DNA of 64,000 nt, taken from Eubacteriales bacterium. Its GTDB lineage: Bacteria; Bacillota; Clostridia; Lachnospirales; Lachnospiraceae. Positions 1 through 64,000 of the stretch are shown piece by piece. The stretch covers positions 30,472 through 94,471 of the forward strand of contig JAUNOY010000010.1 of assembly GCA_030536995.1 (NCBI GenBank). The letters run 5' to 3'. The notes below the pieces were generated by a model. That model ran no database searches. It was not told the DNA's origin and saw nothing but the letters and a program-made list of their open reading frames with translations. How positions within the stretch are numbered: position 1 is the first letter of the stretch; every line of letters starts with the position of its first letter. Both the position numbers and the translations under genes were made by a program.

Positions 1-717
1 CAGCCCCAGTAGCTCACCTATACGGCAGCCTGTCCACGCCAGCAAATAAAAAAGATTGTAATGCTTTGAATATACCGTATCATTCTCAATAAATTCCAGT
101 AAATCATGCTGCTCTTGTGCTTCCAGAGAATGTTTTGACTTCTTTTCAATATTGTTTTTCTTTTTCACATTTCCCACGCACCCCGTCACTGGGTTATTTC
201 TAATCAGATTCTTTTTGACTGCCAGTATAAAGGTCCCGTTCATAACTTTGTTAATGGCTGTTATCGTTCCAATTTGTACAGGTTTCTTTTTATCATTTAA
301 TAGTTCACTGTAAAAATTCTCTATCGTGTCCGCTGTTATCTTATTGATTTTTCTTTTTCCGATTTTGTTCTTGATATGTACCCTATACATACTTTCAAGA
401 TTGTTATAGGTTGTTGGCTGCCAGTACGGTTTATGCTGTTGTAAATATTCCTCTGCCAACTTATTTACTGTAATCCCTGTTCCCCACGCCTTTATATTTT
501 CAATCATATCTTTTTGTATTTGTGCTTCCAGTTCTCGCAAGCTCTCGCCATACTTCTTTCCTTCTGGCGCCGCATCTTCTGGGCGAAGTCTCCAAGAGTA
601 AACATCATGCGAAACGCCCCGATCATCATAATAACGGTATCTGTAACGTCCTGTTTTCTCCTGTGACTCTCCTTTTTCAAGTACAATCCCTCTATTATCC
701 CGTCTTTTCTCCGCCAT
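1..717 (-). CDS. int: Tyrosine recombinase / integrase, Tn916 Int type (3' part cut by window edge)
   Basis: Site-specific integrase that would recombine element and chromosome att sites. The N-terminus (residues 1-45) has the RRDNRG...GESQ...GRYRYRYYDD pattern of the Tn916 Int arm-binding domain. A SAM-like core-binding domain follows (about residues 85-190), and the start of the catalytic domain with TGCRIGELLG is reached at the edge; this contains the first catalytic Arg. The remaining catalytic residues lie beyond base 1. The ATG at 717 is chosen because it gives the conserved N-terminus; another ATG at 722 is in a different frame. The small gene upstream ends at 722, so the two are probably co-transcribed. 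The family assignment is clear; the completeness of the gene cannot be judged. Confidence 0.93.
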   Translation of the reverse strand, partial: MAEKRRDNRGIVLEKGESQEKTGRYRYRYYDDRGVSHDVYSWRLRPEDAAPEGKKYGESLRELEAQIQKDMIENIKAWGTGITVNKLAEEYLQQHKPYWQPTTYNNLESMYRVHIKNKIGKRKINKITADTIENFYSELLNDKKKPVQIGTITAINKVMNGTFILAVKKNLIRNNPVTGCVGNVKKKNNIEKKSKHSLEAQEQHDLLEFIENDTVYSKHYNLFYLLAWTGCRIGELLGL

Positions 718-721
718 ATCA

Positions 722-925
722 TTACACCTCATTTCCCTCTGTATTTCGCCGGTATTCGTCCATATCTACCAAGAAAGCGTTACATACAATAAAATCCTTG
801 CTTGTTATCATCCGGGCAAGCTGTGCCTTATTTACAAGCTTTCTCTGGCGTTCTGTGAAGTCTGATTCCGTCCCCAGAGTGAACCGGACACGTTTCTTAT
901 ATTCCACCAAATAACCGTTTTTCAT
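722..925 (-). CDS. Small accessory protein upstream of integrase (67 aa), unrecognised
   Basis: A basic 67-residue protein whose stop lies 5 bases before the integrase start. It begins MKNGYLVEYKKRVRF and ends in an acidic tail. I do not recognise the family and see no clear helix-turn-helix. Position next to int suggests a role in recombination directionality or element maintenance, but that is inference from location only. A moderate ribosome site (GAGGTG) precedes the ATG. Confidence 0.6.
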   Translation of the reverse strand: MKNGYLVEYKKRVRFTLGTESDFTERQRKLVNKAQLARMITSKDFIVCNAFLVDMDEYRRNTEGNEV

Positions 926-1184
926 TTTGGCACCTCTCTATAAAAAGCGAAGCGGCAGCAGTTCCCCATACCGCCGCCGTTCACATTGTTATTGTATCAT
1001 CTTCGGATTATGTTAATTTGTTGCTACCTGTCGGGCGTTTGGCGCCGCCCTAAGGCTTTTATTTATCCCTTATAGGCATCACCGCCTTTCACAGTTTTTT
1101 TTCAAGACATACAGCTCTGTATATCCTTTCCGTTATATTTACAAGCCCGGTTTGCCAGCTCCAGAATTGCGCTGGCGCAAATAT
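926..1184. other. Short non-coding gap inside the element
   Basis: No convincing gene. It contains a GC hairpin around 1028-1047 (GGGCG paired with CGCCC around a GGCGCC core) and an inverted pair around 1155-1176 (GCCAGC / GCTGGC), which may end or attenuate the leftward transcript coming from the 125-aa gene before the integrase pair. Confidence 0.4.
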
Positions 1185-1562
1185 TTATTTTCTTCTTCGG
1201 GCACGTTCCTGCCGGATTCCATGTATCTTACCTAAATTGTAGGAATTCATTATTGATTCTATTATCCCAGGAGTCTCCTTTGCTATGGCAAACAATGTAT
1301 CACCAAGCGGCGTACCTCCGCACACCCAACACATGTGTTCCAGTGCAGCAACATCTTTCTGCAACTGTTCCCTTTCTTTAATATCAATCATTATATCCAT
1401 CAACTGACTGCAAAAATTCTTTGCTTTTGGCGGCATTGTCTGAATAGCTTCGTACCATTCTTCTTTAAACTCCTGCAACTCTGGTACTGTCATTTTGTTT
1501 AATTCTGATACCAGTTCTGTTTTTATTTCTTCAAATGTCATTCCGTTGTATGTATTTTTCAT
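1185..1562 (-). CDS. Hypothetical element protein (125 aa)
   Basis: Unrecognised soluble protein with a charged, helix-rich N-terminal half (roughly residues 8-75) that could form a coiled or helical bundle. A short CWVCGG segment near residue 78 has two cysteines but no second pair for a zinc site. The C-terminus is very basic (RQERARRRK). It lies between the two short genes at 1680-2095 and the integrase pair, all leftward and probably transcribed from the promoter at 2277-2305. Confidence 0.6.
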   Translation of the reverse strand: MKNTYNGMTFEEIKTELVSELNKMTVPELQEFKEEWYEAIQTMPPKAKNFCSQLMDIMIDIKEREQLQKDVAALEHMCWVCGGTPLGDTLFAIAKETPGIIESIMNSYNLGKIHGIRQERARRRK

Positions 1563-1679
1563 AGTTCCTTTTGCTTTCTAACCGGATATGAGGTATAATG
1601 ACGTCAATCCGGCTTTATAATATGGGTTGTCGGGTTACTTGCCTGTATCAGAATGGCGGTTCTGATATGGGCTTTTCTA

Positions 1680-1757
1680 TTATCTGGTTACAATTTCGTG
1701 ATATTTCGTTGCCATGACTCCACAGAAGAAGAGGATAACTGCTTCCAATACTGTCAT
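1680..1757 (-). CDS. Tiny hydrophobic peptide (25 aa), translationally coupled
   Basis: The ATG at 1757 overlaps the TGA of the 113-aa gene in an ATGA arrangement, the usual sign of translational coupling. The peptide starts MTVLEAVILFFCGVMA and ends in a polar basic tail (TKYHEIVTR), so it has one short hydrophobic segment. The opening resembles small holin-like toxin peptides (MTVxEAL...) seen in Firmicute mobile elements, but it is shorter than usual and the similarity is only by eye. Confidence 0.4.
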   Translation of the reverse strand: MTVLEAVILFFCGVMATKYHEIVTR

Positions 1758-2095
1758 ACCATCACCCCCTCTGTGGCTTCATGTACCTGTGATCTGCCAA
1801 AGAATCTCGCCTTGTACATGGCGCCGTCCCCTTTACTTCCCCAGATTAACTCTGTACCGAATAATGCTTTGCATCCGTGGATTACTTCATAACCTAAAGC
1901 CTTCCATCCACTCCATGTATTTACCTCTTCTGTAACGCCTGCTGCTTCTCTGGCTCTCTCAATGCGTTTCTGGTTGATTTCCTCAGCCTTGGCAGATAAC
2001 CATGCTCTGTGAAGCGCTTCTGCAAATGTTACCTTGGCTTTACGGAAGATTTTCCATGCCTTTGTCATAATGTGGCTTAAATCGTATTTCTTCAT
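1754..2095 (-). CDS. Hypothetical element protein (113 aa)
   Basis: Basic N-terminal half rich in K, R and A (MTKAWKIFRKAKVTFAEALHRAWLSAKAEEI), predicted helical. The C-terminal half is rich in Gly, Trp and aromatic residues (NTWSGWKALGYEVIHG, MYKARFFG). Proteins of this layout recur in Firmicute mobile elements without an assigned function, as far as I recall. Its stop overlaps the start of the 25-aa hydrophobic peptide. It is the first reliable gene after the leftward promoter at 2277-2305, so it should respond to the repeated operator there. Confidence 0.6.
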   Translation of the reverse strand: MKKYDLSHIMTKAWKIFRKAKVTFAEALHRAWLSAKAEEINQKRIERAREAAGVTEEVNTWSGWKALGYEVIHGCKALFGTELIWGSKGDGAMYKARFFGRSQVHEATEGVMV

Positions 2096-2276
2096 GCCTT
2101 GTGACTTCCTTTCTGTATTTCTTAAAGGAATCTCCCACAGCCCCGGCAGGTCTTAAACCAATCTCGGCAACCTTGTTCCTTTGCTTTCCCTTGCCCGGTG
2201 TTATGTTGGTGTCTCCGGTACGCTCTCGCCACTTCGTTTTCACCCTTCGCTGTTTGCTGTTCCTTTAACTGTCCTT

Positions 2277-2305
2277 ATTATACTATATGGGCACACATAT
2301 TTCAA
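2277..2305 (-). promoter_or_regulatory. Leftward promoter of the integrase-side genes
   Basis: Read on the minus strand: -35 TTGAAA at 2305-2300, a 17 bp spacer, and a perfect -10 TATAAT at 2282-2277. The first copy of the ATATGGGCACACATAT dyad (2285-2300) fills the spacer, so a bound regulator would exclude RNA polymerase. The promoter faces the 113-aa gene, the 25-aa peptide, the 125-aa gene and probably the integrase. Confidence 0.7.
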
Positions 2306-2377
2306 TTGACATACTATACAAATATATGGGCACACATCTGCGTCATTTTTGTAACTATTTTATATGGACACACATAT
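2285..2377. repeat. Three copies of an operator-like dyad, period 38-39 bp
   Basis: ATATGGGCACACATAT occurs at 2285-2300, its 14-base core at 2324-2337, and a one-base variant (GGA for GGG) at 2362-2377. Each copy has ATATG and CATAT-type ends in inverted orientation. The start-to-start distances are 39 and 38 bp. Copy 1 fills the spacer of the leftward promoter and copy 3 covers the -35 of the rightward promoter, with copy 2 between them. The likely ligand is the RHH protein encoded directly downstream. Confidence 0.75.
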
Positions 2378-2393
2378 TTACAAATGGTATAAT
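2365..2393 (+). promoter_or_regulatory. Rightward promoter of the RHH regulator
   Basis: -35 TGGACA at 2365-2370, a 17 bp spacer and a perfect -10 TATAAT at 2388-2393. The third dyad (2362-2377) overlaps the -35, consistent with autorepression of the RHH gene that starts at 2464. Confidence 0.7.
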
Positions 2394-2463
2394 ATTACTG
2401 TAAGGTGGAATAGAATCTTTTTTATAACTCCGCCCCTATTATCCGAAGAAAGAAGGTTGTACT

Positions 2464-2682
2464 ATGCCAGAAGAAAAGAAAAGCACATATACTGGAAATA
2501 CGGATGCCAGAAGAAAAGCAAGTGCAAAGTATTTAAAGGAATCCGTTGAAGATGTAAGAATCCGTGTTCCAAAAGGTCAGAAAGCCATTATAAAGGCTCA
2601 TGCTGACAGTCAAGGCGAATCCATGAATCAATTCGTTATAAGAGCCATTAATGAAACTATGGAACATGACCAGAATAAATAA
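2464..2682 (+). CDS. Ribbon-helix-helix (Arc/CopG-like) regulator, 72 aa
   Basis: DNA-binding regulator. The first ~27 residues are a basic, flexible tail. Residues 28-68 have the RHH layout: a short beta strand (VEDVRIRVPKG) followed by two helices (QKAIIKAHADSQG and SMNQFVIRAINETME). A strong ribosome site (GAAGAAAGAAGG) precedes the ATG. It is one of the few rightward genes in the element and lies divergent from the integrase-side operon, across a region with three identical dyads. It could also be an antitoxin-type RHH protein, but no toxin-like gene follows it. Confidence 0.8.
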   Translation: MPEEKKSTYTGNTDARRKASAKYLKESVEDVRIRVPKGQKAIIKAHADSQGESMNQFVIRAINETMEHDQNK

Positions 2683-2688
2683 GCACGT

Positions 2689-2702
2689 CCTCACTTTTGA
2701 GG
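2689..2702 (+). terminator. Short hairpin after the RHH gene
   Basis: CCTCA and TGAGG pair around a CTTT loop, followed by AGATTCTTTTC. The U-tract is interrupted, so termination may be weak. It starts 6 bases after the RHH stop. Confidence 0.45.
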
Positions 2703-2712
2703 AGATTCTTTT

Positions 2713-2734
2713 CACTGTACAATTTTGTGCAGTG
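2713..2734. repeat. 22 bp near-perfect palindrome
   Basis: CACTGTACAATTTTGTGCAG followed by TG pairs over 10 positions, with one T-G wobble, around the centre. It abuts the first GTAGAAATTTCTAC palindrome. It may be a protein-binding dyad or a second transcription stop after the RHH gene. Confidence 0.45.
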
Positions 2735-2750
2735 TAGAAATTTCTACGGT
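2732..2750. repeat. 19 bp direct repeat containing a 14 bp palindrome, copy 1
   Basis: GTGTAGAAATTTCTACGGT; the inner GTAGAAATTTCTAC is a perfect dyad. An identical 19 bp copy lies at 2919-2937. Its location in a non-coding region points to a protein-binding site or paired structural element. Confidence 0.7.
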
Positions 2751-2918
2751 GGTAAAGGTGCGCAAATTTGAGCGTTTTTAATTTTTTAGAAAATGTATCG
2801 GATACTAAATTTTTAGCAATCGTAATGAAAGTAGAATATAATCTGGCAGCGCAATCTTGCTCTGTCCTGCCTCGACTCTGGGACTGACCACAATTTTGTT
2901 GTAAGTTGGCTTAGGAAG

Positions 2919-2937
2919 GTGTAGAAATTTCTACGGT
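2919..2937. repeat. 19 bp direct repeat containing a 14 bp palindrome, copy 2
   Basis: Identical to 2732-2750; start-to-start distance is 187 bp. This copy falls inside the proposed structured RNA, whereas copy 1 lies upstream of its putative promoter. Confidence 0.7.
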
Positions 2938-3141
2938 CTCAGTTCGGGCTAAGTACCCAAACCAAGTACGCAGCTCAGCAGAAATAAAACATATTTCCTC
3001 TGTGGTTCCTGTGGCGGCATCTGACGGCTGAATTTTGAGCAGTCAACTTTATTTCTGACTGGGGAATTATTCCCAATCCACTTTTAGCTTCGACTCCGCT
3101 GATCTGGAATTACATGACATGAACCCACAGAAGGAGAGTTC

Positions 3142-3179
3142 CCGGCTTTTCAGTTCTTGGCTGATCTGCCGGTTTTTTT
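3142..3179 (+). terminator. Intrinsic terminator, plus strand, inside the non-coding region
   Basis: CCGGC (3142-3146) pairs with GCCGG (3168-3172) with an inner CAG/CTG pairing, followed directly by seven T. The only upstream transcripts on this strand are the RHH gene and the proposed RNA, so it supports rightward transcription through the non-coding block. Confidence 0.65.
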
Positions 3180-3222
3180 CTATGTTCGGGGTTCCAATCT
3201 GGTCAAGGCTGTCCCTTTTATC

Positions 3223-3374
3223 CCCCCTTCGCTAGCTCAATGTTTTGCCATAGCCTTTAGTGTCGTGAAACACGACAGCTTTTTAGGCTTAATATTCCGC
3301 TGACAGAACGATTCGTTCACCCTTCACTGGCTCGGTGTTTTACCGCATCCTTTTTAAAGTCGTGAAATGCAATG
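3223..3374. repeat. Two diverged copies of a ~50 nt module
   Basis: Copy 1 (about 3225-3277) and copy 2 (about 3319-3372) share CCCTTC-CT-GCTC--TGTTTT-CC---CC and end in GTCGTGAAA. In copy 1 the tail forms the perfect hairpin TGTCGTGAAACACGACA (3261-3277); in copy 2 the hairpin partner is lost, but the upstream CGGT/ACCG hairpin appears. This is duplication followed by divergence. Confidence 0.55.
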
Positions 3375-3698
3375 TTAAATACTTCACCTCACACCCATTT
3401 GGGCTTGAGTTGCTGTGCTAATACTTGCAACCTCACGGACATTTGGCTTTCAGTCATTATCTGAATCTTATGCACTGATCTGGTGCGCAAGCACTGGCAG
3501 CAGATGGGGTCATTACTGGTGAGGGTGTCCTCTGCCTGGACGTCATTTTTTTATTTGCACCTTAATGAGCAAAAATAGCAGAAATAGCAAAAACCTTTTC
3601 CGTGATCGTATTTCATGTCATTTTTGATATTATTGCTACAGCAACCAAGAATATCAATTTATCTTTTAACTGTAGTAGCTTGGCGGAATAACAAACTG

Positions 3699-3980
3699 CT
3701 ACGCCTTATAATTCTCCGCTGTTCCCTCGCTGTTCAATTTCATCATCTGCCTTTTAGCTTCCTCTTCACTCACTCCCAATATCTCCGCTACTTCTGCCAG
3801 AAAGAATCGTTCATCTATTCCAAACTCTTCCGCAATTGCCATCCGGATTCCGGTATAAATCATACTGTAAGTAAAGCCTTTAGCTTCTCCGCTGTCTATG
3901 ATTTTCACGATACCGTCCATATCAAGTTCCAAGTGTCCATAGTTTGTCCTGATGTTTTTTAATAAATCGTCTCTTGTCAT
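3699..3980 (-). CDS. Hypothetical element protein (93 aa)
   Basis: Acidic, helix-rich protein with no recognised domain. Near residues 58-80 the run ERFFLAEVAEILGVSEEEAKRQM resembles a helix-turn-helix, so it may be a small regulator or a replication-associated factor. It is the last leftward gene of the replication cluster, separated from the 94-aa gene by a 450 bp leader that carries a duplicated ~54 nt motif. The ATG is preceded by an AAAAGAAAGACGAA purine run. Confidence 0.55.
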   Translation of the reverse strand: MTRDDLLKNIRTNYGHLELDMDGIVKIIDSGEAKGFTYSMIYTGIRMAIAEEFGIDERFFLAEVAEILGVSEEEAKRQMMKLNSEGTAENYKA

Positions 3981-4154
3981 TTCGTCTTTCTTTTATAAAA
4001 TCCATGTTTTAAAGATGTTTTTGCCTTTACCCTTACAATTCCTCACCCGTTACATAAAAATGGATTCTAGGGGCTATTTTGCTCGTTGTAGCACATATAT
4101 AGCATACTAATTTCCAGTTTCAAAATTTGATGTGGGAATAAATTATAAATATAG

Positions 4155-4208
4155 GGGCATAAGTGGTCGTGGGCGTTTGCTATTTTTAAAGTTTACATAC
4201 TCCGGGGG
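4155..4208. repeat. Duplicated motif, copy 1
   Basis: Conserved blocks GTGGTCGTGGGC (4163-4174) and TACATACTCCGGGG (4194-4207). Copy 2 has the same two blocks at 4353-4364 and 4383-4396, with nearly the same internal spacing. Confidence 0.65.
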
Positions 4209-4344
4209 TACCCTACAGGCATCCAATAACCGAACCACCGCAGCACCGCCTTTGCAATCTGCTTTGTTATGTATGCGCTACCTCACTATGATTACAGTAA
4301 CGCACAATTCACTTTCCCATTTCTGGCAATCTTCATGTATCTAT

Positions 4345-4397
4345 CGGCTTATGTGGTCGTGGGCAATAATCATTTTTTAAGCTACATACTCCGGGGT
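4345..4397. repeat. Duplicated motif, copy 2
   Basis: Same two blocks as 4155-4208, 190 bp away. Here TATGTGG (4350-4356) can also pair with CTACATA (4382-4388, one G-T wobble), giving a stem-loop that copy 1 does not form as well. Confidence 0.65.
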
Positions 4398-4431
4398 TCT
4401 GCTGCCGCATCCGGTTCCCTTCTGCCCCGGC

Positions 4432-4716
4432 TTACTCCGGGAACTGTTGCAAATACTTCCTTGCGCTCTGCAATGCTTCCATAGTTCCCAGTGATCTGTT
4501 CTCTAATGTCCGGATAAACTGCATTACTTCGCTCCTGTTTGCTGGCAGATAATAACCGCCCGGTGGAACTGTACTGGACAGAATCACTGCACCCTCTCGG
4601 CGTTCTCTTTCAATCTGCTTTTGTACCGCCCTTACGCTGTCAAGTCCTGCTGCCGCTGCCAGATACTCCGGTGATAATGCGTTCTGTATTCCTGTATGTA
4701 ACAATTCTTCTATCAT
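4432..4716 (-). CDS. Small winged-helix-like phage protein (94 aa)
   Basis: Residues about 12-62 look like a winged helix: LSPEYLAAAAGLDSVRAVQKQIERERREG gives the helices, and the strand-turn-strand AVILSSTVPPGGYYLPAN gives the wing. The C-terminal 35 residues form a helix. This arrangement is common in small Firmicute phage and element proteins encoded beside replication genes. The exact role is unknown; DNA binding is inferred from the fold. Confidence 0.65.
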   Translation of the reverse strand: MIEELLHTGIQNALSPEYLAAAAGLDSVRAVQKQIERERREGAVILSSTVPPGGYYLPANRSEVMQFIRTLENRSLGTMEALQSARKYLQQFPE

Positions 4717-4730
4717 TCTGTTTCCTTTCT

Positions 4731-4826
4731 GCCGGAACCATGTTATGATTACCTTGTGTTGTGCATGGCTCCGGTCTTGTACTGCTGCCCCTCGGGAAAG
4801 TTGCCGCTTTCCTTTGGGGCTTTTTA
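4731..4826 (+). ncRNA. Possible small plus-strand RNA with intrinsic terminator
   Basis: On the plus strand CCGGA-CCATG pairs with CATGG-TCCGG (about 4732-4775). A long hairpin follows (CCCC...GGGG enclosing GGGAAAG/CTTTCC, about 4788-4821) ending in TTTTTATTT. The T-tail is on the plus strand, although the neighbouring genes run leftward, so the structure is either a terminator for an antisense RNA or a leader structure. No convincing promoter was found. Confidence 0.3.
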
Positions 4827-4827
4827 T

Positions 4828-5004
4828 TTAATCTGTATAAATACTTCCACGAACATTAACAGTTATTCCATCATCACGCTCGCAACTAAAAAGAGTGTCA
4901 TCTATTCTTGAAATACTGCAATTTATACACTCTAACTCCTGTTCTATTCCTTCCAATGCCTTCGCTATGCGCTCCATGTATTCTTCCTGTTTTTCTGATG
5001 TCAT
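4828..5004 (-). CDS. Small acidic protein (58 aa), coupled to the upstream gene
   Basis: The ATG at 5004 overlaps the TGA of the 75-aa gene (ATGA). The N-terminal half is a charged helix (TSEKQEEYMERIAKALEGIEQELE), followed by three spaced cysteines (CINCS, SCERDD). The family is not recognised. The overlap with a well-supported operon favours a real gene. Confidence 0.55.
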   Translation of the reverse strand: MTSEKQEEYMERIAKALEGIEQELECINCSISRIDDTLFSCERDDGITVNVRGSIYTD

Positions 5005-5228
5005 TTCTTCATCTTCCTTTCCTGCTGATCTAAATCACTTGTTACTGCTAACATCAAATACTCTGCCGCCTTGGTTCCACCATACTTTTCTCGGAACTCA
5101 TGGGCTTCTTGCACTACCTGTTCCCAGTGCTGCTCTGTCATTGGTTTGGGAATTACCGCCCACTTCCTGTAGAACCGCCAAGCCCCTGTGAACATTTCGT
5201 ATTTCTGTTTTAATTCCTGTTCTGTCAT
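5001..5228 (-). CDS. Hypothetical protein (75 aa) of the replication operon
   Basis: Charged, aromatic-rich small protein (MTEQELKQKYEMFTGAWRFYRKW...). Its start overlaps the stop of the primase-helicase gene by 4 nt and its stop overlaps the next gene, so it is tightly embedded in the operon. The family is not recognised; it may be an accessory replication factor by context. Confidence 0.65.
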   Translation of the reverse strand: MTEQELKQKYEMFTGAWRFYRKWAVIPKPMTEQHWEQVVQEAHEFREKYGGTKAAEYLMLAVTSDLDQQERKMKK

Positions 5229-7072
5229 TCAAACGGTATCTCCATTCGTTCTGCCTGTTCTTGTGTTATCTGAATAAATCCATTTTCGTCTTTTTCCCAT
5301 CCATAGGACTTTGTAAAGTCCGCTCTATTGTCGCATATTCGCTTTGATGCTTGATCGTAATATAAAGGAATTGCATCTTCTCCCACCGCCAACTTACCTG
5401 TAAGCCTGTTTTTTGATATAGTCACTACACGTTCGGCATCTTCGAATGAAGTTAAATTTCTTTTGTAGGTCATTACAATATCTACTTTGTTTGTTATGTC
5501 TGCACTTCCACTCACTTCGTCTGTATCATCATTTCCGAAACGGTTCTTTCTAGGGTGGACAACTAAAATCACCGCCACCTGTAAGCGCTTTGCCATCTTT
5601 ACAAGTTTATCAACAAACTTACTTTGCGCCCGGTATAAGTCCACGCTCATTCCAACATCTAAAGCGGTCATAAGGTTATCTAGCAACACAAGCTGTATTC
5701 CATACTGCTGAACTGCCTTTTCTATTGTTTGCAGTAAGTTTTCTAGTTCATCATCAGAAGTTGACTGATTATCATACAGATACGCTCTTTCTTTGTACCA
5801 TTCCTCAATCTTGCTTATTTTCTCGTTGGTCACAAAATAGCTAACACCACCATTTTCTGCTGCTCGATCAATTACGTTGTGCTTTCCTGCTATCTGGAAA
5901 TCCATCCACCTTTTAAAAAAATAATCCGGCAATTCTCCGGAATATGCAAGAATACGCATCCCTTGTTCTAGGGCGTTCACAAGTATCTGTGAAGTAAATG
6001 TACTTTTCCCATCTCCCCTTTTTCCAGTCACAATTGCAGTTTGTCCAAGGTAAATTCCGCCAGATAGAATTTTATCTAACGTTTTGAATCCTGTTGAAAT
6101 CTTCGGTAAAGAGAATAAATCCACGGCTTTTACATCCGATAACCTCACGATTCTCTGGACCGGTACGCATTGCGCCTGTTCTACCGCCTTTCTTACAGCT
6201 TCTTTTCCGTATTTCTGTAATAGCTCGTTGGCATCCTTGCACCCTTTATAATCTTGCTGTTTAACCGCCTTTACGGTACCTCTGAACCGCTTTTTCATAT
6301 CATCCAGAAGGGTTATAATTCCGTTTTCATTGTCACCGAATACAATTAATGTTTCAAACTGCTGCATCCAGTCCCAACAGTAAGGCACCCACGCGAAACC
6401 ATTTTTTCCTGTTGGAACCGATACTGCATTTTCTATTCCAGATTCTGCTACTGATAAGCTATCAATTTGCCCCTCTGTCATAATCAATGTCTTATTCTCT
6501 GGATTACATTGATACATCCCAAACAAGATAGGCTTGCAATTTGCTTCACACCATTCCTTTGCTGTATCTTTTTCCCGGTCAAAATTTGTTTTCCTGTACT
6601 TTACAAACTGCATCACCCCGGCGGCATCCAGAAAAGGAAACACCAATACATTTTCGTTTTTCGTCTGCACAGTGATCTGATACTTTTCTGTTGTACTGGA
6701 AGATATTCCCCTGCTTTCCAGATAAGCAACGGCAGCAGATTTCGGCTTTATTGGTTCTGCTTTCTTTTTGAATTTTCGGTATTTTCGCCTGTTGTTGGTT
6801 TTATAATAAGCATCCACGTCTTTCCCCAGGCTAAACCAATCAAAATCCTTTGCTAAAGTAACCATATTTCCAGAAACAGAACAACTAGACCTCAAACATT
6901 TAAACTGTCCCGTCCGGAGACTGATGGAAAAAGTCCCTTTGTCTCCACTTCCCCCACCTCTACAGTAAGGGCAAGTTTGGAACATCAATTCTTCTCCCCT
7001 CTTTTTTGCTTCTATCCCAGAACCTCTTACAAAGTCCCAAGCATCTGATTCTTTAAACTCATAATATGACAT
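5225..7072 (-). CDS. Bifunctional primase-helicase, T7 gp4/Twinkle-like (615 aa)
   Basis: Primes and unwinds DNA for element replication. The N-terminus has a four-cysteine zinc ribbon (CPYC...C..C, about residues 35-64) typical of the primase zinc domain. A TOPRIM core follows, with EGQIDSL (about 200) and FGDNEN (about 245). The C-terminal half is a DnaB/RecA-type helicase with Walker A GKRGDGKS (about 350) and Walker B LVLLDN (about 465). All key motifs are present. The gene starts 3 nt after the initiator gene and overlaps the 75-aa gene. Such fusions are typical of phages and replicating satellites. Confidence 0.9.
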   Translation of the reverse strand: MSYYEFKESDAWDFVRGSGIEAKKRGEELMFQTCPYCRGGGSGDKGTFSISLRTGQFKCLRSSCSVSGNMVTLAKDFDWFSLGKDVDAYYKTNNRRKYRKFKKKAEPIKPKSAAVAYLESRGISSSTTEKYQITVQTKNENVLVFPFLDAAGVMQFVKYRKTNFDREKDTAKEWCEANCKPILFGMYQCNPENKTLIMTEGQIDSLSVAESGIENAVSVPTGKNGFAWVPYCWDWMQQFETLIVFGDNENGIITLLDDMKKRFRGTVKAVKQQDYKGCKDANELLQKYGKEAVRKAVEQAQCVPVQRIVRLSDVKAVDLFSLPKISTGFKTLDKILSGGIYLGQTAIVTGKRGDGKSTFTSQILVNALEQGMRILAYSGELPDYFFKRWMDFQIAGKHNVIDRAAENGGVSYFVTNEKISKIEEWYKERAYLYDNQSTSDDELENLLQTIEKAVQQYGIQLVLLDNLMTALDVGMSVDLYRAQSKFVDKLVKMAKRLQVAVILVVHPRKNRFGNDDTDEVSGSADITNKVDIVMTYKRNLTSFEDAERVVTISKNRLTGKLAVGEDAIPLYYDQASKRICDNRADFTKSYGWEKDENGFIQITQEQAERMEIPFE

Positions 7073-7075
7073 TTA

Positions 7076-7843
7076 TTAATCACTCCATAAATCAATTGGT
7101 TTCTCTGGTTTTTCCATTTCTGCCGGACGTACCTTTCTAGTTGACGGCACTTCGTTTAAATATCCTTCAAATTTTGTCCCGAACAAGGTTTCCGGTCGCA
7201 AATACTTTTCCATTTCTTTATTTCCAGTCCACTGCGGAACTTTCCAGTCAATTACTTTCTTAAAATCTTCCAAGGTATAACCTTCATTTATCCTCGCTTT
7301 GATAAGTTTCTGGTTTGCCTTTGAACTATGCTTGAATTTCTTTCCAGTCCTCTGGTTCAGATGTTCAATAACCTCTTTAAAAGGGTATGTAGTCGGGCTT
7401 TGCTCGACAATATTATTTATTCTATTCTCTTCTATTCTCTTTTGGGTAGCCACATCTGCCGCACATTGGTTGACACTTGGTATACCATCTGGTACACCAT
7501 CTAGGTTAATTTGATATTTTCCATTAATCTCTGCAAGACTTTTCTTTTCTTCAATACACCTTGTTGCTGTGTATCTGTCACCTCGCAAATAATTGTTGGC
7601 TTTCCAGTCTGTTATTACGATTACACCGCTTTCAAACGGAATTATGAAATTCTTGGCAATCAACAGTTTTAAATCATCATCATTGCACCCGGAAACTGCA
7701 AGAATCTTTTTAGGTGATGTTACGAATCCATCATCATCCGCTCTCATTCCCAGATGAAAGTACAATGCTTGGGTTGATGTTGGCATATCTAAGAACTTGT
7801 CCGTGTCAATCACATCCAGAGAAAACATTCGTTTATTTCTCAA
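7076..7843 (-). CDS. Phage-type replisome organizer / initiator (255 aa)
   Basis: Residues about 1-100 (RMFSLDVIDTDKFLDMP...YFHLGMRADDDGFV...NNYLRGDRY) match the N-terminal winged-helix domain of Firmicute phage replication initiators. Residues about 165-245 (VIEHLNQRTGKKFK...LIKARINEGYTLEDFKKVIDWK...LRPETLF) match the conserved phage C-terminal domain that loads helicase. A low-complexity linker separates them. It lies directly upstream of the primase-helicase and downstream of the excisionase-like gene. Confidence 0.88.
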   Translation of the reverse strand: MRNKRMFSLDVIDTDKFLDMPTSTQALYFHLGMRADDDGFVTSPKKILAVSGCNDDDLKLLIAKNFIIPFESGVIVITDWKANNYLRGDRYTATRCIEEKKSLAEINGKYQINLDGVPDGIPSVNQCAADVATQKRIEENRINNIVEQSPTTYPFKEVIEHLNQRTGKKFKHSSKANQKLIKARINEGYTLEDFKKVIDWKVPQWTGNKEMEKYLRPETLFGTKFEGYLNEVPSTRKVRPAEMEKPEKPIDLWSD

Positions 7844-7857
7844 CTGCTGCCACCGCC

Positions 7858-8061
7858 TTACTCTGCATTAGTTAAATCATTAAAATACTGATCAATTTTT
7901 ACCCTGTCCCACAGCACTCTCCTGCCGATCTGAACCCTTGCGCCGATCTCGTCACCTAATTTCATGGCATTGTTTCGTCCTAAGTTTGTATAGGCTCTCA
8001 GTTCTTCCGTGTCCATCAATCTTGCTTCATTCGTGCTGGCAATTATTTTTCTACTTCTCAT
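7858..8061 (-). CDS. Excisionase-like helix-turn-helix protein (67 aa)
   Basis: Residues 15-60 (LMDTEELRAYTNLGRNNAMKLGDEIGARVQIGRRVLWDRVKIDQYF) follow the MerR/AlpA-type HTH layout of excisionase-family proteins, including a wing ending in R-x-V-L-W and a YF helix. It is the first gene after the leftward early promoter. The role is either recombination directionality with the integrase or activation of early genes; the fold is clear, the role is inferred. Ribosome site AAAGGAGAGATAAAC. Confidence 0.78.
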   Translation of the reverse strand: MRSRKIIASTNEARLMDTEELRAYTNLGRNNAMKLGDEIGARVQIGRRVLWDRVKIDQYFNDLTNAE

Positions 8062-8100
8062 GTTTATCTCTCCTTTTGTGTTTATCTTTGTTTGTAGTTA

Positions 8101-8162
8101 TTGCATAGCATGTCCACATCTGTTACAATATATATTGTATTGAAACAAACATGTGTTGTCAA
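8101..8162. promoter_or_regulatory. Overlapping opposed promoters of the element's repressor/early-gene switch
   Basis: Rightward: TTGCAT (8101-8106), 17 bp, TACAAT (8124-8129). Leftward: TTGACA (8162-8157), 17 bp, TACAAT (8139-8134). The two -10 boxes sit in one perfect palindrome, ACAATATATATTGT (8125-8138), so polymerase cannot occupy both. A second dyad TGTTG-T-CAACA (8154-8164) overlies the leftward -35 and is a likely repressor operator. Confidence 0.7.
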
Positions 8163-8229
8163 CATTTGTATGCGCTTTATTTCTAATTTCAACAAATTTG
8201 AACACACCGAAGAAAAGAGGGATTTTATC

Positions 8230-8955
8230 ATGGGATATGCAACAGAGAAATTTTCTAAACGCTTAAAAGAAATTCGGGAAGCATCTGGATTAACACAGGC
8301 GCAACTGGCTTCTGAATTAAAAGTGTCCAGGGGGGCGATAAGCTACTACGAAAACGGGGAGAGAACCCCCGATATTGAATTTTTAGATTCTCTTGCAGAA
8401 TACTTTGACTTGCCTTTAGAATTTGCAATGGGATATACGGACAATATTAAACAAGAACACCGCAATATGTATGAGTTTTATGGTCTTGATGATGCAGCAT
8501 GTGAAGAACTGGATTTTAATCCGGAGATAGGGCAACTTATATCTGCAATACTGGGACACAAAAGTTTTTACGCACTAAAAAGATGTTATAATAGCCTTTT
8601 AAAAAATTACAAAGATTTCAATTTTGAACAACTCAGTTACACCAGTTTTTTAATATCAGATGCACTCAATAAAATCGTCTTTGATTCTTTGTGTATTCTC
8701 CGCGACATGCAATTTACTCCAGAAGAAAAAGAAGCTCTTCGTATAAAAAACGAAATTGCTTTAAAAGAATTTGACGAACTTACCAAAAAATGGAACGAAG
8801 AAGAAATTCGTAGAAAAAAAGAATGGGAAAAGAAAGACTTAGAGCTTGCCAAAAAAGATGAAGAAGAAAATTCGGTTCAATACAAGGCGCAGGATAATGT
8901 TTATGCTAAATTTTATGACGGAACAGAATCCTTGGCACATAAAAGGTATTTCTAA
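8230..8955 (+). CDS. XRE-family repressor with charged C-terminal extension (241 aa)
   Basis: Probable master repressor of the element. Residues about 8-62 form a Cro/CI-type HTH (RLKEIREASGLTQAQLASELKVSRGAISYYENG). The middle is unassigned, and the last ~75 residues are a highly charged coiled-coil stretch (KEFDELTKKWNEEEIRRKKEWEKK). The ATG at 8230 is chosen because AAAGAGGGA precedes it and the HTH starts there; an in-frame ATG at 8101 would lie inside the promoter. No peptidase (S24) domain is seen, so induction would not be by LexA-type self-cleavage. Confidence 0.85.
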   Translation: MGYATEKFSKRLKEIREASGLTQAQLASELKVSRGAISYYENGERTPDIEFLDSLAEYFDLPLEFAMGYTDNIKQEHRNMYEFYGLDDAACEELDFNPEIGQLISAILGHKSFYALKRCYNSLLKNYKDFNFEQLSYTSFLISDALNKIVFDSLCILRDMQFTPEEKEALRIKNEIALKEFDELTKKWNEEEIRRKKEWEKKDLELAKKDEEENSVQYKAQDNVYAKFYDGTESLAHKRYF

Positions 8956-8997
8956 TAAAAACGCCCCGGCAGCAGGTGCAAATTCCTGTTACCGGGG
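8956..8997 (-). terminator. Hairpin with leftward T-tail at the element's right edge
   Basis: CCCCGG (8964-8969) pairs with CCGGGG (8992-8997) with an inner CAGG/CCTG pairing. The T-run (TTTTT on the minus strand, 8961-8957) lies on the leftward side. It would stop chromosomal transcription entering the element from the right. The rightward U-run needed to end the repressor mRNA is missing. Confidence 0.55.
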
Positions 8998-9155
8998 TAA
9001 AAATCGGGGGAAATTTAAAATTTCATCTCTGAAACGCCCTATATTAAAGCACTTCCATTAAATTGTGTGCTTTTATTCATAAAAAGTTCATATATTTTTG
9101 ATAAAATATTACATGAATAGAGGCTCGGTGTTTTTGTGATTCAGGAGTAATATTT

Positions 9156-10433
9156 ATGGGGCGTAATAAGAGCGATACAAACAACAATGAATACCGTTTC
9201 ATTAACGAAACAATAAAGAAAAAAACGTTAGACAAAAAAAGAATTTTCCGTAAACTCATATCCATCATAGGCAGCGGCATCCTGTTTGGATGCTGTGCTT
9301 CTGCCGCCTGCGTGGGAATGTTCCCTTTTTTTATCGAACAGTTCGGAATTTCTTCCGCCCATGAGCCGGATTTGAGAATTGTGACGCCTCCCCCATCTGC
9401 AGATGCAGGCGCAAGAAAGAAAGCGGAAACGCAGCCGCAGATAACGGTTTCCAATATACCGTCAGATCCACTGGACAGTTATAAGGCAATTTACAGCGAA
9501 GTTCTCAGGGTATCTTCGAATACCAGGAAGGCTCTTGTAACCATGAAAGGGCTTTCCCAGGATCAGAACATTCTGGACGCCACTCAATTAAGCTATAATT
9601 CTTCTCAGGGAATCATCTTTCTGGAAACAGCTTCCGAGCTGTACATCCTTACCTACGGTGATAAATTCAACGATATCCATGACCTTAAGGCTACCTTCAA
9701 AGATGGCTCTGCCGCAGTAGCCAAAATCTGCAAAGAAGATCCGCAGACAGGTCTTCTTGTTGCCCGGGTGGAAAAATCTCAGCTTACGAAAAAAACTCTC
9801 CAGATGCTGTATGTGGCAGATCTGGGTGCAAGTACACAAATGCCGCAGAACAGTCCGGTCATCGCAATCGGCTGTCCCTCAGGAGATAACGACGCGGTAG
9901 ATTACGGTATTATCACATCGGTTTCAGGTCGGGATCAGATGGCAGACACGGAATACAGTATCCTAGCTACAGATATGCACGGACATCCCGACGGAAGCGG
10001 TGTACTTTTGGATTTCTCAGGAAATGTTGTTGGTATTATTATGAAGCAGGGCGAGGATTCCACAGAAACAGTCCGCGCATGGCCGGTTTCTCAGATACGT
10101 CCGCTCATTGAACGCCTGACCAACCAGAAAACGATCAACTACACCGGAATATACGGGACAGGTATTACTCAGGCCCAGTCCGACAGACTGCATCTTCCAA
10201 TCGGCGTTTATGTAGACCGTGTGGAAAATAATTCTCCCTCCAGAGAAGCCGGTATCCAGAGCGGCGACATCATTACCGCGACAAACGGCGTCCGGATAAA
10301 AAACATGCAGGATTACGGCGCAGCCCTTCAGAGGGCAAACGCAGAGCAGGAAATGCAGATTACCATTTCACGAAATGTTTCCGGCGGAAAAAGTGTGGAA
10401 TTGGATTTTAAATTAAAAATAGAAGAAAGATAG
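9156..10433 (+). CDS. Membrane-anchored HtrA-like protein with degenerate catalytic triad (425 aa)
   Basis: Layout of an HtrA/DegP protein: cytoplasmic tail (1-32), one membrane segment (about 33-58), a trypsin-like domain (about 115-310) and a C-terminal PDZ domain (about 335-420, with VYVDRVENNSPSREAGIQSGDIIT). The triad is broken: the TN-H-V site reads LTYGDKF (about 165), the D-x-A-V site reads TGLLVARV (about 199), and GNSGGP reads PDGSGVL with only Ser about 281 kept. It is probably a non-proteolytic sensor or scaffold outside the membrane. First gene of a cluster with yhaM and rlmD; ribosome site AGGAG. Confidence 0.85.
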   Translation: MGRNKSDTNNNEYRFINETIKKKTLDKKRIFRKLISIIGSGILFGCCASAACVGMFPFFIEQFGISSAHEPDLRIVTPPPSADAGARKKAETQPQITVSNIPSDPLDSYKAIYSEVLRVSSNTRKALVTMKGLSQDQNILDATQLSYNSSQGIIFLETASELYILTYGDKFNDIHDLKATFKDGSAAVAKICKEDPQTGLLVARVEKSQLTKKTLQMLYVADLGASTQMPQNSPVIAIGCPSGDNDAVDYGIITSVSGRDQMADTEYSILATDMHGHPDGSGVLLDFSGNVVGIIMKQGEDSTETVRAWPVSQIRPLIERLTNQKTINYTGIYGTGITQAQSDRLHLPIGVYVDRVENNSPSREAGIQSGDIITATNGVRIKNMQDYGAALQRANAEQEMQITISRNVSGGKSVELDFKLKIEER

Positions 10434-10444
10434 AGGCAGACAAC

Positions 10445-11392
10445 ATGCGTTTTTTAAATGAATTACACGAAGGAGACAGAATCAGCGGAATCTATCTGTG
10501 TAAACAGAGACAGTCCGCAGTAACCAAAAACGGAAAACCTTACGACAGCATCATTCTCCAGGATAAAACAGGAGTAATCGACGGGAAAATCTGGGACCCT
10601 AATTCCAGCGGAATCGATGATTTCGATACTCTCGACTATATTGATGTTATGGGAGATGTTACAAGCTTTGCAGGCGCTCTGCAGGTAAATATCAAGCGTG
10701 TGCGAAAGGCTGCAGAAGATGAATATAATCCTGCAGATTACCTTCCGGTAAGTGAAAACAGCACCGACGATATGTACGGTCAGCTTCTGAACATGGCAAA
10801 CAGTGTAAAAAATCCGTTTTTATCCGCTCTTCTCCAGAAACTGTTTGTAGAAAATCAGGACTTTCTGAAATCCTTTCAGAGTCATTCTGCTGCCAAAACT
10901 GTGCATCACGGCTTCATCGGAGGTCTTTTGGAGCACACTCTGGGAGTGACCCGTCTCTGCGATTACATGGCGAAGACTTATCCCATCATTAATCGGGATC
11001 TCCTGATCACAGCCGCTCTTCTCCATGATATAGGCAAGACAAAGGAACTTTCTGCTTTCCCTCTCAACGATTATACAGACGAAGGGCAGCTTCTGGGACA
11101 CATTTACATCGGAGCTCAGATGATTCACGATCTCGCCGGAGAAATCCCCGATTTCCCGGAAGTACTTAAAAATGAACTGATCCACTGCATCCTCTCCCAT
11201 CACGGCGAGCTGGAATACGGTTCTCCGAAGAAACCTGCGCTGGTGGAAGCAGTTGCTCTGAATCTGGCAGATAATACAGATGCCAGAATGGAAACACTGA
11301 CAGAGATTTTTGCCGCAGACAAAGGCAAAAAAGACTGGCTTGGATACAACAGACTTTTTGAATCTAACTTAAGAAGAACAGGAGACGTTTAA
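10445..11392 (+). CDS. yhaM: 3'-5' exoribonuclease YhaM
   Basis: Single-strand-specific 3'-5' exoribonuclease of Gram-positive RNA turnover. The N-terminal OB-fold (about 1-90, ISGIYLCKQRQ...DGKIW) is followed by an HD phosphohydrolase domain. Metal ligands are visible in HHGFIGGLLEHT (about 154), LLHDIGK (192-198) and the LSHHGELEYG region. Length of about 315 residues is normal for the family. It begins 11 bases after the HtrA-like gene and ends 5 bases before the methyltransferase, indicating one transcript. Confidence 0.93.
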   Translation: MRFLNELHEGDRISGIYLCKQRQSAVTKNGKPYDSIILQDKTGVIDGKIWDPNSSGIDDFDTLDYIDVMGDVTSFAGALQVNIKRVRKAAEDEYNPADYLPVSENSTDDMYGQLLNMANSVKNPFLSALLQKLFVENQDFLKSFQSHSAAKTVHHGFIGGLLEHTLGVTRLCDYMAKTYPIINRDLLITAALLHDIGKTKELSAFPLNDYTDEGQLLGHIYIGAQMIHDLAGEIPDFPEVLKNELIHCILSHHGELEYGSPKKPALVEAVALNLADNTDARMETLTEIFAADKGKKDWLGYNRLFESNLRRTGDV

Positions 11393-11397
11393 TATTT

Positions 11398-12762
11398 ATG
11401 GAATATCGTAAAAACGACCTTGTTACGTTAGAAATTGAAGATTGCGGGATTGACGGTGAAGGTATCGGAAAAGCTGATGGCTTCACCGTCTTTGTGAAAG
11501 ACGCAGTCATCGGAGATACCGTAACAGCCAAAATTATGAAATCAAAAAAGCACTATGGCTACGGAAAGCTCATGGAGATTCTTAAGCCTTCTCCCTACAG
11601 GGTAGAGCCCAAATGCGCCTTTGCCCGCCAGTGCGGAGGCTGCCAGCTTCAGGCTCTCTCCTATGAACACCAGCTTGTCTTCAAGACAAACAAGGTAAAA
11701 GGTCATTTAGAGCGCATCGGCGGCTTTAAAGACCTGCCTATGGAGCCTATCATCGGCATGGACGAGCCTTATCACTACAGAAATAAGGCTCAATTTCCGG
11801 TAGGCAGAAATAAAGAGGGCAAAATTATCACAGGTTTTTACGCAGGCAGAACCCACACGATCATCGAAAACCGTGACTGCGCTCTCGGTGTCCCCGAAAA
11901 TAAAGAAGTTCTCGACCGCGTTATCAGCCATATGGAAAAATGGAACATCGCCCCTTACGACGAAACAACAGGCAATGGACTTGTCCGCCATATTCTTATC
12001 CGTTACGGATATTTCACAGGCGAGGTGATGGTATGCCTGATCCTTAATGGAACGAAACTGCCCCACGAAGACGAGCTGACAGAGAAACTTCGAGAAATCA
12101 AAGGAATGACCAGCATCACGATTAATGTAAACAAAAAGAAAAGCAATGTAATTCTCGGAGAAGAAATCCGGATTCTCTGGGGACAGGGCTATATCACTGA
12201 TAAAATCGGCGACATCTCCTATCAGATTTCTCCGCTCTCATTCTATCAGGTCAATCCTAAACAGACGCAGAAGCTTTACGCAAAGGCTCTGGAATACGCA
12301 GATCTCCACGGTGACGAAACTGTATGGGATCTGTACTGCGGAATCGGGACGATTTCTCTTTTCCTTGCGCAGCAGGCGAAATTTGTTCGAGGTGTGGAAA
12401 TCATTCCTCAGGCTATCGAAAATGCCAATGAAAACGCCCGCATAAACAATATCACTAATGTGGAATTTTTCACAGGAAAAGCCGAGGAAGTTCTTCCCCG
12501 CGAATACGAAAAGAACGGCATCTACGCAGATGTCATCGTTGTCGATCCGCCGCGCAAAGGCTGCGACGAAACCCTTCTGGAAACCATGATAAAAATGCAG
12601 CCCAAACGCATCGTTTACGTAAGCTGCGACAGCGCCACCCTTGCCCGTGACCTGAAGTATCTCTGCGCCAACGGCTACTCTCTCACCCGCGTCTGCCCTG
12701 TTGACCAGTTCGGCGGGACAGTACATGTGGAAACAGTTGCCCTTTTGTCACGAAATAACTAA
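11398..12762 (+). CDS. rlmD: 23S rRNA (uracil-5-)-methyltransferase, TrmA/RlmD family
   Basis: SAM-dependent C5-methylation of a uridine in 23S rRNA. The N-terminal TRAM domain (about 1-60) is followed by the cysteine cluster CAFARQCGGCQLQ for a [4Fe-4S] centre. The Rossmann domain holds WDLYCGIGTIS (SAM binding), VDPPRKGC, and the nucleophile region VYVSCDSATLARD. Firmicute members may modify both U747 and U1939 (RlmCD), so the precise target is uncertain. Last gene before a strong terminator. Confidence 0.9.
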   Translation: MEYRKNDLVTLEIEDCGIDGEGIGKADGFTVFVKDAVIGDTVTAKIMKSKKHYGYGKLMEILKPSPYRVEPKCAFARQCGGCQLQALSYEHQLVFKTNKVKGHLERIGGFKDLPMEPIIGMDEPYHYRNKAQFPVGRNKEGKIITGFYAGRTHTIIENRDCALGVPENKEVLDRVISHMEKWNIAPYDETTGNGLVRHILIRYGYFTGEVMVCLILNGTKLPHEDELTEKLREIKGMTSITINVNKKKSNVILGEEIRILWGQGYITDKIGDISYQISPLSFYQVNPKQTQKLYAKALEYADLHGDETVWDLYCGIGTISLFLAQQAKFVRGVEIIPQAIENANENARINNITNVEFFTGKAEEVLPREYEKNGIYADVIVVDPPRKGCDETLLETMIKMQPKRIVYVSCDSATLARDLKYLCANGYSLTRVCPVDQFGGTVHVETVALLSRNN

Positions 12763-12774
12763 AATGAAATGAAA

Positions 12775-12816
12775 AACCTCACTGGCTGTTTCACAAAACA
12801 GTTCGTGAGGTTTTTT
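12775..12816 (+). terminator. Intrinsic terminator after rlmD
   Basis: AACCTCAC/GTGAGGTT outer stem with an inner CTGTTT/AAACAG stem, then TTTTTT. Begins 12 bases after the rlmD stop. Confidence 0.9.
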
Positions 12817-13014
12817 ATACACAAGATAAACTATATTGAAATATTCAATTTTTATAGCATAAGCGTATCGTCATTAATCACTTCCAAAAGATTCATATTG
12901 CAAATTGTAATAGCTTTCGGACAAATCCAGTGTCAGGGCATACTGTGTCAGCTCTTCCCGCAATACCGTCTAAAGCCAGTGGGATTGCGGTAGCCTTATT
13001 TCAAAACAACGACC
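12817..13014. other. Intergenic stretch, possible gene remnant
   Basis: No intact gene. On the minus strand a frame reads REELTQYALTLDLSESYYNL before a stop near 12880, without a start codon. This could be the tail of a lost gene or chance. Confidence 0.3.
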
Positions 13015-13058
13015 AAAATCGCTGTCCCCCAGAAAACACAAGGGATACAGCGATTTTT
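13015..13058. terminator. Bidirectional terminator between rlmD and the xylan locus
   Basis: AAAATCGCTGT pairs with ACAGCGATTTT and continues into TTG. It lies 18 bases after the GH10 stop on the minus strand and ends the ten-gene leftward locus; the T-run is better on the plus strand. Confidence 0.75.
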
Positions 13059-13075
13059 TGTTGTAATAAATTAAG

Positions 13076-15928
13076 CTATGCTACAGTTTTTTCATTTGTC
13101 AGAAAAGCCGTACCAAATACACGGGGCGAAGACCAACCCATACCTGATTCGTCAAACCAGCTCAGTGTGCCAATTCGTGTTCCTCCTGCACCATTGTTAA
13201 TCTGCAGTTCGATTCCAATCTCTGTTCCTGCTTTCGGCGTGATATCTGTCCACTTAAATGCAGCCTCCACAATGTACCCGCCATCTGTTACTTTTACTGC
13301 CGAAGTCACGTTTTCTGCCGTACATTTTATACCATTAAAGCTTTTCTCATCCATATAATTAATACGGTACTGCTTATCATCATCCTCATATTCTTCCGTT
13401 TTGCCGTTATTTTCATCAAGAAACACCTCAACAGAATCCTGTTCATGAGACTCCAACGAAGTTTTATCCAGTTCGTTATCCATAACTTCCATCCAAAGAT
13501 ACAAGTTCGACTTATCCCACAGCAGTTTTGCCTGAGCCTCAGCAACAGCTCCCATCTCAATGGTAAGCGGTACTGCACTAACCTCGTTCCAAATCGAATC
13601 TGCTACCCCATCCACAATAACGGTTCCTGCACTCACAGACATATAAGGTTTGGCAGTCGCCATCGCATAGTACTTGCTACTGCTTTCCTGAGACAGTTTA
13701 AAATCATTAAACGCCGCTTTACTTTTCCCATCGGTGACGAGTACATCAAATGCAAAGTTGCTTCCAACTGCCAGTTCTTTATCCACTGTAAATTCGGCAA
13801 TGTAACCGTCTGTTGTCAATTGAGCATCCTCTCGAAAAACTGTTTTTTTCTCCGTAGTAGTATCTCCATCCGTTTTATCCCAGTCCAAATACAAGGTAAC
13901 GCTGTCAGTATTCTGAACCTGAGTATCCCTTACTGTTACCTTTACCTTAAGATATTCCTCTTCCCAAATCATCTGAAATGAATCATCCGTGTCTTTAATA
14001 GTATAGACGTTGCTCTTTGCATATGGATCACTGCCATCCAGTGCCTGCATAACCACAACATTATTAATGAACGGCTCCAGCTTTGCCGGCTCTACAAAAG
14101 CATAAAAGGCTGGCTTTGCCCTGTATTCGTCATCAAACAGCAGGGGCACATGCTGTTGGCTACCATCCGAGCCACCTCCTGCATTATTGCTGTTCTGCAG
14201 CCAGGAAAGACTGTCAATCACTCCCCATATAGTCAGACCATTGATATCGATTCCGTCCATTGAATCAATATCTTTTAAAACATCATATATTTCTTTATAA
14301 CGATATGCCTGCTTTGTATATTCGTCACTCTGTGCCGCTTTAGTTCCATCATACCCCTTACTGGCTTTTAAATCAAACTCTGTAAGCTGTACTTTCTCCA
14401 CAATTTCCCCATAAGAAATGACTGCTGCTTCGAATTGATTTACTGTAGGAGAAATCATGTCATAATGTGCCTGCATTCCCATTCCTGTGATTCTGGTCGG
14501 AAGTTCAATATCGTTTTCATGAGATTTAATCTCCTTAAGCAGTACTTCAATTCCACCTATCTTGGAACTGGAACACTCATTATAGTCGTTGTAATAAAGT
14601 TCCAATGTTTCAGGCGCATAATAATTCGCATAGCGAAAAGCATTCACAATATAACTCTCATTTTTATAGACAGCCCACCAACAAGACTTTTCGTCTCCAT
14701 CCTTTCGATATGTGCCACTGGTGTCGCTAACCGCCTCATTTACCACATCCCATCCATAAAACATATCTTTGTACGGGCTATCCTGACCCAGAAAATGTTC
14801 CAGCACCTGCTTAATATACCATTCCTGACGAACATCCATCTCTTCTGCACTGACATATGGTTTAGTTTTATCCCACTCCTGATGGAAGAACCACTCCGGC
14901 GCTTGGGAATGCCACACAAGTACATGCCCCCTTACCTTAATCTGATTATCAGGATTTTTATTATTCCATGCCTTAACAAAATCCAGCATCTTTTCTGCCA
15001 AACTAAAATCCATCTGTGGATATGTTCCTGTAACAGTTGTTCCATCTGCCCGTGTCCAGGTAATTTCTTCAAATTTCTCCTCTGGCATCACATCGTTATG
15101 GTAACCAAAAATCGCATCCATTTTCAACTCATTTTCGAATGTTACCGCATTAAAATGTTTTTCAATCAACTCCATAAGCGTCTGATTGTTAATCTGATCA
15201 TTTGCAAGAGCAACTCCTGTATACGCATCTTCTCCCAATCCTGATGCACCAGACACAGTATCCTTAAGACTGGGAATGTTTTTTTCAATTTTCTTATTTT
15301 CACCCCTGTCTGTCAGCGCCGTAATCTTGAGATCATCCAAGCAAAATGTCATTCCATTGTCACCGCTCAGCCTGAGCTGCACTTCTTTATGTGCATCATT
15401 CTCCGGCATTGCAAACGTGCCGCTTATAAACTGCCAGTTATCATTCAGTTCCACTGGCTCGTCGTATATTACCGTTGCAGATTGTTGAGATGCCCAGTTA
15501 TCATGACTCAAAACCTCCAAATTCACCGTACCGCTTACTGCTTTTGCATAAAAAGAAAATTCATAAGTGCTTCCACTTTCCAGCAGGACAGCAATATCTT
15601 TATTATTAATCTGTACCGCACTAACTCCGTTATCCTCCGGTACAACTTCCATATAACTATTTCCAGACGAATTCAGACGGGGCTCATCTGACATATATAC
15701 TTTCTGTGTAAGTGTACTACTATTCCACGAACTATTATTCCACCAATACGGTACACCTTCTTCATCTGCACCTTCAAAATCCGTATTAAACTCCTGAAGA
15801 ATATTCATTTGAATATCTCTTCTCTCCGAATCTGCTGCAGAAACCATCTCGAAATTACTTCCGCCAAGCAACGCCAGTCCAGTCAGAACAATTGCAGTAA
15901 ACCTGTTTGCTTTACCCTTTTTTTTCAT
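13076..15928 (-). CDS. Secreted multidomain endo-1,4-beta-xylanase (GH10 with CBM22-like and CBM9 modules)
   Basis: Extracellular xylanase (950 aa). Signal peptide about 1-31 (cleavage after VSA). A CBM22-like module spans about 35-205, and the GH10 barrel about 225-625, with HVLVWHSQAPEWF, acid/base Glu in WDVVNEAVSD and nucleophile Glu in TEFDLKAS. A CBM9-like module (about 640-750) and a full CBM9 (about 760-945) follow. No LPxTG or S-layer anchor is seen, so it is probably released or bound to substrate. The ATG at 15928 is chosen because GGGAGG sits 4 bases upstream and the signal peptide starts there; an ATG at 15964 is poorer. Last gene of the xylan locus. Confidence 0.95.
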   Translation of the reverse strand: MKKKGKANRFTAIVLTGLALLGGSNFEMVSAADSERRDIQMNILQEFNTDFEGADEEGVPYWWNNSSWNSSTLTQKVYMSDEPRLNSSGNSYMEVVPEDNGVSAVQINNKDIAVLLESGSTYEFSFYAKAVSGTVNLEVLSHDNWASQQSATVIYDEPVELNDNWQFISGTFAMPENDAHKEVQLRLSGDNGMTFCLDDLKITALTDRGENKKIEKNIPSLKDTVSGASGLGEDAYTGVALANDQINNQTLMELIEKHFNAVTFENELKMDAIFGYHNDVMPEEKFEEITWTRADGTTVTGTYPQMDFSLAEKMLDFVKAWNNKNPDNQIKVRGHVLVWHSQAPEWFFHQEWDKTKPYVSAEEMDVRQEWYIKQVLEHFLGQDSPYKDMFYGWDVVNEAVSDTSGTYRKDGDEKSCWWAVYKNESYIVNAFRYANYYAPETLELYYNDYNECSSSKIGGIEVLLKEIKSHENDIELPTRITGMGMQAHYDMISPTVNQFEAAVISYGEIVEKVQLTEFDLKASKGYDGTKAAQSDEYTKQAYRYKEIYDVLKDIDSMDGIDINGLTIWGVIDSLSWLQNSNNAGGGSDGSQQHVPLLFDDEYRAKPAFYAFVEPAKLEPFINNVVVMQALDGSDPYAKSNVYTIKDTDDSFQMIWEEEYLKVKVTVRDTQVQNTDSVTLYLDWDKTDGDTTTEKKTVFREDAQLTTDGYIAEFTVDKELAVGSNFAFDVLVTDGKSKAAFNDFKLSQESSSKYYAMATAKPYMSVSAGTVIVDGVADSIWNEVSAVPLTIEMGAVAEAQAKLLWDKSNLYLWMEVMDNELDKTSLESHEQDSVEVFLDENNGKTEEYEDDDKQYRINYMDEKSFNGIKCTAENVTSAVKVTDGGYIVEAAFKWTDITPKAGTEIGIELQINNGAGGTRIGTLSWFDESGMGWSSPRVFGTAFLTNEKTVA

Positions 15929-16027
15929 AAAACCTCCCTGTGATAAATCAGCATAATCTACCATTCTGATAATATTTTCAAAGGACCTTATTTACATATC
16001 CGCTCCTCATTGTTTTCCACAACTCTT

Positions 16028-17530
16028 TTACCTCAGCTCAAGATGCAAAACACTACTTGCTGGAATGATAAATCTTATTCCTTTCTCTGTAATCTGAGCG
16101 CCATCGTACTTTCTCACTACAACACATTCCGGTTCGTCAAACGTATTTTTTGCATGAATCTCACCTGTAACAATCTCACCTAATACTTTCTCAGGTTTTT
16201 TTCCAATAATTTCTGCATCTATGTCAAAACTTTCCTCAGCAGAAAGATTTGTCATTGTAAGGTGGAGTACTCCATCCGATGTGATTGAAACAGATTCAGT
16301 CAGATTCGGTACCTGCCACTCATTCTCCACTCCAATCATCTTTATATCAATATCGCTGAATATAAGTTCTGCATCCTGATGATACTTATAAATATCAAAA
16401 ACATGATATGTCGGAGTCTTTACTATTTTATCCCCTTCCGTAAGTATCACAGCCTGAAGTACATTGACAATCTGCGCAAGATTTGCCATCTTCACACGGT
16501 CACTGTGTTTATTGAATATATTCAGTGTAATTCCTGCTACAAGCGCATCTCTCATTGTATTTTGCTGATAAAGAAATCCCGGATTTGTCCCAGGCTCACA
16601 TGTATACCAAGTTCCCCACTCATCTACAATCATACCTATTTTTTTATCCGGATCATATTCATCCATAATCTCACCATGCTTTGTAATAAGTTCATCCATA
16701 AAAACTGCTTTATTCAGTGTCTTATACCAGACTTTTTGGTCAAAGTCCGTCGAACTTCCTTTGGTATCGATTCCCTCCGGATATACATAATAATGGAGTG
16801 AAAGACCATCCATAAAGCCATGTTGTTCTTTTGCCACTCTCCTGAAACAAGTTTCAAGAACTTCTTTCGTCCATTCATAATCATCATGAGGTGCTCCGCA
16901 GCAAATTTTCTTAATATGCCGTTCACTGTTATAATCTCTTATAAAAGTCTGATATCTTCGATATTCGTTAGCATAATAATCTGGGTTCATATTTCCTCCG
17001 CAACCCCAGTTTTCATTTCCCAGACCGAAGAAATCAACTTTCCATGGAGCGCAACTTCCATTTTTCTTCCGAAGTTCTGCCATAGGTGAAACACCATCAA
17101 ATGTCATATACTCAACCCATTCAGCCATTTCCTTTATGGTACCGCTTCCCAGATTTCCATTAATGTATGTCTCACAGCCAAGTTGGCGACAAAGTTCAAA
17201 ATACTCGTGAGTACCAAAACTGTTATCCTCTACTACTCCTCCCCAGTTTGTATTAATTATTTTTTTTCTTGTATCTGCCGATCCTATTCCATCTTTCCAA
17301 TGATACTCATCCGCAAAGCATCCTCCTGGCCACCGCAGTACAGGAACACGTATCTGCTTAAGAGCTTCTACTACATCCGATCGCATTCCATTTACATTTT
17401 CAATCGGAGAATCCTTTCCCACATAAATTCCACCATAAATACATCTTCCTAAATGTTCCGAAAAATGGCCGTATATTTCTTTGCTGATTCTACTTAGTTT
17501 TTTGTTTGTATCAATCACCATTCCTGTCAT
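16028..17530 (-). CDS. abfA: Alpha-L-arabinofuranosidase, GH51 (500 aa)
   Basis: Removes arabinofuranosyl side groups from imported arabinoxylo-oligosaccharides. Family features: YGHFSEHLGRCIYGGIY near the start, LRWPGGCFADEYHWKDGIG, acid/base Glu in GLGNENWGCGG, nucleophile Glu in VDEWGTWY. There is no signal peptide, so it acts in the cytoplasm. Full family length. GGAGGA lies 7 bases before the ATG. It starts 1 base after the YesL-like gene. Confidence 0.95.
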   Translation of the reverse strand: MTGMVIDTNKKLSRISKEIYGHFSEHLGRCIYGGIYVGKDSPIENVNGMRSDVVEALKQIRVPVLRWPGGCFADEYHWKDGIGSADTRKKIINTNWGGVVEDNSFGTHEYFELCRQLGCETYINGNLGSGTIKEMAEWVEYMTFDGVSPMAELRKKNGSCAPWKVDFFGLGNENWGCGGNMNPDYYANEYRRYQTFIRDYNSERHIKKICCGAPHDDYEWTKEVLETCFRRVAKEQHGFMDGLSLHYYVYPEGIDTKGSSTDFDQKVWYKTLNKAVFMDELITKHGEIMDEYDPDKKIGMIVDEWGTWYTCEPGTNPGFLYQQNTMRDALVAGITLNIFNKHSDRVKMANLAQIVNVLQAVILTEGDKIVKTPTYHVFDIYKYHQDAELIFSDIDIKMIGVENEWQVPNLTESVSITSDGVLHLTMTNLSAEESFDIDAEIIGKKPEKVLGEIVTGEIHAKNTFDEPECVVVRKYDGAQITEKGIRFIIPASSVLHLELR

Positions 17531-17531
17531 T

Positions 17532-18158
17532 TCAATTTCCTCCTTCTACTTTCTCATACGGCTCAAACACCCTTATGAATAATAACGATTGAACATATGC
17601 ACAACATGCAAATCCACCCACTACCATAAAAAGCCATATACTCTTTGTAAAAATCATGAGCAACATCACAATACCTGAAAACAACGTCAACAATATTGTT
17701 TCCTTCAAATTAAAAACCGTCAGAATCAATGCATTTTTTACAGTTTTAAACACAGAATTATCAAATCTGGCAATTAGCGCAAATGCATAAAAAAGCGACA
17801 GCAGGCAAACAATTGCGAACATTCCCAAAATAACAAGCATCACCTGATTAACTGTTGATTCTCCCGACCTTTTCAACCAAAACTGCCAGCCATAAACAAT
17901 AACTGCTCCCAAAAACAAATATAATATTGATGAAAAAAACGACTGTATAAAATTATTTTTAAATGCTTTGAAGAAAGGTTTTAATATATAACTATCCTCA
18001 TGTCTGGCTTCACGCATGGTAATCGTATACAACGCACTGAGCGCCGGACCGATTGTAACAATCGGCGCACAGCACAAAATAAACAGAATATTCAGAATCA
18101 TGAAATCCGCAACCTTATTTAAAAAACTAATAACAGGGCTGTCCAGATTAATCTTCAT
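17532..18158 (-). CDS. YesL-family (DUF624) membrane protein
   Basis: 208-residue protein with about five hydrophobic segments (DFMILNILFILCCAPIVTIGPALSALY near the N-terminus is characteristic). DUF624/YesL proteins are encoded with YesMN-type two-component systems and oligosaccharide ABC transporters in Firmicutes; their role is not settled and may be in transport assembly or sensing. Its start overlaps the GH3 gene by 11 bases, so translation is probably coupled. Confidence 0.85.
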   Translation of the reverse strand: MKINLDSPVISFLNKVADFMILNILFILCCAPIVTIGPALSALYTITMREARHEDSYILKPFFKAFKNNFIQSFFSSILYLFLGAVIVYGWQFWLKRSGESTVNQVMLVILGMFAIVCLLSLFYAFALIARFDNSVFKTVKNALILTVFNLKETILLTLFSGIVMLLMIFTKSIWLFMVVGGFACCAYVQSLLFIRVFEPYEKVEGGN

Positions 18159-20271
18159 GTTTTTCTCCGTTCTTTCTTCTAAATTCTATTTTGACCGGAT
18201 GCATACCTGTCAGTTCCTCACTTTTTAAATCTGGTTGAGAAAAACCGACATATATAACGAACTCTTCTCCTCCAATAATCCGTTTTCCTTCTTCATCTAC
18301 AACAGTAAATGCTTCATCCGGAAGTTTGACTGAAATCTTTTTTGATTCTCCCTGCTTCAAATTTACTCTTCTGAACCCACATAACTGTGGATTTGGAACC
18401 GAATACACCGAATCCATACATTTAATGTAAATCTGTAAAACCTCACAAATATCTCTGTCTCCAGTATTTCTCATCTGTGCAGATACAATCACTCCCGATT
18501 CATTTTCTGAAACCGTTCCTGATTCAACTTCTGCTTTTCCATAAGTAAGACCATATCCAAACGGGTATTGTGCTTTTCCCTCCATATACCTGTAGGTTCT
18601 TCCTTTCATGGAATAATCTTCAAATGCCGGAAGGTCGTTTAATCCTTCATAAAAGGTGACAGGAAGTTTTCCCGATGGAGATTCCTTACCAAACAGGATT
18701 TCTGCTACCGCATTTCCTCCGCGAGCGCCTGGATACCAAAGCTGTAAGATTCCTTCAAAATGTTTTTTGGCAAAGCTCATATCCATATCACTGCCTGCCA
18801 GCATACACAATACAACCGGTTTTCCTGTCTGTGCCACCGCCTCCATCAATCTGCGCTGACATAAAGGAAGCTCAAGATTTTCCTTATCTCCGGAAGCATA
18901 GCTGTTACCTGTATCTCCTTCTTCTCCTTCTAACGTCTCATCTAATCCAAGACACAGAATAACGACATCGCTGTTTTCTGCTACTGTTACAGCCTCTGAA
19001 ATACGATCCATATCATGTGCAAGAGTTTCTGTTTTATCACGAAAAAGATCACTTCCCTGCGAGTAAAGAATACGCACCTCATGCCCTACATATTTTCTGA
19101 TTCCTTCCAGTACTGTTACATACTCTGATGCAGTTCCATGATAATTTCCAATCAATGCCGCCCTGCTGTCTGCATTAGGCCCTATAACACCTATTGTTTT
19201 TATTTCATTTTTTTTCAAAGGAAGAATTCCATTCTCATTTTTTAGCAGAACTATACTCTCCAATGCAGCCTTATGCGCCACATGAAGATGCTCGCTGCAC
19301 TCCACCTTTGTATATGGTATATCGTCATACTCACTTCCATCAAAGAGTCCCAGCATAAAACGAGTCGTAAAAAGACGAATTGCCGCCTCCGTAATAGCTT
19401 CTTCTGTAACCATACCATGATAGTATGCATTGAGAATCAGCAGATATGTATTTCCACAATTCAAATCACAGCCTGCATTCAGAGCCATTGCTGCAGACTG
19501 CATCGGACTTCCTGTAACCATATGATTTTCATGAAAATCTCTTATTGCCCAGCAATCGGAAACAAAATGTCCTTCAAATTTCCACTCTTCCCGAAGTTTC
19601 TTTTTTATTAATGTCGTGCTGCCACAACAGGGTTCACCATTGACACGATTATACGCTCCCATGACGGATTCCACATGGGCATCTTTAACAAGTGTTCTGA
19701 ATGCCGGAAGGTATGTCTCTTCCATATCTTTTGGAGACACTTCGGCATCAAACTCATGACGAAGTGCTTCTGGTCCGGAATGCACTGCATAATGTTTTGC
19801 ACATGCAGCTGCTTTCATTGTTTCACTATTTCCCTGAAGCCCTTCCACATAAGCCTTCCCAAGAGCAGATGTAAGATATGGATCCTCTCCATATGTTTCA
19901 TGACCTCTTCCCCATCTGGGATCACGAAAAATATTTACATTAGGTGCCCAGAATGTAAGCCCTTTATAAATATCTCTGTCTCCCTTTGCAGATGCCGCAT
20001 TATATTTTGCTCTCCCTTCCTCTGCAATAATGTCTCCTATTTCTCTAATCATATTTTCATCAAATGATGCAGCCAACCCAATTGCCTGCGGAAAAACTGT
20101 TGCCGTTCCTGCTCTGGCAACTCCATGTAATCCTTCATTCCACCAATTGTACTCCGGAATTCCAAGTCTTGGAATTCCAGGTGAATCGTATCTTAACTGA
20201 GAAGCCTTCTCTTCTATCGTCATTTTTGAAACCAGTTCCTGTGCTTTTTGTCTCGCGTCTTTTCTATTCAT
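18148..20271 (-). CDS. Beta-xylosidase/beta-glucosidase, GH3 (707 aa)
   Basis: Exo-acting glycosidase that releases single sugars from oligosaccharides; xylosidase activity is inferred from the locus. N-terminal (alpha/beta)8 domain with FWAPNVNIFRDPRWGRGHETYGEDP, nucleophile Asp in VSDCWAIRDF, and AKHYAVHSGPE for substrate binding. The second alpha/beta domain covers about 350-560, and an Fn3-like domain the C-terminal ~110 residues. No signal peptide. It follows the permease gene by 26 bases. Confidence 0.93.
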   Translation of the reverse strand: MNRKDARQKAQELVSKMTIEEKASQLRYDSPGIPRLGIPEYNWWNEGLHGVARAGTATVFPQAIGLAASFDENMIREIGDIIAEEGRAKYNAASAKGDRDIYKGLTFWAPNVNIFRDPRWGRGHETYGEDPYLTSALGKAYVEGLQGNSETMKAAACAKHYAVHSGPEALRHEFDAEVSPKDMEETYLPAFRTLVKDAHVESVMGAYNRVNGEPCCGSTTLIKKKLREEWKFEGHFVSDCWAIRDFHENHMVTGSPMQSAAMALNAGCDLNCGNTYLLILNAYYHGMVTEEAITEAAIRLFTTRFMLGLFDGSEYDDIPYTKVECSEHLHVAHKAALESIVLLKNENGILPLKKNEIKTIGVIGPNADSRAALIGNYHGTASEYVTVLEGIRKYVGHEVRILYSQGSDLFRDKTETLAHDMDRISEAVTVAENSDVVILCLGLDETLEGEEGDTGNSYASGDKENLELPLCQRRLMEAVAQTGKPVVLCMLAGSDMDMSFAKKHFEGILQLWYPGARGGNAVAEILFGKESPSGKLPVTFYEGLNDLPAFEDYSMKGRTYRYMEGKAQYPFGYGLTYGKAEVESGTVSENESGVIVSAQMRNTGDRDICEVLQIYIKCMDSVYSVPNPQLCGFRRVNLKQGESKKISVKLPDEAFTVVDEEGKRIIGGEEFVIYVGFSQPDLKSEELTGMHPVKIEFRRKNGEKHED

Positions 20272-20297
20272 CCTGATCTACATCCTCCAATTATCTA

Positions 20298-21194
20298 TTA
20301 TTCTTTTACTCCACCCAGAGTAAGTCCTGTCACAAAATATCTTTGTAAAAACGGATAAATACAGATGATCGGGAGCATAGTAAGTATTGACGCTGCCGCC
20401 CGAACTGTCTCAGGAGTTACTGAGCCTGTTGCGTTTTTCATTGCTTCTGCAGAAGCACCCTGATTTGTCACAGATGACAGCAGTTTCATAAGTTCATATT
20501 GAAGTGTTGTCAATTTTACATTCATTCTGTTATACAACATAGCATCAAACCATGAGTTCCACTGCCCTACTGCCGCAAAAAGAGCAACCGTTGCATAAAC
20601 CGGCTTACACAATGGCGAAATAATCTTTGTAAAAATCGTAAAATACCCTGCCCCGTCAAGCTGTGCCGATTCTTCCAGGCTGTCTGGAAGTCCATTCATA
20701 TATGTACGAATCACCAGCATATTAAATGCACTGATCATTCCCGGAATTATATACACCCAGAAACTATTTGTCAAACCCAGCCCTTTATACAATAAAAATG
20801 TCGGAATCATACCACCATTTACATACATTGTTATAACCCAAAAAAGTGATAACTGTTTTTTAAATAAAAACCTTTTTCTACTTACAATAAATGCCAGAAT
20901 AGCATTTGTTACAAGCGCAGTAGCCGTACCTAATAAAGTTCGTGCCACAGTAATATAGGCGCCTGTAATCAGGTTGTCTTTTTCTAACACTGTAATGAAA
21001 TTTTTCAATGTCCATTTTCTTGGCCACAGATATATCCCCCCCCGCAATGCATCAGTTCCATCATTAAATGCAATCGCAAGTGTATTCAGAATCGGATACA
21101 ATGTGACAAGAATAAACAGAATCATAAAGATTGTATTACATACAGTAAAAACTTTATCTGCAGGCGATGATTTTATTTTTCTTCCTGTTTTCAT
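20298..21194 (-). CDS. Oligosaccharide ABC transporter permease (LplC/YtcP type)
   Basis: Inner-membrane permease with six predicted membrane segments. The EAA-type loop for the ATPase is seen in LEESAQLDGAGYFTIFTKIISPL (about 188-210). The C-terminus YFVTGLTLGGVKE is typical of this subgroup. It pairs with the permease upstream and the lipoprotein. The ATPase is not encoded here, as is usual: a shared MsmX/MsiK-type ATPase elsewhere would energise it. Confidence 0.93.
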   Translation of the reverse strand: MKTGRKIKSSPADKVFTVCNTIFMILFILVTLYPILNTLAIAFNDGTDALRGGIYLWPRKWTLKNFITVLEKDNLITGAYITVARTLLGTATALVTNAILAFIVSRKRFLFKKQLSLFWVITMYVNGGMIPTFLLYKGLGLTNSFWVYIIPGMISAFNMLVIRTYMNGLPDSLEESAQLDGAGYFTIFTKIISPLCKPVYATVALFAAVGQWNSWFDAMLYNRMNVKLTTLQYELMKLLSSVTNQGASAEAMKNATGSVTPETVRAAASILTMLPIICIYPFLQRYFVTGLTLGGVKE

Positions 21195-21206
21195 CTTAAA
21201 CCCTCC

Positions 21207-22163
21207 TTAGAATAACCTTTCATCGCCATTCCGTTTGGCAATCTGGTTTGCTATCACAATCAGAATAATACTTACCACGCTCTTGAATATACCTGCCGCT
21301 GTACCAATTGAAAAGTCACCCTGGCTAATTCCCCAATTCAAAACATAGATATCAATCGTCTGGGAGACTCCCTGTACAAGACCATTTCCTAACAGATACT
21401 GGATTTCAAAACCGGCGTTCAATACATTTCCGACATTCATAAGGAGAAGAATCATAATTGTTGGTCTTATTCCCGGAAGAGTTACATGTTTAATTTTCGC
21501 CCATCTTCCTGCTCCATCAATAGATGCCGCCTCATAAAGCGAAGGATCGATAGATGTAATTGCAGCTAAATATATGATCGCATTCCATCCTGTTTCCTTC
21601 CATACATTTGCAAATGCTACAATCGGCCAGAAATATTTCTTATGAGCAAAAAAATTAATCGGCTGATCAATAATATTGAAATTCACAAGCAACTCGTTAA
21701 TAATTCCAGTTCCAGACAATGCGTCATGGATGATTCCTGTTACAATAATCCATGATAGAAAATGTGGAAGATATGAAATCGTCTGCACCGTCTTTTTTCC
21801 AAATGCATTGCGTACTTCATTAAGAAGAATGGCAAAAGCAATCGCAGCAACAAACGTCACCACCAAATTAATCACACCCATCGCAAGTGTGTTTCGTATC
21901 ACTCGTAAAAATGTTGCATCTGAAAAAAGCTGCTGGAATTTCTGCAGACCGACGAACTCAGAATGAAAAAGACCATCAATTGGTCTATAATTCTGAAAAG
22001 CCATCAGCCAGCCTCCCAAAGGGAGATAGTAAAAAATGATACCATAAATAACAATAATTCCTGACCAGATCAAAAGAACCTTCTGACGTTTTGCCTCCTT
22101 CCAGCTAAAACAGATTTTTTGTTCTGTCATTTCTGCTTTTTTTCTTTTTACTCCAAAAGCCAT
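21207..22163 (-). CDS. Oligosaccharide ABC transporter permease (LplB/YteP type)
   Basis: Partner permease of about 318 residues, with a basic cytoplasmic N-terminus and six membrane segments. LPLGGWLMAFQNYRP near the first segment and the EAA loop DPSLYEAASIDGAGRWAKIKHVTLPGIRP (about 228-255) identify the family. It is followed 12 bases later by the second permease. Substrate is inferred to be xylo-oligosaccharide from the neighbouring hydrolases. Confidence 0.93.
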   Translation of the reverse strand: MAFGVKRKKAEMTEQKICFSWKEAKRQKVLLIWSGIIVIYGIIFYYLPLGGWLMAFQNYRPIDGLFHSEFVGLQKFQQLFSDATFLRVIRNTLAMGVINLVVTFVAAIAFAILLNEVRNAFGKKTVQTISYLPHFLSWIIVTGIIHDALSGTGIINELLVNFNIIDQPINFFAHKKYFWPIVAFANVWKETGWNAIIYLAAITSIDPSLYEAASIDGAGRWAKIKHVTLPGIRPTIMILLLMNVGNVLNAGFEIQYLLGNGLVQGVSQTIDIYVLNWGISQGDFSIGTAAGIFKSVVSIILIVIANQIAKRNGDERLF

Positions 22164-22231
22164 ACATTCACCTCATTTTTCAAACAGGCAGATAAGCCTG
22201 TAGCATATCCGCCCGTTTTGTATATCAATTT

Positions 22232-23896
22232 CTATTCAAACTTAGATGCCTCTTCCATTCTGCGATTCAGTTCTTCCTGCATCTCTTCAAGGAATACCTG
22301 TGGATTACATCCATCATATACTTCCATATATGTATCCCATTCACTTTCAAAATCATCTGACATGACAACTCTCGGGAGATACTCATGTTTAATTTCTCCC
22401 ATTTTCGTCCATGCCACGCCTCCTGGTGTACTTGTTGTCATAGCATTTGAAAATGAATACATAGGATACCATGGACCGGGTGCCTCGCTTGTTCCCAGCA
22501 TCTCTACATATGTGTCAACACCATATGCTTCAAAACATTTCTGTACAGAGGAGTTCAGACTGTCAAAAAACTCTCCCGGCTGCTCATCCGGCCAGTTTGC
22601 ATTAATACCATCATCACTGGTTCCTTTATAGGACGGAAAATAAGAATATGAACAAAGATGTGATGCCTTATACGCCGTATCAGCCGCCTGCATTCTCTGC
22701 TCTTCGGTACGGTAAAATAAGCCTTCATCGTTTACTTTATAATCAATATCTTCTTTTCCCCAAAACCTCAGGTTATGAATTTCCTGACTGAGCAGATCAT
22801 CAATAAACTGAAGCGCACCTTCTACATCTTCACAGCTTGTTGTAATTGCAAGACCAGAACCTACATTCAGAGCACCGTCTGAATTGTGCCACTGATTTTT
22901 GATGCCTTCATCAATAGTAATCGGAAGAGGTACATAACTGCAGCCCTTCTCATCAAGTCCCTGTTGTTTCAAAGAATCGTTTACATTATATGCGAAGTTC
23001 CACCACTGATCGACCATTCCCAGTACACGCCCTGTGGAAAGTTTCGCAATATATTCATCGTAAGTCTGGGTAAAAGATTCAGGGTCAACATATCCTTTCT
23101 GATATTCCTCATTTAATTTTTTGAAATATCTTTTTGCAGTATCCGTTGTATTATAATCAATAATTTTTAATTCGTCCGGATCAACGATTACAGATCCATC
23201 ATTTGGATAACCATCCAGAAATTGCGGTGCATTTTCAAGGCAATAATATCTCCAGTCTTCACACAAAATTGTGTATGCAATATTTTCCGTTCCATCTTCC
23301 ATTTCCGGATTTGCCTCTATATAGTTTTCCAGAAGTTCAAAATACTCGTCCAATGTATTTATTTCCGGATATCCCGCCCATTCCAACACTCGTGTCTGAA
23401 TCCAGAATGCTTCATCATTATGTGTAGTAGCTTTTTCTTCGCCCTTTATATTCTGAAATTGTTGAATCCAATAAATATGCCCGTCATCCTGCTTCAGCTT
23501 ATTCCATTCTTCCTCAGAATAATACGCCTTAATATTCGGGTATTTGTCCAGATATTCATCAATCGGTACAAGCGCTCCTGCCTCGTAAAGTTGCCCCATT
23601 GCATCCCCACCATCAATGAAATCCGGATATTCTCCTCCGGCAATTAAAGTACCTACTGCTTCTGAAGCAGTCTGACCTGTAAGCCATGTCTCATCCACTT
23701 TCGCACCAGTCTTTTCTGCGATGATTTGCTGAATTTCATTGTCATCATTGATTTCTGATCCCGGTACGGCAAAAAATGCTGTAAATTCTTTAACGCCGTC
23801 TCCATCTTTACTTTTTGAATCACCACCGCATCCGGCAAGTAATGACACTGAAAGTACGGATGCTGTCAATATTCCCGTTACTTTTTTTACTTTCAT
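22232..23896 (-). CDS. Lipoprotein sugar-binding protein of the xylo-oligosaccharide importer (554 aa)
   Basis: Lipid-anchored extracellular solute-binding protein. The signal ends in a lipobox LSVSLLAGCGG, with Cys about 22 as the lipidation site. The body resembles LplA/YtcQ-type binding proteins of about 550 residues. The ATG at 23896 follows AAGGAGGAAAGTT and gives a proper lipoprotein signal; an upstream in-frame ATG (23977) would bury the signal and is rejected. It has its own promoter with paired activator boxes. Confidence 0.93.
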   Translation of the reverse strand: MKVKKVTGILTASVLSVSLLAGCGGDSKSKDGDGVKEFTAFFAVPGSEINDDNEIQQIIAEKTGAKVDETWLTGQTASEAVGTLIAGGEYPDFIDGGDAMGQLYEAGALVPIDEYLDKYPNIKAYYSEEEWNKLKQDDGHIYWIQQFQNIKGEEKATTHNDEAFWIQTRVLEWAGYPEINTLDEYFELLENYIEANPEMEDGTENIAYTILCEDWRYYCLENAPQFLDGYPNDGSVIVDPDELKIIDYNTTDTAKRYFKKLNEEYQKGYVDPESFTQTYDEYIAKLSTGRVLGMVDQWWNFAYNVNDSLKQQGLDEKGCSYVPLPITIDEGIKNQWHNSDGALNVGSGLAITTSCEDVEGALQFIDDLLSQEIHNLRFWGKEDIDYKVNDEGLFYRTEEQRMQAADTAYKASHLCSYSYFPSYKGTSDDGINANWPDEQPGEFFDSLNSSVQKCFEAYGVDTYVEMLGTSEAPGPWYPMYSFSNAMTTSTPGGVAWTKMGEIKHEYLPRVVMSDDFESEWDTYMEVYDGCNPQVFLEEMQEELNRRMEEASKFE

Positions 23897-23924
23897 AACT
23901 TTCCTCCTTAAGCTTGATAACATT

Positions 23925-23983
23925 ATTTTAGCAAAGCACCGCTCAATTTGAATCGGATAAACTATGGTAAACAGCATGGTAAA
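23925..23983 (-). promoter_or_regulatory. Activator-type promoter of the transporter operon with paired TTTACCAT boxes
   Basis: On the minus strand: two TTTACCAT boxes 12 bp apart (23983-23976 and 23971-23964), then a poor -35 (ATTCAA, 23953-23948), 17 bp, and -10 TAAAAT (23930-23925). A weak -35 with direct repeats ending 10 bp upstream is typical of AraC-type activator control; YesN encoded next door is the likely protein. Confidence 0.6.
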
Positions 23984-24015
23984 ATATAGAACTTTCCCCT
24001 GATGAATTTAATTCC

Positions 24016-25614
24016 TTATTGTTTACCATAGTCTCTTACCTGTTTACGAAATTTTGCCGGAGTACAGCCTTTCACAGAGATAAACCTGTTTACAAAATAG
24101 TCCAAATCGTGGTATCCTACCGTCTCCGCAATCTGATAAATTTTTTTATCAGTCCTAAGCAATAGCTGACAAGCCTGCTCTATTCTGCAATGGTTCAGAT
24201 AATCCTTAAACGCCTGTCCAAATCTCTTTCTAAAGAGCTGCCCCAAATATGCACTGTTTACATAATATTTTTCACTAAGCTCTTTAAGAGTCAGATTATC
24301 CGCATACCGCTCTCTGACCTCTTTTTCTATTTTCATGAGTATTCCACATGAAGAATCTTCCCGCATTTGAGCCAGATAATCCCCATATTCACAAGCTACT
24401 CTGCAAAGATGTGCTTTACTTCCTCTCAGAACACCATCCTTAAAGGTTCCTTCACTGATCATTCTCAATATTTCTTCCTGGTTCACCGTATCATCCAATT
24501 CCAGTGCCAGATGCAAAAGTTGGAATAGCAGATAATTAACATTCAGTCTCATAATTTCATCAGATACTTCCCGTTGTCTCATCTCTTTATAAAAGCTGTC
24601 AACAGCTTTCATGATATCCGAATGATTATTTTGTTCAACAGCATTAAGTAAAATATCCAGACTATTTTTGCAGAGCATGATTCCAGGGGTATGGACCTGA
24701 ATCTCTTCTTCATAGTAATAGATATTCTTTTTCTCTCTGAATCCCTGAAAAGATCTGACCATACGTGATGTACTGTATGACTTTGCTGTTTCTTCCAGAT
24801 TTTTTACTTCTTTTCCAACAATCATGATTACCTGAAGTCCCAACATCTCCCTCAAATACTTCATAAAATTTTCCAGATATTCCTTTATATCCGATGATTC
24901 ATACATATATCTGCATAACAGGAAACCAACATCATAAACTTTTTCCTGTATCGAAACATCCATCACACAATGACCGCTGTCATCTTGAAGATAATCTATA
25001 CATGTCTTATATAACAGTATCTGATTTGCCCGACTTACAGTGTCCTCAAACTCTCCGTCATAATCATTCCCATCAATCAAAATTTCAACATACCTTATTC
25101 CTTTCGATAAACGTATATGCTGACGGACATACTCAACCATCGCAGTATCAAACCTTCCCTGTATGACAGAAATAAGTGTTCTAGCCAGATAAGCGTTCTC
25201 TAATTTTTTTGTCTCTCTGTCTCTTTCCAGCTTTATATTTTTAATTCCTCTTACTTTCCTGAGTGCCTGAATCAGCTTATCCTTTTCTACTGGTTTTAAA
25301 ATATAATCTGTACATGTATACTTTATTGCTTCTTGAGCATACTGAAAATCAGCATATCCGCTTAAAATAATAAAAAAAACATCCTTATGACTTTCAGAAT
25401 TACGAATCATTTTTAAAAGTTCAAGCCCATCCATAATCGGCATCTTAATATCAGTCAAAATAAGGTCAATATTATTATTTTCCAAAAAGCAGAAAGCCTC
25501 CTCACCATTTGACGCCGTTCCTGCAATCTCAAATCCTTCCTGTTTCCAGTCTATCAACTCTTCCATACCACGAAGTATGAATGGTTCATCGTCTACCAAT
25601 AACACTCTCAACAT
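24016..25614 (-). CDS. YesN-type response regulator, AraC family output (532 aa)
   Basis: Receiver domain 1-120 with the phosphoacceptor Asp in LILTDIKMPIMDG (about 55) and Lys in YILKPVEKDKL. A central variable region covers about 130-420. Two AraC-type HTH motifs span about 430-530 (LTLKELSEKYYVNSAYLGQLFRKRFG and KIYQIAETVGYHDLDYFVNRFIS). It activates sugar-use operons when phosphorylated by its YesM kinase, encoded 4 bases upstream. The TTTACCAT pair just beyond its stop is the obvious target. Confidence 0.93.
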   Translation of the reverse strand: MLRVLLVDDEPFILRGMEELIDWKQEGFEIAGTASNGEEAFCFLENNNIDLILTDIKMPIMDGLELLKMIRNSESHKDVFFIILSGYADFQYAQEAIKYTCTDYILKPVEKDKLIQALRKVRGIKNIKLERDRETKKLENAYLARTLISVIQGRFDTAMVEYVRQHIRLSKGIRYVEILIDGNDYDGEFEDTVSRANQILLYKTCIDYLQDDSGHCVMDVSIQEKVYDVGFLLCRYMYESSDIKEYLENFMKYLREMLGLQVIMIVGKEVKNLEETAKSYSTSRMVRSFQGFREKKNIYYYEEEIQVHTPGIMLCKNSLDILLNAVEQNNHSDIMKAVDSFYKEMRQREVSDEIMRLNVNYLLFQLLHLALELDDTVNQEEILRMISEGTFKDGVLRGSKAHLCRVACEYGDYLAQMREDSSCGILMKIEKEVRERYADNLTLKELSEKYYVNSAYLGQLFRKRFGQAFKDYLNHCRIEQACQLLLRTDKKIYQIAETVGYHDLDYFVNRFISVKGCTPAKFRKQVRDYGKQ

Positions 25615-25618
25615 ATTA

Positions 25619-27394
25619 TCACCTTTTATCTCCTTCTAAAAACGGCAGGCGTATAAGAACTATCGTGCCTGTACCTTCTTCTCCACTTAATTCAAACTGT
25701 ACCTTACTGTCCGACATTATTTTCAGCCTCAGACAAGCGTTAATAATACCTACTCCTTTTTCAGTCTCTAGTAAATCAATACTTGCATTTTCCATTTTCT
25801 TCCGCAGCCTGTCAAACTCTTCATCTGTCATGCCACTGCCTGTATCTTCTACTTCTATACACATTTGACCACCATCTCTATACACACGGATAAACACCCA
25901 TCCCGATGTAGTTTTTTTCTCTATTCCATGCACACATGCATTTTCGGCAAATGTCACAATTGTAAGCTTTGGAATCTTCTGATAAAGGCATTCCTCTTCC
26001 ACCTCTATCTCATATGACAGTCTGGAGCCAAATCTATATTGCTGTAAGTCCATATAATTACCGACAATCTCCATTTCCTGCCTTACCTCTATAAGATCCT
26101 CACCCCAGTCTACGTACTGTCTCTGCATAACAGCAAGCTTTTCGACCATCTCTGCTGTAGTTTTTTCCTTTCTTATTATACTGTGCATCCGTATACTTTC
26201 AAGCGCATTAAAAAGAAAATGTGGATTAATCTGACTTCTCAATGCAAGAAGTTCCGCCTTTTGTCTTGCTACTGTTATTTCCTGTTCATGTATACGGTTT
26301 CTATATACAATTTTCACTAAAGTCTTTATACGGGATGCCATCTTGTTATAATTCCGCATAAGATCTCCTATCTCGTCTTTTGCGATAACATCTTTTATCT
26401 CAACCAGATTTTCATCTTCCGTATTCCTGAAAATACTACTCAGTCTGGTGATCCGTACAGTTAATGAACGATTCAGCAGCAACACCATAATCAATGGGAA
26501 AATAATATTAATCAAAATAAGTACAAGTAACATGGGAAGCTTCTCCATCAATTTATCGGCAAGAACCGTTTCCGGTCGCATCACGTATATTTTCATATCT
26601 GCACCATAAATAATACTTTCTTTTACGCACTTTACTTTCCCTGATGTTGAAAACCGTTCATATGGATCTCCTATATTCTCACCTTCCTGATTTGAAAATA
26701 TAATCCTGTCGTCATGGCATATATACACTGGCATATCATAGTTTAAACTGCGAAGTTTTCTATTTATTGTACTGTAATCCATTTCAATCTTTAAAAGTTT
26801 TTCCGAACGTCCGCCGCCGTAACAATTCATCTTCTTGACAAAATATACGTGTCTTTCCGGATCCATTACTGCTCCGGGTACAGCTGGCTCATATGCAAAA
26901 TATAATATTTGCTCCACATTATTTTCATCCATTTCCTGATACCACTCGCTATCTTTGACCAAATTCAGATTTTTCACTGTTCCACCACTTACAATCGTGG
27001 TATTATCCGTATACATTGATATAGTCGAATTTCCGGTCATATCCCAGCTTTGAAAAAGCGTGTCCTTAAAAAATTTTTGATAATGAACAACATAGTCAAA
27101 TGGATTTATATATTCCGCTTCAAGAAAGTCATTAATATACTGATTAGAATATATTCTTTTTGCCACTTTTGAAACAGTATCTACATCATAAAAAAACTGG
27201 TTATTAACTGCATCCGCAACATCTTCCAATTCAGTTTTTTGCAACTGCTCCTCTGTATGCACAACTGTATAAATAATTGCCCCGTCTGTCAATGTGATTG
27301 GCAGGAGCATACAAAAGATATAGATTAAAATCATCTTTTTTCGAATTGAAAAGTTATCAATCCGCCTTGTAAGTTTTTCTAATGTGAATTTCAC
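25619..27394 (-). CDS. YesM-type sensor histidine kinase (591 aa)
   Basis: Membrane kinase with transmembrane segments at about 20-42 and 293-315 flanking a ~250-residue extracellular sensor. A HAMP linker (about 315-370) follows, then the His_kinase core with the phospho-His in INPHFLFNALESIRMHS and an ATPase domain (TIVTFAENACVHG N-box; DTGSGM G-box; KGVGIINACLRL). The usual partner of YesN. It probably senses xylan breakdown products outside the cell, perhaps through the sugar-binding lipoprotein; that is inferred. Confidence 0.93.
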   Translation of the reverse strand: MKFTLEKLTRRIDNFSIRKKMILIYIFCMLLPITLTDGAIIYTVVHTEEQLQKTELEDVADAVNNQFFYDVDTVSKVAKRIYSNQYINDFLEAEYINPFDYVVHYQKFFKDTLFQSWDMTGNSTISMYTDNTTIVSGGTVKNLNLVKDSEWYQEMDENNVEQILYFAYEPAVPGAVMDPERHVYFVKKMNCYGGGRSEKLLKIEMDYSTINRKLRSLNYDMPVYICHDDRIIFSNQEGENIGDPYERFSTSGKVKCVKESIIYGADMKIYVMRPETVLADKLMEKLPMLLVLILINIIFPLIMVLLLNRSLTVRITRLSSIFRNTEDENLVEIKDVIAKDEIGDLMRNYNKMASRIKTLVKIVYRNRIHEQEITVARQKAELLALRSQINPHFLFNALESIRMHSIIRKEKTTAEMVEKLAVMQRQYVDWGEDLIEVRQEMEIVGNYMDLQQYRFGSRLSYEIEVEEECLYQKIPKLTIVTFAENACVHGIEKKTTSGWVFIRVYRDGGQMCIEVEDTGSGMTDEEFDRLRKKMENASIDLLETEKGVGIINACLRLKIMSDSKVQFELSGEEGTGTIVLIRLPFLEGDKR

Positions 27395-27453
27395 TTCCGC
27401 CTACTCCTCTTGATTTTATTTTTCGTAAATCCGTATACCGCTGCCTGAAGCAT

Positions 27454-28638
27454 TTATGCGTCTATAATCCCCCAATAGGAAGGTTTCACGTTACAATCAT
27501 TGTCAAATGGTAATGGCATCTGCGGTCTTTTTCCATCCGCCCCTCCTCCGACTACAGAAGTATCCTGCAACCAGGAAGCTCCGTCATGAGTTCCCCAAAA
27601 TGTAACTCCCGTGATATGAATTTCATCCTGTTTATCAAGCGTATATATCGTCTGAAAAATTTCTTTATATCGTTCTCCTTGAAGTTCTAATTCTGTCTCT
27701 TTATCACTTCCATCATATCCTCTGCTCGACTGTACGTCAAATTCAGTAAACTGTATTTCTTCAACGATAGAAGAATACTTGCATACCGCTTCTTTTATCA
27801 GTTCAATCGATGGACAATCCATATGATAATGTGCCTGCATTCCCATTCCATCAATTCGTGCACCTTCTGTTTCTTTAATCTCTCTGAGTAAATTGCATAT
27901 AGCCTCCCTCTTTACAGGCTCTGCATCATTGTAATCATTATAAAAAAGTTTAATGTTTTTCGGTGCATATCGATTGGCAAATACAAATGCCTGGGTAATA
28001 TAACTGGTATCCCCCTGAAAAATATTGTACCAGTTTGTATTTTCTCCGTTGCATGTAAATCGTAAAGCTCCGGGATTAACAGATGGCTGAAAATCATCAG
28101 GTTCAATCTGTTCATTTACTACATCCCATGCATAAATAATTCCCCGATATGGACTGCTTTCCCCATCATAATGTAAAATTACATCCCGGATATATTTTTC
28201 AAGGCGTTTAATCATTTTTTCTTTAGAAACATATGGTTTTCGGCTGTCATATTCTTCTCGAAAAAACCAATCTGGAGTCTGAGAATGCCATACTAATACG
28301 TGTCCTCTTACCTGTATCTTATCATCCGGATTTTTTTCATTATAATTTCTTACATAATCCATAATTTTGTCAGCTCTTCTGAAATCAAGCTTTAAAACCG
28401 GACTTCCACACTCATCAAAGCATATATTTCTTTCTGAGTCAGTCATGTATACCGGTGTCTTACCCAAAATCACTTCCGGTTTCATCTCATTTTCACATGT
28501 AATACTATTGTAGTGGGTTGTTACCAGCTTCATAATATTTTTATCACTAAGCACATCTGACATAAGTGCCACACCCGCTTTCCCACCTACTACAGATTTC
28601 TGTGCAAAACACTTTTTTATTGTTATTAACGTCTTCAT
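27454..28638 (-). CDS. Cytoplasmic endo-1,4-beta-xylanase, GH10 (394 aa)
   Basis: Single-domain GH10 with HVLVWHSQTPDWFF, acid/base Glu in WDVVNEQIEP and nucleophile Glu in TEFDVQSSRG. There is no signal peptide or binding module, so it should act on imported oligosaccharides. The ATG at 28638 is preceded by AGGAGGCGTGAA, far better than the in-frame ATG at 28677. First gene of the leftward locus. It differs from the secreted GH10 at the other end in architecture, so the two are complementary rather than redundant. Confidence 0.93.
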   Translation of the reverse strand: MKTLITIKKCFAQKSVVGGKAGVALMSDVLSDKNIMKLVTTHYNSITCENEMKPEVILGKTPVYMTDSERNICFDECGSPVLKLDFRRADKIMDYVRNYNEKNPDDKIQVRGHVLVWHSQTPDWFFREEYDSRKPYVSKEKMIKRLEKYIRDVILHYDGESSPYRGIIYAWDVVNEQIEPDDFQPSVNPGALRFTCNGENTNWYNIFQGDTSYITQAFVFANRYAPKNIKLFYNDYNDAEPVKREAICNLLREIKETEGARIDGMGMQAHYHMDCPSIELIKEAVCKYSSIVEEIQFTEFDVQSSRGYDGSDKETELELQGERYKEIFQTIYTLDKQDEIHITGVTFWGTHDGASWLQDTSVVGGGADGKRPQMPLPFDNDCNVKPSYWGIIDA

Positions 28639-28926
28639 TTCACGCCTCCTAAACTCCTCTTTTGTTATTAATTTCAAGTTAAATACTTTGATTATATATT
28701 ATAAATAAGAAAAATAAAATCTGAATAAATTCAAAAAATCACCCGACAAATTAAATAAGTTTTATTAGAACAGCAAATCCTATTCCCCAGATTTTTATTC
28801 CCAAATAATAATTCTTATTAATCCATCTTCCATTTCCGTCCAAAATCGTGTAAACTAATAATGAGGGTTTTTTACCCTTTTATACAATACACAGTATTAT
28901 AGAACAACAAAATTTAGGAGACATAT
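28639..28926. other. AT-rich divergent intergenic region
   Basis: Separates the leftward xylan locus from rightward mutS2. It contains an AGGG-TTTTTTA-CCCT hairpin just before mutS2 (about 28862-28882) but no consensus promoter I can assign with confidence, and no TTTACCAT box. Confidence 0.5.
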
Positions 28927-31308
28927 ATGAATCAAAAAGCATATAAAGCATTGGAATACTACAAGATTATTGATATGCTCACAGATAAAGCATCCTCTTT
29001 CATGGGCAAAGAGCTTTGCCGTAAGCTCACTCCATCCACTGATCTTGAGGAAATCCGTCACATGCAGACACAAACAAAGGATGCGCTTACCCGCCTCTTT
29101 CAGAAAGGCAACATTTCCTTTGGCAGTGTGAAAGACGTGCGCGGTTCACTGAAAAGACTGGAAATCGGCAGCGCTCTGGGAATCACAGAGCTTCTTTCTA
29201 TTTGCAGCCTTCTGGAAAATGTAAACCGTGTAAAAGCTTATTCACGAAATGACAGAAGCGATTCCCTGCCGGATTCCCTTGACGGTATGTTCAGCGCACT
29301 GGAACCGCTGACTCCCCTTTCCGCAGAAATACGCAGATGTATCCTGTCCGAAGACGAGATCAGCGACGATGCAAGCAGCACTCTGCGCCAAATCCGCAGG
29401 AACATGAAAGTAGCCAATGACAAAATACATACACAGCTTTCCTCTCTGGTAAGCGGCAGTGCCCGCAACTATCTTCAGGACGCGGTAATAACCATGCGAA
29501 ACGGCCGCTACTGTATTCCCGTAAAATCCGAATACAAAGGTCAGGTTCCGGGCATGGTACACGACCAGTCCTCTACCGGCTCCACCCTTTTTATCGAGCC
29601 TATGGCAATCGTAAAGCTGAACAACGACATCCGTGAGCTGGAATTAAAAGAACAAAAGGAAATTGAAATAATCCTTGCCGACCTCAGCGAACAGACAGCT
29701 GTCCACAGCGAACTCATTAAAACTGACCTCGAAATTATGGTTCAGCTTGACTTCATCTTCGCAAGAGCATCTCTTGCAATGGACATGAACGGAAACGAAC
29801 CTCTCTTCAATGACAAAGGACGCATCAACTTAAAAAAAGCCCGCCATCCTCTCATTGATAAGAAAAAAGCTGTCCCCATTGATATTCGTCTTGGCGACGA
29901 CTTCGATCTTCTTGTAATTACAGGTCCAAATACAGGAGGTAAAACCGTCTCTTTAAAGACTGTTGGACTTCTTACCATGATGGGACAGTCCGGACTGCAT
30001 ATCCCGGCTCTTGACCGCTCAGAGCTTGCCCTTTTCCACGAGGTTTACGCAGATATCGGAGATGAACAGAGCATCGAACAGTCCTTAAGTACCTTTTCCT
30101 CTCATATGACAAACGTGGTTTCTTTCCTAAAAAATGCAGATACCCACTCCCTTGTCCTCTTTGATGAGCTCGGTGCAGGAACAGACCCGACTGAAGGCGC
30201 AGCCCTTGCTATTTCCATTCTCTCTCATCTTCACGAGAGAGGAATCCGTACGATGGCAACCACTCATTACAGCGAACTGAAGGTTTACGCCCTTTCTACT
30301 CCGGGCGTGGAGAACGGCTGCTGTGAATTCGACGTAGAAACTCTGCGCCCCACCTACCGTCTTCTCATCGGTGTTCCGGGAAAGAGTAACGCTTTTGCCA
30401 TCTCTTCTAAACTGGGACTTCCGGACTACATTATCGAGAAAGCGAAAGAGCAGATCAGCGAACAGGACGAATCTTTTGAAGACGTACTCACCTCTCTGGA
30501 AAACAGCAGGATAACGATTGAAAATGAGCGCGCTGAAATCGAACAATACAAAAAAGAAATCGAAGCGCTCAAAGAAAAACTGGAATCCAAGCAGGAAAAA
30601 CTGGATGAACGAAAAGAACGCATCCTGCGTCAAGCAAATGAAGAAGCGCATGCCATCCTTCGCGAAACAAAGGAATATGCTGATCAGACCATGAAGATGT
30701 TCCACAAATTTCAGAAAGACCATGTGGACACAGCATCTATGGAAAAAGAACGCCAGAAACTCCGCCAGCGCATGAACAAAGCCGAATCCGGCATGGCTCA
30801 AAATGCAGCTGTAAAAAAACCGAAAAAAGAACTTTCTGCCAAAGACCTTTCTCTTGGAGAATCTGTAAAAGTCCTCAGCATGAATCTGAACGGTACTGTG
30901 AGCAGCCGTCCGGATTCCAAGGGCTACTTATTCGTTCAGATGGGAATTATCCGTTCTAAGGTTCACATCTCCGACCTGGAGCTTGTTGACGAAGCAGAAA
31001 TCACAACGCCTACTCTGCAGCGCACAGGAGCAGGCAAGATACGTATGTCAAAATCTGCCAGCGTTTCTACAGAAATCAACCTTCTGGGTAAAACTGTAGA
31101 TGAAGCAATCGCAGAGCTTGACAAATATCTCGACGACGCATATATTGCCCATCTCAAGAGCGTCCGTGTTGTACATGGTAAAGGCACCGGTGCTCTGAGA
31201 AAAGGGGTGCATAACTACTTGAAGCGCCAGAAGCATGTAGCTTCCTTCAGACTGGGCGAATTTGGAGAAGGCGATGCAGGTGTGACAATTGTTGAGTTCA
31301 AAAAATGA
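28927..31308 (+). CDS. mutS2: Endonuclease MutS2 / ribosome-splitting ATPase (793 aa)
   Basis: MutS-like ATPase with Walker A TGPNTGGKT (about 336-344), Walker B LVLFDELGAGTDPTEG and the ABC-like dimer interface. A long coiled coil (about 520-620), a KOW-like segment (about 640-690) and the C-terminal Smr nuclease domain (about 715-793, with HLKSVRVVHGKGTGALR) follow. The mismatch-recognition domain of MutS is absent, as expected. Roles reported for the family are suppression of recombination and rescue of collided ribosomes. Ribosome site TTAGGAG. Confidence 0.95.
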   Translation: MNQKAYKALEYYKIIDMLTDKASSFMGKELCRKLTPSTDLEEIRHMQTQTKDALTRLFQKGNISFGSVKDVRGSLKRLEIGSALGITELLSICSLLENVNRVKAYSRNDRSDSLPDSLDGMFSALEPLTPLSAEIRRCILSEDEISDDASSTLRQIRRNMKVANDKIHTQLSSLVSGSARNYLQDAVITMRNGRYCIPVKSEYKGQVPGMVHDQSSTGSTLFIEPMAIVKLNNDIRELELKEQKEIEIILADLSEQTAVHSELIKTDLEIMVQLDFIFARASLAMDMNGNEPLFNDKGRINLKKARHPLIDKKKAVPIDIRLGDDFDLLVITGPNTGGKTVSLKTVGLLTMMGQSGLHIPALDRSELALFHEVYADIGDEQSIEQSLSTFSSHMTNVVSFLKNADTHSLVLFDELGAGTDPTEGAALAISILSHLHERGIRTMATTHYSELKVYALSTPGVENGCCEFDVETLRPTYRLLIGVPGKSNAFAISSKLGLPDYIIEKAKEQISEQDESFEDVLTSLENSRITIENERAEIEQYKKEIEALKEKLESKQEKLDERKERILRQANEEAHAILRETKEYADQTMKMFHKFQKDHVDTASMEKERQKLRQRMNKAESGMAQNAAVKKPKKELSAKDLSLGESVKVLSMNLNGTVSSRPDSKGYLFVQMGIIRSKVHISDLELVDEAEITTPTLQRTGAGKIRMSKSASVSTEINLLGKTVDEAIAELDKYLDDAYIAHLKSVRVVHGKGTGALRKGVHNYLKRQKHVASFRLGEFGEGDAGVTIVEFKK

Positions 31309-31339
31309 TCTGATGATCAACAGGAAGGAGAACTTTAAC

Positions 31340-32041
31340 ATGGCTTATAAACAGAAAATTCTTATTGTTGACGATGACAATAACATCGCCGAATTGATTG
31401 CACTGTACCTCACCAAAGAATGTTTTGAGGTTAAAATTGTCAATGACGGAGAGGAGGCTCTGAAAGAATTTCAGAGCTTTCGCCCGGATCTTATCATCCT
31501 GGATCTGATGCTCCCCGGCATCGACGGTTATCAGGTCTGCCGTGAGATTCGTCATAATTCTGATGTCCCTATTATTATGCTTTCCGCCAAGGGTGAAACC
31601 TTCGATAAGGTTCTGGGACTCGAACTCGGAGCAGACGATTATATGATCAAACCATTTGACTCCAAAGAACTGGTTGCCAGAGTCCGTGCAGTCCTGCGTC
31701 GCTTTCAGGCAAAACAACCGGCTGTTTCAACAGGAGAAAAATGTGTAACCTACCCCGACCTCATTGTAAATCTGACGAACTATGCTGTCACCTACATGGG
31801 CAAACAGGTGGATATGCCGCCGAAGGAACTGGAACTTCTTTATTTCCTTGCCTCATCTCCTAATCAGGTTTTTACAAGAGAACAGCTTCTCGATCACATC
31901 TGGGGATACGAGTACATCGGAGACACCCGCACAGTAGACGTCCATATAAAACGGCTGCGCGAGAAAATCAAAGATCATCCCCGCTGGTCGCTTGCAACTG
32001 TCTGGGGAATCGGATATAAATTTGAGGTAAAAAACGAATGA
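31340..32041 (+). CDS. OmpR/PhoB-family response regulator (233 aa)
   Basis: Receiver domain with Asp in LIILDLMLPGIDG (about 55), Thr/Ser in IIMLSAKGE and Lys in YMIKPFDSKEL. The C-terminal winged helix (about 130-230) contains FTREQLLDHIWGYEYIGDTRTVDVHIKRLREKI. The ATG at 31340 follows GGAAGGAG at 7 bases; longer in-frame starts overlap mutS2 and are not needed. It overlaps the kinase gene by 4 bases. Confidence 0.95.
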   Translation: MAYKQKILIVDDDNNIAELIALYLTKECFEVKIVNDGEEALKEFQSFRPDLIILDLMLPGIDGYQVCREIRHNSDVPIIMLSAKGETFDKVLGLELGADDYMIKPFDSKELVARVRAVLRRFQAKQPAVSTGEKCVTYPDLIVNLTNYAVTYMGKQVDMPPKELELLYFLASSPNQVFTREQLLDHIWGYEYIGDTRTVDVHIKRLREKIKDHPRWSLATVWGIGYKFEVKNE

Positions 32042-33447
32042 AGCATCTTTTATCCCTGAAGTTTATCGCCAGCTATCTTTTAATCGGAATCTGTGGATTC
32101 TTTCTTATCAGCCTAGGCGGTTCCTATCTTGTGGAACAGTATCTGGAACGCGATTTGAGCGATGCTCTTTATAAAGAAGCTCACAGTATCGCTTCCTATG
32201 ATACAATAAAAAATAATCTGTCTGCCAAAAATCTGGAGGAAATACGGAATCCCCTCTCCTCCCTGGCAGTTTTTCAGGATACTGTTATCTGGATTATCAA
32301 CTGCCAAGGTGACGTTCTGTTCAGCACCCGCAAACAGATTGACCCCGATTCCCCTGTACCACTGGAAGGCTTCGATGTTTCTGCATGGGGCAGAAATTAT
32401 TATCAGATCGGTACGTTTTACGGCTATTTTCCTAATGATCAGATCAGTGTCATCGCCCCTATTACTTCTGAGATGACTACCAAAGGATATGTTGCTATCC
32501 ACTATCAGGCAAGTGCTCTATATCGTACAAGAAGTACGATTATGCAGATTATGCTGTTTCTTTTCTTCATCTTTTATGCCATGACATACCTTTTGATTCT
32601 GATATACAAATGGCAGATTTATCGCCCTCTTCAGGCGATTATTCGCGGCGCCTCTGAATACGCCAACGGAAATCTCAGTTATAACATCGCCGTAAAATCC
32701 GACGATGAACTGGGCTATCTTGCCAACACCCTGAACTATATGTCAGATGAGCTTAACCTGAACGGGGAATATCAGCGTAAATTTGTCTCCAATGTTTCTC
32801 ATGATTTTCGCTCTCCACTCACCTCTATCAAAGGCTATGTAGAGGCAATTCTGGACGGAACCATTCCTCCTGAATTTCAGGAAAAATATTTAAAAATTAT
32901 CGCGACTGAAACAGATCGTCTGGAAAAGCTCACCAGAAGTCTCCTGACTTTAAACGAGATAGATATCAAAAAACGTATGATGGAATTCCGACCATTTGAT
33001 ATTAACGATACACTGAAAAGCACAGCAGCTTTTTTTGAGGGCATATGCACTCCACGTAAGATTCATCTGGAACTGATTCTTTCCGGAAAGGAACTTTCTG
33101 TAAATGCAGACAGGGAAAAAATACAGCAGGTCCTTTACAATCTTCTGGATAATGCCATTAAATTCAGCCCGGATGATTCTACCATTGTAATGGAAACAAC
33201 AGAAAAAAACGGAAAAGTTTTTGTTTCTGTGAAAGACCACGGAGAGGGAATTCCCAAAGAAAGTATTCCCAAAATCTGGGATCGCTTCTACAAGCATGAT
33301 GCCTCCCGCGGCCGTGACCGAAAAAGTACAGGTCTTGGGCTTTCTATTGTAAAAGAAATTATCAATGCACATCAGCAGCACATTGATGTTGTCAGCACCC
33401 CCGGCGTGGGAACTGAATTTATATTTACACTCGAAAAATCACACTAA
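32038..33447 (+). CDS. Two-component sensor histidine kinase (469 aa)
   Basis: Transmembrane segments about 8-32 and 166-192 bracket an extracellular sensor of ~130 residues. A HAMP domain follows, then the H-box FVSNVSHDFRSPLTSIKGY, N-box NLLDNAIKFS, and G-boxes DHGEGIPKES and GLGLSIVKEI. All catalytic motifs are intact. Partner of the preceding regulator by overlap. The signal is unknown. Confidence 0.94.
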   Translation: MKHLLSLKFIASYLLIGICGFFLISLGGSYLVEQYLERDLSDALYKEAHSIASYDTIKNNLSAKNLEEIRNPLSSLAVFQDTVIWIINCQGDVLFSTRKQIDPDSPVPLEGFDVSAWGRNYYQIGTFYGYFPNDQISVIAPITSEMTTKGYVAIHYQASALYRTRSTIMQIMLFLFFIFYAMTYLLILIYKWQIYRPLQAIIRGASEYANGNLSYNIAVKSDDELGYLANTLNYMSDELNLNGEYQRKFVSNVSHDFRSPLTSIKGYVEAILDGTIPPEFQEKYLKIIATETDRLEKLTRSLLTLNEIDIKKRMMEFRPFDINDTLKSTAAFFEGICTPRKIHLELILSGKELSVNADREKIQQVLYNLLDNAIKFSPDDSTIVMETTEKNGKVFVSVKDHGEGIPKESIPKIWDRFYKHDASRGRDRKSTGLGLSIVKEIINAHQQHIDVVSTPGVGTEFIFTLEKSH

Positions 33448-33448
33448 A

Positions 33449-33494
33449 AAGATGAGGCTAGTCCCCGATATTAAAACGGATAATGCCTCATCTT
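33449..33494. terminator. Bidirectional terminator between convergent genes
   Basis: AAGATGAGGC pairs perfectly with GCCTCATCTT across a 26-base loop, with A-rich and T-rich flanks on the two sides. It serves the kinase gene (rightward) and adenine deaminase (leftward). Confidence 0.85.
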
Positions 33495-33517
33495 CTTTCA
33501 TTTCTTTAGAGTTGTCT

Positions 33518-35245
33518 TTACTCTTCAAACGGAGTCTTAAGCATCCTTCCCTCATTTACAAGGTATACACCTCTCGGTGTGATTCTTATCTCCGGAATGA
33601 CCGGAAGAGCCATAAAGGATAATGTAATAAACGGATCAAAGCCTTTCGGAATCCCCATTTCATGGGCTTTTGGTATCATCTTTGCAAGAAGCTCATTTAC
33701 TGTCTCATATCCGGCATCACTCATCAGCCCCATTACCGGAAGCGGCAATGTTCCAAATACCTCTCCGCCGCACACCAGAACGTATCCGCCCCTGGTACGC
33801 TTCAATTCTTGAACTGCAATATACATATCCCGGTCATTGTCCCCTATAACAATGATATTATGGGAATCATGAGATACACTGGATGCGATAGCTCCGCCGC
33901 GAAGCCCAAAGCCTTTTACTATTCCCACGCCTATTTTACCTGTATTTTTATGGCGCTCAATCACAGAAATCTTCTGATATGTATCATCTGATACGAAATA
34001 ATCTGTCCCGCCTGAAGAAACTCTCGGAACATCCTCAAACACATCCTCCGTTGTAATCTGTCCCTCCATCATCTGAAGAACATGTGCTTTTTTTCCAGGA
34101 TGAATAAGTCTGAGATTTTCCTCTGAAAATTCTCCGATATGAATCGTATCTTTAAGCTGCAAAGAGCAGGGTTTAATCTCCAGAGCCTCGTCTCTGATAA
34201 TCTTTCTTCCACGGTAATAAACATCCGAAACATGGAGAGTCTCCAAATCATCAAGGATGACAAAATCAGCCTGGTATCCGGGCGCAATAGCTCCCAAATG
34301 CTCCAGTTTGTAACATCTTGCCGCATGAATCGTCGCCATCTTCAGTGCCTCTTTCACCGGAAGCCCAAGCTCCACAGAACGTCTCACATTGTAATTAATA
34401 TGACCTTCTCTTCTAATTTCCTCAATGTGCTTATCATCCGTACAGAAACAAAATCCATCGGTATCTGTCTGGTTCTCTACAATTCCCTTTACAATAGCAT
34501 CCAGATTACGCGCAGCACTACCTTCCCGAATATGTACATACATTCCGTTTCTGCGCTCTTGCATCGCATATTCATAATCTACGCACTCGTGGTCTGTGCA
34601 TATACCCGCCAGCGCATAAGCTGCCAGATCCCCTCTTGAAAGAAACGGAGCATGACCATCCCTTACTTTTCCCTCAAAAAGTCGAAGCTTCTCATGCATG
34701 GAAACTGCCCCTGAAATTACAGAGGGTGCATCCATCACCTCGCCCAACCCCAAAACTCTTGGATTATTGAGATAACTTTTCATTTTCCCGGCAGTTAAAG
34801 CACATCCATTATCATCCACAGAAGTCGCCGGTACGCAGGAAGGCATCATAACGTAAACATTTGCCGGGACATCTTCCGTCTGCGCCAGAATATAATCAAT
34901 CCCCTGTATTCCGGAAACATTGGCAGATTCATGCGGATCCACAATAAAGGTAGTTGTTCCGCACTGCGCAGCCTGACGAATCAGTTCTCCCGGAGTCACA
35001 AGCGTAGACTCCAAATGAAGATGACTGTCAATAAACCCCGGACAGATAATTTTCCCTGTAAGGTCAATTTCTTCTTTTCCATCGTAAGATCCCACCCCCA
35101 GAATCTTTCCGTCGGAAACGGCCACATCTCCTTCCACAAACTCCCCTGTCTGAGAAAGAAATACCTGTGCATTCTTAAACACAAGGTCTGCCTTCTCCAG
35201 TCCTCTTGCCATCTTTGAATACTTCCGATAGTTTTCAAGTTCCAT
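33518..35245 (-). CDS. ade: Adenine deaminase (575 aa)
   Basis: Converts adenine to hypoxanthine in purine salvage. Amidohydrolase fold with the metal motif PGFIDSHLHLESTLVTP (about 69-85), VDPHESANV, and the C-terminal adenine-deaminase domain (about 420-570) with GGAIASSVSHDSHNIIVIG. Full family length. Last gene of the leftward run that starts at trxB; 52 bases after trmL. Confidence 0.95.
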   Translation of the reverse strand: MELENYRKYSKMARGLEKADLVFKNAQVFLSQTGEFVEGDVAVSDGKILGVGSYDGKEEIDLTGKIICPGFIDSHLHLESTLVTPGELIRQAAQCGTTTFIVDPHESANVSGIQGIDYILAQTEDVPANVYVMMPSCVPATSVDDNGCALTAGKMKSYLNNPRVLGLGEVMDAPSVISGAVSMHEKLRLFEGKVRDGHAPFLSRGDLAAYALAGICTDHECVDYEYAMQERRNGMYVHIREGSAARNLDAIVKGIVENQTDTDGFCFCTDDKHIEEIRREGHINYNVRRSVELGLPVKEALKMATIHAARCYKLEHLGAIAPGYQADFVILDDLETLHVSDVYYRGRKIIRDEALEIKPCSLQLKDTIHIGEFSEENLRLIHPGKKAHVLQMMEGQITTEDVFEDVPRVSSGGTDYFVSDDTYQKISVIERHKNTGKIGVGIVKGFGLRGGAIASSVSHDSHNIIVIGDNDRDMYIAVQELKRTRGGYVLVCGGEVFGTLPLPVMGLMSDAGYETVNELLAKMIPKAHEMGIPKGFDPFITLSFMALPVIPEIRITPRGVYLVNEGRMLKTPFEE

Positions 35246-35297
35246 TATATTTCTTCCTCCTTTTCATATAGTTTTCACTTTTATAACAATTTCACTA

Positions 35298-35795
35298 TTA
35301 CCACTGTAAATGATGAAGATGCCCCTCAAGATTCATGTGATCAAAATTGTTCTGTCTCAGCGCCTCATACAGCACAATTGCCACAGAATTGCTGAGATTT
35401 AGAGAACGGATATCTCCAATCATGGGAATACGAACACAGGTATCCGGATGATTGACAAGAATCTCCTCCGGAATTCCGGCACTCTCTTTTCCAAACATGA
35501 TATAACAATCTTCCTCATACTCTACTTCTGTGTAGGTATGCTGCGCTTTTGTAGTCGCGTAATAAATCTTAGCGCCCGGATTTCTCTGAAGAAAATCTTC
35601 ATAATTCAAATAAGTCGTCACATCCAGATCTTTCCAGTAATCCATTCCTGCGCGTTTGATTGCTTTTTCGTTCAACAGGAAACCAAGGGGTTCTATAAGA
35701 TGAAGCCTTGTTCCCGTCGCCACACAGGTACGTCCGATATTCCCCGTATTCGCAGGAATCTCAGGCTCATGAAGTACAATATTAAGCTTTGCCAT
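35298..35795 (-). CDS. trmL: tRNA (cytidine/uridine-34-2'-O)-methyltransferase TrmL
   Basis: SPOUT-class methyltransferase acting on the wobble base of certain leucine tRNAs. Recognisable by NIVLHEPEIPANTGNIGRTC at the N-terminus, FGKESAGIPEEIL (about 122) and IPMIGDIRSLNLSNSVAIVLYE, which form the SAM-binding trefoil knot. 165 residues is the usual size. Confidence 0.94.
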   Translation of the reverse strand: MAKLNIVLHEPEIPANTGNIGRTCVATGTRLHLIEPLGFLLNEKAIKRAGMDYWKDLDVTTYLNYEDFLQRNPGAKIYYATTKAQHTYTEVEYEEDCYIMFGKESAGIPEEILVNHPDTCVRIPMIGDIRSLNLSNSVAIVLYEALRQNNFDHMNLEGHLHHLQW

Positions 35796-35815
35796 GATTC
35801 TTTTCCTCCAACTCT

Positions 35816-36418
35816 TTACTTCTGTATTTTTTGGATTTCATCCACCGCAGGACGCTCCAGATATCTTGCATTTGCTCCACTGTACAGCAAACGGTCATTC
35901 CCGGAATTTGCCTGCCCGATAACTGCTGCCATGAATCCTTTTCTTTTAAGCTCCTGCACCAGAGCTTCTCCGCCGCGAATCCCAATGAGAATAGCTCCTC
36001 CTGATAAAAGTCTGTAAGGGTTTATATCAAACACTTCACATACTTCTACCGTTTCCTGACGGATTGGCACTTTTCTCAAATCAGCCTCCAGCCCCACGGA
36101 AGAGGCCTCCGCCATCTTCCACAATCCACTCAGAAAGCCGCCTTCTTTAAGAGCAAAGAGCGCTGATGCTCCTGCCTCCTCTGCCGCCTTCCACGCTTCT
36201 CCTTCACAGCTTCCCACACCATAATCTGTAAGAAGCGATTTACAATTATATAAAAAGCCCGGTGAAAATAATTTCCCAAGCTTTTCTTTCTCTGATTCTG
36301 AAATAATGGAAGTCCCCTCAAGGGCAATCGCCCCGGCAACAAGAATCTCGTCACCGGGTGTAAGTCTTCCTGTAACCTCTGCCTGCAATGCCTCCATTGC
36401 TGCTTTTCCAAGTTTCAT
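35816..36418 (-). CDS. AIR-synthase-related protein, orphan C-terminal-domain type (200 aa)
   Basis: Resembles the C-terminal half of PurM/HypE/ThiL-type ATP-binding proteins (GDEILVAGAIALEGTSII; FSPGFLYNCKSLLTDYGV; LFALKEGGFLSGLWKMAEASSVGLEADLRKVPI; GGAILIGIRGGEALVQELKRKGF). The N-terminal ATP-binding half is missing, so it cannot work as AIR synthase or HypE in the usual way. The ATG at 36418 is preceded by GAGGT; an in-frame start at 36451 would overlap the upstream mini-gene. Function unknown. Confidence 0.75.
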   Translation of the reverse strand: MKLGKAAMEALQAEVTGRLTPGDEILVAGAIALEGTSIISESEKEKLGKLFSPGFLYNCKSLLTDYGVGSCEGEAWKAAEEAGASALFALKEGGFLSGLWKMAEASSVGLEADLRKVPIRQETVEVCEVFDINPYRLLSGGAILIGIRGGEALVQELKRKGFMAAVIGQANSGNDRLLYSGANARYLERPAVDEIQKIQK

Positions 36419-36434
36419 ACATGATACCTCATAC

Positions 36435-36539
36435 TTACAGAAGATATGCAAGTGCAGTCGGAACTACCATTGCAAGCACGATAATCACTGCAATAATTGC
36501 TGTTATAATTTTTCTTTTTTTCGGATCAAACATTCCCAT
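36435..36539 (-). CDS. 34-residue single-pass membrane peptide
   Basis: Starts MGMFDPKKRK followed by one hydrophobic helix (IITAIIAVIIVLAMVVPTALAYLL). AGGTG lies 7 bases before the ATG and the stop is 16 bases before the AIR-related gene. The positively charged start and a single apolar helix suggest a membrane-inserted regulator or a subunit. I recall similar short peptides in Lachnospiraceae but cannot name a function. Confidence 0.6.
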   Translation of the reverse strand: MGMFDPKKRKIITAIIAVIIVLAMVVPTALAYLL

Positions 36540-36579
36540 TTTTTTCACCTCTTGTTTTTTTATTGGGAGTGTTCAAAAA

Positions 36580-38241
36580 TCATAAACACTCCAGTTCTTT
36601 GCTGATGTCTGTAACAGATGCATTATTTGTCAGACGATCGCGATTGGTGTAATCGAAAAGTAAAACTCTGTTATCAGCCAGAATCTCAATATGGGCAGTT
36701 TTTGGAATTTTATTCATTCGTCTGTATTCCCAGACCGCTTTTTCACATGATTTCTGGTCACGGGCAAAAGACGGACGGCTCTTTAAATTTTCCCTCAGAT
36801 AAAGATCGCAGATCATCCTGTCCGATACAGTTTCCTCTGAAACACCTTCCACTGTCCTGAGAAATTCCAGTAAAATCTCGTAGCGACGCATTCTTGTATG
36901 GGAAACACTGCTGTAGCCTTTTGTCTCATAGAATTCTCCCAGTCTTTCATACAAAGAAAAACTGTCTTCAAAAAATCCTTCCACATACTTCAGAGTATTT
37001 TGGAATTGTCCACTATTATAATATATTTCCACCATATTTTCCACAGTTTTCAGCTTTAAAACATCCCGATAGGAAAGCCATCTGGTGGATAATACCTCAT
37101 ACGGTTCCTGTTCCTTGTGAACAATCCCATATTCCTCTGACATCTCCTTCATAAAAGAACCTTTCAGAACCTTCAAAAAGCCAAGCTGAAGCTGCTGTGG
37201 TTTCAGGGCATACACATCATTAAAAGATTTCCGGAAACTGTTGTAATCCTCATAGGGAAGCCCTGCAATAAGATCAAGATGCTGATGAATATTTCCAAAG
37301 CTGTGAATCCTGTTTACAATTCCTGCAAGCTTCTCGAAATTCATAGTTCTGCGGATTGCCTTAATTGTTTGCGGATTGGTTGACTGCACACCAATTTCAA
37401 GCTGAATCAACCCGGGACGCATATCTGACATAAGTTCCAGTTCCTCTTCATTAAGCAAATCTGCCGAAATCTCAAAATGAAAATTTGTAATCCCATTGTC
37501 ATGTTCTTTGATATACTTCCAGATTGACACAGCATGATCATGCTTACAGTTAAAGGTGCGGTCTACAAATTTCACCTGAGGAACTTTGTTATCAATAAAA
37601 AACTGTAATTCCCGCTTTACCAGTTCCAAATCGCGAAACCTTAACTTTTTATCCACAGAGGAAAGACAGTAGCTACAGGCAAACGGACAGCCTCTGCTGC
37701 TTTCATAATAAATAATACGGTTTTGAAAATCCTCAAGGTCTTTGTACACAAATGGCACACGGCTCAAATCCATAATTTCTCTCCAGCCATTATTGTGTAT
37801 TTCCCCATTGTTTCTAAATACAATCCCTTTAATCTCTGTTAATTTTGTTATATTTTCTACATAATGGCCGGCAAGCTCTCTGAAGGTTTCCTCCCCTTCT
37901 CCAAGCATTACTCCCGTGAAATGAGGATTTTCCACAAGAAAAGTCTCTGCATCAAAAGAAACCTCCGGTCCACCTGCCCAAAATACGGTATCCGGAAGTA
38001 TTTTGGCCAGATCCCGCATCAGTTCTTTTACAAAAGTAATATTCCAGATATAACAGGAAACGCATAGAACGTCCGGCGCTTCCAAATAGATGTCTCTGAG
38101 AATATCATCTTTTGGCTGATTTATAGTATACTCCTTCAAAACAACCTGCTTCTCATACTCCTCTGCATAGCTTTTCAAATCATATACCGCTAAATTGGAA
38201 TGTATGTATTTGGCATTACATGCCACTAATAAAATCTTCAT
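36580..38241 (-). CDS. B12-binding-domain radical SAM protein (553 aa)
   Basis: N-terminal cobalamin-binding-like Rossmann domain (about 1-140, KILLVACNAKYIHSNLAVYDLK), then a radical SAM core with the cluster cysteines in SSRGCPFACSYCLSS (about 180). The C-terminal ~150 residues match the DUF4080-type extension. The reaction is unknown; members are usually annotated only as B12-binding radical SAM proteins. The ATG at 38241 is chosen over one at 38304, which lies inside the trxA terminator. Confidence 0.9.
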   Translation of the reverse strand: MKILLVACNAKYIHSNLAVYDLKSYAEEYEKQVVLKEYTINQPKDDILRDIYLEAPDVLCVSCYIWNITFVKELMRDLAKILPDTVFWAGGPEVSFDAETFLVENPHFTGVMLGEGEETFRELAGHYVENITKLTEIKGIVFRNNGEIHNNGWREIMDLSRVPFVYKDLEDFQNRIIYYESSRGCPFACSYCLSSVDKKLRFRDLELVKRELQFFIDNKVPQVKFVDRTFNCKHDHAVSIWKYIKEHDNGITNFHFEISADLLNEEELELMSDMRPGLIQLEIGVQSTNPQTIKAIRRTMNFEKLAGIVNRIHSFGNIHQHLDLIAGLPYEDYNSFRKSFNDVYALKPQQLQLGFLKVLKGSFMKEMSEEYGIVHKEQEPYEVLSTRWLSYRDVLKLKTVENMVEIYYNSGQFQNTLKYVEGFFEDSFSLYERLGEFYETKGYSSVSHTRMRRYEILLEFLRTVEGVSEETVSDRMICDLYLRENLKSRPSFARDQKSCEKAVWEYRRMNKIPKTAHIEILADNRVLLFDYTNRDRLTNNASVTDISKELECL

Positions 38242-38274
38242 CAAATATGACTCTCCGTTCAAATGTATGTGAAT

Positions 38275-38301
38275 GAAAAAAGCAGCGCAGCATTGCCGCG
38301 C
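38275..38301 (-). terminator. Terminator after trxA
   Basis: On the minus strand GCGCGGC-AAT-GCTGCGC (one G-T wobble) is followed by TGC and TTTTTT. It separates the trxBA pair from the radical SAM gene, though read-through is likely since no separate promoter is evident. Confidence 0.7.
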
Positions 38302-38312
38302 CACCCATCTTT

Positions 38313-38615
38313 TTATTCATCCAGCGCCTGTTTCAGAGTTTCTCTGGAGTTAAGACCTACCAGACGCTCAATCTCTCTGCCATCCCGGAAAATAATCATT
38401 GTCGGAATGCTCATAATCTGAAACTGCTGAGCCAGCATTGGCTCTTCGTCCACATTTACTTTTCCTACACAGTAGCCTTCTTCTGCAAGCTGATCTATAA
38501 TGGGAGCCTGACGTTTACACGGTCCGCACCAGGTTGCCCAAAAGTCTACAAGTACAGGTTTCTCTGATTTCAATACTTCCGCTTGAAAATTCTGTGCTGT
38601 AAAAGTTTTTGCCAT
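38313..38615 (-). CDS. trxA: Thioredoxin
   Basis: 100-residue disulfide reductase with the active site WATWCGPCKRQAP (about 28-40) and the cis-Pro loop SIPTMIIFRDG. Cytoplasmic. It lies 32 bases after trxB, a natural enzyme-substrate pair. Confidence 0.97.
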   Translation of the reverse strand: MAKTFTAQNFQAEVLKSEKPVLVDFWATWCGPCKRQAPIIDQLAEEGYCVGKVNVDEEPMLAQQFQIMSIPTMIIFRDGREIERLVGLNSRETLKQALDE

Positions 38616-38647
38616 AATTTTTCTCCTTTATTATAAATTAAACGTAA

Positions 38648-39547
38648 TCACTTATTCCTGTTTCTTACATATTTACCCGCTGAAATCCCAGCCGTACACC
38701 CCTCATGCACAGCTTTCGCAATCTGAAGGAGTCCTCCTGTGCAGTCGCCTGCCGCATACATTCCAGGAATCGTGGTTTCCATATCTGCATTTACCTTTAT
38801 ATTCCCCTTTGCATCAAGTTCTGCCCCCATCTGACGGGCAATTTCCGCACTTCCGGCAGTTCCAAGAGCAATGAATATACCATCAGCACGAGCAAGGACT
38901 GCCTCATTTTCCTGAGCCTTCACATCCCCTTCCAGACGGATTCCGGATACTTTTTCTTCTCCCTCTATAGACTGTATTTTCATAGTATTTACCTGAATAT
39001 CTGTTTCTCTGGTAAATTCAGGTTCTTTACCATTTGTATAAATCGTTACTGAAGAGGCGGTATTCTGAAGTTCTCCCGCTTCATGAAGAGCAAAATCGCC
39101 ATTCCCCACAACCGCAACATCTTTACCTCTGTAGAAAAAGGCATCACATACTGCACAGTAACTCACACCTTTTCCCTCAAATTCCTTAAGTCCCGGAATC
39201 TTCGGAGCCACGCGCCTGCTTCCGGTGGCAAGAATCAGACTTATGCTTTCAAATTCCCCTTCGGTTGTTTTAATCTGAAAGGTATCAAAGCCTTCCACTG
39301 CAAGGACTTGAGCGTCAATAATACGAACTCCCAGAGCTCTCGCCTGTGCAAGTCCTGTCTCGTAAAGCTCCTGACCTGACATGGGGCTGGCAAGACCATA
39401 GTAATTTTCAATTTTTTCAGCCTTTTCCAGAGCGCCGATCCCGTTATTTATCACAAGTGGCTCCATATTTCCTCTGGCTGCATACAGAGCTGCTGAAATT
39501 CCGGCCGGTCCCGCTCCAATGATAATCACTTTTTCCAATTCTGTCAC
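38648..39547 (-). CDS. trxB: Thioredoxin reductase
   Basis: FAD/NAD(P)H enzyme of 299 residues. FAD motif IIGAGPAGISAALYAARG at the N-terminus, redox pair CAVC in YCAVCDAFFYRGKDV (about 133-137), NADPH-binding VVGNGDFALHEAGEL, and the C-terminal FAD motif GMYAAGDCTGGLLQIAKAVHEG. The active-site Cys pair is intact. In NADPH-dependent enzymes the nucleotide motif is usually GGGDSA; here GNGDFA is a small deviation that might affect cofactor choice. Confidence 0.95.
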   Translation of the reverse strand: MTELEKVIIIGAGPAGISAALYAARGNMEPLVINNGIGALEKAEKIENYYGLASPMSGQELYETGLAQARALGVRIIDAQVLAVEGFDTFQIKTTEGEFESISLILATGSRRVAPKIPGLKEFEGKGVSYCAVCDAFFYRGKDVAVVGNGDFALHEAGELQNTASSVTIYTNGKEPEFTRETDIQVNTMKIQSIEGEEKVSGIRLEGDVKAQENEAVLARADGIFIALGTAGSAEIARQMGAELDAKGNIKVNADMETTIPGMYAAGDCTGGLLQIAKAVHEGCTAGISAGKYVRNRNK

Positions 39548-39875
39548 CTTCTTTCTGTTTGTCTGTATCGTAATGGTTCAGCGTCTGCATAGTTCCCGCC
39601 AAATCATTCGTATATCTTTACTATACAACTATTCTGTCAAAATTTCCATCATTTACACATAACTTTTTCAAAAAAATCATACTTTCTTTATCAAAAAAGA
39701 TTTCCATGTTTTTTCGAAAAGGACTCTTTGTATTTTTACACATATCCAACCAGCGGATATAAAATCTTTTTATTATTTATAGACTTTATTGTATTAATTT
39801 TTCATATTTTTGAAATTATATCTTGCATTTTTTCAATAAGTATGGTAGTATTATAAAGTAGCAAATTGCTAACAA
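39548..39875. other. AT-rich intergenic region with two divergent promoters
   Basis: No gene. Leftward for trxB: TTGACA (39640-39635), 18 bp, GATATA (39616-39611). Rightward for tRNA-Phe: TTGCAT (39823-39828), 17 bp, TAGTAT (39846-39851). The rest is A/T-rich without repeats I consider meaningful. Confidence 0.6.
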
Positions 39876-39948
<73 letters not shown>

Positions 39949-39957
39949 TTTTTTATT

Positions 39958-39979
39958 GCCGGGAATAATCCCGGCATTT
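39958..39979 (+). terminator. Terminator of tRNA-Phe
   Basis: GCCGGGA-ATAA-TCCCGGC followed by ATTTTC; nine bases after the tRNA end. Confidence 0.8.
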
Positions 39980-39984
39980 TCTAT

Positions 39985-40041
39985 GAAGTCTATAAAACAA
40001 ATGACCCGGCCATCTGCCGGGTCATTTGTTTTATAGACTTC
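39985..40041. repeat. Perfect 26 bp inverted repeat with 5-base loop (bidirectional terminator)
   Basis: GAAGTCTATAAAACAAATGA plus CCCGGC pairs without mismatch to its complement around CATCT. The plus strand continues CTTTTTAAT. It lies 3 bases from the stop of the leftward LicD-like gene (40045), so it ends the surface-polymer cluster and backs up the tRNA terminator. The length and perfection are well beyond a usual terminator. Confidence 0.85.
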
Positions 40042-40044
40042 TTT

Positions 40045-41238
40045 TTAATAAATTTCTTTTTCTTTAATCCAGTATTTCTCTACTTTTTCCTGTTGCTTTG
40101 TCCTGCCTGTTTTTTCAAGAAGACTTATATAAATTTCCATAAGTTCCGCATCCGGTGCAAAAACCTCTTCTTCTTCCAGATAACGGTTCATCATTTTGCC
40201 GTACTCCTTCATTTCCCGCTCCAAACGAGGGTAATCTTCGTTCTTATAAAGATTTAGGATACGTGATTTCTTCTCCGTATATTGCTGTACAAGAGTTCTT
40301 CCTGCGCCCTTCATTTTTACATATTCCCACGCCCAGTCCAGATATTCTCTCCGTTTGCGGCCTTTTGCATCTTTCCTGTACAAGCGGTTTCTCTCTTTTA
40401 CAAGGGAATCCGCACTTCCTGCCTCTTGAAAAAATTCTTCACAGCCTACCCTTGCACTTGTAAGCACCGTCATCGAAGGCACATAAACTTCCTGAAGCTT
40501 CTTTTCATATCCTGAACCAAACCATACTTTAAGATATGTCTCCATATCCCCCGGTACAGAAAAAGAATATCCTTCCAAAACTGCTTTGTTTGTTTTCGAA
40601 AAAACTTCCGCAGGATAGTACAAAGTATTTTGCTTCAGTCTTATTACATACTCTTTTGTGTCAGGCACATTCTGTGTCTTACAAAGCTTCATATAAAGAT
40701 ACCTGCCGACTCTGGCTCTTCCGCCCAGAAACATAATTCCTACAGGAATTTTACACAGTCTGTCCCTGAATGAATATTTCACGGAACGCCCGTCACAAAA
40801 CTGTTTCCATCCTGTCTCCATCTGCTGATTCCATAAATGGCCCAGTCTGGATTTCATCTTACCTCTGAGAGGATATATGTCAATGCCAAGAGAAGGATAC
40901 TGTAAATTTCTTCCTTCATTTAAACGAAGACAAAGTGTGTCCGTATTTTCATACCGAAGGTAAAATCCCGAAAACCGTTTATTGCTATACATGGATTCTA
41001 CAGCTCTTTTTTCAGGCATTTCTTCCTGCGCCGCAACACGGAATCTCTCCATGTCCGCCGCTGTCATTAAAACCCCGCCGGAAAAAGGGCTATCCGGCAT
41101 ATTACCGCCACGGACCGCATGAAGAGCCAGTCTCGGTGTCAGAAAATAGGAAATCCCGTTTCTGCTGCATATTTTATCTATTTCCTTTAAAAGAGAAAAT
41201 ATCGTCTCTTGCTCTCTGTTCAACCTTTCAAACTCCAT
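40045..41238 (-). CDS. LicD-like protein lacking the acidic motif (397 aa)
   Basis: The first ~130 residues align by eye with the LicD domain of the next gene (SLLKEIDKICSRNGISYF), but the segment matching IPWDDDVDIYM reads MPDSPFSGGVLM, so the clustered aspartates are gone. The remainder is helical and basic and unrecognised. It is probably a catalytically inactive paralogue with a structural or regulatory role, or it binds substrate only. Last gene of the surface-polymer cluster, 9 bases after the active LicD homologue. Confidence 0.75.
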   Translation of the reverse strand: MEFERLNREQETIFSLLKEIDKICSRNGISYFLTPRLALHAVRGGNMPDSPFSGGVLMTAADMERFRVAAQEEMPEKRAVESMYSNKRFSGFYLRYENTDTLCLRLNEGRNLQYPSLGIDIYPLRGKMKSRLGHLWNQQMETGWKQFCDGRSVKYSFRDRLCKIPVGIMFLGGRARVGRYLYMKLCKTQNVPDTKEYVIRLKQNTLYYPAEVFSKTNKAVLEGYSFSVPGDMETYLKVWFGSGYEKKLQEVYVPSMTVLTSARVGCEEFFQEAGSADSLVKERNRLYRKDAKGRKRREYLDWAWEYVKMKGAGRTLVQQYTEKKSRILNLYKNEDYPRLEREMKEYGKMMNRYLEEEEVFAPDAELMEIYISLLEKTGRTKQQEKVEKYWIKEKEIY

Positions 41239-41247
41239 TTCTGTCCA

Positions 41248-43530
41248 TCAGACTATCTTATTTATCAGTTCCTGAATTTCTTCTTTTGAACCGTATCTGC
41301 CAAGCCATGCATCCATATATCCGATAGCATCCACTTTTTTCGCATAAGCCGTCGCTGCCCTGCTGCCCTGATACAGATCTTCCAGAATAATATTTCCCAG
41401 TTCTTTTTTTACATAGGACGAACCAGATTCCCGAATCGCTTTCCTGTAACTTTCAAACGCCGCCGCAGTCTGTCCTTGTTTCATCCGGACATCTCCGATA
41501 AGTTTAAGTACCTCAGCCTGTTTATCTTTAAGAATCATATAGTTTCTGATTTCTTCGCAGAGCAACTCCAACTCCTCAGACTTATCCACAAAGATCAGCT
41601 TAACACGCAGACGAGCAACCTCTGACGGATATCCCAGACGCTCCCACGCCTTTTCCAGAGCCTCACAATATACAGGAATGTTCTTTGCTTCCATGTCTTT
41701 CCGCTCAGCAAGACAGGTTTCTATTTTCCCTGTAATTTCTTCTGTCAGTTCTTCCATCTGAGACATGGACTGTGCCCTCCATACACTGGCAAGACAGATA
41801 TACTCGTCCACCATCCTGTCTCCGGGTAAAAGTTTCTGCCAGAGAAGAGCCAGCTCCGTTGCTTCCTCTGCCATCGCATTCTCTGCAAGCTCCCGGCATG
41901 TTTTTAATGCCGGAATCTTATACTCTTCCAGCAATTTGTCCAACTCAAGCTGTGTGATTCCGTTTGTCGTCTTTTCCCTTGCTCCGACAAAAATTTCAAG
42001 CGCTGTTCTGCATTCTCCCTCCATCCACAGAAGCTCTCCCTTATATTTCAGGAAATAGCCGTCTTCCGGAAAAAGCTCCAGACATTTCCCAAGGTATTCC
42101 CATGCTGTTTCCGTTATTTTATCCTGTCTTGCCCGAATCATTTCGAAGCGGATTTTAAACTTCATAAAGGACGGATTCTCCGGATATTTTTCCAGAAGCA
42201 TATCTGTGATTCTCTCAGCTTCTTCCATTTCACCAAATTCATAATGTCCGGCAGCTTTTCGGAACAACTGTATATCTTCTGTAAATCCATGCATCCGCGC
42301 TGTCATAGTTCCCATTTTTTCCCGAAGCTGAAGCATTCTGTATGCCTTGGAAACCTTCTCTGTATACATCAGCGTCAGTATAGCCGTTTCAAATACCTCG
42401 TCCTCAAGCTCAACCAGAACAGGATGATAAAAGCTGTAAATATTTACGAAATCTTCCCTTCCGATAAAATCTGCGCTGAGCTGTACTCTGTAGTATTCCT
42501 GGTATATCTCTGTCAGTTTCCGGAAATTTCTTTTTTCAGTAAGCTCTGCAAGGGATTTGTCATTTTCCCTGATGCGCGCTTTTAAATCCATCTCAATCTC
42601 TTTTGCAAGAAGAAGCTGTCTTTTCAGTCTCAGCCTGTGCGTCCGCTTCGCAGTTGCCAGATGATACATCTTGCGGATTACCGCGTCTGCCCTCATACGA
42701 AACGTATTTATTTTCGGCATGTATTCTTCCCGGAATTCCTTATAAGTAATATCATGGAACTCTACTGCGTCATGGGATTCCCTCTCGCCGTGAGGAGGAA
42801 TATAAGACCACTCGTCTCCGTAATGCCAGATCAGATAATCACTGATCCTGTTTGGAACCATAACGTCAAGTCCCTCGAATTTCCTGTATTTCACAGGGAA
42901 CATCTCATCCTTGTCAAACAGGAACGGGCATCCTCCCCAGCGCATGGCATATCGATCACAATCCTCTTCTTTGTAGGAAAACATAATCTTTTCCAGCTTC
43001 TTTAATGTTTTGTCCTTTCCAAGGAATAAATAGGACATAAGATATTTGAAATAGAGACGCGCCGGTATCTCCCATCTGTTTCCGAATACAACCACAATAT
43101 TGACCAACTCAGAATAAATCATCAGATGGGTTCTGTATTTCTCATATTCCTTATCATCTGCCGGAATCGGGTCAAGAGTCAAAACATCCACAATCTCCCC
43201 GGCCTTATCTTTACCGATAATCTGATGTCTGTGTATGGCGCATGTATCTGTTGACGCATAGCGCGGAAAAGTATTGGTGTAGTTTCTGTCTACATCCACA
43301 CACTGTACTGCTCTCTCAGGCGGAAGCTCCGTCTCGGCAAGAGCGACAAATTTATCCCAGTCATCTCTTGGCATATAAATATCCACATCGTCGTCCCAGG
43401 GGATAAATCCTTCGTTTCGTACAACACCGATGAGACTTCCACCTGCCATCACATAGCGCAGATTATGTTTTTTACAGATTTCATCAATCTCCTTCAAAAG
43501 CTGCAGAAGATATTGCTGTTTTTCTGTCAT
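41248..43530 (-). CDS. LicD-family phosphotransferase with helical repeat C-terminus (760 aa)
   Basis: N-terminal LicD domain (about 1-260) with AGGSLIGVVRNEGFIPWDDDVDIYMPRDDW, including the acidic metal-binding cluster. LicD proteins transfer phosphocholine or related phospho-groups to surface glycans or teichoic acids. The C-terminal ~480 residues are helical with TPR-like pairs (for example AGHYEFGEMEEAERITDMLLEKYPENPSFMKFKIRF), likely for protein contacts. The gene starts immediately after the upstream fusion enzyme stops. Confidence 0.88.
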   Translation of the reverse strand: MTEKQQYLLQLLKEIDEICKKHNLRYVMAGGSLIGVVRNEGFIPWDDDVDIYMPRDDWDKFVALAETELPPERAVQCVDVDRNYTNTFPRYASTDTCAIHRHQIIGKDKAGEIVDVLTLDPIPADDKEYEKYRTHLMIYSELVNIVVVFGNRWEIPARLYFKYLMSYLFLGKDKTLKKLEKIMFSYKEEDCDRYAMRWGGCPFLFDKDEMFPVKYRKFEGLDVMVPNRISDYLIWHYGDEWSYIPPHGERESHDAVEFHDITYKEFREEYMPKINTFRMRADAVIRKMYHLATAKRTHRLRLKRQLLLAKEIEMDLKARIRENDKSLAELTEKRNFRKLTEIYQEYYRVQLSADFIGREDFVNIYSFYHPVLVELEDEVFETAILTLMYTEKVSKAYRMLQLREKMGTMTARMHGFTEDIQLFRKAAGHYEFGEMEEAERITDMLLEKYPENPSFMKFKIRFEMIRARQDKITETAWEYLGKCLELFPEDGYFLKYKGELLWMEGECRTALEIFVGAREKTTNGITQLELDKLLEEYKIPALKTCRELAENAMAEEATELALLWQKLLPGDRMVDEYICLASVWRAQSMSQMEELTEEITGKIETCLAERKDMEAKNIPVYCEALEKAWERLGYPSEVARLRVKLIFVDKSEELELLCEEIRNYMILKDKQAEVLKLIGDVRMKQGQTAAAFESYRKAIRESGSSYVKKELGNIILEDLYQGSRAATAYAKKVDAIGYMDAWLGRYGSKEEIQELINKIV

Positions 43531-45927
43531 TTAAAATCCTCCTAAAAGTTCCATAAACAGTTCCACAGAAGTTCTGTTGTTTTTTTCACAGTCAACAGAA
43601 ATAGTCTTCACTTTCCCATTTTCCCATGCTTTCATTCCTTCATAAACGCCATCCGCAGACGGAGCAACCAGAGTTCCTCCACAGGCAGTCATCAGACAAT
43701 GAGGTCCCGGAACATCTGTCGCAATCATCGGCACTCCCAGAACTGCAGCCTCAATGAGAACAATACCAAGTCCCTCGTAATCCGACGTAAGAATAAAAAA
43801 ATCACATTTTTTTAATACAGGCATTGGATTTGCCATAGAACGTATCAATATAATATGATCTCCCGCCTCACAGTCCGATGCTATTTTACAGGTTTCCTCA
43901 TAAAGATTCCCGACACCTCCAATTATGATCAGCCAGGTGTCCGTATTCTCCTTCCAGTATCGGTTAAAAGCCTCTATCAGCCTGTCATGTCGTTTTTCTC
44001 CGGAAAATCTTCCGATAGAGATAAATTTTTTATCACCATTTCCAAGTATTTCCTGCAATTCTTCCAGCGATACGTTAGCTCTTGTCTCCTCATCAAAAGA
44101 AATTTTTTGCTCTGCTCTGTTTTTGATGTACTCTTCATCGATACAATTTGGAATCACTAAAATATTATCTTCTCTGTTGCTGATTTCCACAATGGACTTT
44201 GTAATGTCTGTGCTCACCGCTGCCACATGGTCACATACTCCATAGGTATCCCGAAGTACATATCTGTTAGGGTTTTTCTTCGTCTCCGTCTCCCTGACCA
44301 TATCATTATGAACCCATACAGTTCTCGGGAACGGACACCTTTCTATCAGGGACAGCATATAATTTTCATACCCATTATAATGAATCACATGACAAAACCG
44401 GGAATTTCCGAAATGTTTTTTCCATTCACGCTTATAGGCCTGATCCAGACGCTTTCCAATTCCCATTCCTCGAAATCCTGTTTTAAAATAAACAGCCTGC
44501 GCAAACGCAGTGAGTACATCCAGATTCATCTCACTGGCAATCGGGTATACCCTCACATCCCCTTCAAGAACATCAAGATGCCAGGGTACTTCCTTCAGCG
44601 AATTTCCTCTATATGAAATAAAGAAATTATATTTGTCCTGATCTATCTGTTTCAGAAGATTACAAAAGGCCATAGTTATTCCGTTTCTGTCAAAATTCCC
44701 TGCATAAAGCAACACGTTTTCTTTTCCGTTTGATGAAAGTCTGTGTACCTCACAGATTTCCTCTTTCAGAACCACCTGTCTGCAAAGCTTTTCGGTTCCT
44801 CCCACATGCTCATAGGTACAGTATTTTTTTAGAAATGCCTTCTCTAAAGGCCGTGACGGCGTCTGAAGGAGCTTTGCAACCTCTTCAGGTGTACGCACAA
44901 GCGGAAATGGATATGTCCGAATGTCCTCATAAACTCCTCTGCTTCCCATATACTCTTCCAGATCGTAGGCAAAAAGAATAATTTTACGTCCTGTATTGGC
45001 ATAATCGTACATGACACTGGAATAATCGGTAATCAACGCATCACAGGCATTCAGTACCTCATAGGTATCATACTTATCAGGAAATGGCAGAATATGGCTG
45101 TAATCGCTGAAACTAAGTGCGTTTCCCACAAACGGATGAAGTTTTACGAGAAGGATTTGTTTTTCCTTTAAAAGCCCGTCCAACCGCTTCAGATAACCTC
45201 TGATTTCCTCTACAGAATCATTTTTGTCAACAGCGTCCGCTTTCCCTCTGAAAGTTGGCATATAAACAAAAAGCTCCTTCTCCTTAAACCCCAGAGTCTC
45301 CTTCATTCTGATTCCCGCCTCAGGATGGAGGAAAATTTCATTTCTCGGATAACACTCATGAAGAATCTCTCCCTGATACAGTTCCGGGAGCATATAGGCA
45401 CCTGACATCTTCTCTTCCATGAACGCATTGGGAAATAAAAGATAATCCGACATCAGCAGATTTCTCATTACATTTCCCATACTGTATCTCTCTTCAGTAT
45501 TATCTCTCCCCATACATTTCAAAGGTGTACCATGCCATACATTAAGATATACCTGTCCGTCTTTTTTGATAAAACGTCCGGGAAAGGTGCTGTCGTTTAT
45601 CAGTATCCCCGCCCTGGAAAGGCAGCGATAATAAGAAAGACTTCCGACCTGAACAATCCTGCCCGCCTTTAGCCCATATTGCTCTAATTTTTTCTCAACT
45701 GCATCCCTGAAGCCCTTTGCATAAGAAATTACAATTGTATAGTCTCTGTATAGCGGCCTGTTCAGTTCTTTTACAAGGGCAAAGATATTACTCTCCAGAC
45801 CGCGTCCGCTTCTTGATTCCAACAAAATCATTTTGGAATCTACAGATTCTTTTTCATACAATGTATTATAAAGAGGATACCAGGTACCACTTCTTAATTT
45901 CTTTTTTATTTTAGTCAATACCGACAT
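43531..45927 (-). CDS. CDP-glycerol glycerophosphotransferase fused to GT4 glycosyltransferase (798 aa)
   Basis: N-terminal TagB/TagF-like domain (about 1-380) with NVWHGTPLKCMGRDN, VKLHPFVG and LITDYSSVMYDYANTGRKIILFAYD. C-terminal GT4 domain (about 400-795) with SIGRFSGEKRHDRLIEAF and the E-x7-E motif EGLGIVLIEA. A single protein could add glycerol phosphate and a sugar to the same chain. It overlaps the upstream gene by 17 bases. Confidence 0.92.
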   Translation of the reverse strand: MSVLTKIKKKLRSGTWYPLYNTLYEKESVDSKMILLESRSGRGLESNIFALVKELNRPLYRDYTIVISYAKGFRDAVEKKLEQYGLKAGRIVQVGSLSYYRCLSRAGILINDSTFPGRFIKKDGQVYLNVWHGTPLKCMGRDNTEERYSMGNVMRNLLMSDYLLFPNAFMEEKMSGAYMLPELYQGEILHECYPRNEIFLHPEAGIRMKETLGFKEKELFVYMPTFRGKADAVDKNDSVEEIRGYLKRLDGLLKEKQILLVKLHPFVGNALSFSDYSHILPFPDKYDTYEVLNACDALITDYSSVMYDYANTGRKIILFAYDLEEYMGSRGVYEDIRTYPFPLVRTPEEVAKLLQTPSRPLEKAFLKKYCTYEHVGGTEKLCRQVVLKEEICEVHRLSSNGKENVLLYAGNFDRNGITMAFCNLLKQIDQDKYNFFISYRGNSLKEVPWHLDVLEGDVRVYPIASEMNLDVLTAFAQAVYFKTGFRGMGIGKRLDQAYKREWKKHFGNSRFCHVIHYNGYENYMLSLIERCPFPRTVWVHNDMVRETETKKNPNRYVLRDTYGVCDHVAAVSTDITKSIVEISNREDNILVIPNCIDEEYIKNRAEQKISFDEETRANVSLEELQEILGNGDKKFISIGRFSGEKRHDRLIEAFNRYWKENTDTWLIIIGGVGNLYEETCKIASDCEAGDHIILIRSMANPMPVLKKCDFFILTSDYEGLGIVLIEAAVLGVPMIATDVPGPHCLMTACGGTLVAPSADGVYEGMKAWENGKVKTISVDCEKNNRTSVELFMELLGGF

Positions 45928-47074
45928 ATTTTCTTACCTCTTCGCAAATATGCCGCATACACGGCTCATTCACCTCATTAAAAAACGCGTTGCAGGTTCT
46001 GCGCTCTTCATCGTACTTATCCCTGCCGTCAAAAGCGTCGTGAATCGCAGTCATAAATTCTTTCATTGTATCCGGTTTCGCCCCCGGAGTCACATCGTCA
46101 TAAACAAAATTCATGCCCCGCCCCTCCAAGTATCGTTCTTTATCATAAGGCAGAAATACCATTGGCCGATCAAGAAGCAGATAATCAATGTAAATACTTG
46201 AATAATCTGTAATAAGAAGATCGAAGATGTTTAAAATTCCTGCAACATCTTCCGCCTGCTCATTTCCCAGATAACGAATTCTGTCTGAAACATATTTCCC
46301 TGCATTCCCCTTCTCATTTATGTGCGTGCGCAAAAAAAGCAGAATGTTCTCCTTTTCCAGAAAATCCTCCAGCTTTTCCCTATCAAAATCAGGAAACGGA
46401 AACAGCTCTGTTGTTCCGTAATCCCGGAAGGTCGGCGCATAGAGTATGGTTTTTTTATATTCCGGCAATTCTCCGTAAATTTCCTTCAATATAAGCCCAC
46501 GGTCATTCTCTTTATAGAACATATCGTTTCGGGGCTGCCCCCACACTTTAATCATGGACTCCGGAACATCAAAGCTTTTAGCCATAACTGGAATCAGAGA
46601 TTTGGAACATGTCAGAATACAGGTATAATTTTCCGTAAAAATTTTCCGAAAATAAATTCTCGAAATCTGACTGAGATTTGGATCTTCCAGAGCTATTTTT
46701 TTCAATGGAATCCCATGCCAGAGATTAACAATCATCCTCTTCTTTCCCAGACGTACTCCATAAACAGGAAGTCCTGCAGAAGTCATCCAGACTCCTGCTT
46801 CCAGAGCCTTTCTCATCCCTTGTACAGACTCCGTTTCAATGAAATATTCCGCGCCGTACTTTCTGCTTAATTTTTCCCGGAGTTCCCTGTCATTGATGAC
46901 AAATAACGGCGTAATATCTTTATAGTTCTCTTTTACATATTCAAACAGATACCTGGAATTATAATTGTAATGACAGTTATCTGTAGAAGAAAAGACCCAG
47001 ACTTTCGGGTCCGGCTTCTGGTATCCCAGCAGCCGGACTGCCTGCGCCTTTATCAGGTTTTTAAACTTACCCAA
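45911..47074 (-). CDS. CDP-glycerol glycerophosphotransferase family protein (387 aa)
   Basis: TagB/TagF-type membrane-associated transferase adding glycerol phosphate from CDP-glycerol. Motifs: NLWHGIPLKKIALEDP (about 115), RTHINEKG and LITDYSSIYIDYLLLDRPMVFLPYD (about 285). 387 residues is close to the single-domain priming enzyme TagB. It lies one base after the acyltransferase gene. Confidence 0.92.
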   Translation of the reverse strand: MGKFKNLIKAQAVRLLGYQKPDPKVWVFSSTDNCHYNYNSRYLFEYVKENYKDITPLFVINDRELREKLSRKYGAEYFIETESVQGMRKALEAGVWMTSAGLPVYGVRLGKKRMIVNLWHGIPLKKIALEDPNLSQISRIYFRKIFTENYTCILTCSKSLIPVMAKSFDVPESMIKVWGQPRNDMFYKENDRGLILKEIYGELPEYKKTILYAPTFRDYGTTELFPFPDFDREKLEDFLEKENILLFLRTHINEKGNAGKYVSDRIRYLGNEQAEDVAGILNIFDLLITDYSSIYIDYLLLDRPMVFLPYDKERYLEGRGMNFVYDDVTPGAKPDTMKEFMTAIHDAFDGRDKYDEERRTCNAFFNEVNEPCMRHICEEVRKYVGID

Positions 47075-47075
47075 T

Positions 47076-48179
47076 TTATTTTTCTCCTTTTCCTTTACGC
47101 GGTCCGAACTTTCCAGTAAGCCACGGGAAATAATTGTTTACAATAGAGATAACACCACATTCCAAAAGCATCAGCTCACACAGGATTCCGGTACACTCCA
47201 GAATGTAGCGCAGTCCCCCCACTTCTGAAAGGCCGTACATGGACCGCCATCCGTTGATCATCAGTGCCTTGAAGCCAAGAGTTCCATGTGTCGCCATAAT
47301 AATCAAAGAATTTTTTCCACAGAAATTCAGGAAAGTCATCTTCCACCATTTCTCCAGATATTCCAGCACAAGAATCACGCCCATTGATCCCATGATTCCG
47401 TTTACATACATCAGAACCGGATATTTTCCGACTCCCAGCATATTAATATCCACTCCCGGATTCTTCTGAGAGAGGAAAATGGTTGCCACCGTCATTGCAA
47501 GACCGATAAGAAAACGAAGTTCTCTATGCTGAAGCTTTTTAAATACCAGATAACAAACATATCCTGCCCCTACAAACCAAAAGCCCAGAATTCCCTTGCT
47601 TACAGTCAGAAGCGGGAATGAAAGAATTTTATAATTTACGGAACTGAAATTATCCTTCAGATAATCAAGAAGCTGTATGCTGCATGCTGTTGTGACAATC
47701 GGAACAACTGCGCTGAGCGCTTTTACCCATTTCGGAGATTTCATGACAAAGATAAAAATCACCTGAGCAATAAACAGAGACGGTAAAAACCACAGTGCAC
47801 TGATACCTCGAAGACTTAAGGTACTGTATCCCTGATAAAGCACTTTATCTATAAGCTCTGAGAAGGGTTTACCTTTTACCAGAACAACTCCCATGTTATA
47901 CAGCATTACAATGGCACTGTAACCGAAATACGGGATCAGAAGACTCTTTGCATGTTTCCATATATACTGCCCCGGAGATGTCTTTCTAAATGACTGTCTC
48001 ATAGCCAGAAGATAACCGGAAACTATATAAAATATAACCAGTTTAAATGCCCCGAACCAGATGTCTACCGGATTGTTGATGGTTGTAATATGCCCGAACA
48101 CAACCATCAGGATTCCACAGCCCTTGGCAGCGTCAAGATATCTCTTTCTCTCTGTCACAGTTGTCGGTATTGTATTCAT
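47076..48179 (-). CDS. Membrane acyltransferase, OafA/acyltransferase-3 family (367 aa)
   Basis: About ten hydrophobic segments. The N-terminal RYLDAAKGCGILMVVFGH matches the family's catalytic His region (R-LD--KG----V--GH). Such proteins O-acetylate surface polysaccharides or teichoic acids. Its location within the CDP-glycerol cluster suggests acetylation of this polymer. Confidence 0.9.
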   Translation of the reverse strand: MNTIPTTVTERKRYLDAAKGCGILMVVFGHITTINNPVDIWFGAFKLVIFYIVSGYLLAMRQSFRKTSPGQYIWKHAKSLLIPYFGYSAIVMLYNMGVVLVKGKPFSELIDKVLYQGYSTLSLRGISALWFLPSLFIAQVIFIFVMKSPKWVKALSAVVPIVTTACSIQLLDYLKDNFSSVNYKILSFPLLTVSKGILGFWFVGAGYVCYLVFKKLQHRELRFLIGLAMTVATIFLSQKNPGVDINMLGVGKYPVLMYVNGIMGSMGVILVLEYLEKWWKMTFLNFCGKNSLIIMATHGTLGFKALMINGWRSMYGLSEVGGLRYILECTGILCELMLLECGVISIVNNYFPWLTGKFGPRKGKGEK

Positions 48180-48192
48180 AATTTATCCTTTC

Positions 48193-49767
48193 TTAATATC
48201 CTTTGGATTTTAAATAATCCAGTGTTCGTCTGCAGTTATTCTTGTCTGTATACGCAAAACGCTCTTTTCTCATTGCTCCGTATCTCTCTTTTTCGGCAAA
48301 ATCATTTCTTACATATTCTTTGATTTTTTCCGCAAGTTCTTTTTCAGTAAGACAGCGGTCACCGAAAAGTTCTTTTTCCATATCAATATAACTTCCATGC
48401 GCTTTCATATAAAGCTCATAGTCAAACTGATAAAAAATTACCGGCTTTCCAAGATAATACACATCCCAGCTCACACTGGAATAATCCGTGATCAGCATAG
48501 AACATTCCATAATCAATTCATTGAGTTGCCTGCTTCCATGAGGGATTAATTCCACTCTTTCGTTTTTTTCCTGAAATGCATTTAAATATTCCCGCATTTT
48601 AGGATGGATGTGGAAAACCAGTTTGACTTTATGTTTTTTTAAAAAGTTCTCAAGCTCCTTGTTTTCAAGAAGACTCCTGTAACATTTGCAGTACTGGCTA
48701 TTGACAAAAACCTCGTTGCCCTGTTCTTCCAGCCACGACCTCCAGGTTGGCATAATCAAAATCTTTTTTTCCGTTTCAGAAGCCCTGTTCTCCAGTACAT
48801 CCCAACGGCAAAAACCCAGAATCGGTACATTCTCCTGCGCATAGCCGAAATTTTTTGTAACGATATCCTGCTCAAATTTTGAGGTGACCGCGAAATGCGT
48901 CATAGGGGTAGAACCTTTTTGTCCAAAATTTTTGTCTACTCTCTTGAAAGCTGTTACTCCATGCTGAAGGAACAAAATCGGCTTTCTGCTCGTCTCTCTT
49001 GTAATAAGGTTTGGCTTTGGCTGCCAGGCAAAGCTATGCGCTCTGGAATCGGACGCTACATAGACTCTAGCCGCCAGAAGATACAGCATATGCTTAAAAC
49101 TCATAAAAGAAACAATTTGTTTATTATATTTTTCCGTTTTTTTCCACTGAACGGATTTTTTATCCATAATATAAAAAACCCGTTTCTTCTCTTTCTCCGG
49201 CAGTTCTTCCATACAATACTGGAAAAAGTAAAAACCGTTGTCCTGAGCCTCTCTTGCATACTTTTCGTAGACAAGCCAGATTCGCCTTTTTTCCCAATAA
49301 GGCTTCAGTGCTTTCCAGATGGCAAATGCCAGAAACTCTTTTGCCGCCACGGCAGGACTATCATATTCTGATTCGGCTCTGTATCGAAAAGTCAGCATAT
49401 GATCCGAGCTTCCCATTGGGAACAAAATAAACCCTGCTCCTGTTTTAATCTCATAACTGCCCAAAATCAATCGAAGTCTCGTTCCTGCATCCAGAATCAC
49501 CGGAACCTGCTGTCCGTTTTTCTGATACAGATACACATCCCAGTCTCCCGGGGCAAGCTCCATGGCGGAAATGTCTGCAGATACAGTAAACTCCTTTTTT
49601 TCCTCTCTGCACTTTACTTCCAGCTTCAACGGATATTGTGCAGGACAGATTACATTTCTGTACACGAGCTTCGCCTCACATATCTCCATAGTTCCGGGGG
49701 CCTCTACAGCAAGACAAAAACTTTTCTGTCTAAGTTTCAGCTTTCTTACCATTATTTTTTCCGCCAT
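48193..49767 (-). CDS. CDP-glycerol glycerophosphotransferase family protein (524 aa)
   Basis: N-terminal beta-rich region (about 1-165, perhaps a membrane or chain-binding module) followed by the transferase domain with PILFLQHGVTAFKRVDKNFG, LVFHIHPKM and LITDYSSVSWDVYYLGKPVIFYQFD. The ATG at 49767 is preceded by AGGAGG and is preferred to in-frame starts at 49788 and 49860, which lack a good site; the last would overlap the upstream gene by 59 bases. It is closely related to the next gene upstream. Confidence 0.9.
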   Translation of the reverse strand: MAEKIMVRKLKLRQKSFCLAVEAPGTMEICEAKLVYRNVICPAQYPLKLEVKCREEKKEFTVSADISAMELAPGDWDVYLYQKNGQQVPVILDAGTRLRLILGSYEIKTGAGFILFPMGSSDHMLTFRYRAESEYDSPAVAAKEFLAFAIWKALKPYWEKRRIWLVYEKYAREAQDNGFYFFQYCMEELPEKEKKRVFYIMDKKSVQWKKTEKYNKQIVSFMSFKHMLYLLAARVYVASDSRAHSFAWQPKPNLITRETSRKPILFLQHGVTAFKRVDKNFGQKGSTPMTHFAVTSKFEQDIVTKNFGYAQENVPILGFCRWDVLENRASETEKKILIMPTWRSWLEEQGNEVFVNSQYCKCYRSLLENKELENFLKKHKVKLVFHIHPKMREYLNAFQEKNERVELIPHGSRQLNELIMECSMLITDYSSVSWDVYYLGKPVIFYQFDYELYMKAHGSYIDMEKELFGDRCLTEKELAEKIKEYVRNDFAEKERYGAMRKERFAYTDKNNCRRTLDYLKSKGY

Positions 49768-49801
49768 CTCTCCTGCCTCCTCTGCCATTGTTTTTCTCTT
49801 T

Positions 49802-52012
49802 TTATTTCCTCTTCCATTTCTCAACGATCGCATCACAGATACGGCGGCTGTTCTGGTCATCGAAATATTTATAGAAATTGTTTCTCATCTTTTCATATTT
49901 CGGCTGGATTCTGAAGTTGTCTTCCACACACTTCTCCATATATCCCAGAAGTCCATCCACATCCTGGGCACAGTCTCCAAATAAATCCTTGCTCATATCC
50001 AGATAACTTCCGTGCGCTTCTTCGTATTTATCTCTGTCAAACTGGAAGAACACAACCGGTTTATCCAGATAAAAGACGTCCCAACATACACTGGAATAAT
50101 CTGTCACAAGCATTTTACACTGCATCATCAGCTCATTTGCAGGTTCTTCTCCAAAAGCAATCAGACGGATTCTTTCTGATTCTACTGAAAAATCCTGCAT
50201 AAATTCGCGAAATTTGGAATGGAGATAAAAATTCGCCTTCAGATTATTGTTTCTCAGAAAATCATGAAAACGTGAAGAATTGAGCAATTCCATATAATTA
50301 CGGAAATAATCACTCTCCTTAAATTCTTCCGGCGTTGCATTTTCCAACCAGGATCGCCAGGTCGGCATAATCAGAATCTCCCTCAGACCTTCTGATTTAT
50401 CCTCCAACACGTCCCAGCGGGCAAAACCGCTGTTTACAATCTCATCCTCCGCATAACCAAAGTTTTCTTTTACAATCTGTTTTTCAAAATCTGATGTTAC
50501 CACAAAGAGATTGCAGCTTCCTGCCTTCCCTTTTCCATAAAAGAAATCAACGCGTTTCAGAGCGGTAACGCCGTGTTGCAGAAATACCAGCGGCTTCTTT
50601 CTGAGAGTTTTCTTTAAGATACTTCCTCTCTGGCGCATTGCATAAAGCTGACTTCTTGTATCTGTACTCACCAGAAGATCCGCAGCCTGCATATAAATCA
50701 TATGGCGCAGACTCATAAAATCAATCACATGGTCCATATAAGGCTCCAGCTTGCTTCTGTCTGCTGAGTCTTTGGTAATCACATAATAAATATGACTTTT
50801 CTGTCTTTCCTCCTCACCGTTTTCCATACAGTGCTTAAAGAAATAGTAGCCGTTATCCTGCGCCATCATACAGAATTTCTCATACACAAGCTGAATGTGC
50901 TTTCTCTTCCAGTAAGGCTTCAGAAGCTGAAACAGACAAAAGGCAACACTCTCTTTGAAACGGAACCCCAGTGTGTCACATTCTCCTTTTTCACGATACT
51001 GAAACGCAAGCTTTTTCGTTCCCGTATTGTAGGGATACAGAAAGAAATTATCTTTTGCTTTATAGCTCCCTGTATAAAAGAATGCCGTAAAATAACGAAG
51101 TGCTTTGCCCATAGAAATAAAGCTGTCATATGTCTCTTCCGAATCTTTTCTTTTATATCGTACTACAACATCCCAGTAAAGACTCTTCAAACTACTCTCC
51201 GGAATATCTATCGAAACTTTTACATAAGTATATCTGCCCTTTGTCCTACTCTGCAAAATATTGAAATCATATTCCTCCTGCAGTTCTTTCAATTTGTTTC
51301 GGAATTTAAAAATAACACTCTCTATCTCATAAACATTTCTGTTAATTTCCAGCTTCAGATTAAGTATGATTTTCCCTTTTCTGATGGAAAATCTTTTCAA
51401 ATGGGTAATTTTTGTTTCTGACTCTATTCTGCTTTCTGTACAAAAGCTTAAAAACCACTTACCTTTTCTGTCCATGTAAATTGCAAGTGTATAAGCTTTT
51501 TCATTTTCTCCCTCTTCATCTGCCATAAGCACTGTGTCTGTACAAGGAGATGCACAGATCCAGTTTTTCAACTCATTTTGTAGTTCACTATCCTGTTCGG
51601 CCCTTTTATCATCCATCAAAGCGTATCTGTGATATTTGCCGCCCTCCACTGTCTCCAGAAGGATTCTTACACTTTTATTTCTGCCATGCTCCAGATTTTC
51701 TATCAGTGGACGGATATCTACTGTGAAACCTCTCCCGTCATCGTCTTTTCTTATTTCCGGAAAGTAAATTTCCTGATTTTTTACTCCGGCAAGAAGTATC
51801 CGCATATCTTCAAAATCACCGATATTCTTCTCCTGAAGTGCGACATGAAAAAATCCCTTTTTCTCTGAACGGACATCCGCTTTCATATTTTCAGGCGCCG
51901 TAAGATTATAAAGCGAGAACTCCTCTGTTGTTTTTCGGCTATCTATTACAACCTGATATATTCCATTTTCCTCATCCAGTCGATTTTCCCTTAACTGAAT
52001 GTTTTTCGCCAT
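49802..52012 (-). CDS. CDP-glycerol glycerophosphotransferase family protein (736 aa)
   Basis: Long N-terminal beta-rich extension (about 1-370) and a C-terminal transferase domain with PLVFLQHGVTALKRVDFFYG, NFYLHSKFREF and LVTDYSSVCWDVFYLDKPVVFFQFD. The catalytic half is so similar in pattern to that of the following gene that the pair looks like an old tandem duplication. First gene of the second transcription unit of the cluster, with AGGAGG 8 bases before the ATG. Confidence 0.92.
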   Translation of the reverse strand: MAKNIQLRENRLDEENGIYQVVIDSRKTTEEFSLYNLTAPENMKADVRSEKKGFFHVALQEKNIGDFEDMRILLAGVKNQEIYFPEIRKDDDGRGFTVDIRPLIENLEHGRNKSVRILLETVEGGKYHRYALMDDKRAEQDSELQNELKNWICASPCTDTVLMADEEGENEKAYTLAIYMDRKGKWFLSFCTESRIESETKITHLKRFSIRKGKIILNLKLEINRNVYEIESVIFKFRNKLKELQEEYDFNILQSRTKGRYTYVKVSIDIPESSLKSLYWDVVVRYKRKDSEETYDSFISMGKALRYFTAFFYTGSYKAKDNFFLYPYNTGTKKLAFQYREKGECDTLGFRFKESVAFCLFQLLKPYWKRKHIQLVYEKFCMMAQDNGYYFFKHCMENGEEERQKSHIYYVITKDSADRSKLEPYMDHVIDFMSLRHMIYMQAADLLVSTDTRSQLYAMRQRGSILKKTLRKKPLVFLQHGVTALKRVDFFYGKGKAGSCNLFVVTSDFEKQIVKENFGYAEDEIVNSGFARWDVLEDKSEGLREILIMPTWRSWLENATPEEFKESDYFRNYMELLNSSRFHDFLRNNNLKANFYLHSKFREFMQDFSVESERIRLIAFGEEPANELMMQCKMLVTDYSSVCWDVFYLDKPVVFFQFDRDKYEEAHGSYLDMSKDLFGDCAQDVDGLLGYMEKCVEDNFRIQPKYEKMRNNFYKYFDDQNSRRICDAIVEKWKRK

Positions 52013-52128
52013 CCTAGCTACCTCCTCGATTTTTATTTATATTCCCTGTTTTTCGATCATTCGGGAAGTCTGTGATAATCTTCCCACTCGTCCAGACCAT
52101 AGAATAGTCATCGTATCATATCAAATTC

Positions 52129-52156
52129 ATTATAAATAGTTTTAGCAGAAAGTCAA
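52129..52156 (-). promoter_or_regulatory. Promoter of the glycerophosphotransferase operon
   Basis: On the minus strand TTGACT (52156-52151), 16 bp, TATAAT (52134-52129). It follows the tagH terminator and precedes the 736-aa gene by about 115 bases. Confidence 0.75.
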
Positions 52157-52189
52157 TCCATACACATAAAAAAGTAATATTTCCGTAAC

Positions 52190-52215
52190 AAAAAAGAGCC
52201 TTTCGGCTCTTTTTT
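52190..52215. terminator. Terminator after tagH
   Basis: AAAAAGAGCC-TTTC-GGCTCTTTTT, perfect and symmetric, active in both directions. It separates tagDGH from the downstream polymerase operon. Confidence 0.9.
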
Positions 52216-52226
52216 ATATCCGGAAT

Positions 52227-52961
52227 TCAGCTCATAAATTCCTCATATTTTTCAAGGACTTCCTTTACCTCTCCCTGCATCCGTACTTCCCCTTCATGAA
52301 GCCAGAGAATGCTGGTACACAGTTCTGCAAGCTGCTGAGAGCTGTGGGAAACAATTACAACTGTACGGTCTTTATTGGAAATCAGCTCTTTCATTTTTTT
52401 GTAACTTTTCTTTTTAAATTTGGCATCTCCGACACTTAACACTTCGTCGATAAGCATAATGTCCGCTTCCAGAATCGCTGTAATAGAAAAAGCCAGCTTA
52501 GAATACATACCGCTGGAATATGTCTTTACAGGCATGTCAATAAATTTGCCAAGACCTGCAAATTCTATAATCTCATCCATCTTGGAACGGATATGATCCT
52601 CAGAAAATCCAAGAAGAAGCCCGGAAAGAATAATATTCTCTCTTCCCGTCAGTTTCTTTTGAAAACCAACGCCAATGGAAAGAAGAGACACAGAATTGTC
52701 ATGTAGATCGATTTCTCCCTTATCCGGCGAAAAAATACCTGCAATTGCTTTGAGCATGGTAGATTTACCACTTCCATTCTTTCCCACAATTCCAAGGATT
52801 TCTCCTTTTTTCACAGAAAAACTGACTCCTTTTACTGCTTCCACCACTTCTGTATCTGTTTTTTTCAGACGAAGGAGACTTCTCTTTATGGAAAAGGACT
52901 TCAGACACTTATAGCTGATGTGTACATCCCTTACGTCTATTGCGTTTTCTCTTTCTTCCAT
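52227..52961 (-). CDS. tagH: Teichoic-acid-type ABC exporter ATPase
   Basis: ABC ATPase with Walker A GIVGKNGSGKST (about 58-69), signature YSSGMYSKLAFSI, Walker B ADIMLIDEVLSVGD and H-loop IVSHSSQQL. TagH/RfbB-type subfamily; the long C-terminal extension of some TagH proteins is absent (244 aa). Works with the permease encoded one base upstream to export the assembled polymer. Confidence 0.93.
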   Translation of the reverse strand: MEERENAIDVRDVHISYKCLKSFSIKRSLLRLKKTDTEVVEAVKGVSFSVKKGEILGIVGKNGSGKSTMLKAIAGIFSPDKGEIDLHDNSVSLLSIGVGFQKKLTGRENIILSGLLLGFSEDHIRSKMDEIIEFAGLGKFIDMPVKTYSSGMYSKLAFSITAILEADIMLIDEVLSVGDAKFKKKSYKKMKELISNKDRTVVIVSHSSQQLAELCTSILWLHEGEVRMQGEVKEVLEKYEEFMS

Positions 52962-52962
52962 A

Positions 52963-53745
52963 TTACATCACCTTTACATAGCTGTTCTCATATTTATAAA
53001 TTGTCCTTACTCCGACTATACACATCAGTACAGAGACAATTCCCCAAAGGACGATCAGTTTCCGATACGGTGTCGAAGAATACAGCATACACTGTCTCGC
53101 AGATTCAATGAGCATAGACACCGGATTACATTTCAGAAGAATACTTCTATACGGCTCATCAAGTTTAGAACCGATGGAATAAAAAATACCGGTCATGTAA
53201 AACATCAGGCGGAGAACTACATTCATTACATTATATAAGTCGTCCACAAATACGCCGAAATGAAGTACAATACAGCTCAGTCCGAAGGTAAATAATCCAA
53301 GTACAATCAGAATCGGAATCATATAAATAATATTGATCGTAACCGGAACTTTGTAAATAACCATCATGATTACAATCAGGCCAAAGGAAACCAGCATCTT
53401 GAATCCGTTTACCATCATCCTCTGTATAATGAGAATGTATTTCGGCACATATACTTTCGATACAATGGGGCTGTTCACACGGACAAGCTTCACGCTCTGA
53501 ATGACTGTTTTGTTAAAAAAATTCCATAATGTCAATCCAACAAAGACAAATAACGGAAAATACTGAAGACCACTCTTGAATACGATGATGGCAATGAACG
53601 TATACACCATCATAAATAAAAGAGGATCCAGAATCCACCAGAGCCAGTTTAGATAGGAGCTGGCTACTTCTGATTTCAGGTCGGATCTTGCAGAATATTT
53701 GGCATAGGAAAAATACCTTTTCATATCCTTAATAAATCGATTCAT
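52963..53745 (-). CDS. tagG: Teichoic-acid-type ABC exporter permease
   Basis: ABC-2 type permease with six membrane segments and the motif YRDLKSEVASSYLNWLWWILDPL-like opening (SARSDLKSEVASSYLNWLWW, about 14-33). 260 residues. The ATG at 53745 has AGGAGCG upstream; the in-frame start at 53775 would abut tagD and is less likely. Confidence 0.92.
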   Translation of the reverse strand: MNRFIKDMKRYFSYAKYSARSDLKSEVASSYLNWLWWILDPLLFMMVYTFIAIIVFKSGLQYFPLFVFVGLTLWNFFNKTVIQSVKLVRVNSPIVSKVYVPKYILIIQRMMVNGFKMLVSFGLIVIMMVIYKVPVTINIIYMIPILIVLGLFTFGLSCIVLHFGVFVDDLYNVMNVVLRLMFYMTGIFYSIGSKLDEPYRSILLKCNPVSMLIESARQCMLYSSTPYRKLIVLWGIVSVLMCIVGVRTIYKYENSYVKVM

Positions 53746-53775
53746 ATTATTTCGCTCCTGTTTTTCGTAACACAT

Positions 53776-54168
53776 TTATGCATTTAAATCTTTTTTAATC
53801 TGCGTGGTGGATACTTCCGGTGTGCGCGGCAGGTATACGACCTCGCAGCCTTCTTCCTTCAGAAAATCAAATTTCCCGCTCCAGTCATCACCGATCACAA
53901 ATGTGTCTACATGATATTCTTTTACATCTGTACGTTTCTGTTCCCATCTTTCTTCCGGAATCACAAGATCCACATAGCGGATTGCTTCGAGAAGCTGTTT
54001 CCTCTTTTCATAAGAAAAATAGCATTTCTTATGCTTCTGCTCCCAGTTAAATTCATCTGTGGAAAGAGCAACGATCAGATAATCTCCCATCTGTTTCGCT
54101 CTTCTGAGCAGATTGATATGCCCATAGTGCAACAGATCGAAGGTTCCATAGGTAATTACCCTTTTCAT
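53776..54168 (-). CDS. tagD: Glycerol-3-phosphate cytidylyltransferase
   Basis: Makes CDP-glycerol from CTP and glycerol-3-phosphate, the donor for all the transferases downstream. 130 residues with TYGTFDLLHYGHINLLRRAK (HxGH nucleotide motif, about 7-26) and the C-terminal STTQIKKDL. First gene of the cluster and its committed step. Confidence 0.96.
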   Translation of the reverse strand: MKRVITYGTFDLLHYGHINLLRRAKQMGDYLIVALSTDEFNWEQKHKKCYFSYEKRKQLLEAIRYVDLVIPEERWEQKRTDVKEYHVDTFVIGDDWSGKFDFLKEEGCEVVYLPRTPEVSTTQIKKDLNA

Positions 54169-54224
54169 TTTAAATCCATTCTCCTTTTATATATCAAAGG
54201 TAAATACTGCATGATACAGTGGCT

Positions 54225-54253
54225 AATATAACATAGAATACATGAGATTTCAA
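54225..54253 (-). promoter_or_regulatory. Promoter of tagDGH
   Basis: On the minus strand TTGAAA (54253-54248), 17 bp, TATATT (54230-54225). The start of tagD is about 57 bases further on. Confidence 0.7.
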
Positions 54254-54292
54254 GTGACAAGTGCCCGTGAGACCGGGCAATTCAAATTCTCT

Positions 54293-54312
54293 ATTGCCAT
54301 TCATATGGCAAT
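54293..54312. promoter_or_regulatory. Perfect 8 bp dyad upstream of metY
   Basis: ATTGCCAT-TCAT-ATGGCAAT, 16 bp before the metY -35. It is a plausible operator for a sulfur-metabolism regulator; the protein is not known from this window. Confidence 0.45.
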
Positions 54313-54327
54313 TCCTCTCATTGAATA

Positions 54328-54356
54328 TTGATTTTCATACATTAATGCGTTATAAT
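54328..54356 (+). promoter_or_regulatory. Promoter of metY
   Basis: TTGATT (54328-54333), 17 bp, perfect TATAAT (54351-54356). About 40 bases precede the ATG, too short for a SAM or T-box riboswitch. Confidence 0.8.
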
Positions 54357-54396
54357 CTAAAAAATACTGTTACTAAATTAAGAAAGGACACGAACG

Positions 54397-55680
54397 ATGA
54401 GTAATTACAGATTAGAAACCAAGTGTCTCCATGCAGGTTATACTCCTTCCAAAGGTGAACCCTGCGCTCTCCCTATTTATCAGAGCACCACATTTAAGTA
54501 TGACACAACAGATGAAATGGGACAGCTTTTTGACTTAAAAGCCGAAGGCTATTTCTATACCCGTCTCCAGAACCCTACCAACGATGCTGTTGCAGCCAAG
54601 ATTGCCGAATTAGAGGGAGGTGTTGCAGCGCTTCTCACTTCCTCAGGACAGGCAGCCAATTTTTATGCAGTCTTCAATATCTGCGAGGCAGGGGATCATA
54701 TCGTAGCTGCATCTACCATCTACGGCGGAACCTTTAATCTTCTCGCAGTCACCTTTAAGAAGCTGGGCATTGACTGTACTTTTGTCGATACTGATGCAAG
54801 TGCGGAAGAAATTGCAGCAGCTTTCAGACCGAACACCAAGGTTCTCTTCGCAGAAACCATCGCAAATCCTGCCCTTGTTGTCCTGGATATAGAAAAATTT
54901 GCAAAGGCCGCACATGAAAACGGAGTTCCCCTTATTGTGGACAATACCTTTGCCACCCCTGTAAACTGTCGTCCTTTCGAATGGGGCGCAGACATTGTCA
55001 CTCATTCCACCACAAAATATATGGATGGTCATGCTCTCCAGGTTGGTGGGGCTATTGTTGACAGCGGAAACTTTGACTGGGAAGCCTACGGTCATAAATA
55101 TCATGGACTTACAGAGCCGGATGAATCCTATCACGGTGTTGTATATACAAAACAGTTTGGCAAAAAAGCCTACATTACCAAAGCAACTTCTCAGCTCATG
55201 CGCGATCTGGGTTCCGTCCCGTCTCCTATGAACTGCTTCCTTTTAAATGTAGGTCTGGAAACCCTTCCTCTGCGTGTAGAACGTCATTGCTCCAATGCTC
55301 AAAAAATTGCAGAATACTTAAATGCACACGAAAAAGTTGCTTCTGTAAACTTCGCAGGACTGCCGGGTGACAAGTATTATGCCACAGCTCAGAAATATAT
55401 GGACGGGGGCAGAACCTGCGGCGTTATTTCTTTTGAATTAAATGGCGGCAGAGATGCAGCTGTACGCTTCATGGACAGCCTTGAACTTGCCAATATTGCC
55501 ACACATGTCGCAGCTTCCAAGACTATGGTTCTCCATCCTGCAAGCCATACACACCGTCAAATGAACGACGCCCAGCTTGCAGATGCCGGCGTATCTCCCG
55601 GAATGATCCGTCTCTCTGTTGGTATCGAGAATGTGGACGATATTATTGCAGACCTTGAGAACGGGCTGAAAAACGCCTGA
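54397..55680 (+). CDS. metY: O-acetylhomoserine sulfhydrylase
   Basis: PLP enzyme forming homocysteine (or methionine) from O-acetylhomoserine and sulfide. Cys/Met-metabolism fold of 427 residues: PIYQSTTFKYDTTDEMGQLFDL, YFYTRLQNPTNDAVAAKIAELEGG, and the PLP lysine in THSTTKYMDGHALQVGG (about 207). Size and the extended N-terminal part favour the sulfhydrylase over cystathionine lyases. Single-gene transcript with its own promoter and terminator. Confidence 0.94.
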   Translation: MSNYRLETKCLHAGYTPSKGEPCALPIYQSTTFKYDTTDEMGQLFDLKAEGYFYTRLQNPTNDAVAAKIAELEGGVAALLTSSGQAANFYAVFNICEAGDHIVAASTIYGGTFNLLAVTFKKLGIDCTFVDTDASAEEIAAAFRPNTKVLFAETIANPALVVLDIEKFAKAAHENGVPLIVDNTFATPVNCRPFEWGADIVTHSTTKYMDGHALQVGGAIVDSGNFDWEAYGHKYHGLTEPDESYHGVVYTKQFGKKAYITKATSQLMRDLGSVPSPMNCFLLNVGLETLPLRVERHCSNAQKIAEYLNAHEKVASVNFAGLPGDKYYATAQKYMDGGRTCGVISFELNGGRDAAVRFMDSLELANIATHVAASKTMVLHPASHTHRQMNDAQLADAGVSPGMIRLSVGIENVDDIIADLENGLKNA

Positions 55681-55721
55681 TTTCAAGACTTTTCATACTA
55701 TAATATCATTTCTACTTTATA

Positions 55722-55751
55722 AAAGGACAGGTTCTTCAAAACCTGTCCTTT
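55722..55751 (+). terminator. Terminator of metY
   Basis: AAAGGACAGGTT pairs with AACCTGTCCTTT; symmetric, so it can also serve the leftward gene ending at 55780. Confidence 0.85.
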
Positions 55752-55779
55752 CTTGTTTCTCTGTACAACATTATCTCTT

Positions 55780-56865
55780 CTACTGTAGAAGATAAACCTC
55801 TGTGTAGAATACCCCTTTGCTCTCACCTTCTTCATGAGAAGCAACATAAATATCAATACAGTTATTTTTTATTGCACCACCACAGTCCTCAGCCACATAA
55901 ACCTGCCCGTTGATCACAACTTTTGAGCCATACGGAATCTGGGTTGGATCAACTGCAATAGTACGATTGGTTGTCGCAGTTACACCGGTAGAGGTCACAC
56001 CGTTCGCCCACGGTCCACAGCAGATACTGCAATCACAATAATGGGTGATACGAAAAGTGCCAAGCGGCTTCAATACAGCATCCGAGGATGCCGCAATCGG
56101 AGTCCCTACCCGGACTCCTTCTGCATTGGTCTCCGTGACAGATGTCACGCCTCCGGCAGCCTCTGCAAAGACACCCTTCCCTTCGCTTTTATGAATCATC
56201 CCGGCTTCCTCTCCGTCTGCAAGAGTAATCTGTTTCATTCTCTCAGACTCTTTTACATCGCCCTGTCCTTCCAGTACATTGGTAGGTATGTAGCCAACTT
56301 TGTTTTTTCCATTCTCATCTTGATAGGAAATCCTACTCCAGACACGATTTATCGTCGCAGTCCGTCTTACCTCATCAAGCTCCAGAACCTCTCCTACTAC
56401 CTGTCCTTCTTTTCTTCCCGGATAATCCAGAATATCCGCATCCCTGATTACCTTCAGAGTATCTCTTACCGCAACACGACAGCTTGTCTCCATCAGAACA
56501 CTGGTACGGACATAGCCATTAAGCTTTCCGATATTTTTATCTGTGTATGTTACCTTGCTCCACCCGTTCTCACAAACTGCTACTCTTGTAAGTCTCGTTC
56601 CCAGAAGCACCGTCTTTAAAGAATCACTCTTCCTGTCCGGTCTTCTGCGTATAGCCTCATGTTTTGCAGCAATATAAACCGTATCTTTTTTCGCAACTGC
56701 AGTCACTGCAGTATTTTTTTCATCATTTATCTGAAACGTATAAGGTATTTTTTTATCCTGCTTATAACTCTTAAAAGTATCTTCATATCCTGTAACCTCA
56801 GCGGATACAGAAACGGGGAATAGTAAAGCTGAGCACAAAAGCAGGGCCGCCAGTTTCTTTCGCAT
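55780..56865 (-). CDS. Secreted SH3-repeat / 3D-domain cell-wall protein (361 aa)
   Basis: Signal peptide about 1-22 (LLLCSALLFPVSVSA). Two bacterial SH3-like modules follow (about 62-125 and 130-200), then the C-terminal 3D domain (about 270-361) with ITHYCDCSICCG, AVDPTQIPYGS, AEDCGGAIK and IDIYV, the three aspartates expected for MltA-like lytic enzymes. The same layout occurs in resuscitation- or germination-type muralytic proteins. The exact bond cut is not evident from the sequence. Confidence 0.9.
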   Translation of the reverse strand: MRKKLAALLLCSALLFPVSVSAEVTGYEDTFKSYKQDKKIPYTFQINDEKNTAVTAVAKKDTVYIAAKHEAIRRRPDRKSDSLKTVLLGTRLTRVAVCENGWSKVTYTDKNIGKLNGYVRTSVLMETSCRVAVRDTLKVIRDADILDYPGRKEGQVVGEVLELDEVRRTATINRVWSRISYQDENGKNKVGYIPTNVLEGQGDVKESERMKQITLADGEEAGMIHKSEGKGVFAEAAGGVTSVTETNAEGVRVGTPIAASSDAVLKPLGTFRITHYCDCSICCGPWANGVTSTGVTATTNRTIAVDPTQIPYGSKVVINGQVYVAEDCGGAIKNNCIDIYVASHEEGESKGVFYTEVYLLQ

Positions 56866-56979
56866 ATAGAGTCATCTCCTTTTACAGGTTTTAGTTTCTC
56901 TATCATAGCACATCGTTTTTTAATAATCAAATATCTGATTTTCCCTGTCAAAAAAATTCAAATTTTTTCTAAAAAGTAT

Positions 56980-57008
56980 TTGACAAACTTCTTATCCTGT
57001 AGTATTAT
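56980..57008 (+). promoter_or_regulatory. Promoter of the tRNA-Gly pair
   Basis: Consensus -35 TTGACA (56980-56985), 17 bp, TATTAT (57003-57008). A CGGGC/GCCCG hairpin lies in the leader before the first tRNA. Confidence 0.85.
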
Positions 57009-57052
57009 ATGTTTTGTCGTCGGGCAGAACGCCCGGAAATAATATAACAAAT

Positions 57053-57125
57053 GCGATAGTGGCGTAGTTGGTAACGCGCGACCTTGCCAAGGTCGAGACC
57101 GCGGGTTCGAGCCCCGTCTATCGCT
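57053..57125 (+). tRNA. tRNA-Gly (GCC), copy 1
   Basis: Acceptor GCGATAG/CTATCGC with discriminator T, anticodon arm CGACC-TTGCCAA-GGTCG with GCC, T-arm CGGGTTCGAGCCCCG. Identical to copy 2. Confidence 0.97.
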
Positions 57126-57162
57126 TTCCCAATAAACATATCAGGGAAATACAATTGCAAAT

Positions 57163-57235
57163 GCGATAGTGGCGTAGTTGGTAACGCGCGACCTTGCCAA
57201 GGTCGAGACCGCGGGTTCGAGCCCCGTCTATCGCT
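57163..57235 (+). tRNA. tRNA-Gly (GCC), copy 2
   Basis: All 73 bases equal copy 1 (start-to-start 110 bp), and five bases before each gene are also shared (AAAT leader). A tandem duplication kept identical. Confidence 0.97.
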
Positions 57236-57241
57236 CTTCTT

Positions 57242-57270
57242 ACTCACAGTTTTTAAACTGTGAGTTTTTT
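57242..57270 (+). terminator. Terminator of the tRNA-Gly pair
   Basis: ACTCACAGTTT / AAACTGTGAGT followed by six T. Confidence 0.9.
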
Positions 57271-57314
57271 GTATTCAAGACATACTGCCAGTTCCGCCTT
57301 CTCTTCTTATCCAC

Positions 57315-57348
57315 AAAAAAGACTCCCCTGAACGGGAAGCCTTTTTTG
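57315..57348 (-). terminator. Terminator of the purine pair
   Basis: On the minus strand GGCTTCCC-GTTCA-GGGGAGTC (two wobbles) then TTTTTTG, about 29 bases after the AICAR transformylase stop. An A/T flank also gives a T-run on the plus side. Confidence 0.75.
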
Positions 57349-57376
57349 TATGAGTAAATTCTTTTGTACTGATTTT

Positions 57377-58561
57377 TTAATGATGGAAAAGTCTGATTCC
57401 TGTAAATGCCATAACCATTCCATATTTATTACATGTCTCAATAACCGCATCATCACGGACAGAACCACCCGGTTCCGCAATATATTTAACACCACTCTTA
57501 TGTGCACGCTCAATGTTATCACTGAACGGGAAGAACGCATCAGAGCCTAAGGTTACATCTGTCATCTGATCAAGCCATGCACGTTTCTCTTCTCTTGTAA
57601 ATACTTCCGGTTTCTCCGTGAAAGTTTTTTCCCAGTTTCCGTCGGCAAGAACATCCATATACTCTTCTCCGATGTATACGTCAATGGCATTATCTCTCTC
57701 TGCACGTGTAATGCTATCTTTAAACGGAAGTTCCAGAACCTTCGGGCACTGACGAAGGAACCAGTTGTCTGCCTTCTGTCCTGCCAGTCTTGTACAATGT
57801 ACACGTGACTGCTGACCTGCTCCCACACCGATTGCCTGTCCGTCTTTTACGAAGCATACAGAGTTGGACTGTGTGTATTTCAGAACGATAAGAGAAATCT
57901 TCAGATCACGTTTCGCCTCTTCAGAAAGTTCTTTATTCTCTGTTACAATATTAGCAAGAAGCTCATCGTTAATCTCCAGCTCCTGACGTCCCTGCTCAAA
58001 TGTTACACCAAATACTTCTTTATGCTCAAGCGGAGCCGGCACATAGTTCTCATCGATCTCAATAACATTGTAGTTACCTTTTTTCTTCTGTTTCAGAATC
58101 TCCAGAGCCTCCTCTGTATATCCAGGTGCAATAACACCATCAGATACTTCCCGTTTAATCAGAAGTGCCGTATCTTTATCACAGACATCAGAAAGAGAAA
58201 TAAAATCACCAAAGGAAGACATTCTGTCCGCGCCTCTCGCTCTTGCATATGCACATGCAATCGGGGAAAAGTTTTTCCAGTCCATATCTTCTACCCAGTA
58301 AATTTTTGCCAGAGTTTCTGTGAGAGGAAGTCCTACGGAAGCCCCTGCCGGAGAAACATGCTTGAAAGAAGTTGCTGCCGGAAGTCCTGTTGCCTTCTTC
58401 AGATCACGTACCAGCTGCCAACCATTAAACGCATCCAAAAAGTTGATGTATCCAGGTCTTCCGGAAAGAACTTTGATCGGAAGTTCTTCGCCGTTAGCAA
58501 GATAAATTTTAGATGGTTTCTGATTTGGGTTACATCCATATTTTAATTCGAATTCTTTCAT
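57377..58561 (-). CDS. Free-standing AICAR transformylase (394 aa)
   Basis: Formylates AICAR to FAICAR with 10-formyl-tetrahydrofolate in late purine synthesis. Matches the transformylase half of PurH (LKYGCNPNQKPSKIY; SFKHVSPAGASVGLPL; YTQSNSVCFVKDGQAIGVGAGQQSRVHCT; DAFFPFSDNIERAHKSGVKYIAEPGGSVRDD). The N-terminal cyclohydrolase (MGS-like) domain of bifunctional PurH is missing. Its role is taken by the upstream PurO-type gene, 21 bases away. Confidence 0.94.
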   Translation of the reverse strand: MKEFELKYGCNPNQKPSKIYLANGEELPIKVLSGRPGYINFLDAFNGWQLVRDLKKATGLPAATSFKHVSPAGASVGLPLTETLAKIYWVEDMDWKNFSPIACAYARARGADRMSSFGDFISLSDVCDKDTALLIKREVSDGVIAPGYTEEALEILKQKKKGNYNVIEIDENYVPAPLEHKEVFGVTFEQGRQELEINDELLANIVTENKELSEEAKRDLKISLIVLKYTQSNSVCFVKDGQAIGVGAGQQSRVHCTRLAGQKADNWFLRQCPKVLELPFKDSITRAERDNAIDVYIGEEYMDVLADGNWEKTFTEKPEVFTREEKRAWLDQMTDVTLGSDAFFPFSDNIERAHKSGVKYIAEPGGSVRDDAVIETCNKYGMVMAFTGIRLFHH

Positions 58562-58582
58562 GAAAAAAGTCCTCCGTTTTTA

Positions 58583-59296
58583 TTATTTGTTTTTGTTAAC
58601 AATTTTAGTTTCGTAGTTTCCGGTCTCAATATCAATATATCTCACAAACAGAGAAACCTTATTCTCTTCATTCAGACTGTTCCAGAGCATCTCTGTAAAC
58701 GCTTCCATGTCGTCTGGAATTGCCACCAGCTTCGGTTCTCCTTCAAAACTCGGAAGCGGATTTCCGTCACATTTATAAGTATGGATGAAATGTCCCTCTC
58801 CTGCTGCTGCATTCTCATATGCAAACGTATAACGGTTACAGGATTCCGGATTTCCGTTATTGCTTTTCAGAATAGACATTGCATAATTGAACTTTCCGTT
58901 CTCCACATGCATAATACCGGAAATACGAGGTGTATAGTTTGGAGCATCCGGCTCAAACTCTCTGCATCTTAAAGACTGCTCGAAAGTAAGCTGTCTGTCC
59001 ATTCCCTCATAAATCGTATCTGTCTGATCTCCGTTTGTCACAATTGTCTTGTTTCCAAGTACACGTACAGGAGCGTAAATAATAAGGCTTGGGTCAACCA
59101 GTTTAGATGGATCAAAGGCCTGTGTACGGATGCCTTCTCCCTCTTCTACAAATACACGATTTCTGCTGTTCTCGCTTCTGCCCATAATGAAATAAGCTGT
59201 CACTGCCTTTTTCCCATCTGCAGAGCGTCCGATAACGATTCCTCTTCCAGGGTAGGAATTTTCTTTCAGTTCTTTTTCCAGTGATAACATTTCCAT
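58583..59296 (-). CDS. IMP cyclohydrolase, PurO-type (237 aa)
   Basis: Closes FAICAR to IMP. The sequence (NSYPGRGIVIGRSADGKKAVTAYFIMGRSENSRNRVF; YAPVRVLGNKTIVTNGDQTDTIYEG; FEPDAPNYTPRISGIMHVENG; AGEGHFIHTYKCDGNPLPSFEGEP) fits the archaeal-type PurO fold and is unrelated to the PurH N-terminus. First gene after the ZTP riboswitch. The family is known in some Clostridia. Confidence 0.88.
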   Translation of the reverse strand: MEMLSLEKELKENSYPGRGIVIGRSADGKKAVTAYFIMGRSENSRNRVFVEEGEGIRTQAFDPSKLVDPSLIIYAPVRVLGNKTIVTNGDQTDTIYEGMDRQLTFEQSLRCREFEPDAPNYTPRISGIMHVENGKFNYAMSILKSNNGNPESCNRYTFAYENAAAGEGHFIHTYKCDGNPLPSFEGEPKLVAIPDDMEAFTEMLWNSLNEENKVSLFVRYIDIETGNYETKIVNKNK

Positions 59297-59346
59297 AACT
59301 TTTTTCTCCTTTTTGTGAGTAATAAATAAAATTAGGTATAAAAAAA

Positions 59347-59450
59347 CGCCTGGGAAACCCGTTCTTCAGGCTGCCCAGGCGGTCGGCACTTATACAAACC
59401 GCACTCCCTGTAGTTCTTTCTACTTCCGCCAGTCATGCAGCTGTCCGTTA
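59347..59450 (-). promoter_or_regulatory. ZTP (pfl) riboswitch with expression-platform terminator
   Basis: On the minus strand the leader carries a first pseudoknot/helix region (GGACAGCTGCATGACTGGCGG, about 59446-59426) and the hallmark CCGCCTGGGCA of the pfl motif (about 59382-59371). CGCCTGGG (59381-59374) can instead pair with CCCAGGCG (59354-59347) followed by a T-run, giving a terminator that overlaps the aptamer 3' part. ZTP or ZMP binding should prevent termination and turn on the two purine genes when 10-formyl-THF is short. Confidence 0.9.
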
Positions 59451-59495
59451 TAATCTGTACTTTTACAAATCTATAACGCTGTTGATTTCTCCATC

Positions 59496-59524
59496 ATAGT
59501 ACAATACTTCTGATGTTTTTTCAA
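59496..59524 (-). promoter_or_regulatory. Promoter of the riboswitch-controlled purine pair
   Basis: On the minus strand TTGAAA (59524-59519), 17 bp, TACTAT (59501-59496). It falls just downstream of the guaB stop. Confidence 0.7.
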
Positions 59525-59542
59525 GCTATATTTTAAAATGAA

Positions 59543-61015
<1,473 letters not shown>

Positions 61016-61069
61016 TTATGAATTTAATTTAAAAATTACATTTTTGTATAACATTTCGATGTGAGATTT

Positions 61070-61098
61070 AGTGTAACAAAAATCAGAAATCGTGTCAA
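61070..61098 (-). promoter_or_regulatory. Promoter of guaB
   Basis: On the minus strand TTGACA (61098-61093), 17 bp, TACACT (61075-61070). The -35 overlaps the stop codon of the upstream membrane-protein gene. Confidence 0.75.
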
Positions 61099-61601
61099 TC
61101 CAAAAAAACTTTGCTCGGAGCTGAATTTTTCATAGCATGCGCAAGGGCTTCGTCAGGTTCAATAATAACCTTGCAGTTTTCACCGTTAAGTCTGGTAATA
61201 ATTGCAAAACGCTTATGATCCTTGTTTCCGGATGAAAAATCATACACTTTCATTTTCTGATTTCCATTGTAATAGTCCATTCTGTGAGAATTCACAGGGG
61301 CTACCAGATCAGCTTCCGAAAGGCTGATATTCGTAGACTTCTTGTCACGCTTGCTCTGTGACATCACTTTAGTGATATCCAGCTCTCCGTTCACAAACAG
61401 GTAATCAAACTCCAGGCTTGTTTTCGGAACAATGAAATAACAGGCAATACCAAGACCAATCGCCCCGATCAGCAGCAGCGGATGGATAAAGAGCCCTCCA
61501 AATGCAAAAACCACAGTTGCACCAATCAGCCCGTATTTAATTATAGCATCTTTGGCAGTCGGCTCTTTTTTGACAAGTAATTCCGAGTATAAATCGCTCA
61601 T
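61095..61601 (-). CDS. Small membrane protein, DUF6106-like (168 aa)
   Basis: Charged N-terminus, two adjacent hydrophobic segments (about 24-60) and a soluble C-terminal domain (FDYLFVNGELDITKVMSQSKRDKKS; KVYDFSSGNKDHKRFAIITRLNGENCKVIIEPDEAL). It fits, by memory, the uncharacterised DUF6106 family of Clostridia. No enzymatic motif is apparent. Confidence 0.75.
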   Translation of the reverse strand: MSDLYSELLVKKEPTAKDAIIKYGLIGATVVFAFGGLFIHPLLLIGAIGLGIACYFIVPKTSLEFDYLFVNGELDITKVMSQSKRDKKSTNISLSEADLVAPVNSHRMDYYNGNQKMKVYDFSSGNKDHKRFAIITRLNGENCKVIIEPDEALAHAMKNSAPSKVFLD

Positions 61602-61650
61602 TTTGTCCTCTCCTTATGTATCATATTTTATTTTTAAGTATAACATAAAA

Positions 61651-61679
61651 CGGAACCATCGTCTATGACGACGGTTCCG
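61651..61679 (-). terminator. Terminator of groESL
   Basis: CGGAACC-TCGTC arm pairs with GACGA-GGTTCCG (one A-C mismatch) around TAT, with TTTTATG on the leftward side, about 70 bases past the groEL stop. Confidence 0.75.
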
Positions 61680-61747
61680 CTAAATTATGAAAATTTTGTG
61701 GTCAGAACGGTTTTCCCACTGTCTCTTTCAACCGGGCAAACCGCAGA

Positions 61748-63388
<1,641 letters not shown>

Positions 63389-63416
63389 TTAATATATTTT
63401 ATAATGTTCTGTCTTC

Positions 63417-63704
<288 letters not shown>

Positions 63705-63755
63705 CTATGTTCCTCCTTAAAATTGTTTTACTCAATTCTCTGCCTCTCAGCCTTA

Positions 63756-63782
63756 CTAGCACTCATTCGCATCGAGTGCTAA
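63756..63782. promoter_or_regulatory. CIRCE operator (HrcA binding site)
   Basis: CTAGCACTC-N9-GAGTGCTAA; consensus is TTAGCACTC-N9-GAGTGCTAA, so a single base differs. It lies between the groES promoter and start codon. Confidence 0.95.
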
Positions 63783-63793
63783 TCACTGTCCTT

Positions 63794-63822
63794 ATATTAT
63801 TTAAAAGCGCTCTTTTCTGCAA
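63794..63822 (-). promoter_or_regulatory. Promoter of groESL
   Basis: On the minus strand TTGCAG (63822-63817), 17 bp, TAATAT (63799-63794). The transcription start would fall just upstream of, or at, the CIRCE element. Confidence 0.75.
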
Positions 63823-63952
63823 CTCTTTTCAGCGTGATAATATTAAATATATTTTCATGTATTCTCATGTATTCTCATTTTATCTCTTTTTTTCTTAATT
63901 TAAAAATTTTCTTCAGTTGGTTTTGGGCACTTCTGAAGCTGCAAAAAAAAAG

Positions 63953-63990
63953 GGGATGTGAAAAAACTCGATTGAGTTTTTTCGCATCCC
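63953..63990. terminator. Bidirectional terminator at the window end
   Basis: GGGATG-T-GAAAAAACTC pairs with GAGTTTTTTC-G-CATCCC around GATT (17 pairs including a T-G wobble), flanked by A-run and T-run. The gene it ends lies beyond the window. A short tandem ATTCTCATGT repeat sits at about 63852-63876. Confidence 0.85.
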
Positions 63991-64000
63991 TCTTTTTGCT

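Follow-up and report, generated by a model that had tools for sequence, protein, structure and literature searches.

Short pieces of a gene-free block in a compact mobile element almost certainly mimic one spot in the antirepressor genes of other phages, judging by the sequences compared here. The block occupies positions 2683-3698 of the window, by which we mean the whole 64,000-nucleotide stretch of DNA that was analysed, and its exact antisense matches to AntA-type antirepressor genes, of 22, 20, 18 and 14 nt, all fall at codons 58-67. The array antisense to this gene segment spans 2683-3179 on the plus strand. We tentatively explain the block as a multi-allele antisense RNA array that would silence foreign antirepressors from a phage-satellite-like element, a reading which we consider plausible rather than probable.

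Antisense matches to phage antirepressor genes

The mimicry was discovered through a 19-nt repeat, GTGTAGAAATTTCTACGGT, overlooked in the first-pass annotation, which occurs twice in the block (at 2732 and 2919), each copy enclosing a 14-bp perfect palindrome, GTAGAAATTTCTAC (at 2734 and 2921). The palindrome was found in this genome only, in two copies, among 64 genomes of the genus, and in 11 of 397 genomes of the family, a sample spanning 334 genera. In one of the latter, G122, it lies directly behind a 71%-identical homologue of the ribbon-helix-helix (RHH; Arc/HicB-like) gene that stands upstream of the array (2464-2682, plus strand), 54 nt past the stop codon compared with 52 nt in the window; no RHH neighbour was seen in the stretch retrieved from each of the remaining nine genomes. 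The G122 locus, L049, matches the window in layout, with the RHH gene at the equivalent place, a divergent small protein, a small HTH gene and then a gene-free region of greater length, towards which its replication genes are oriented. The two gene-free regions are not alignable, but share 27 12-mers (both strands) versus a mean of 1.3 and a maximum of 15 in 300 control segments. Matches to the palindrome pattern in viral contigs, and most of those in genomes, were judged to be chance and lie mostly in coding DNA; the idea that the palindrome resembles helicase codons was weighed and abandoned.

One word common to the block and L049 falls inside the antirepressor gene of a viral contig, L200, in a pattern search. 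Window positions 2700-2960, when compared with 2.3 billion bases from phage genomes, had six matches up to an E-value of 10, the best of which (22/22 nt, E = 0.3) is to gp29 of Ruminococcus phage phiRgPS_6, annotated as a ‘DNA-binding anti-repressor’. The L200 and gp29 matches are at the identical place, from nt 180 of the gene, and both are antisense to the plus strand; the two alleles differ at the matched spot (DF-QGVEIST-PSGQ in gp29, DF-EAAQICA-PSGQ in L200).

Four candidate guides were delineated on the plus strand. G1 (2732-2756) comprises the first palindrome copy and its flank, and matches antirepressor genes over 17 nt in gp29 (2732-2748) and 18 nt in the L273 allele (2739-2756). G2 (2755-2774) is antisense to the AQICA-type allele over 20 nt (L200, L277/L168) and to L304 over 19 nt, G3 (2803-2816) over 14 nt to LTKNLVN/FTKNLVN-type alleles (L272, L281, L288 and L289, and also phages phiRg519T2 and phiRgIBDN1), and G4 (2914-2935), containing the second palindrome copy, over 22 nt to the VEIST-type allele (gp29 and L271). 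The contiguous matches span the centre and one arm of the target, the other arm having diverged. Two further plus-strand features may belong to the same series: the inverted repeat CACTGTACAATTTTGTGCAGTG (2713-2734), similar in style to the guides and without a match among the collected alleles, is possibly an extra guide, and the hairpin TCCTCACTTTTGAGGA directly after the RHH stop codon (2688-2703) is possibly an extra guide or a 3' UTR structure. The 15-nt core of G2 is present in 51 viral contigs, at the antirepressor spot in four (L168, L194, L200 and L204) and scattered in the rest, and CATTTGGCTTTCAGT is present in 55 viral contigs, in none of which was it seen at that spot. For two alleles, L194 (15 nt) and L307 (12 nt), the best window match is in the sense orientation.

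Specificity and ascertainment

To build a test set, antirepressor genes were gathered through peptides conserved in other parts of the protein, which yielded 31 loci with 30 distinct segments. Nine of these 30 alleles are matched by the block at 14 nt or more, compared with a mean of 0.072 and a maximum of 4 in 1937 control segments, and a mean of 0.014 and a maximum of 4 in 1000 dinucleotide shuffles. Raising the threshold to at least 15 or at least 16 nt leaves 4 of the 30, a number also reached by one of the 1937 controls. The nine matched alleles reduce to four sites, and all 12 test-set alleles with a match of at least 12 nt are antisense to the plus strand. In a scan of the first 106 codons with 19 windows of 16 codons each, block matches (13 or 14 nt) were obtained only in the three covering codons 51-76, beyond which there is one 12-nt match at gene nt 443-454; L049 in the same scan has 1 and 2 matches at 13 nt near the gene start. 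Other tested pieces of the 64-kb window match at most two alleles at 13 nt or more. All allele matches of at least 14 nt fall in 2683-3179 and none in the second half of the block (3180-3698, no strand assigned), where there is a single inverted repeat (3261-3277), none of the 30 alleles is matched, and the six matches to phage genomes (E = 0.2-10) all lie outside antirepressors.

Two of the alleles, L200 and L277 (on the same contig as L168), were first met via the shared word, and the query alignment included L200, gp29 and L012. Leaving out L200, L277 and L271 (which has the same core as gp29), 6 of 27 alleles remain (L272, L273, L279, L281, L288 and L289), still above the control maximum. 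Among alleles collected later, L304 is matched over 19 nt, L301 and L302 over 14 nt, L299, L300 and L309 over 11 nt and L307 over 12 nt in sense, while L303, L310, L311, L314 and L316 have no match at 11 nt; no aligned segment was obtained from the Paenibacillus genes L312, L313 and L315, nor from L305, L306 and L308. It is highly improbable, in our estimate, that the matches reflect chance or an ascertainment artefact. The first 22-nt database match has an E-value of 0.3 when taken alone, some alleles were found through block words, and one of the 1937 controls equals the count at 15 nt or more; against this, the count at 14 nt or more was reached by none of the 1937 segments and none of the 1000 shuffles, G1 (through L273) and G3 played no part in finding any allele, and the array of another contig, L199, likewise matches antirepressors. 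Predicted duplex energies were below the control 1% level for 4 of 35 genes with RNA 2683-2842 and for 0 of 35 with RNA 2843-3179.

Comparable arrays in other elements

The L049 gene-free region contains 11 inverted repeats versus 2.35 when shuffled, and matches the codon 58-67 spot over 19 and 22 nt in antisense and 17 nt in sense. L199, a phage contig met via the G2 core, has 23 inverted repeats in 2.7 kb versus 2.98 when shuffled (maximum 7 of 40), and has a 16-nt word in common with the second half of the window block (3307-3322). Among the 20 of 36 L199 matches to the phage collection that were listed are genes with an antirepressor annotation (eight of Streptococcus, one of Lactobacillus), unannotated DNA of five Streptococcus satellite phages, and also Erwinia, Clostridioides and unannotated phages. 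The antirepressor matches lie away from the G2 core and the satellite matches on it; each is weak alone because the E-values range from 0.2 to 10. Contig L084 has five inverted repeats versus 0.70 when shuffled.

The Streptococcus satellite phage Javan201 has a gene-free gap of 615 bp with 10 inverted repeats versus 1.19 when shuffled (maximum 5 of 100), similar in style to those of the window array and, like it, matching an antirepressor at the palindrome: in Javan37, over 17 nt (sense) from gene nt 158 and 15 nt (antisense) from nt 152. The genes flanking the gap on one side (2.4 kb) contain no match to the Javan37 antirepressor. The gap differs from the window block in host genus, in having copies on both strands and in sequence, the longest common word being 12 nt, and the window block itself has no match at 12 nt to Javan37, CR191 or LJ. 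L160 and L186, considered as arrays by word count, were dropped, the words lying partly in coding DNA.

A search of L199, L084, L049 and L160 against Rfam gave one match at the gathering threshold, an ordinary azaaromatic (yjdF) riboswitch of L049 (17802-17933) far from the array. Separately, an RNA-like block, GCTATATTGAGAATAG, with a terminator recurs in L049 (9247-9385), L050 (~2275-2460) and L051 (~3370-3510); it adjoins a small hydrophobic peptide in L050, its L049 copy has relatives in 6 of 8 other searched genomes of L049's genus, and we presume it to be a candidate type I toxin-antitoxin RNA from its resemblance to these.

The palindromic target and its interpretation

The targeted gene segment is itself an inverted repeat in most alleles. 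Over 42 distinct segments the best inverted-repeat score averages 7.90 compared with 4.23 for codon-shuffled sequences (sd 0.17, maximum 4.89 in 200), and 30 of the 42 score at least 7; the AQICA alleles, targets of G2, are poor inverted repeats (4.5 to 6). Stems vary by allele (AGGTGTCGAAATTTCGACACCT, CGTTTTCTAAAAATTTAGAAAACG, TTTTTCACAAATTTGTGAAAAA) around an A/T centre. Inner inverted repeats of 16-30 nt with stems fully changed between alleles were observed in antirepressor genes such as L282, L285, L287, L294 and L319, and a short antirepressor-like frame recognised by eye in a palindrome-rich stretch of L084 (1751-2011) has a variable segment consisting of a 30-nt inverted repeat. An antirepressor of another type, that of Lactobacillus phage CR191, which is taken to be Rha-like, likewise contains a 30-nt inverted repeat, AAACATCTCCCCAATTTTGGGGAGATGTTT. 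On the sense strand of the gene repeats, non-Watson-Crick positions comprise 25 C.A, 5 G.T and 18 other pairs, in counts that include shared descent. Since a sense C.A pair corresponds to a G.U wobble on the antisense strand, an antisense RNA hairpin would tolerate these mismatches. Within the arrays, the C.A/G.T counts are 0/4 in the window, 6/9 in L049, 19/18 in L199 and 1/2 in L084.

The main rival explanation, though an unlikely one, is that the palindromes are DNA binding sites of antirepressor-type (or repressor) proteins, such that a gene's own site would autoregulate it and satellite arrays would sense or titrate the proteins of several helpers. Most are inverted repeats of ~22-24 bp with varied stems, as expected of dimer operators, G3 overlaps the -35 element of the promoter-like site at 2837, both orientations are present in L049, L199 and Javan201, and gp29 is annotated as DNA-binding. 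However, the window matches are all antisense and cover one full arm only before diverging, five complete phages have a single copy, which is unlike operators, and C.A exceeds G.T in the antirepressor genes. We favour RNA pairing over a symmetric protein site because the window guides are all antisense and their matches span the centre and one arm and then diverge. The sense-oriented copies in L049, L199 and Javan201 count against the RNA reading, as does the unremarkable duplex energy of 2843-3179. So do the sense orientation of the best L194 and L307 matches, the C.A/G.T counts within the arrays, the poor inverted repeat in the G2 target and the small excess of inverted repeats in the block itself.

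A recombination or diversification hotspot within antirepressor genes, with the arrays serving as donors (silent cassettes) or persisting as debris, is less likely still. Alleles of close relatives differ in few codons between conserved flanks, and array pieces are identical to allele cores, as a hotspot would have it; the shared pieces, on the other hand, are 14-22 nt long and end at the segment, and the gene surroundings are absent except for the 12-nt match at nt 443-454. Homologous exchange is unlikely because the pieces are so short and the surrounding gene sequence is absent.

A model of self-regulation, in which a phage would carry its own segment twice, did not hold up: a second copy (at most 4 mismatches in 20) was found in none of five complete R. 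gnavus phages. A 14-nt near-copy of its own segment occurs elsewhere in phiRM10, and a 12-13-nt piece in 5 of 38 loci. An AntA gene was not found in the host genome with an AntA query that was positive in 4 of 270 genomes, and therefore any target would need an outside source. The absence of a second segment copy from the five R. gnavus phages and of a detected AntA gene from the host together argue that the array is directed outwards.

Coding content, signals and folding of the block

The block had initially been annotated as a hairpin-rich, non-coding region and a candidate large structured RNA. It is gene-free: for its ten stop-to-stop pieces no match to Pfam or PHROGs had an E-value below 0.085, and a translated comparison with the loci collected by that stage yielded weak matches at most (best E = 0.01), judged by us to be chance; decayed genes were rejected as no protein match was convincing. 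It is also somewhat palindrome-rich, with promoter- and terminator-like signals on the plus strand. The reported TATAAT is present at 2837-2842 with a weak -35 (TTAGCA, 18-nt spacer), and this promoter-like site (TTAGCA-18-TATAAT, 2813-2842, plus strand; consensus match only) would drive an RNA of ~330 nt containing G4. A second such site, TGGACA-17-TATAAT of the RHH gene (2365-2393, plus strand; again by consensus match only), would by read-through yield RNA with G1-G3. The GGGAATTATTCCC hairpin sequence and the T-tailed terminator, an intrinsic-terminator-like stem and T run at 3142-3179 on the plus strand, were likewise recovered. As for the proposed long-range helix, the 10-bp complementarity between 2979-2988 and 3048-3057 exists, but the helix is missing from predicted minimum-energy folds.

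The hairpin richness holds only mildly, because hairpin counts are modest and fold z-scores are near those of coding DNA. Hairpins with stems of at least 6 number five versus 1.6 in shuffles (five being reached by 6 of 200 shuffles), there is no excess over shuffles at stems of at least 7, and imperfect inverted repeats (score of at least 7) number four versus 1.27, with a maximum of 5 in 40 shuffles. Fold energies give z = -1.6 for 2843-3180 on the plus strand (5 of 100 shuffles equally good), -2.6 for 2843-3179 on the minus strand and -1.9 for 3180-3698 on either strand, the whole halves of the block ranging from -1.5 to -2.6. Over 120-nt windows the mean z is -0.57 (plus) and -0.73 (minus), with host coding DNA at -0.55/-0.49 and the primase gene at +0.20/+0.10 for comparison, and 3 of 30 block windows fall below -2 (2683-2802 at -3.5 on plus and -2.5 on minus, and 3343-3462 at -2.8 on plus). 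An unusually stable overall fold is thus not supported, the z-scores of halves and 120-nt windows being unremarkable.

ROOL and GOLLD RNAs occupy gene-free blocks in Firmicutes mobile elements, and the first-pass annotation had raised them as a precedent. We regard a single large structured non-coding RNA of a new ROOL/GOLLD-like class as exceedingly unlikely. Gene-free DNA of ~1 kb with promoter- and terminator-like signals in a mobile element is what such an RNA would present, and the z-scores of 2843-3179 (minus) and 3180-3698 point the same way. Unlike ROOL and GOLLD, however, the block has no Rfam match (whole window at the gathering threshold) and no large fold standing out; neither family appeared up to E = 10 in 2400-4450, the 120-nt windows fold like coding DNA, and the syntenic L049 counterpart shares words with it but no alignable sequence. 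Block homologues among the 64 genus genomes were confined to the genome itself, five others of the 397 family genomes match only at 2320-2670 upstream of the block, and none was found in phages or plasmids, so that these collections supplied no close homologue for a classical covariation test. A better reading of the block hairpins takes them for individual mimics of a single antirepressor-gene segment.

The mobile element carrying the block

The element is 9,848 bp long and flanked by a 16-bp direct repeat, TGTGCTTTTATTCATA, whose right copy lies at 9066-9081 (no strand assigned) and whose left copy is ~780 bases upstream of the window start. It encodes, in order, a Tn916-type integrase (N-terminal part at 1-720, minus strand, continuing beyond the window), small genes, the RHH gene, the gene-free block, further small genes, a primase-helicase (5225-7072, minus), a DnaD-like replication protein (7076-7843, minus) and a phage-type HTH repressor (8230-8955, plus). 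Among the small genes, a conserved protein divergent from the RHH gene (1754-2095, minus) is a marker of related compact elements. No structural (capsid) gene was recognised among the ten proteins scanned, the open reading frames at 4828-5004, 5001-5228 and 7858-8061 lying outside the scan. Integrase, repressor and replication genes between direct repeats, without recognised structural genes, are what a PICI-like phage satellite would carry. By its gene content the element thus resembles a phage satellite, or else a minimal version of the compact phage-like contigs in which the 1754-2095 protein recurs. Of 23 contigs with this protein, 21 are 7-20 kb in size. These phage-like contigs (L081-L103) in several cases also encode the RHH protein and integrase, and in the five examined, open reading frames occupy the position of the gene-free block. 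Primase relatives of the element have the replication gene in common with it; the block itself was not detected in any of them.

Gene-free stretches of compact elements are places where replication origins or packaging sites may lie, and palindromes in an element with its own replication genes would suit such a role. We nevertheless consider an origin or packaging site very unlikely here: the block repeats recur in other phages' antirepressor genes, which leaves the origin proposed at first pass without support, and among the repeat families listed (20 of 24) none has three or more copies in the block, as iterons would.

The interval that separates the divergent small gene from the RHH gene contains, at 2284-2375, three copies of TATATGGGCACACAT, one mismatched, at 38-39-nt spacing, which are perhaps RHH operators; by eye, the sites at this position look different in L049 and also in L050, which has another regulator in place of RHH. 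A second gene-free stretch of the element (3981-4431) contains 43-nt direct repeats (72%) at 4149-4191 and 4339-4381, 190 nt apart and each followed by TACATACTCCGGGG. Elsewhere in the window, Rfam identifies an ordinary ZTP riboswitch (59366-59446).

Proposed mechanism and relation to known systems

Transcription, pairing, silencing and benefit of the array are inferred from sequence. Plus-strand RNA would carry G1-G3 by 3' read-through of the RHH gene, and G4 from the 2837 promoter to the 3179 terminator. Its 14-22-nt stretches complementary to AntA-type antirepressor mRNA at codons 58-67 would first pair in the A/U-rich centre, from which the duplex would spread into one arm, and either translation would be blocked or the mRNA would be opened to RNase attack. 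This would deprive a competing or helper phage of its antirepressor as a means of leaving lysogeny or of knocking out the element's repressor, and several guides would provide coverage of several alleles.

The likely mode of action has close precedents by analogy in c4, sar and 24B_1. The c4 antisense RNA is presumably RF01695. In phages P1 and P7, c4 is described as pairing through complementary loops with ant mRNA around its ribosome-binding site, short complementarity underlying heteroimmunity (PMC12197685). The window array resembles c4 in its exact antisense complementarity (22, 20, 18 and 14 nt) to antirepressor mRNA. It is unlike c4 in that its pieces match an inner codon segment of other phages' antirepressors, no AntA gene was found in its host genome, and it has no Rfam model match. 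The sar RNA of phage P22 is described as pairing in antisense with ant mRNA and blocking translation initiation (PMC12197685), but is a single RNA acting in the same phage. The 20-nt 24B_1 RNA of phage phi24B is reported to have a predicted site inside d_ant, in a foldable region, with in silico pairing (PMC4426718); in contrast to the array it is a single RNA of the same phage group. STnc6030 of prophage BTP1 is summarised as an antisense RNA that excludes superinfecting phage, and differs as a long cis-antisense RNA to its own phage's late genes (PMC7067206). By its inner codon target, several alleles, lack of a model match and lack of a detected antirepressor of its own, the array is not a member of the c4, sar, 24B_1 or STnc6030 systems. 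A search of titles and abstract starts in the openly licensed PMC literature returned no description of arrays mirroring antirepressor alleles. We know of no named counterpart that combines such an array with a changing target palindrome.

A broader reading, which we consider doubtful, is that satellites and prophages carry Cas-less, repeat-less, CRISPR-like arrays of ~20-nt guides, one allele being matched per guide, with antirepressors diversifying the matched segment to escape and satellites collecting alleles, as a widespread form of RNA immunity directed at the choice between lysis and lysogeny. The corresponding target segment is palindromic in 30 of 42 AntA segments, and at least one antirepressor outside this type shares the feature. 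Unlike a CRISPR array, the block has direct repeats of two copies only and no regularly spaced identical repeats.

The analysis links three things that were not seen together in the open literature searched, namely the allele-variable inner inverted repeats of antirepressor genes, the gene-free arrays of satellites and phages that mirror these alleles, and a possible simple role for such blocks. An RNA-based array would confer immunity against several targets, directed at the lysogeny switch and with no dedicated protein; a DNA-based one would be a sensor array letting satellites recognise several helpers. On either reading, the presence of gene-free, hairpin-rich blocks in small mobile elements turns from a puzzle into something testable, with the target gene and the bases named.
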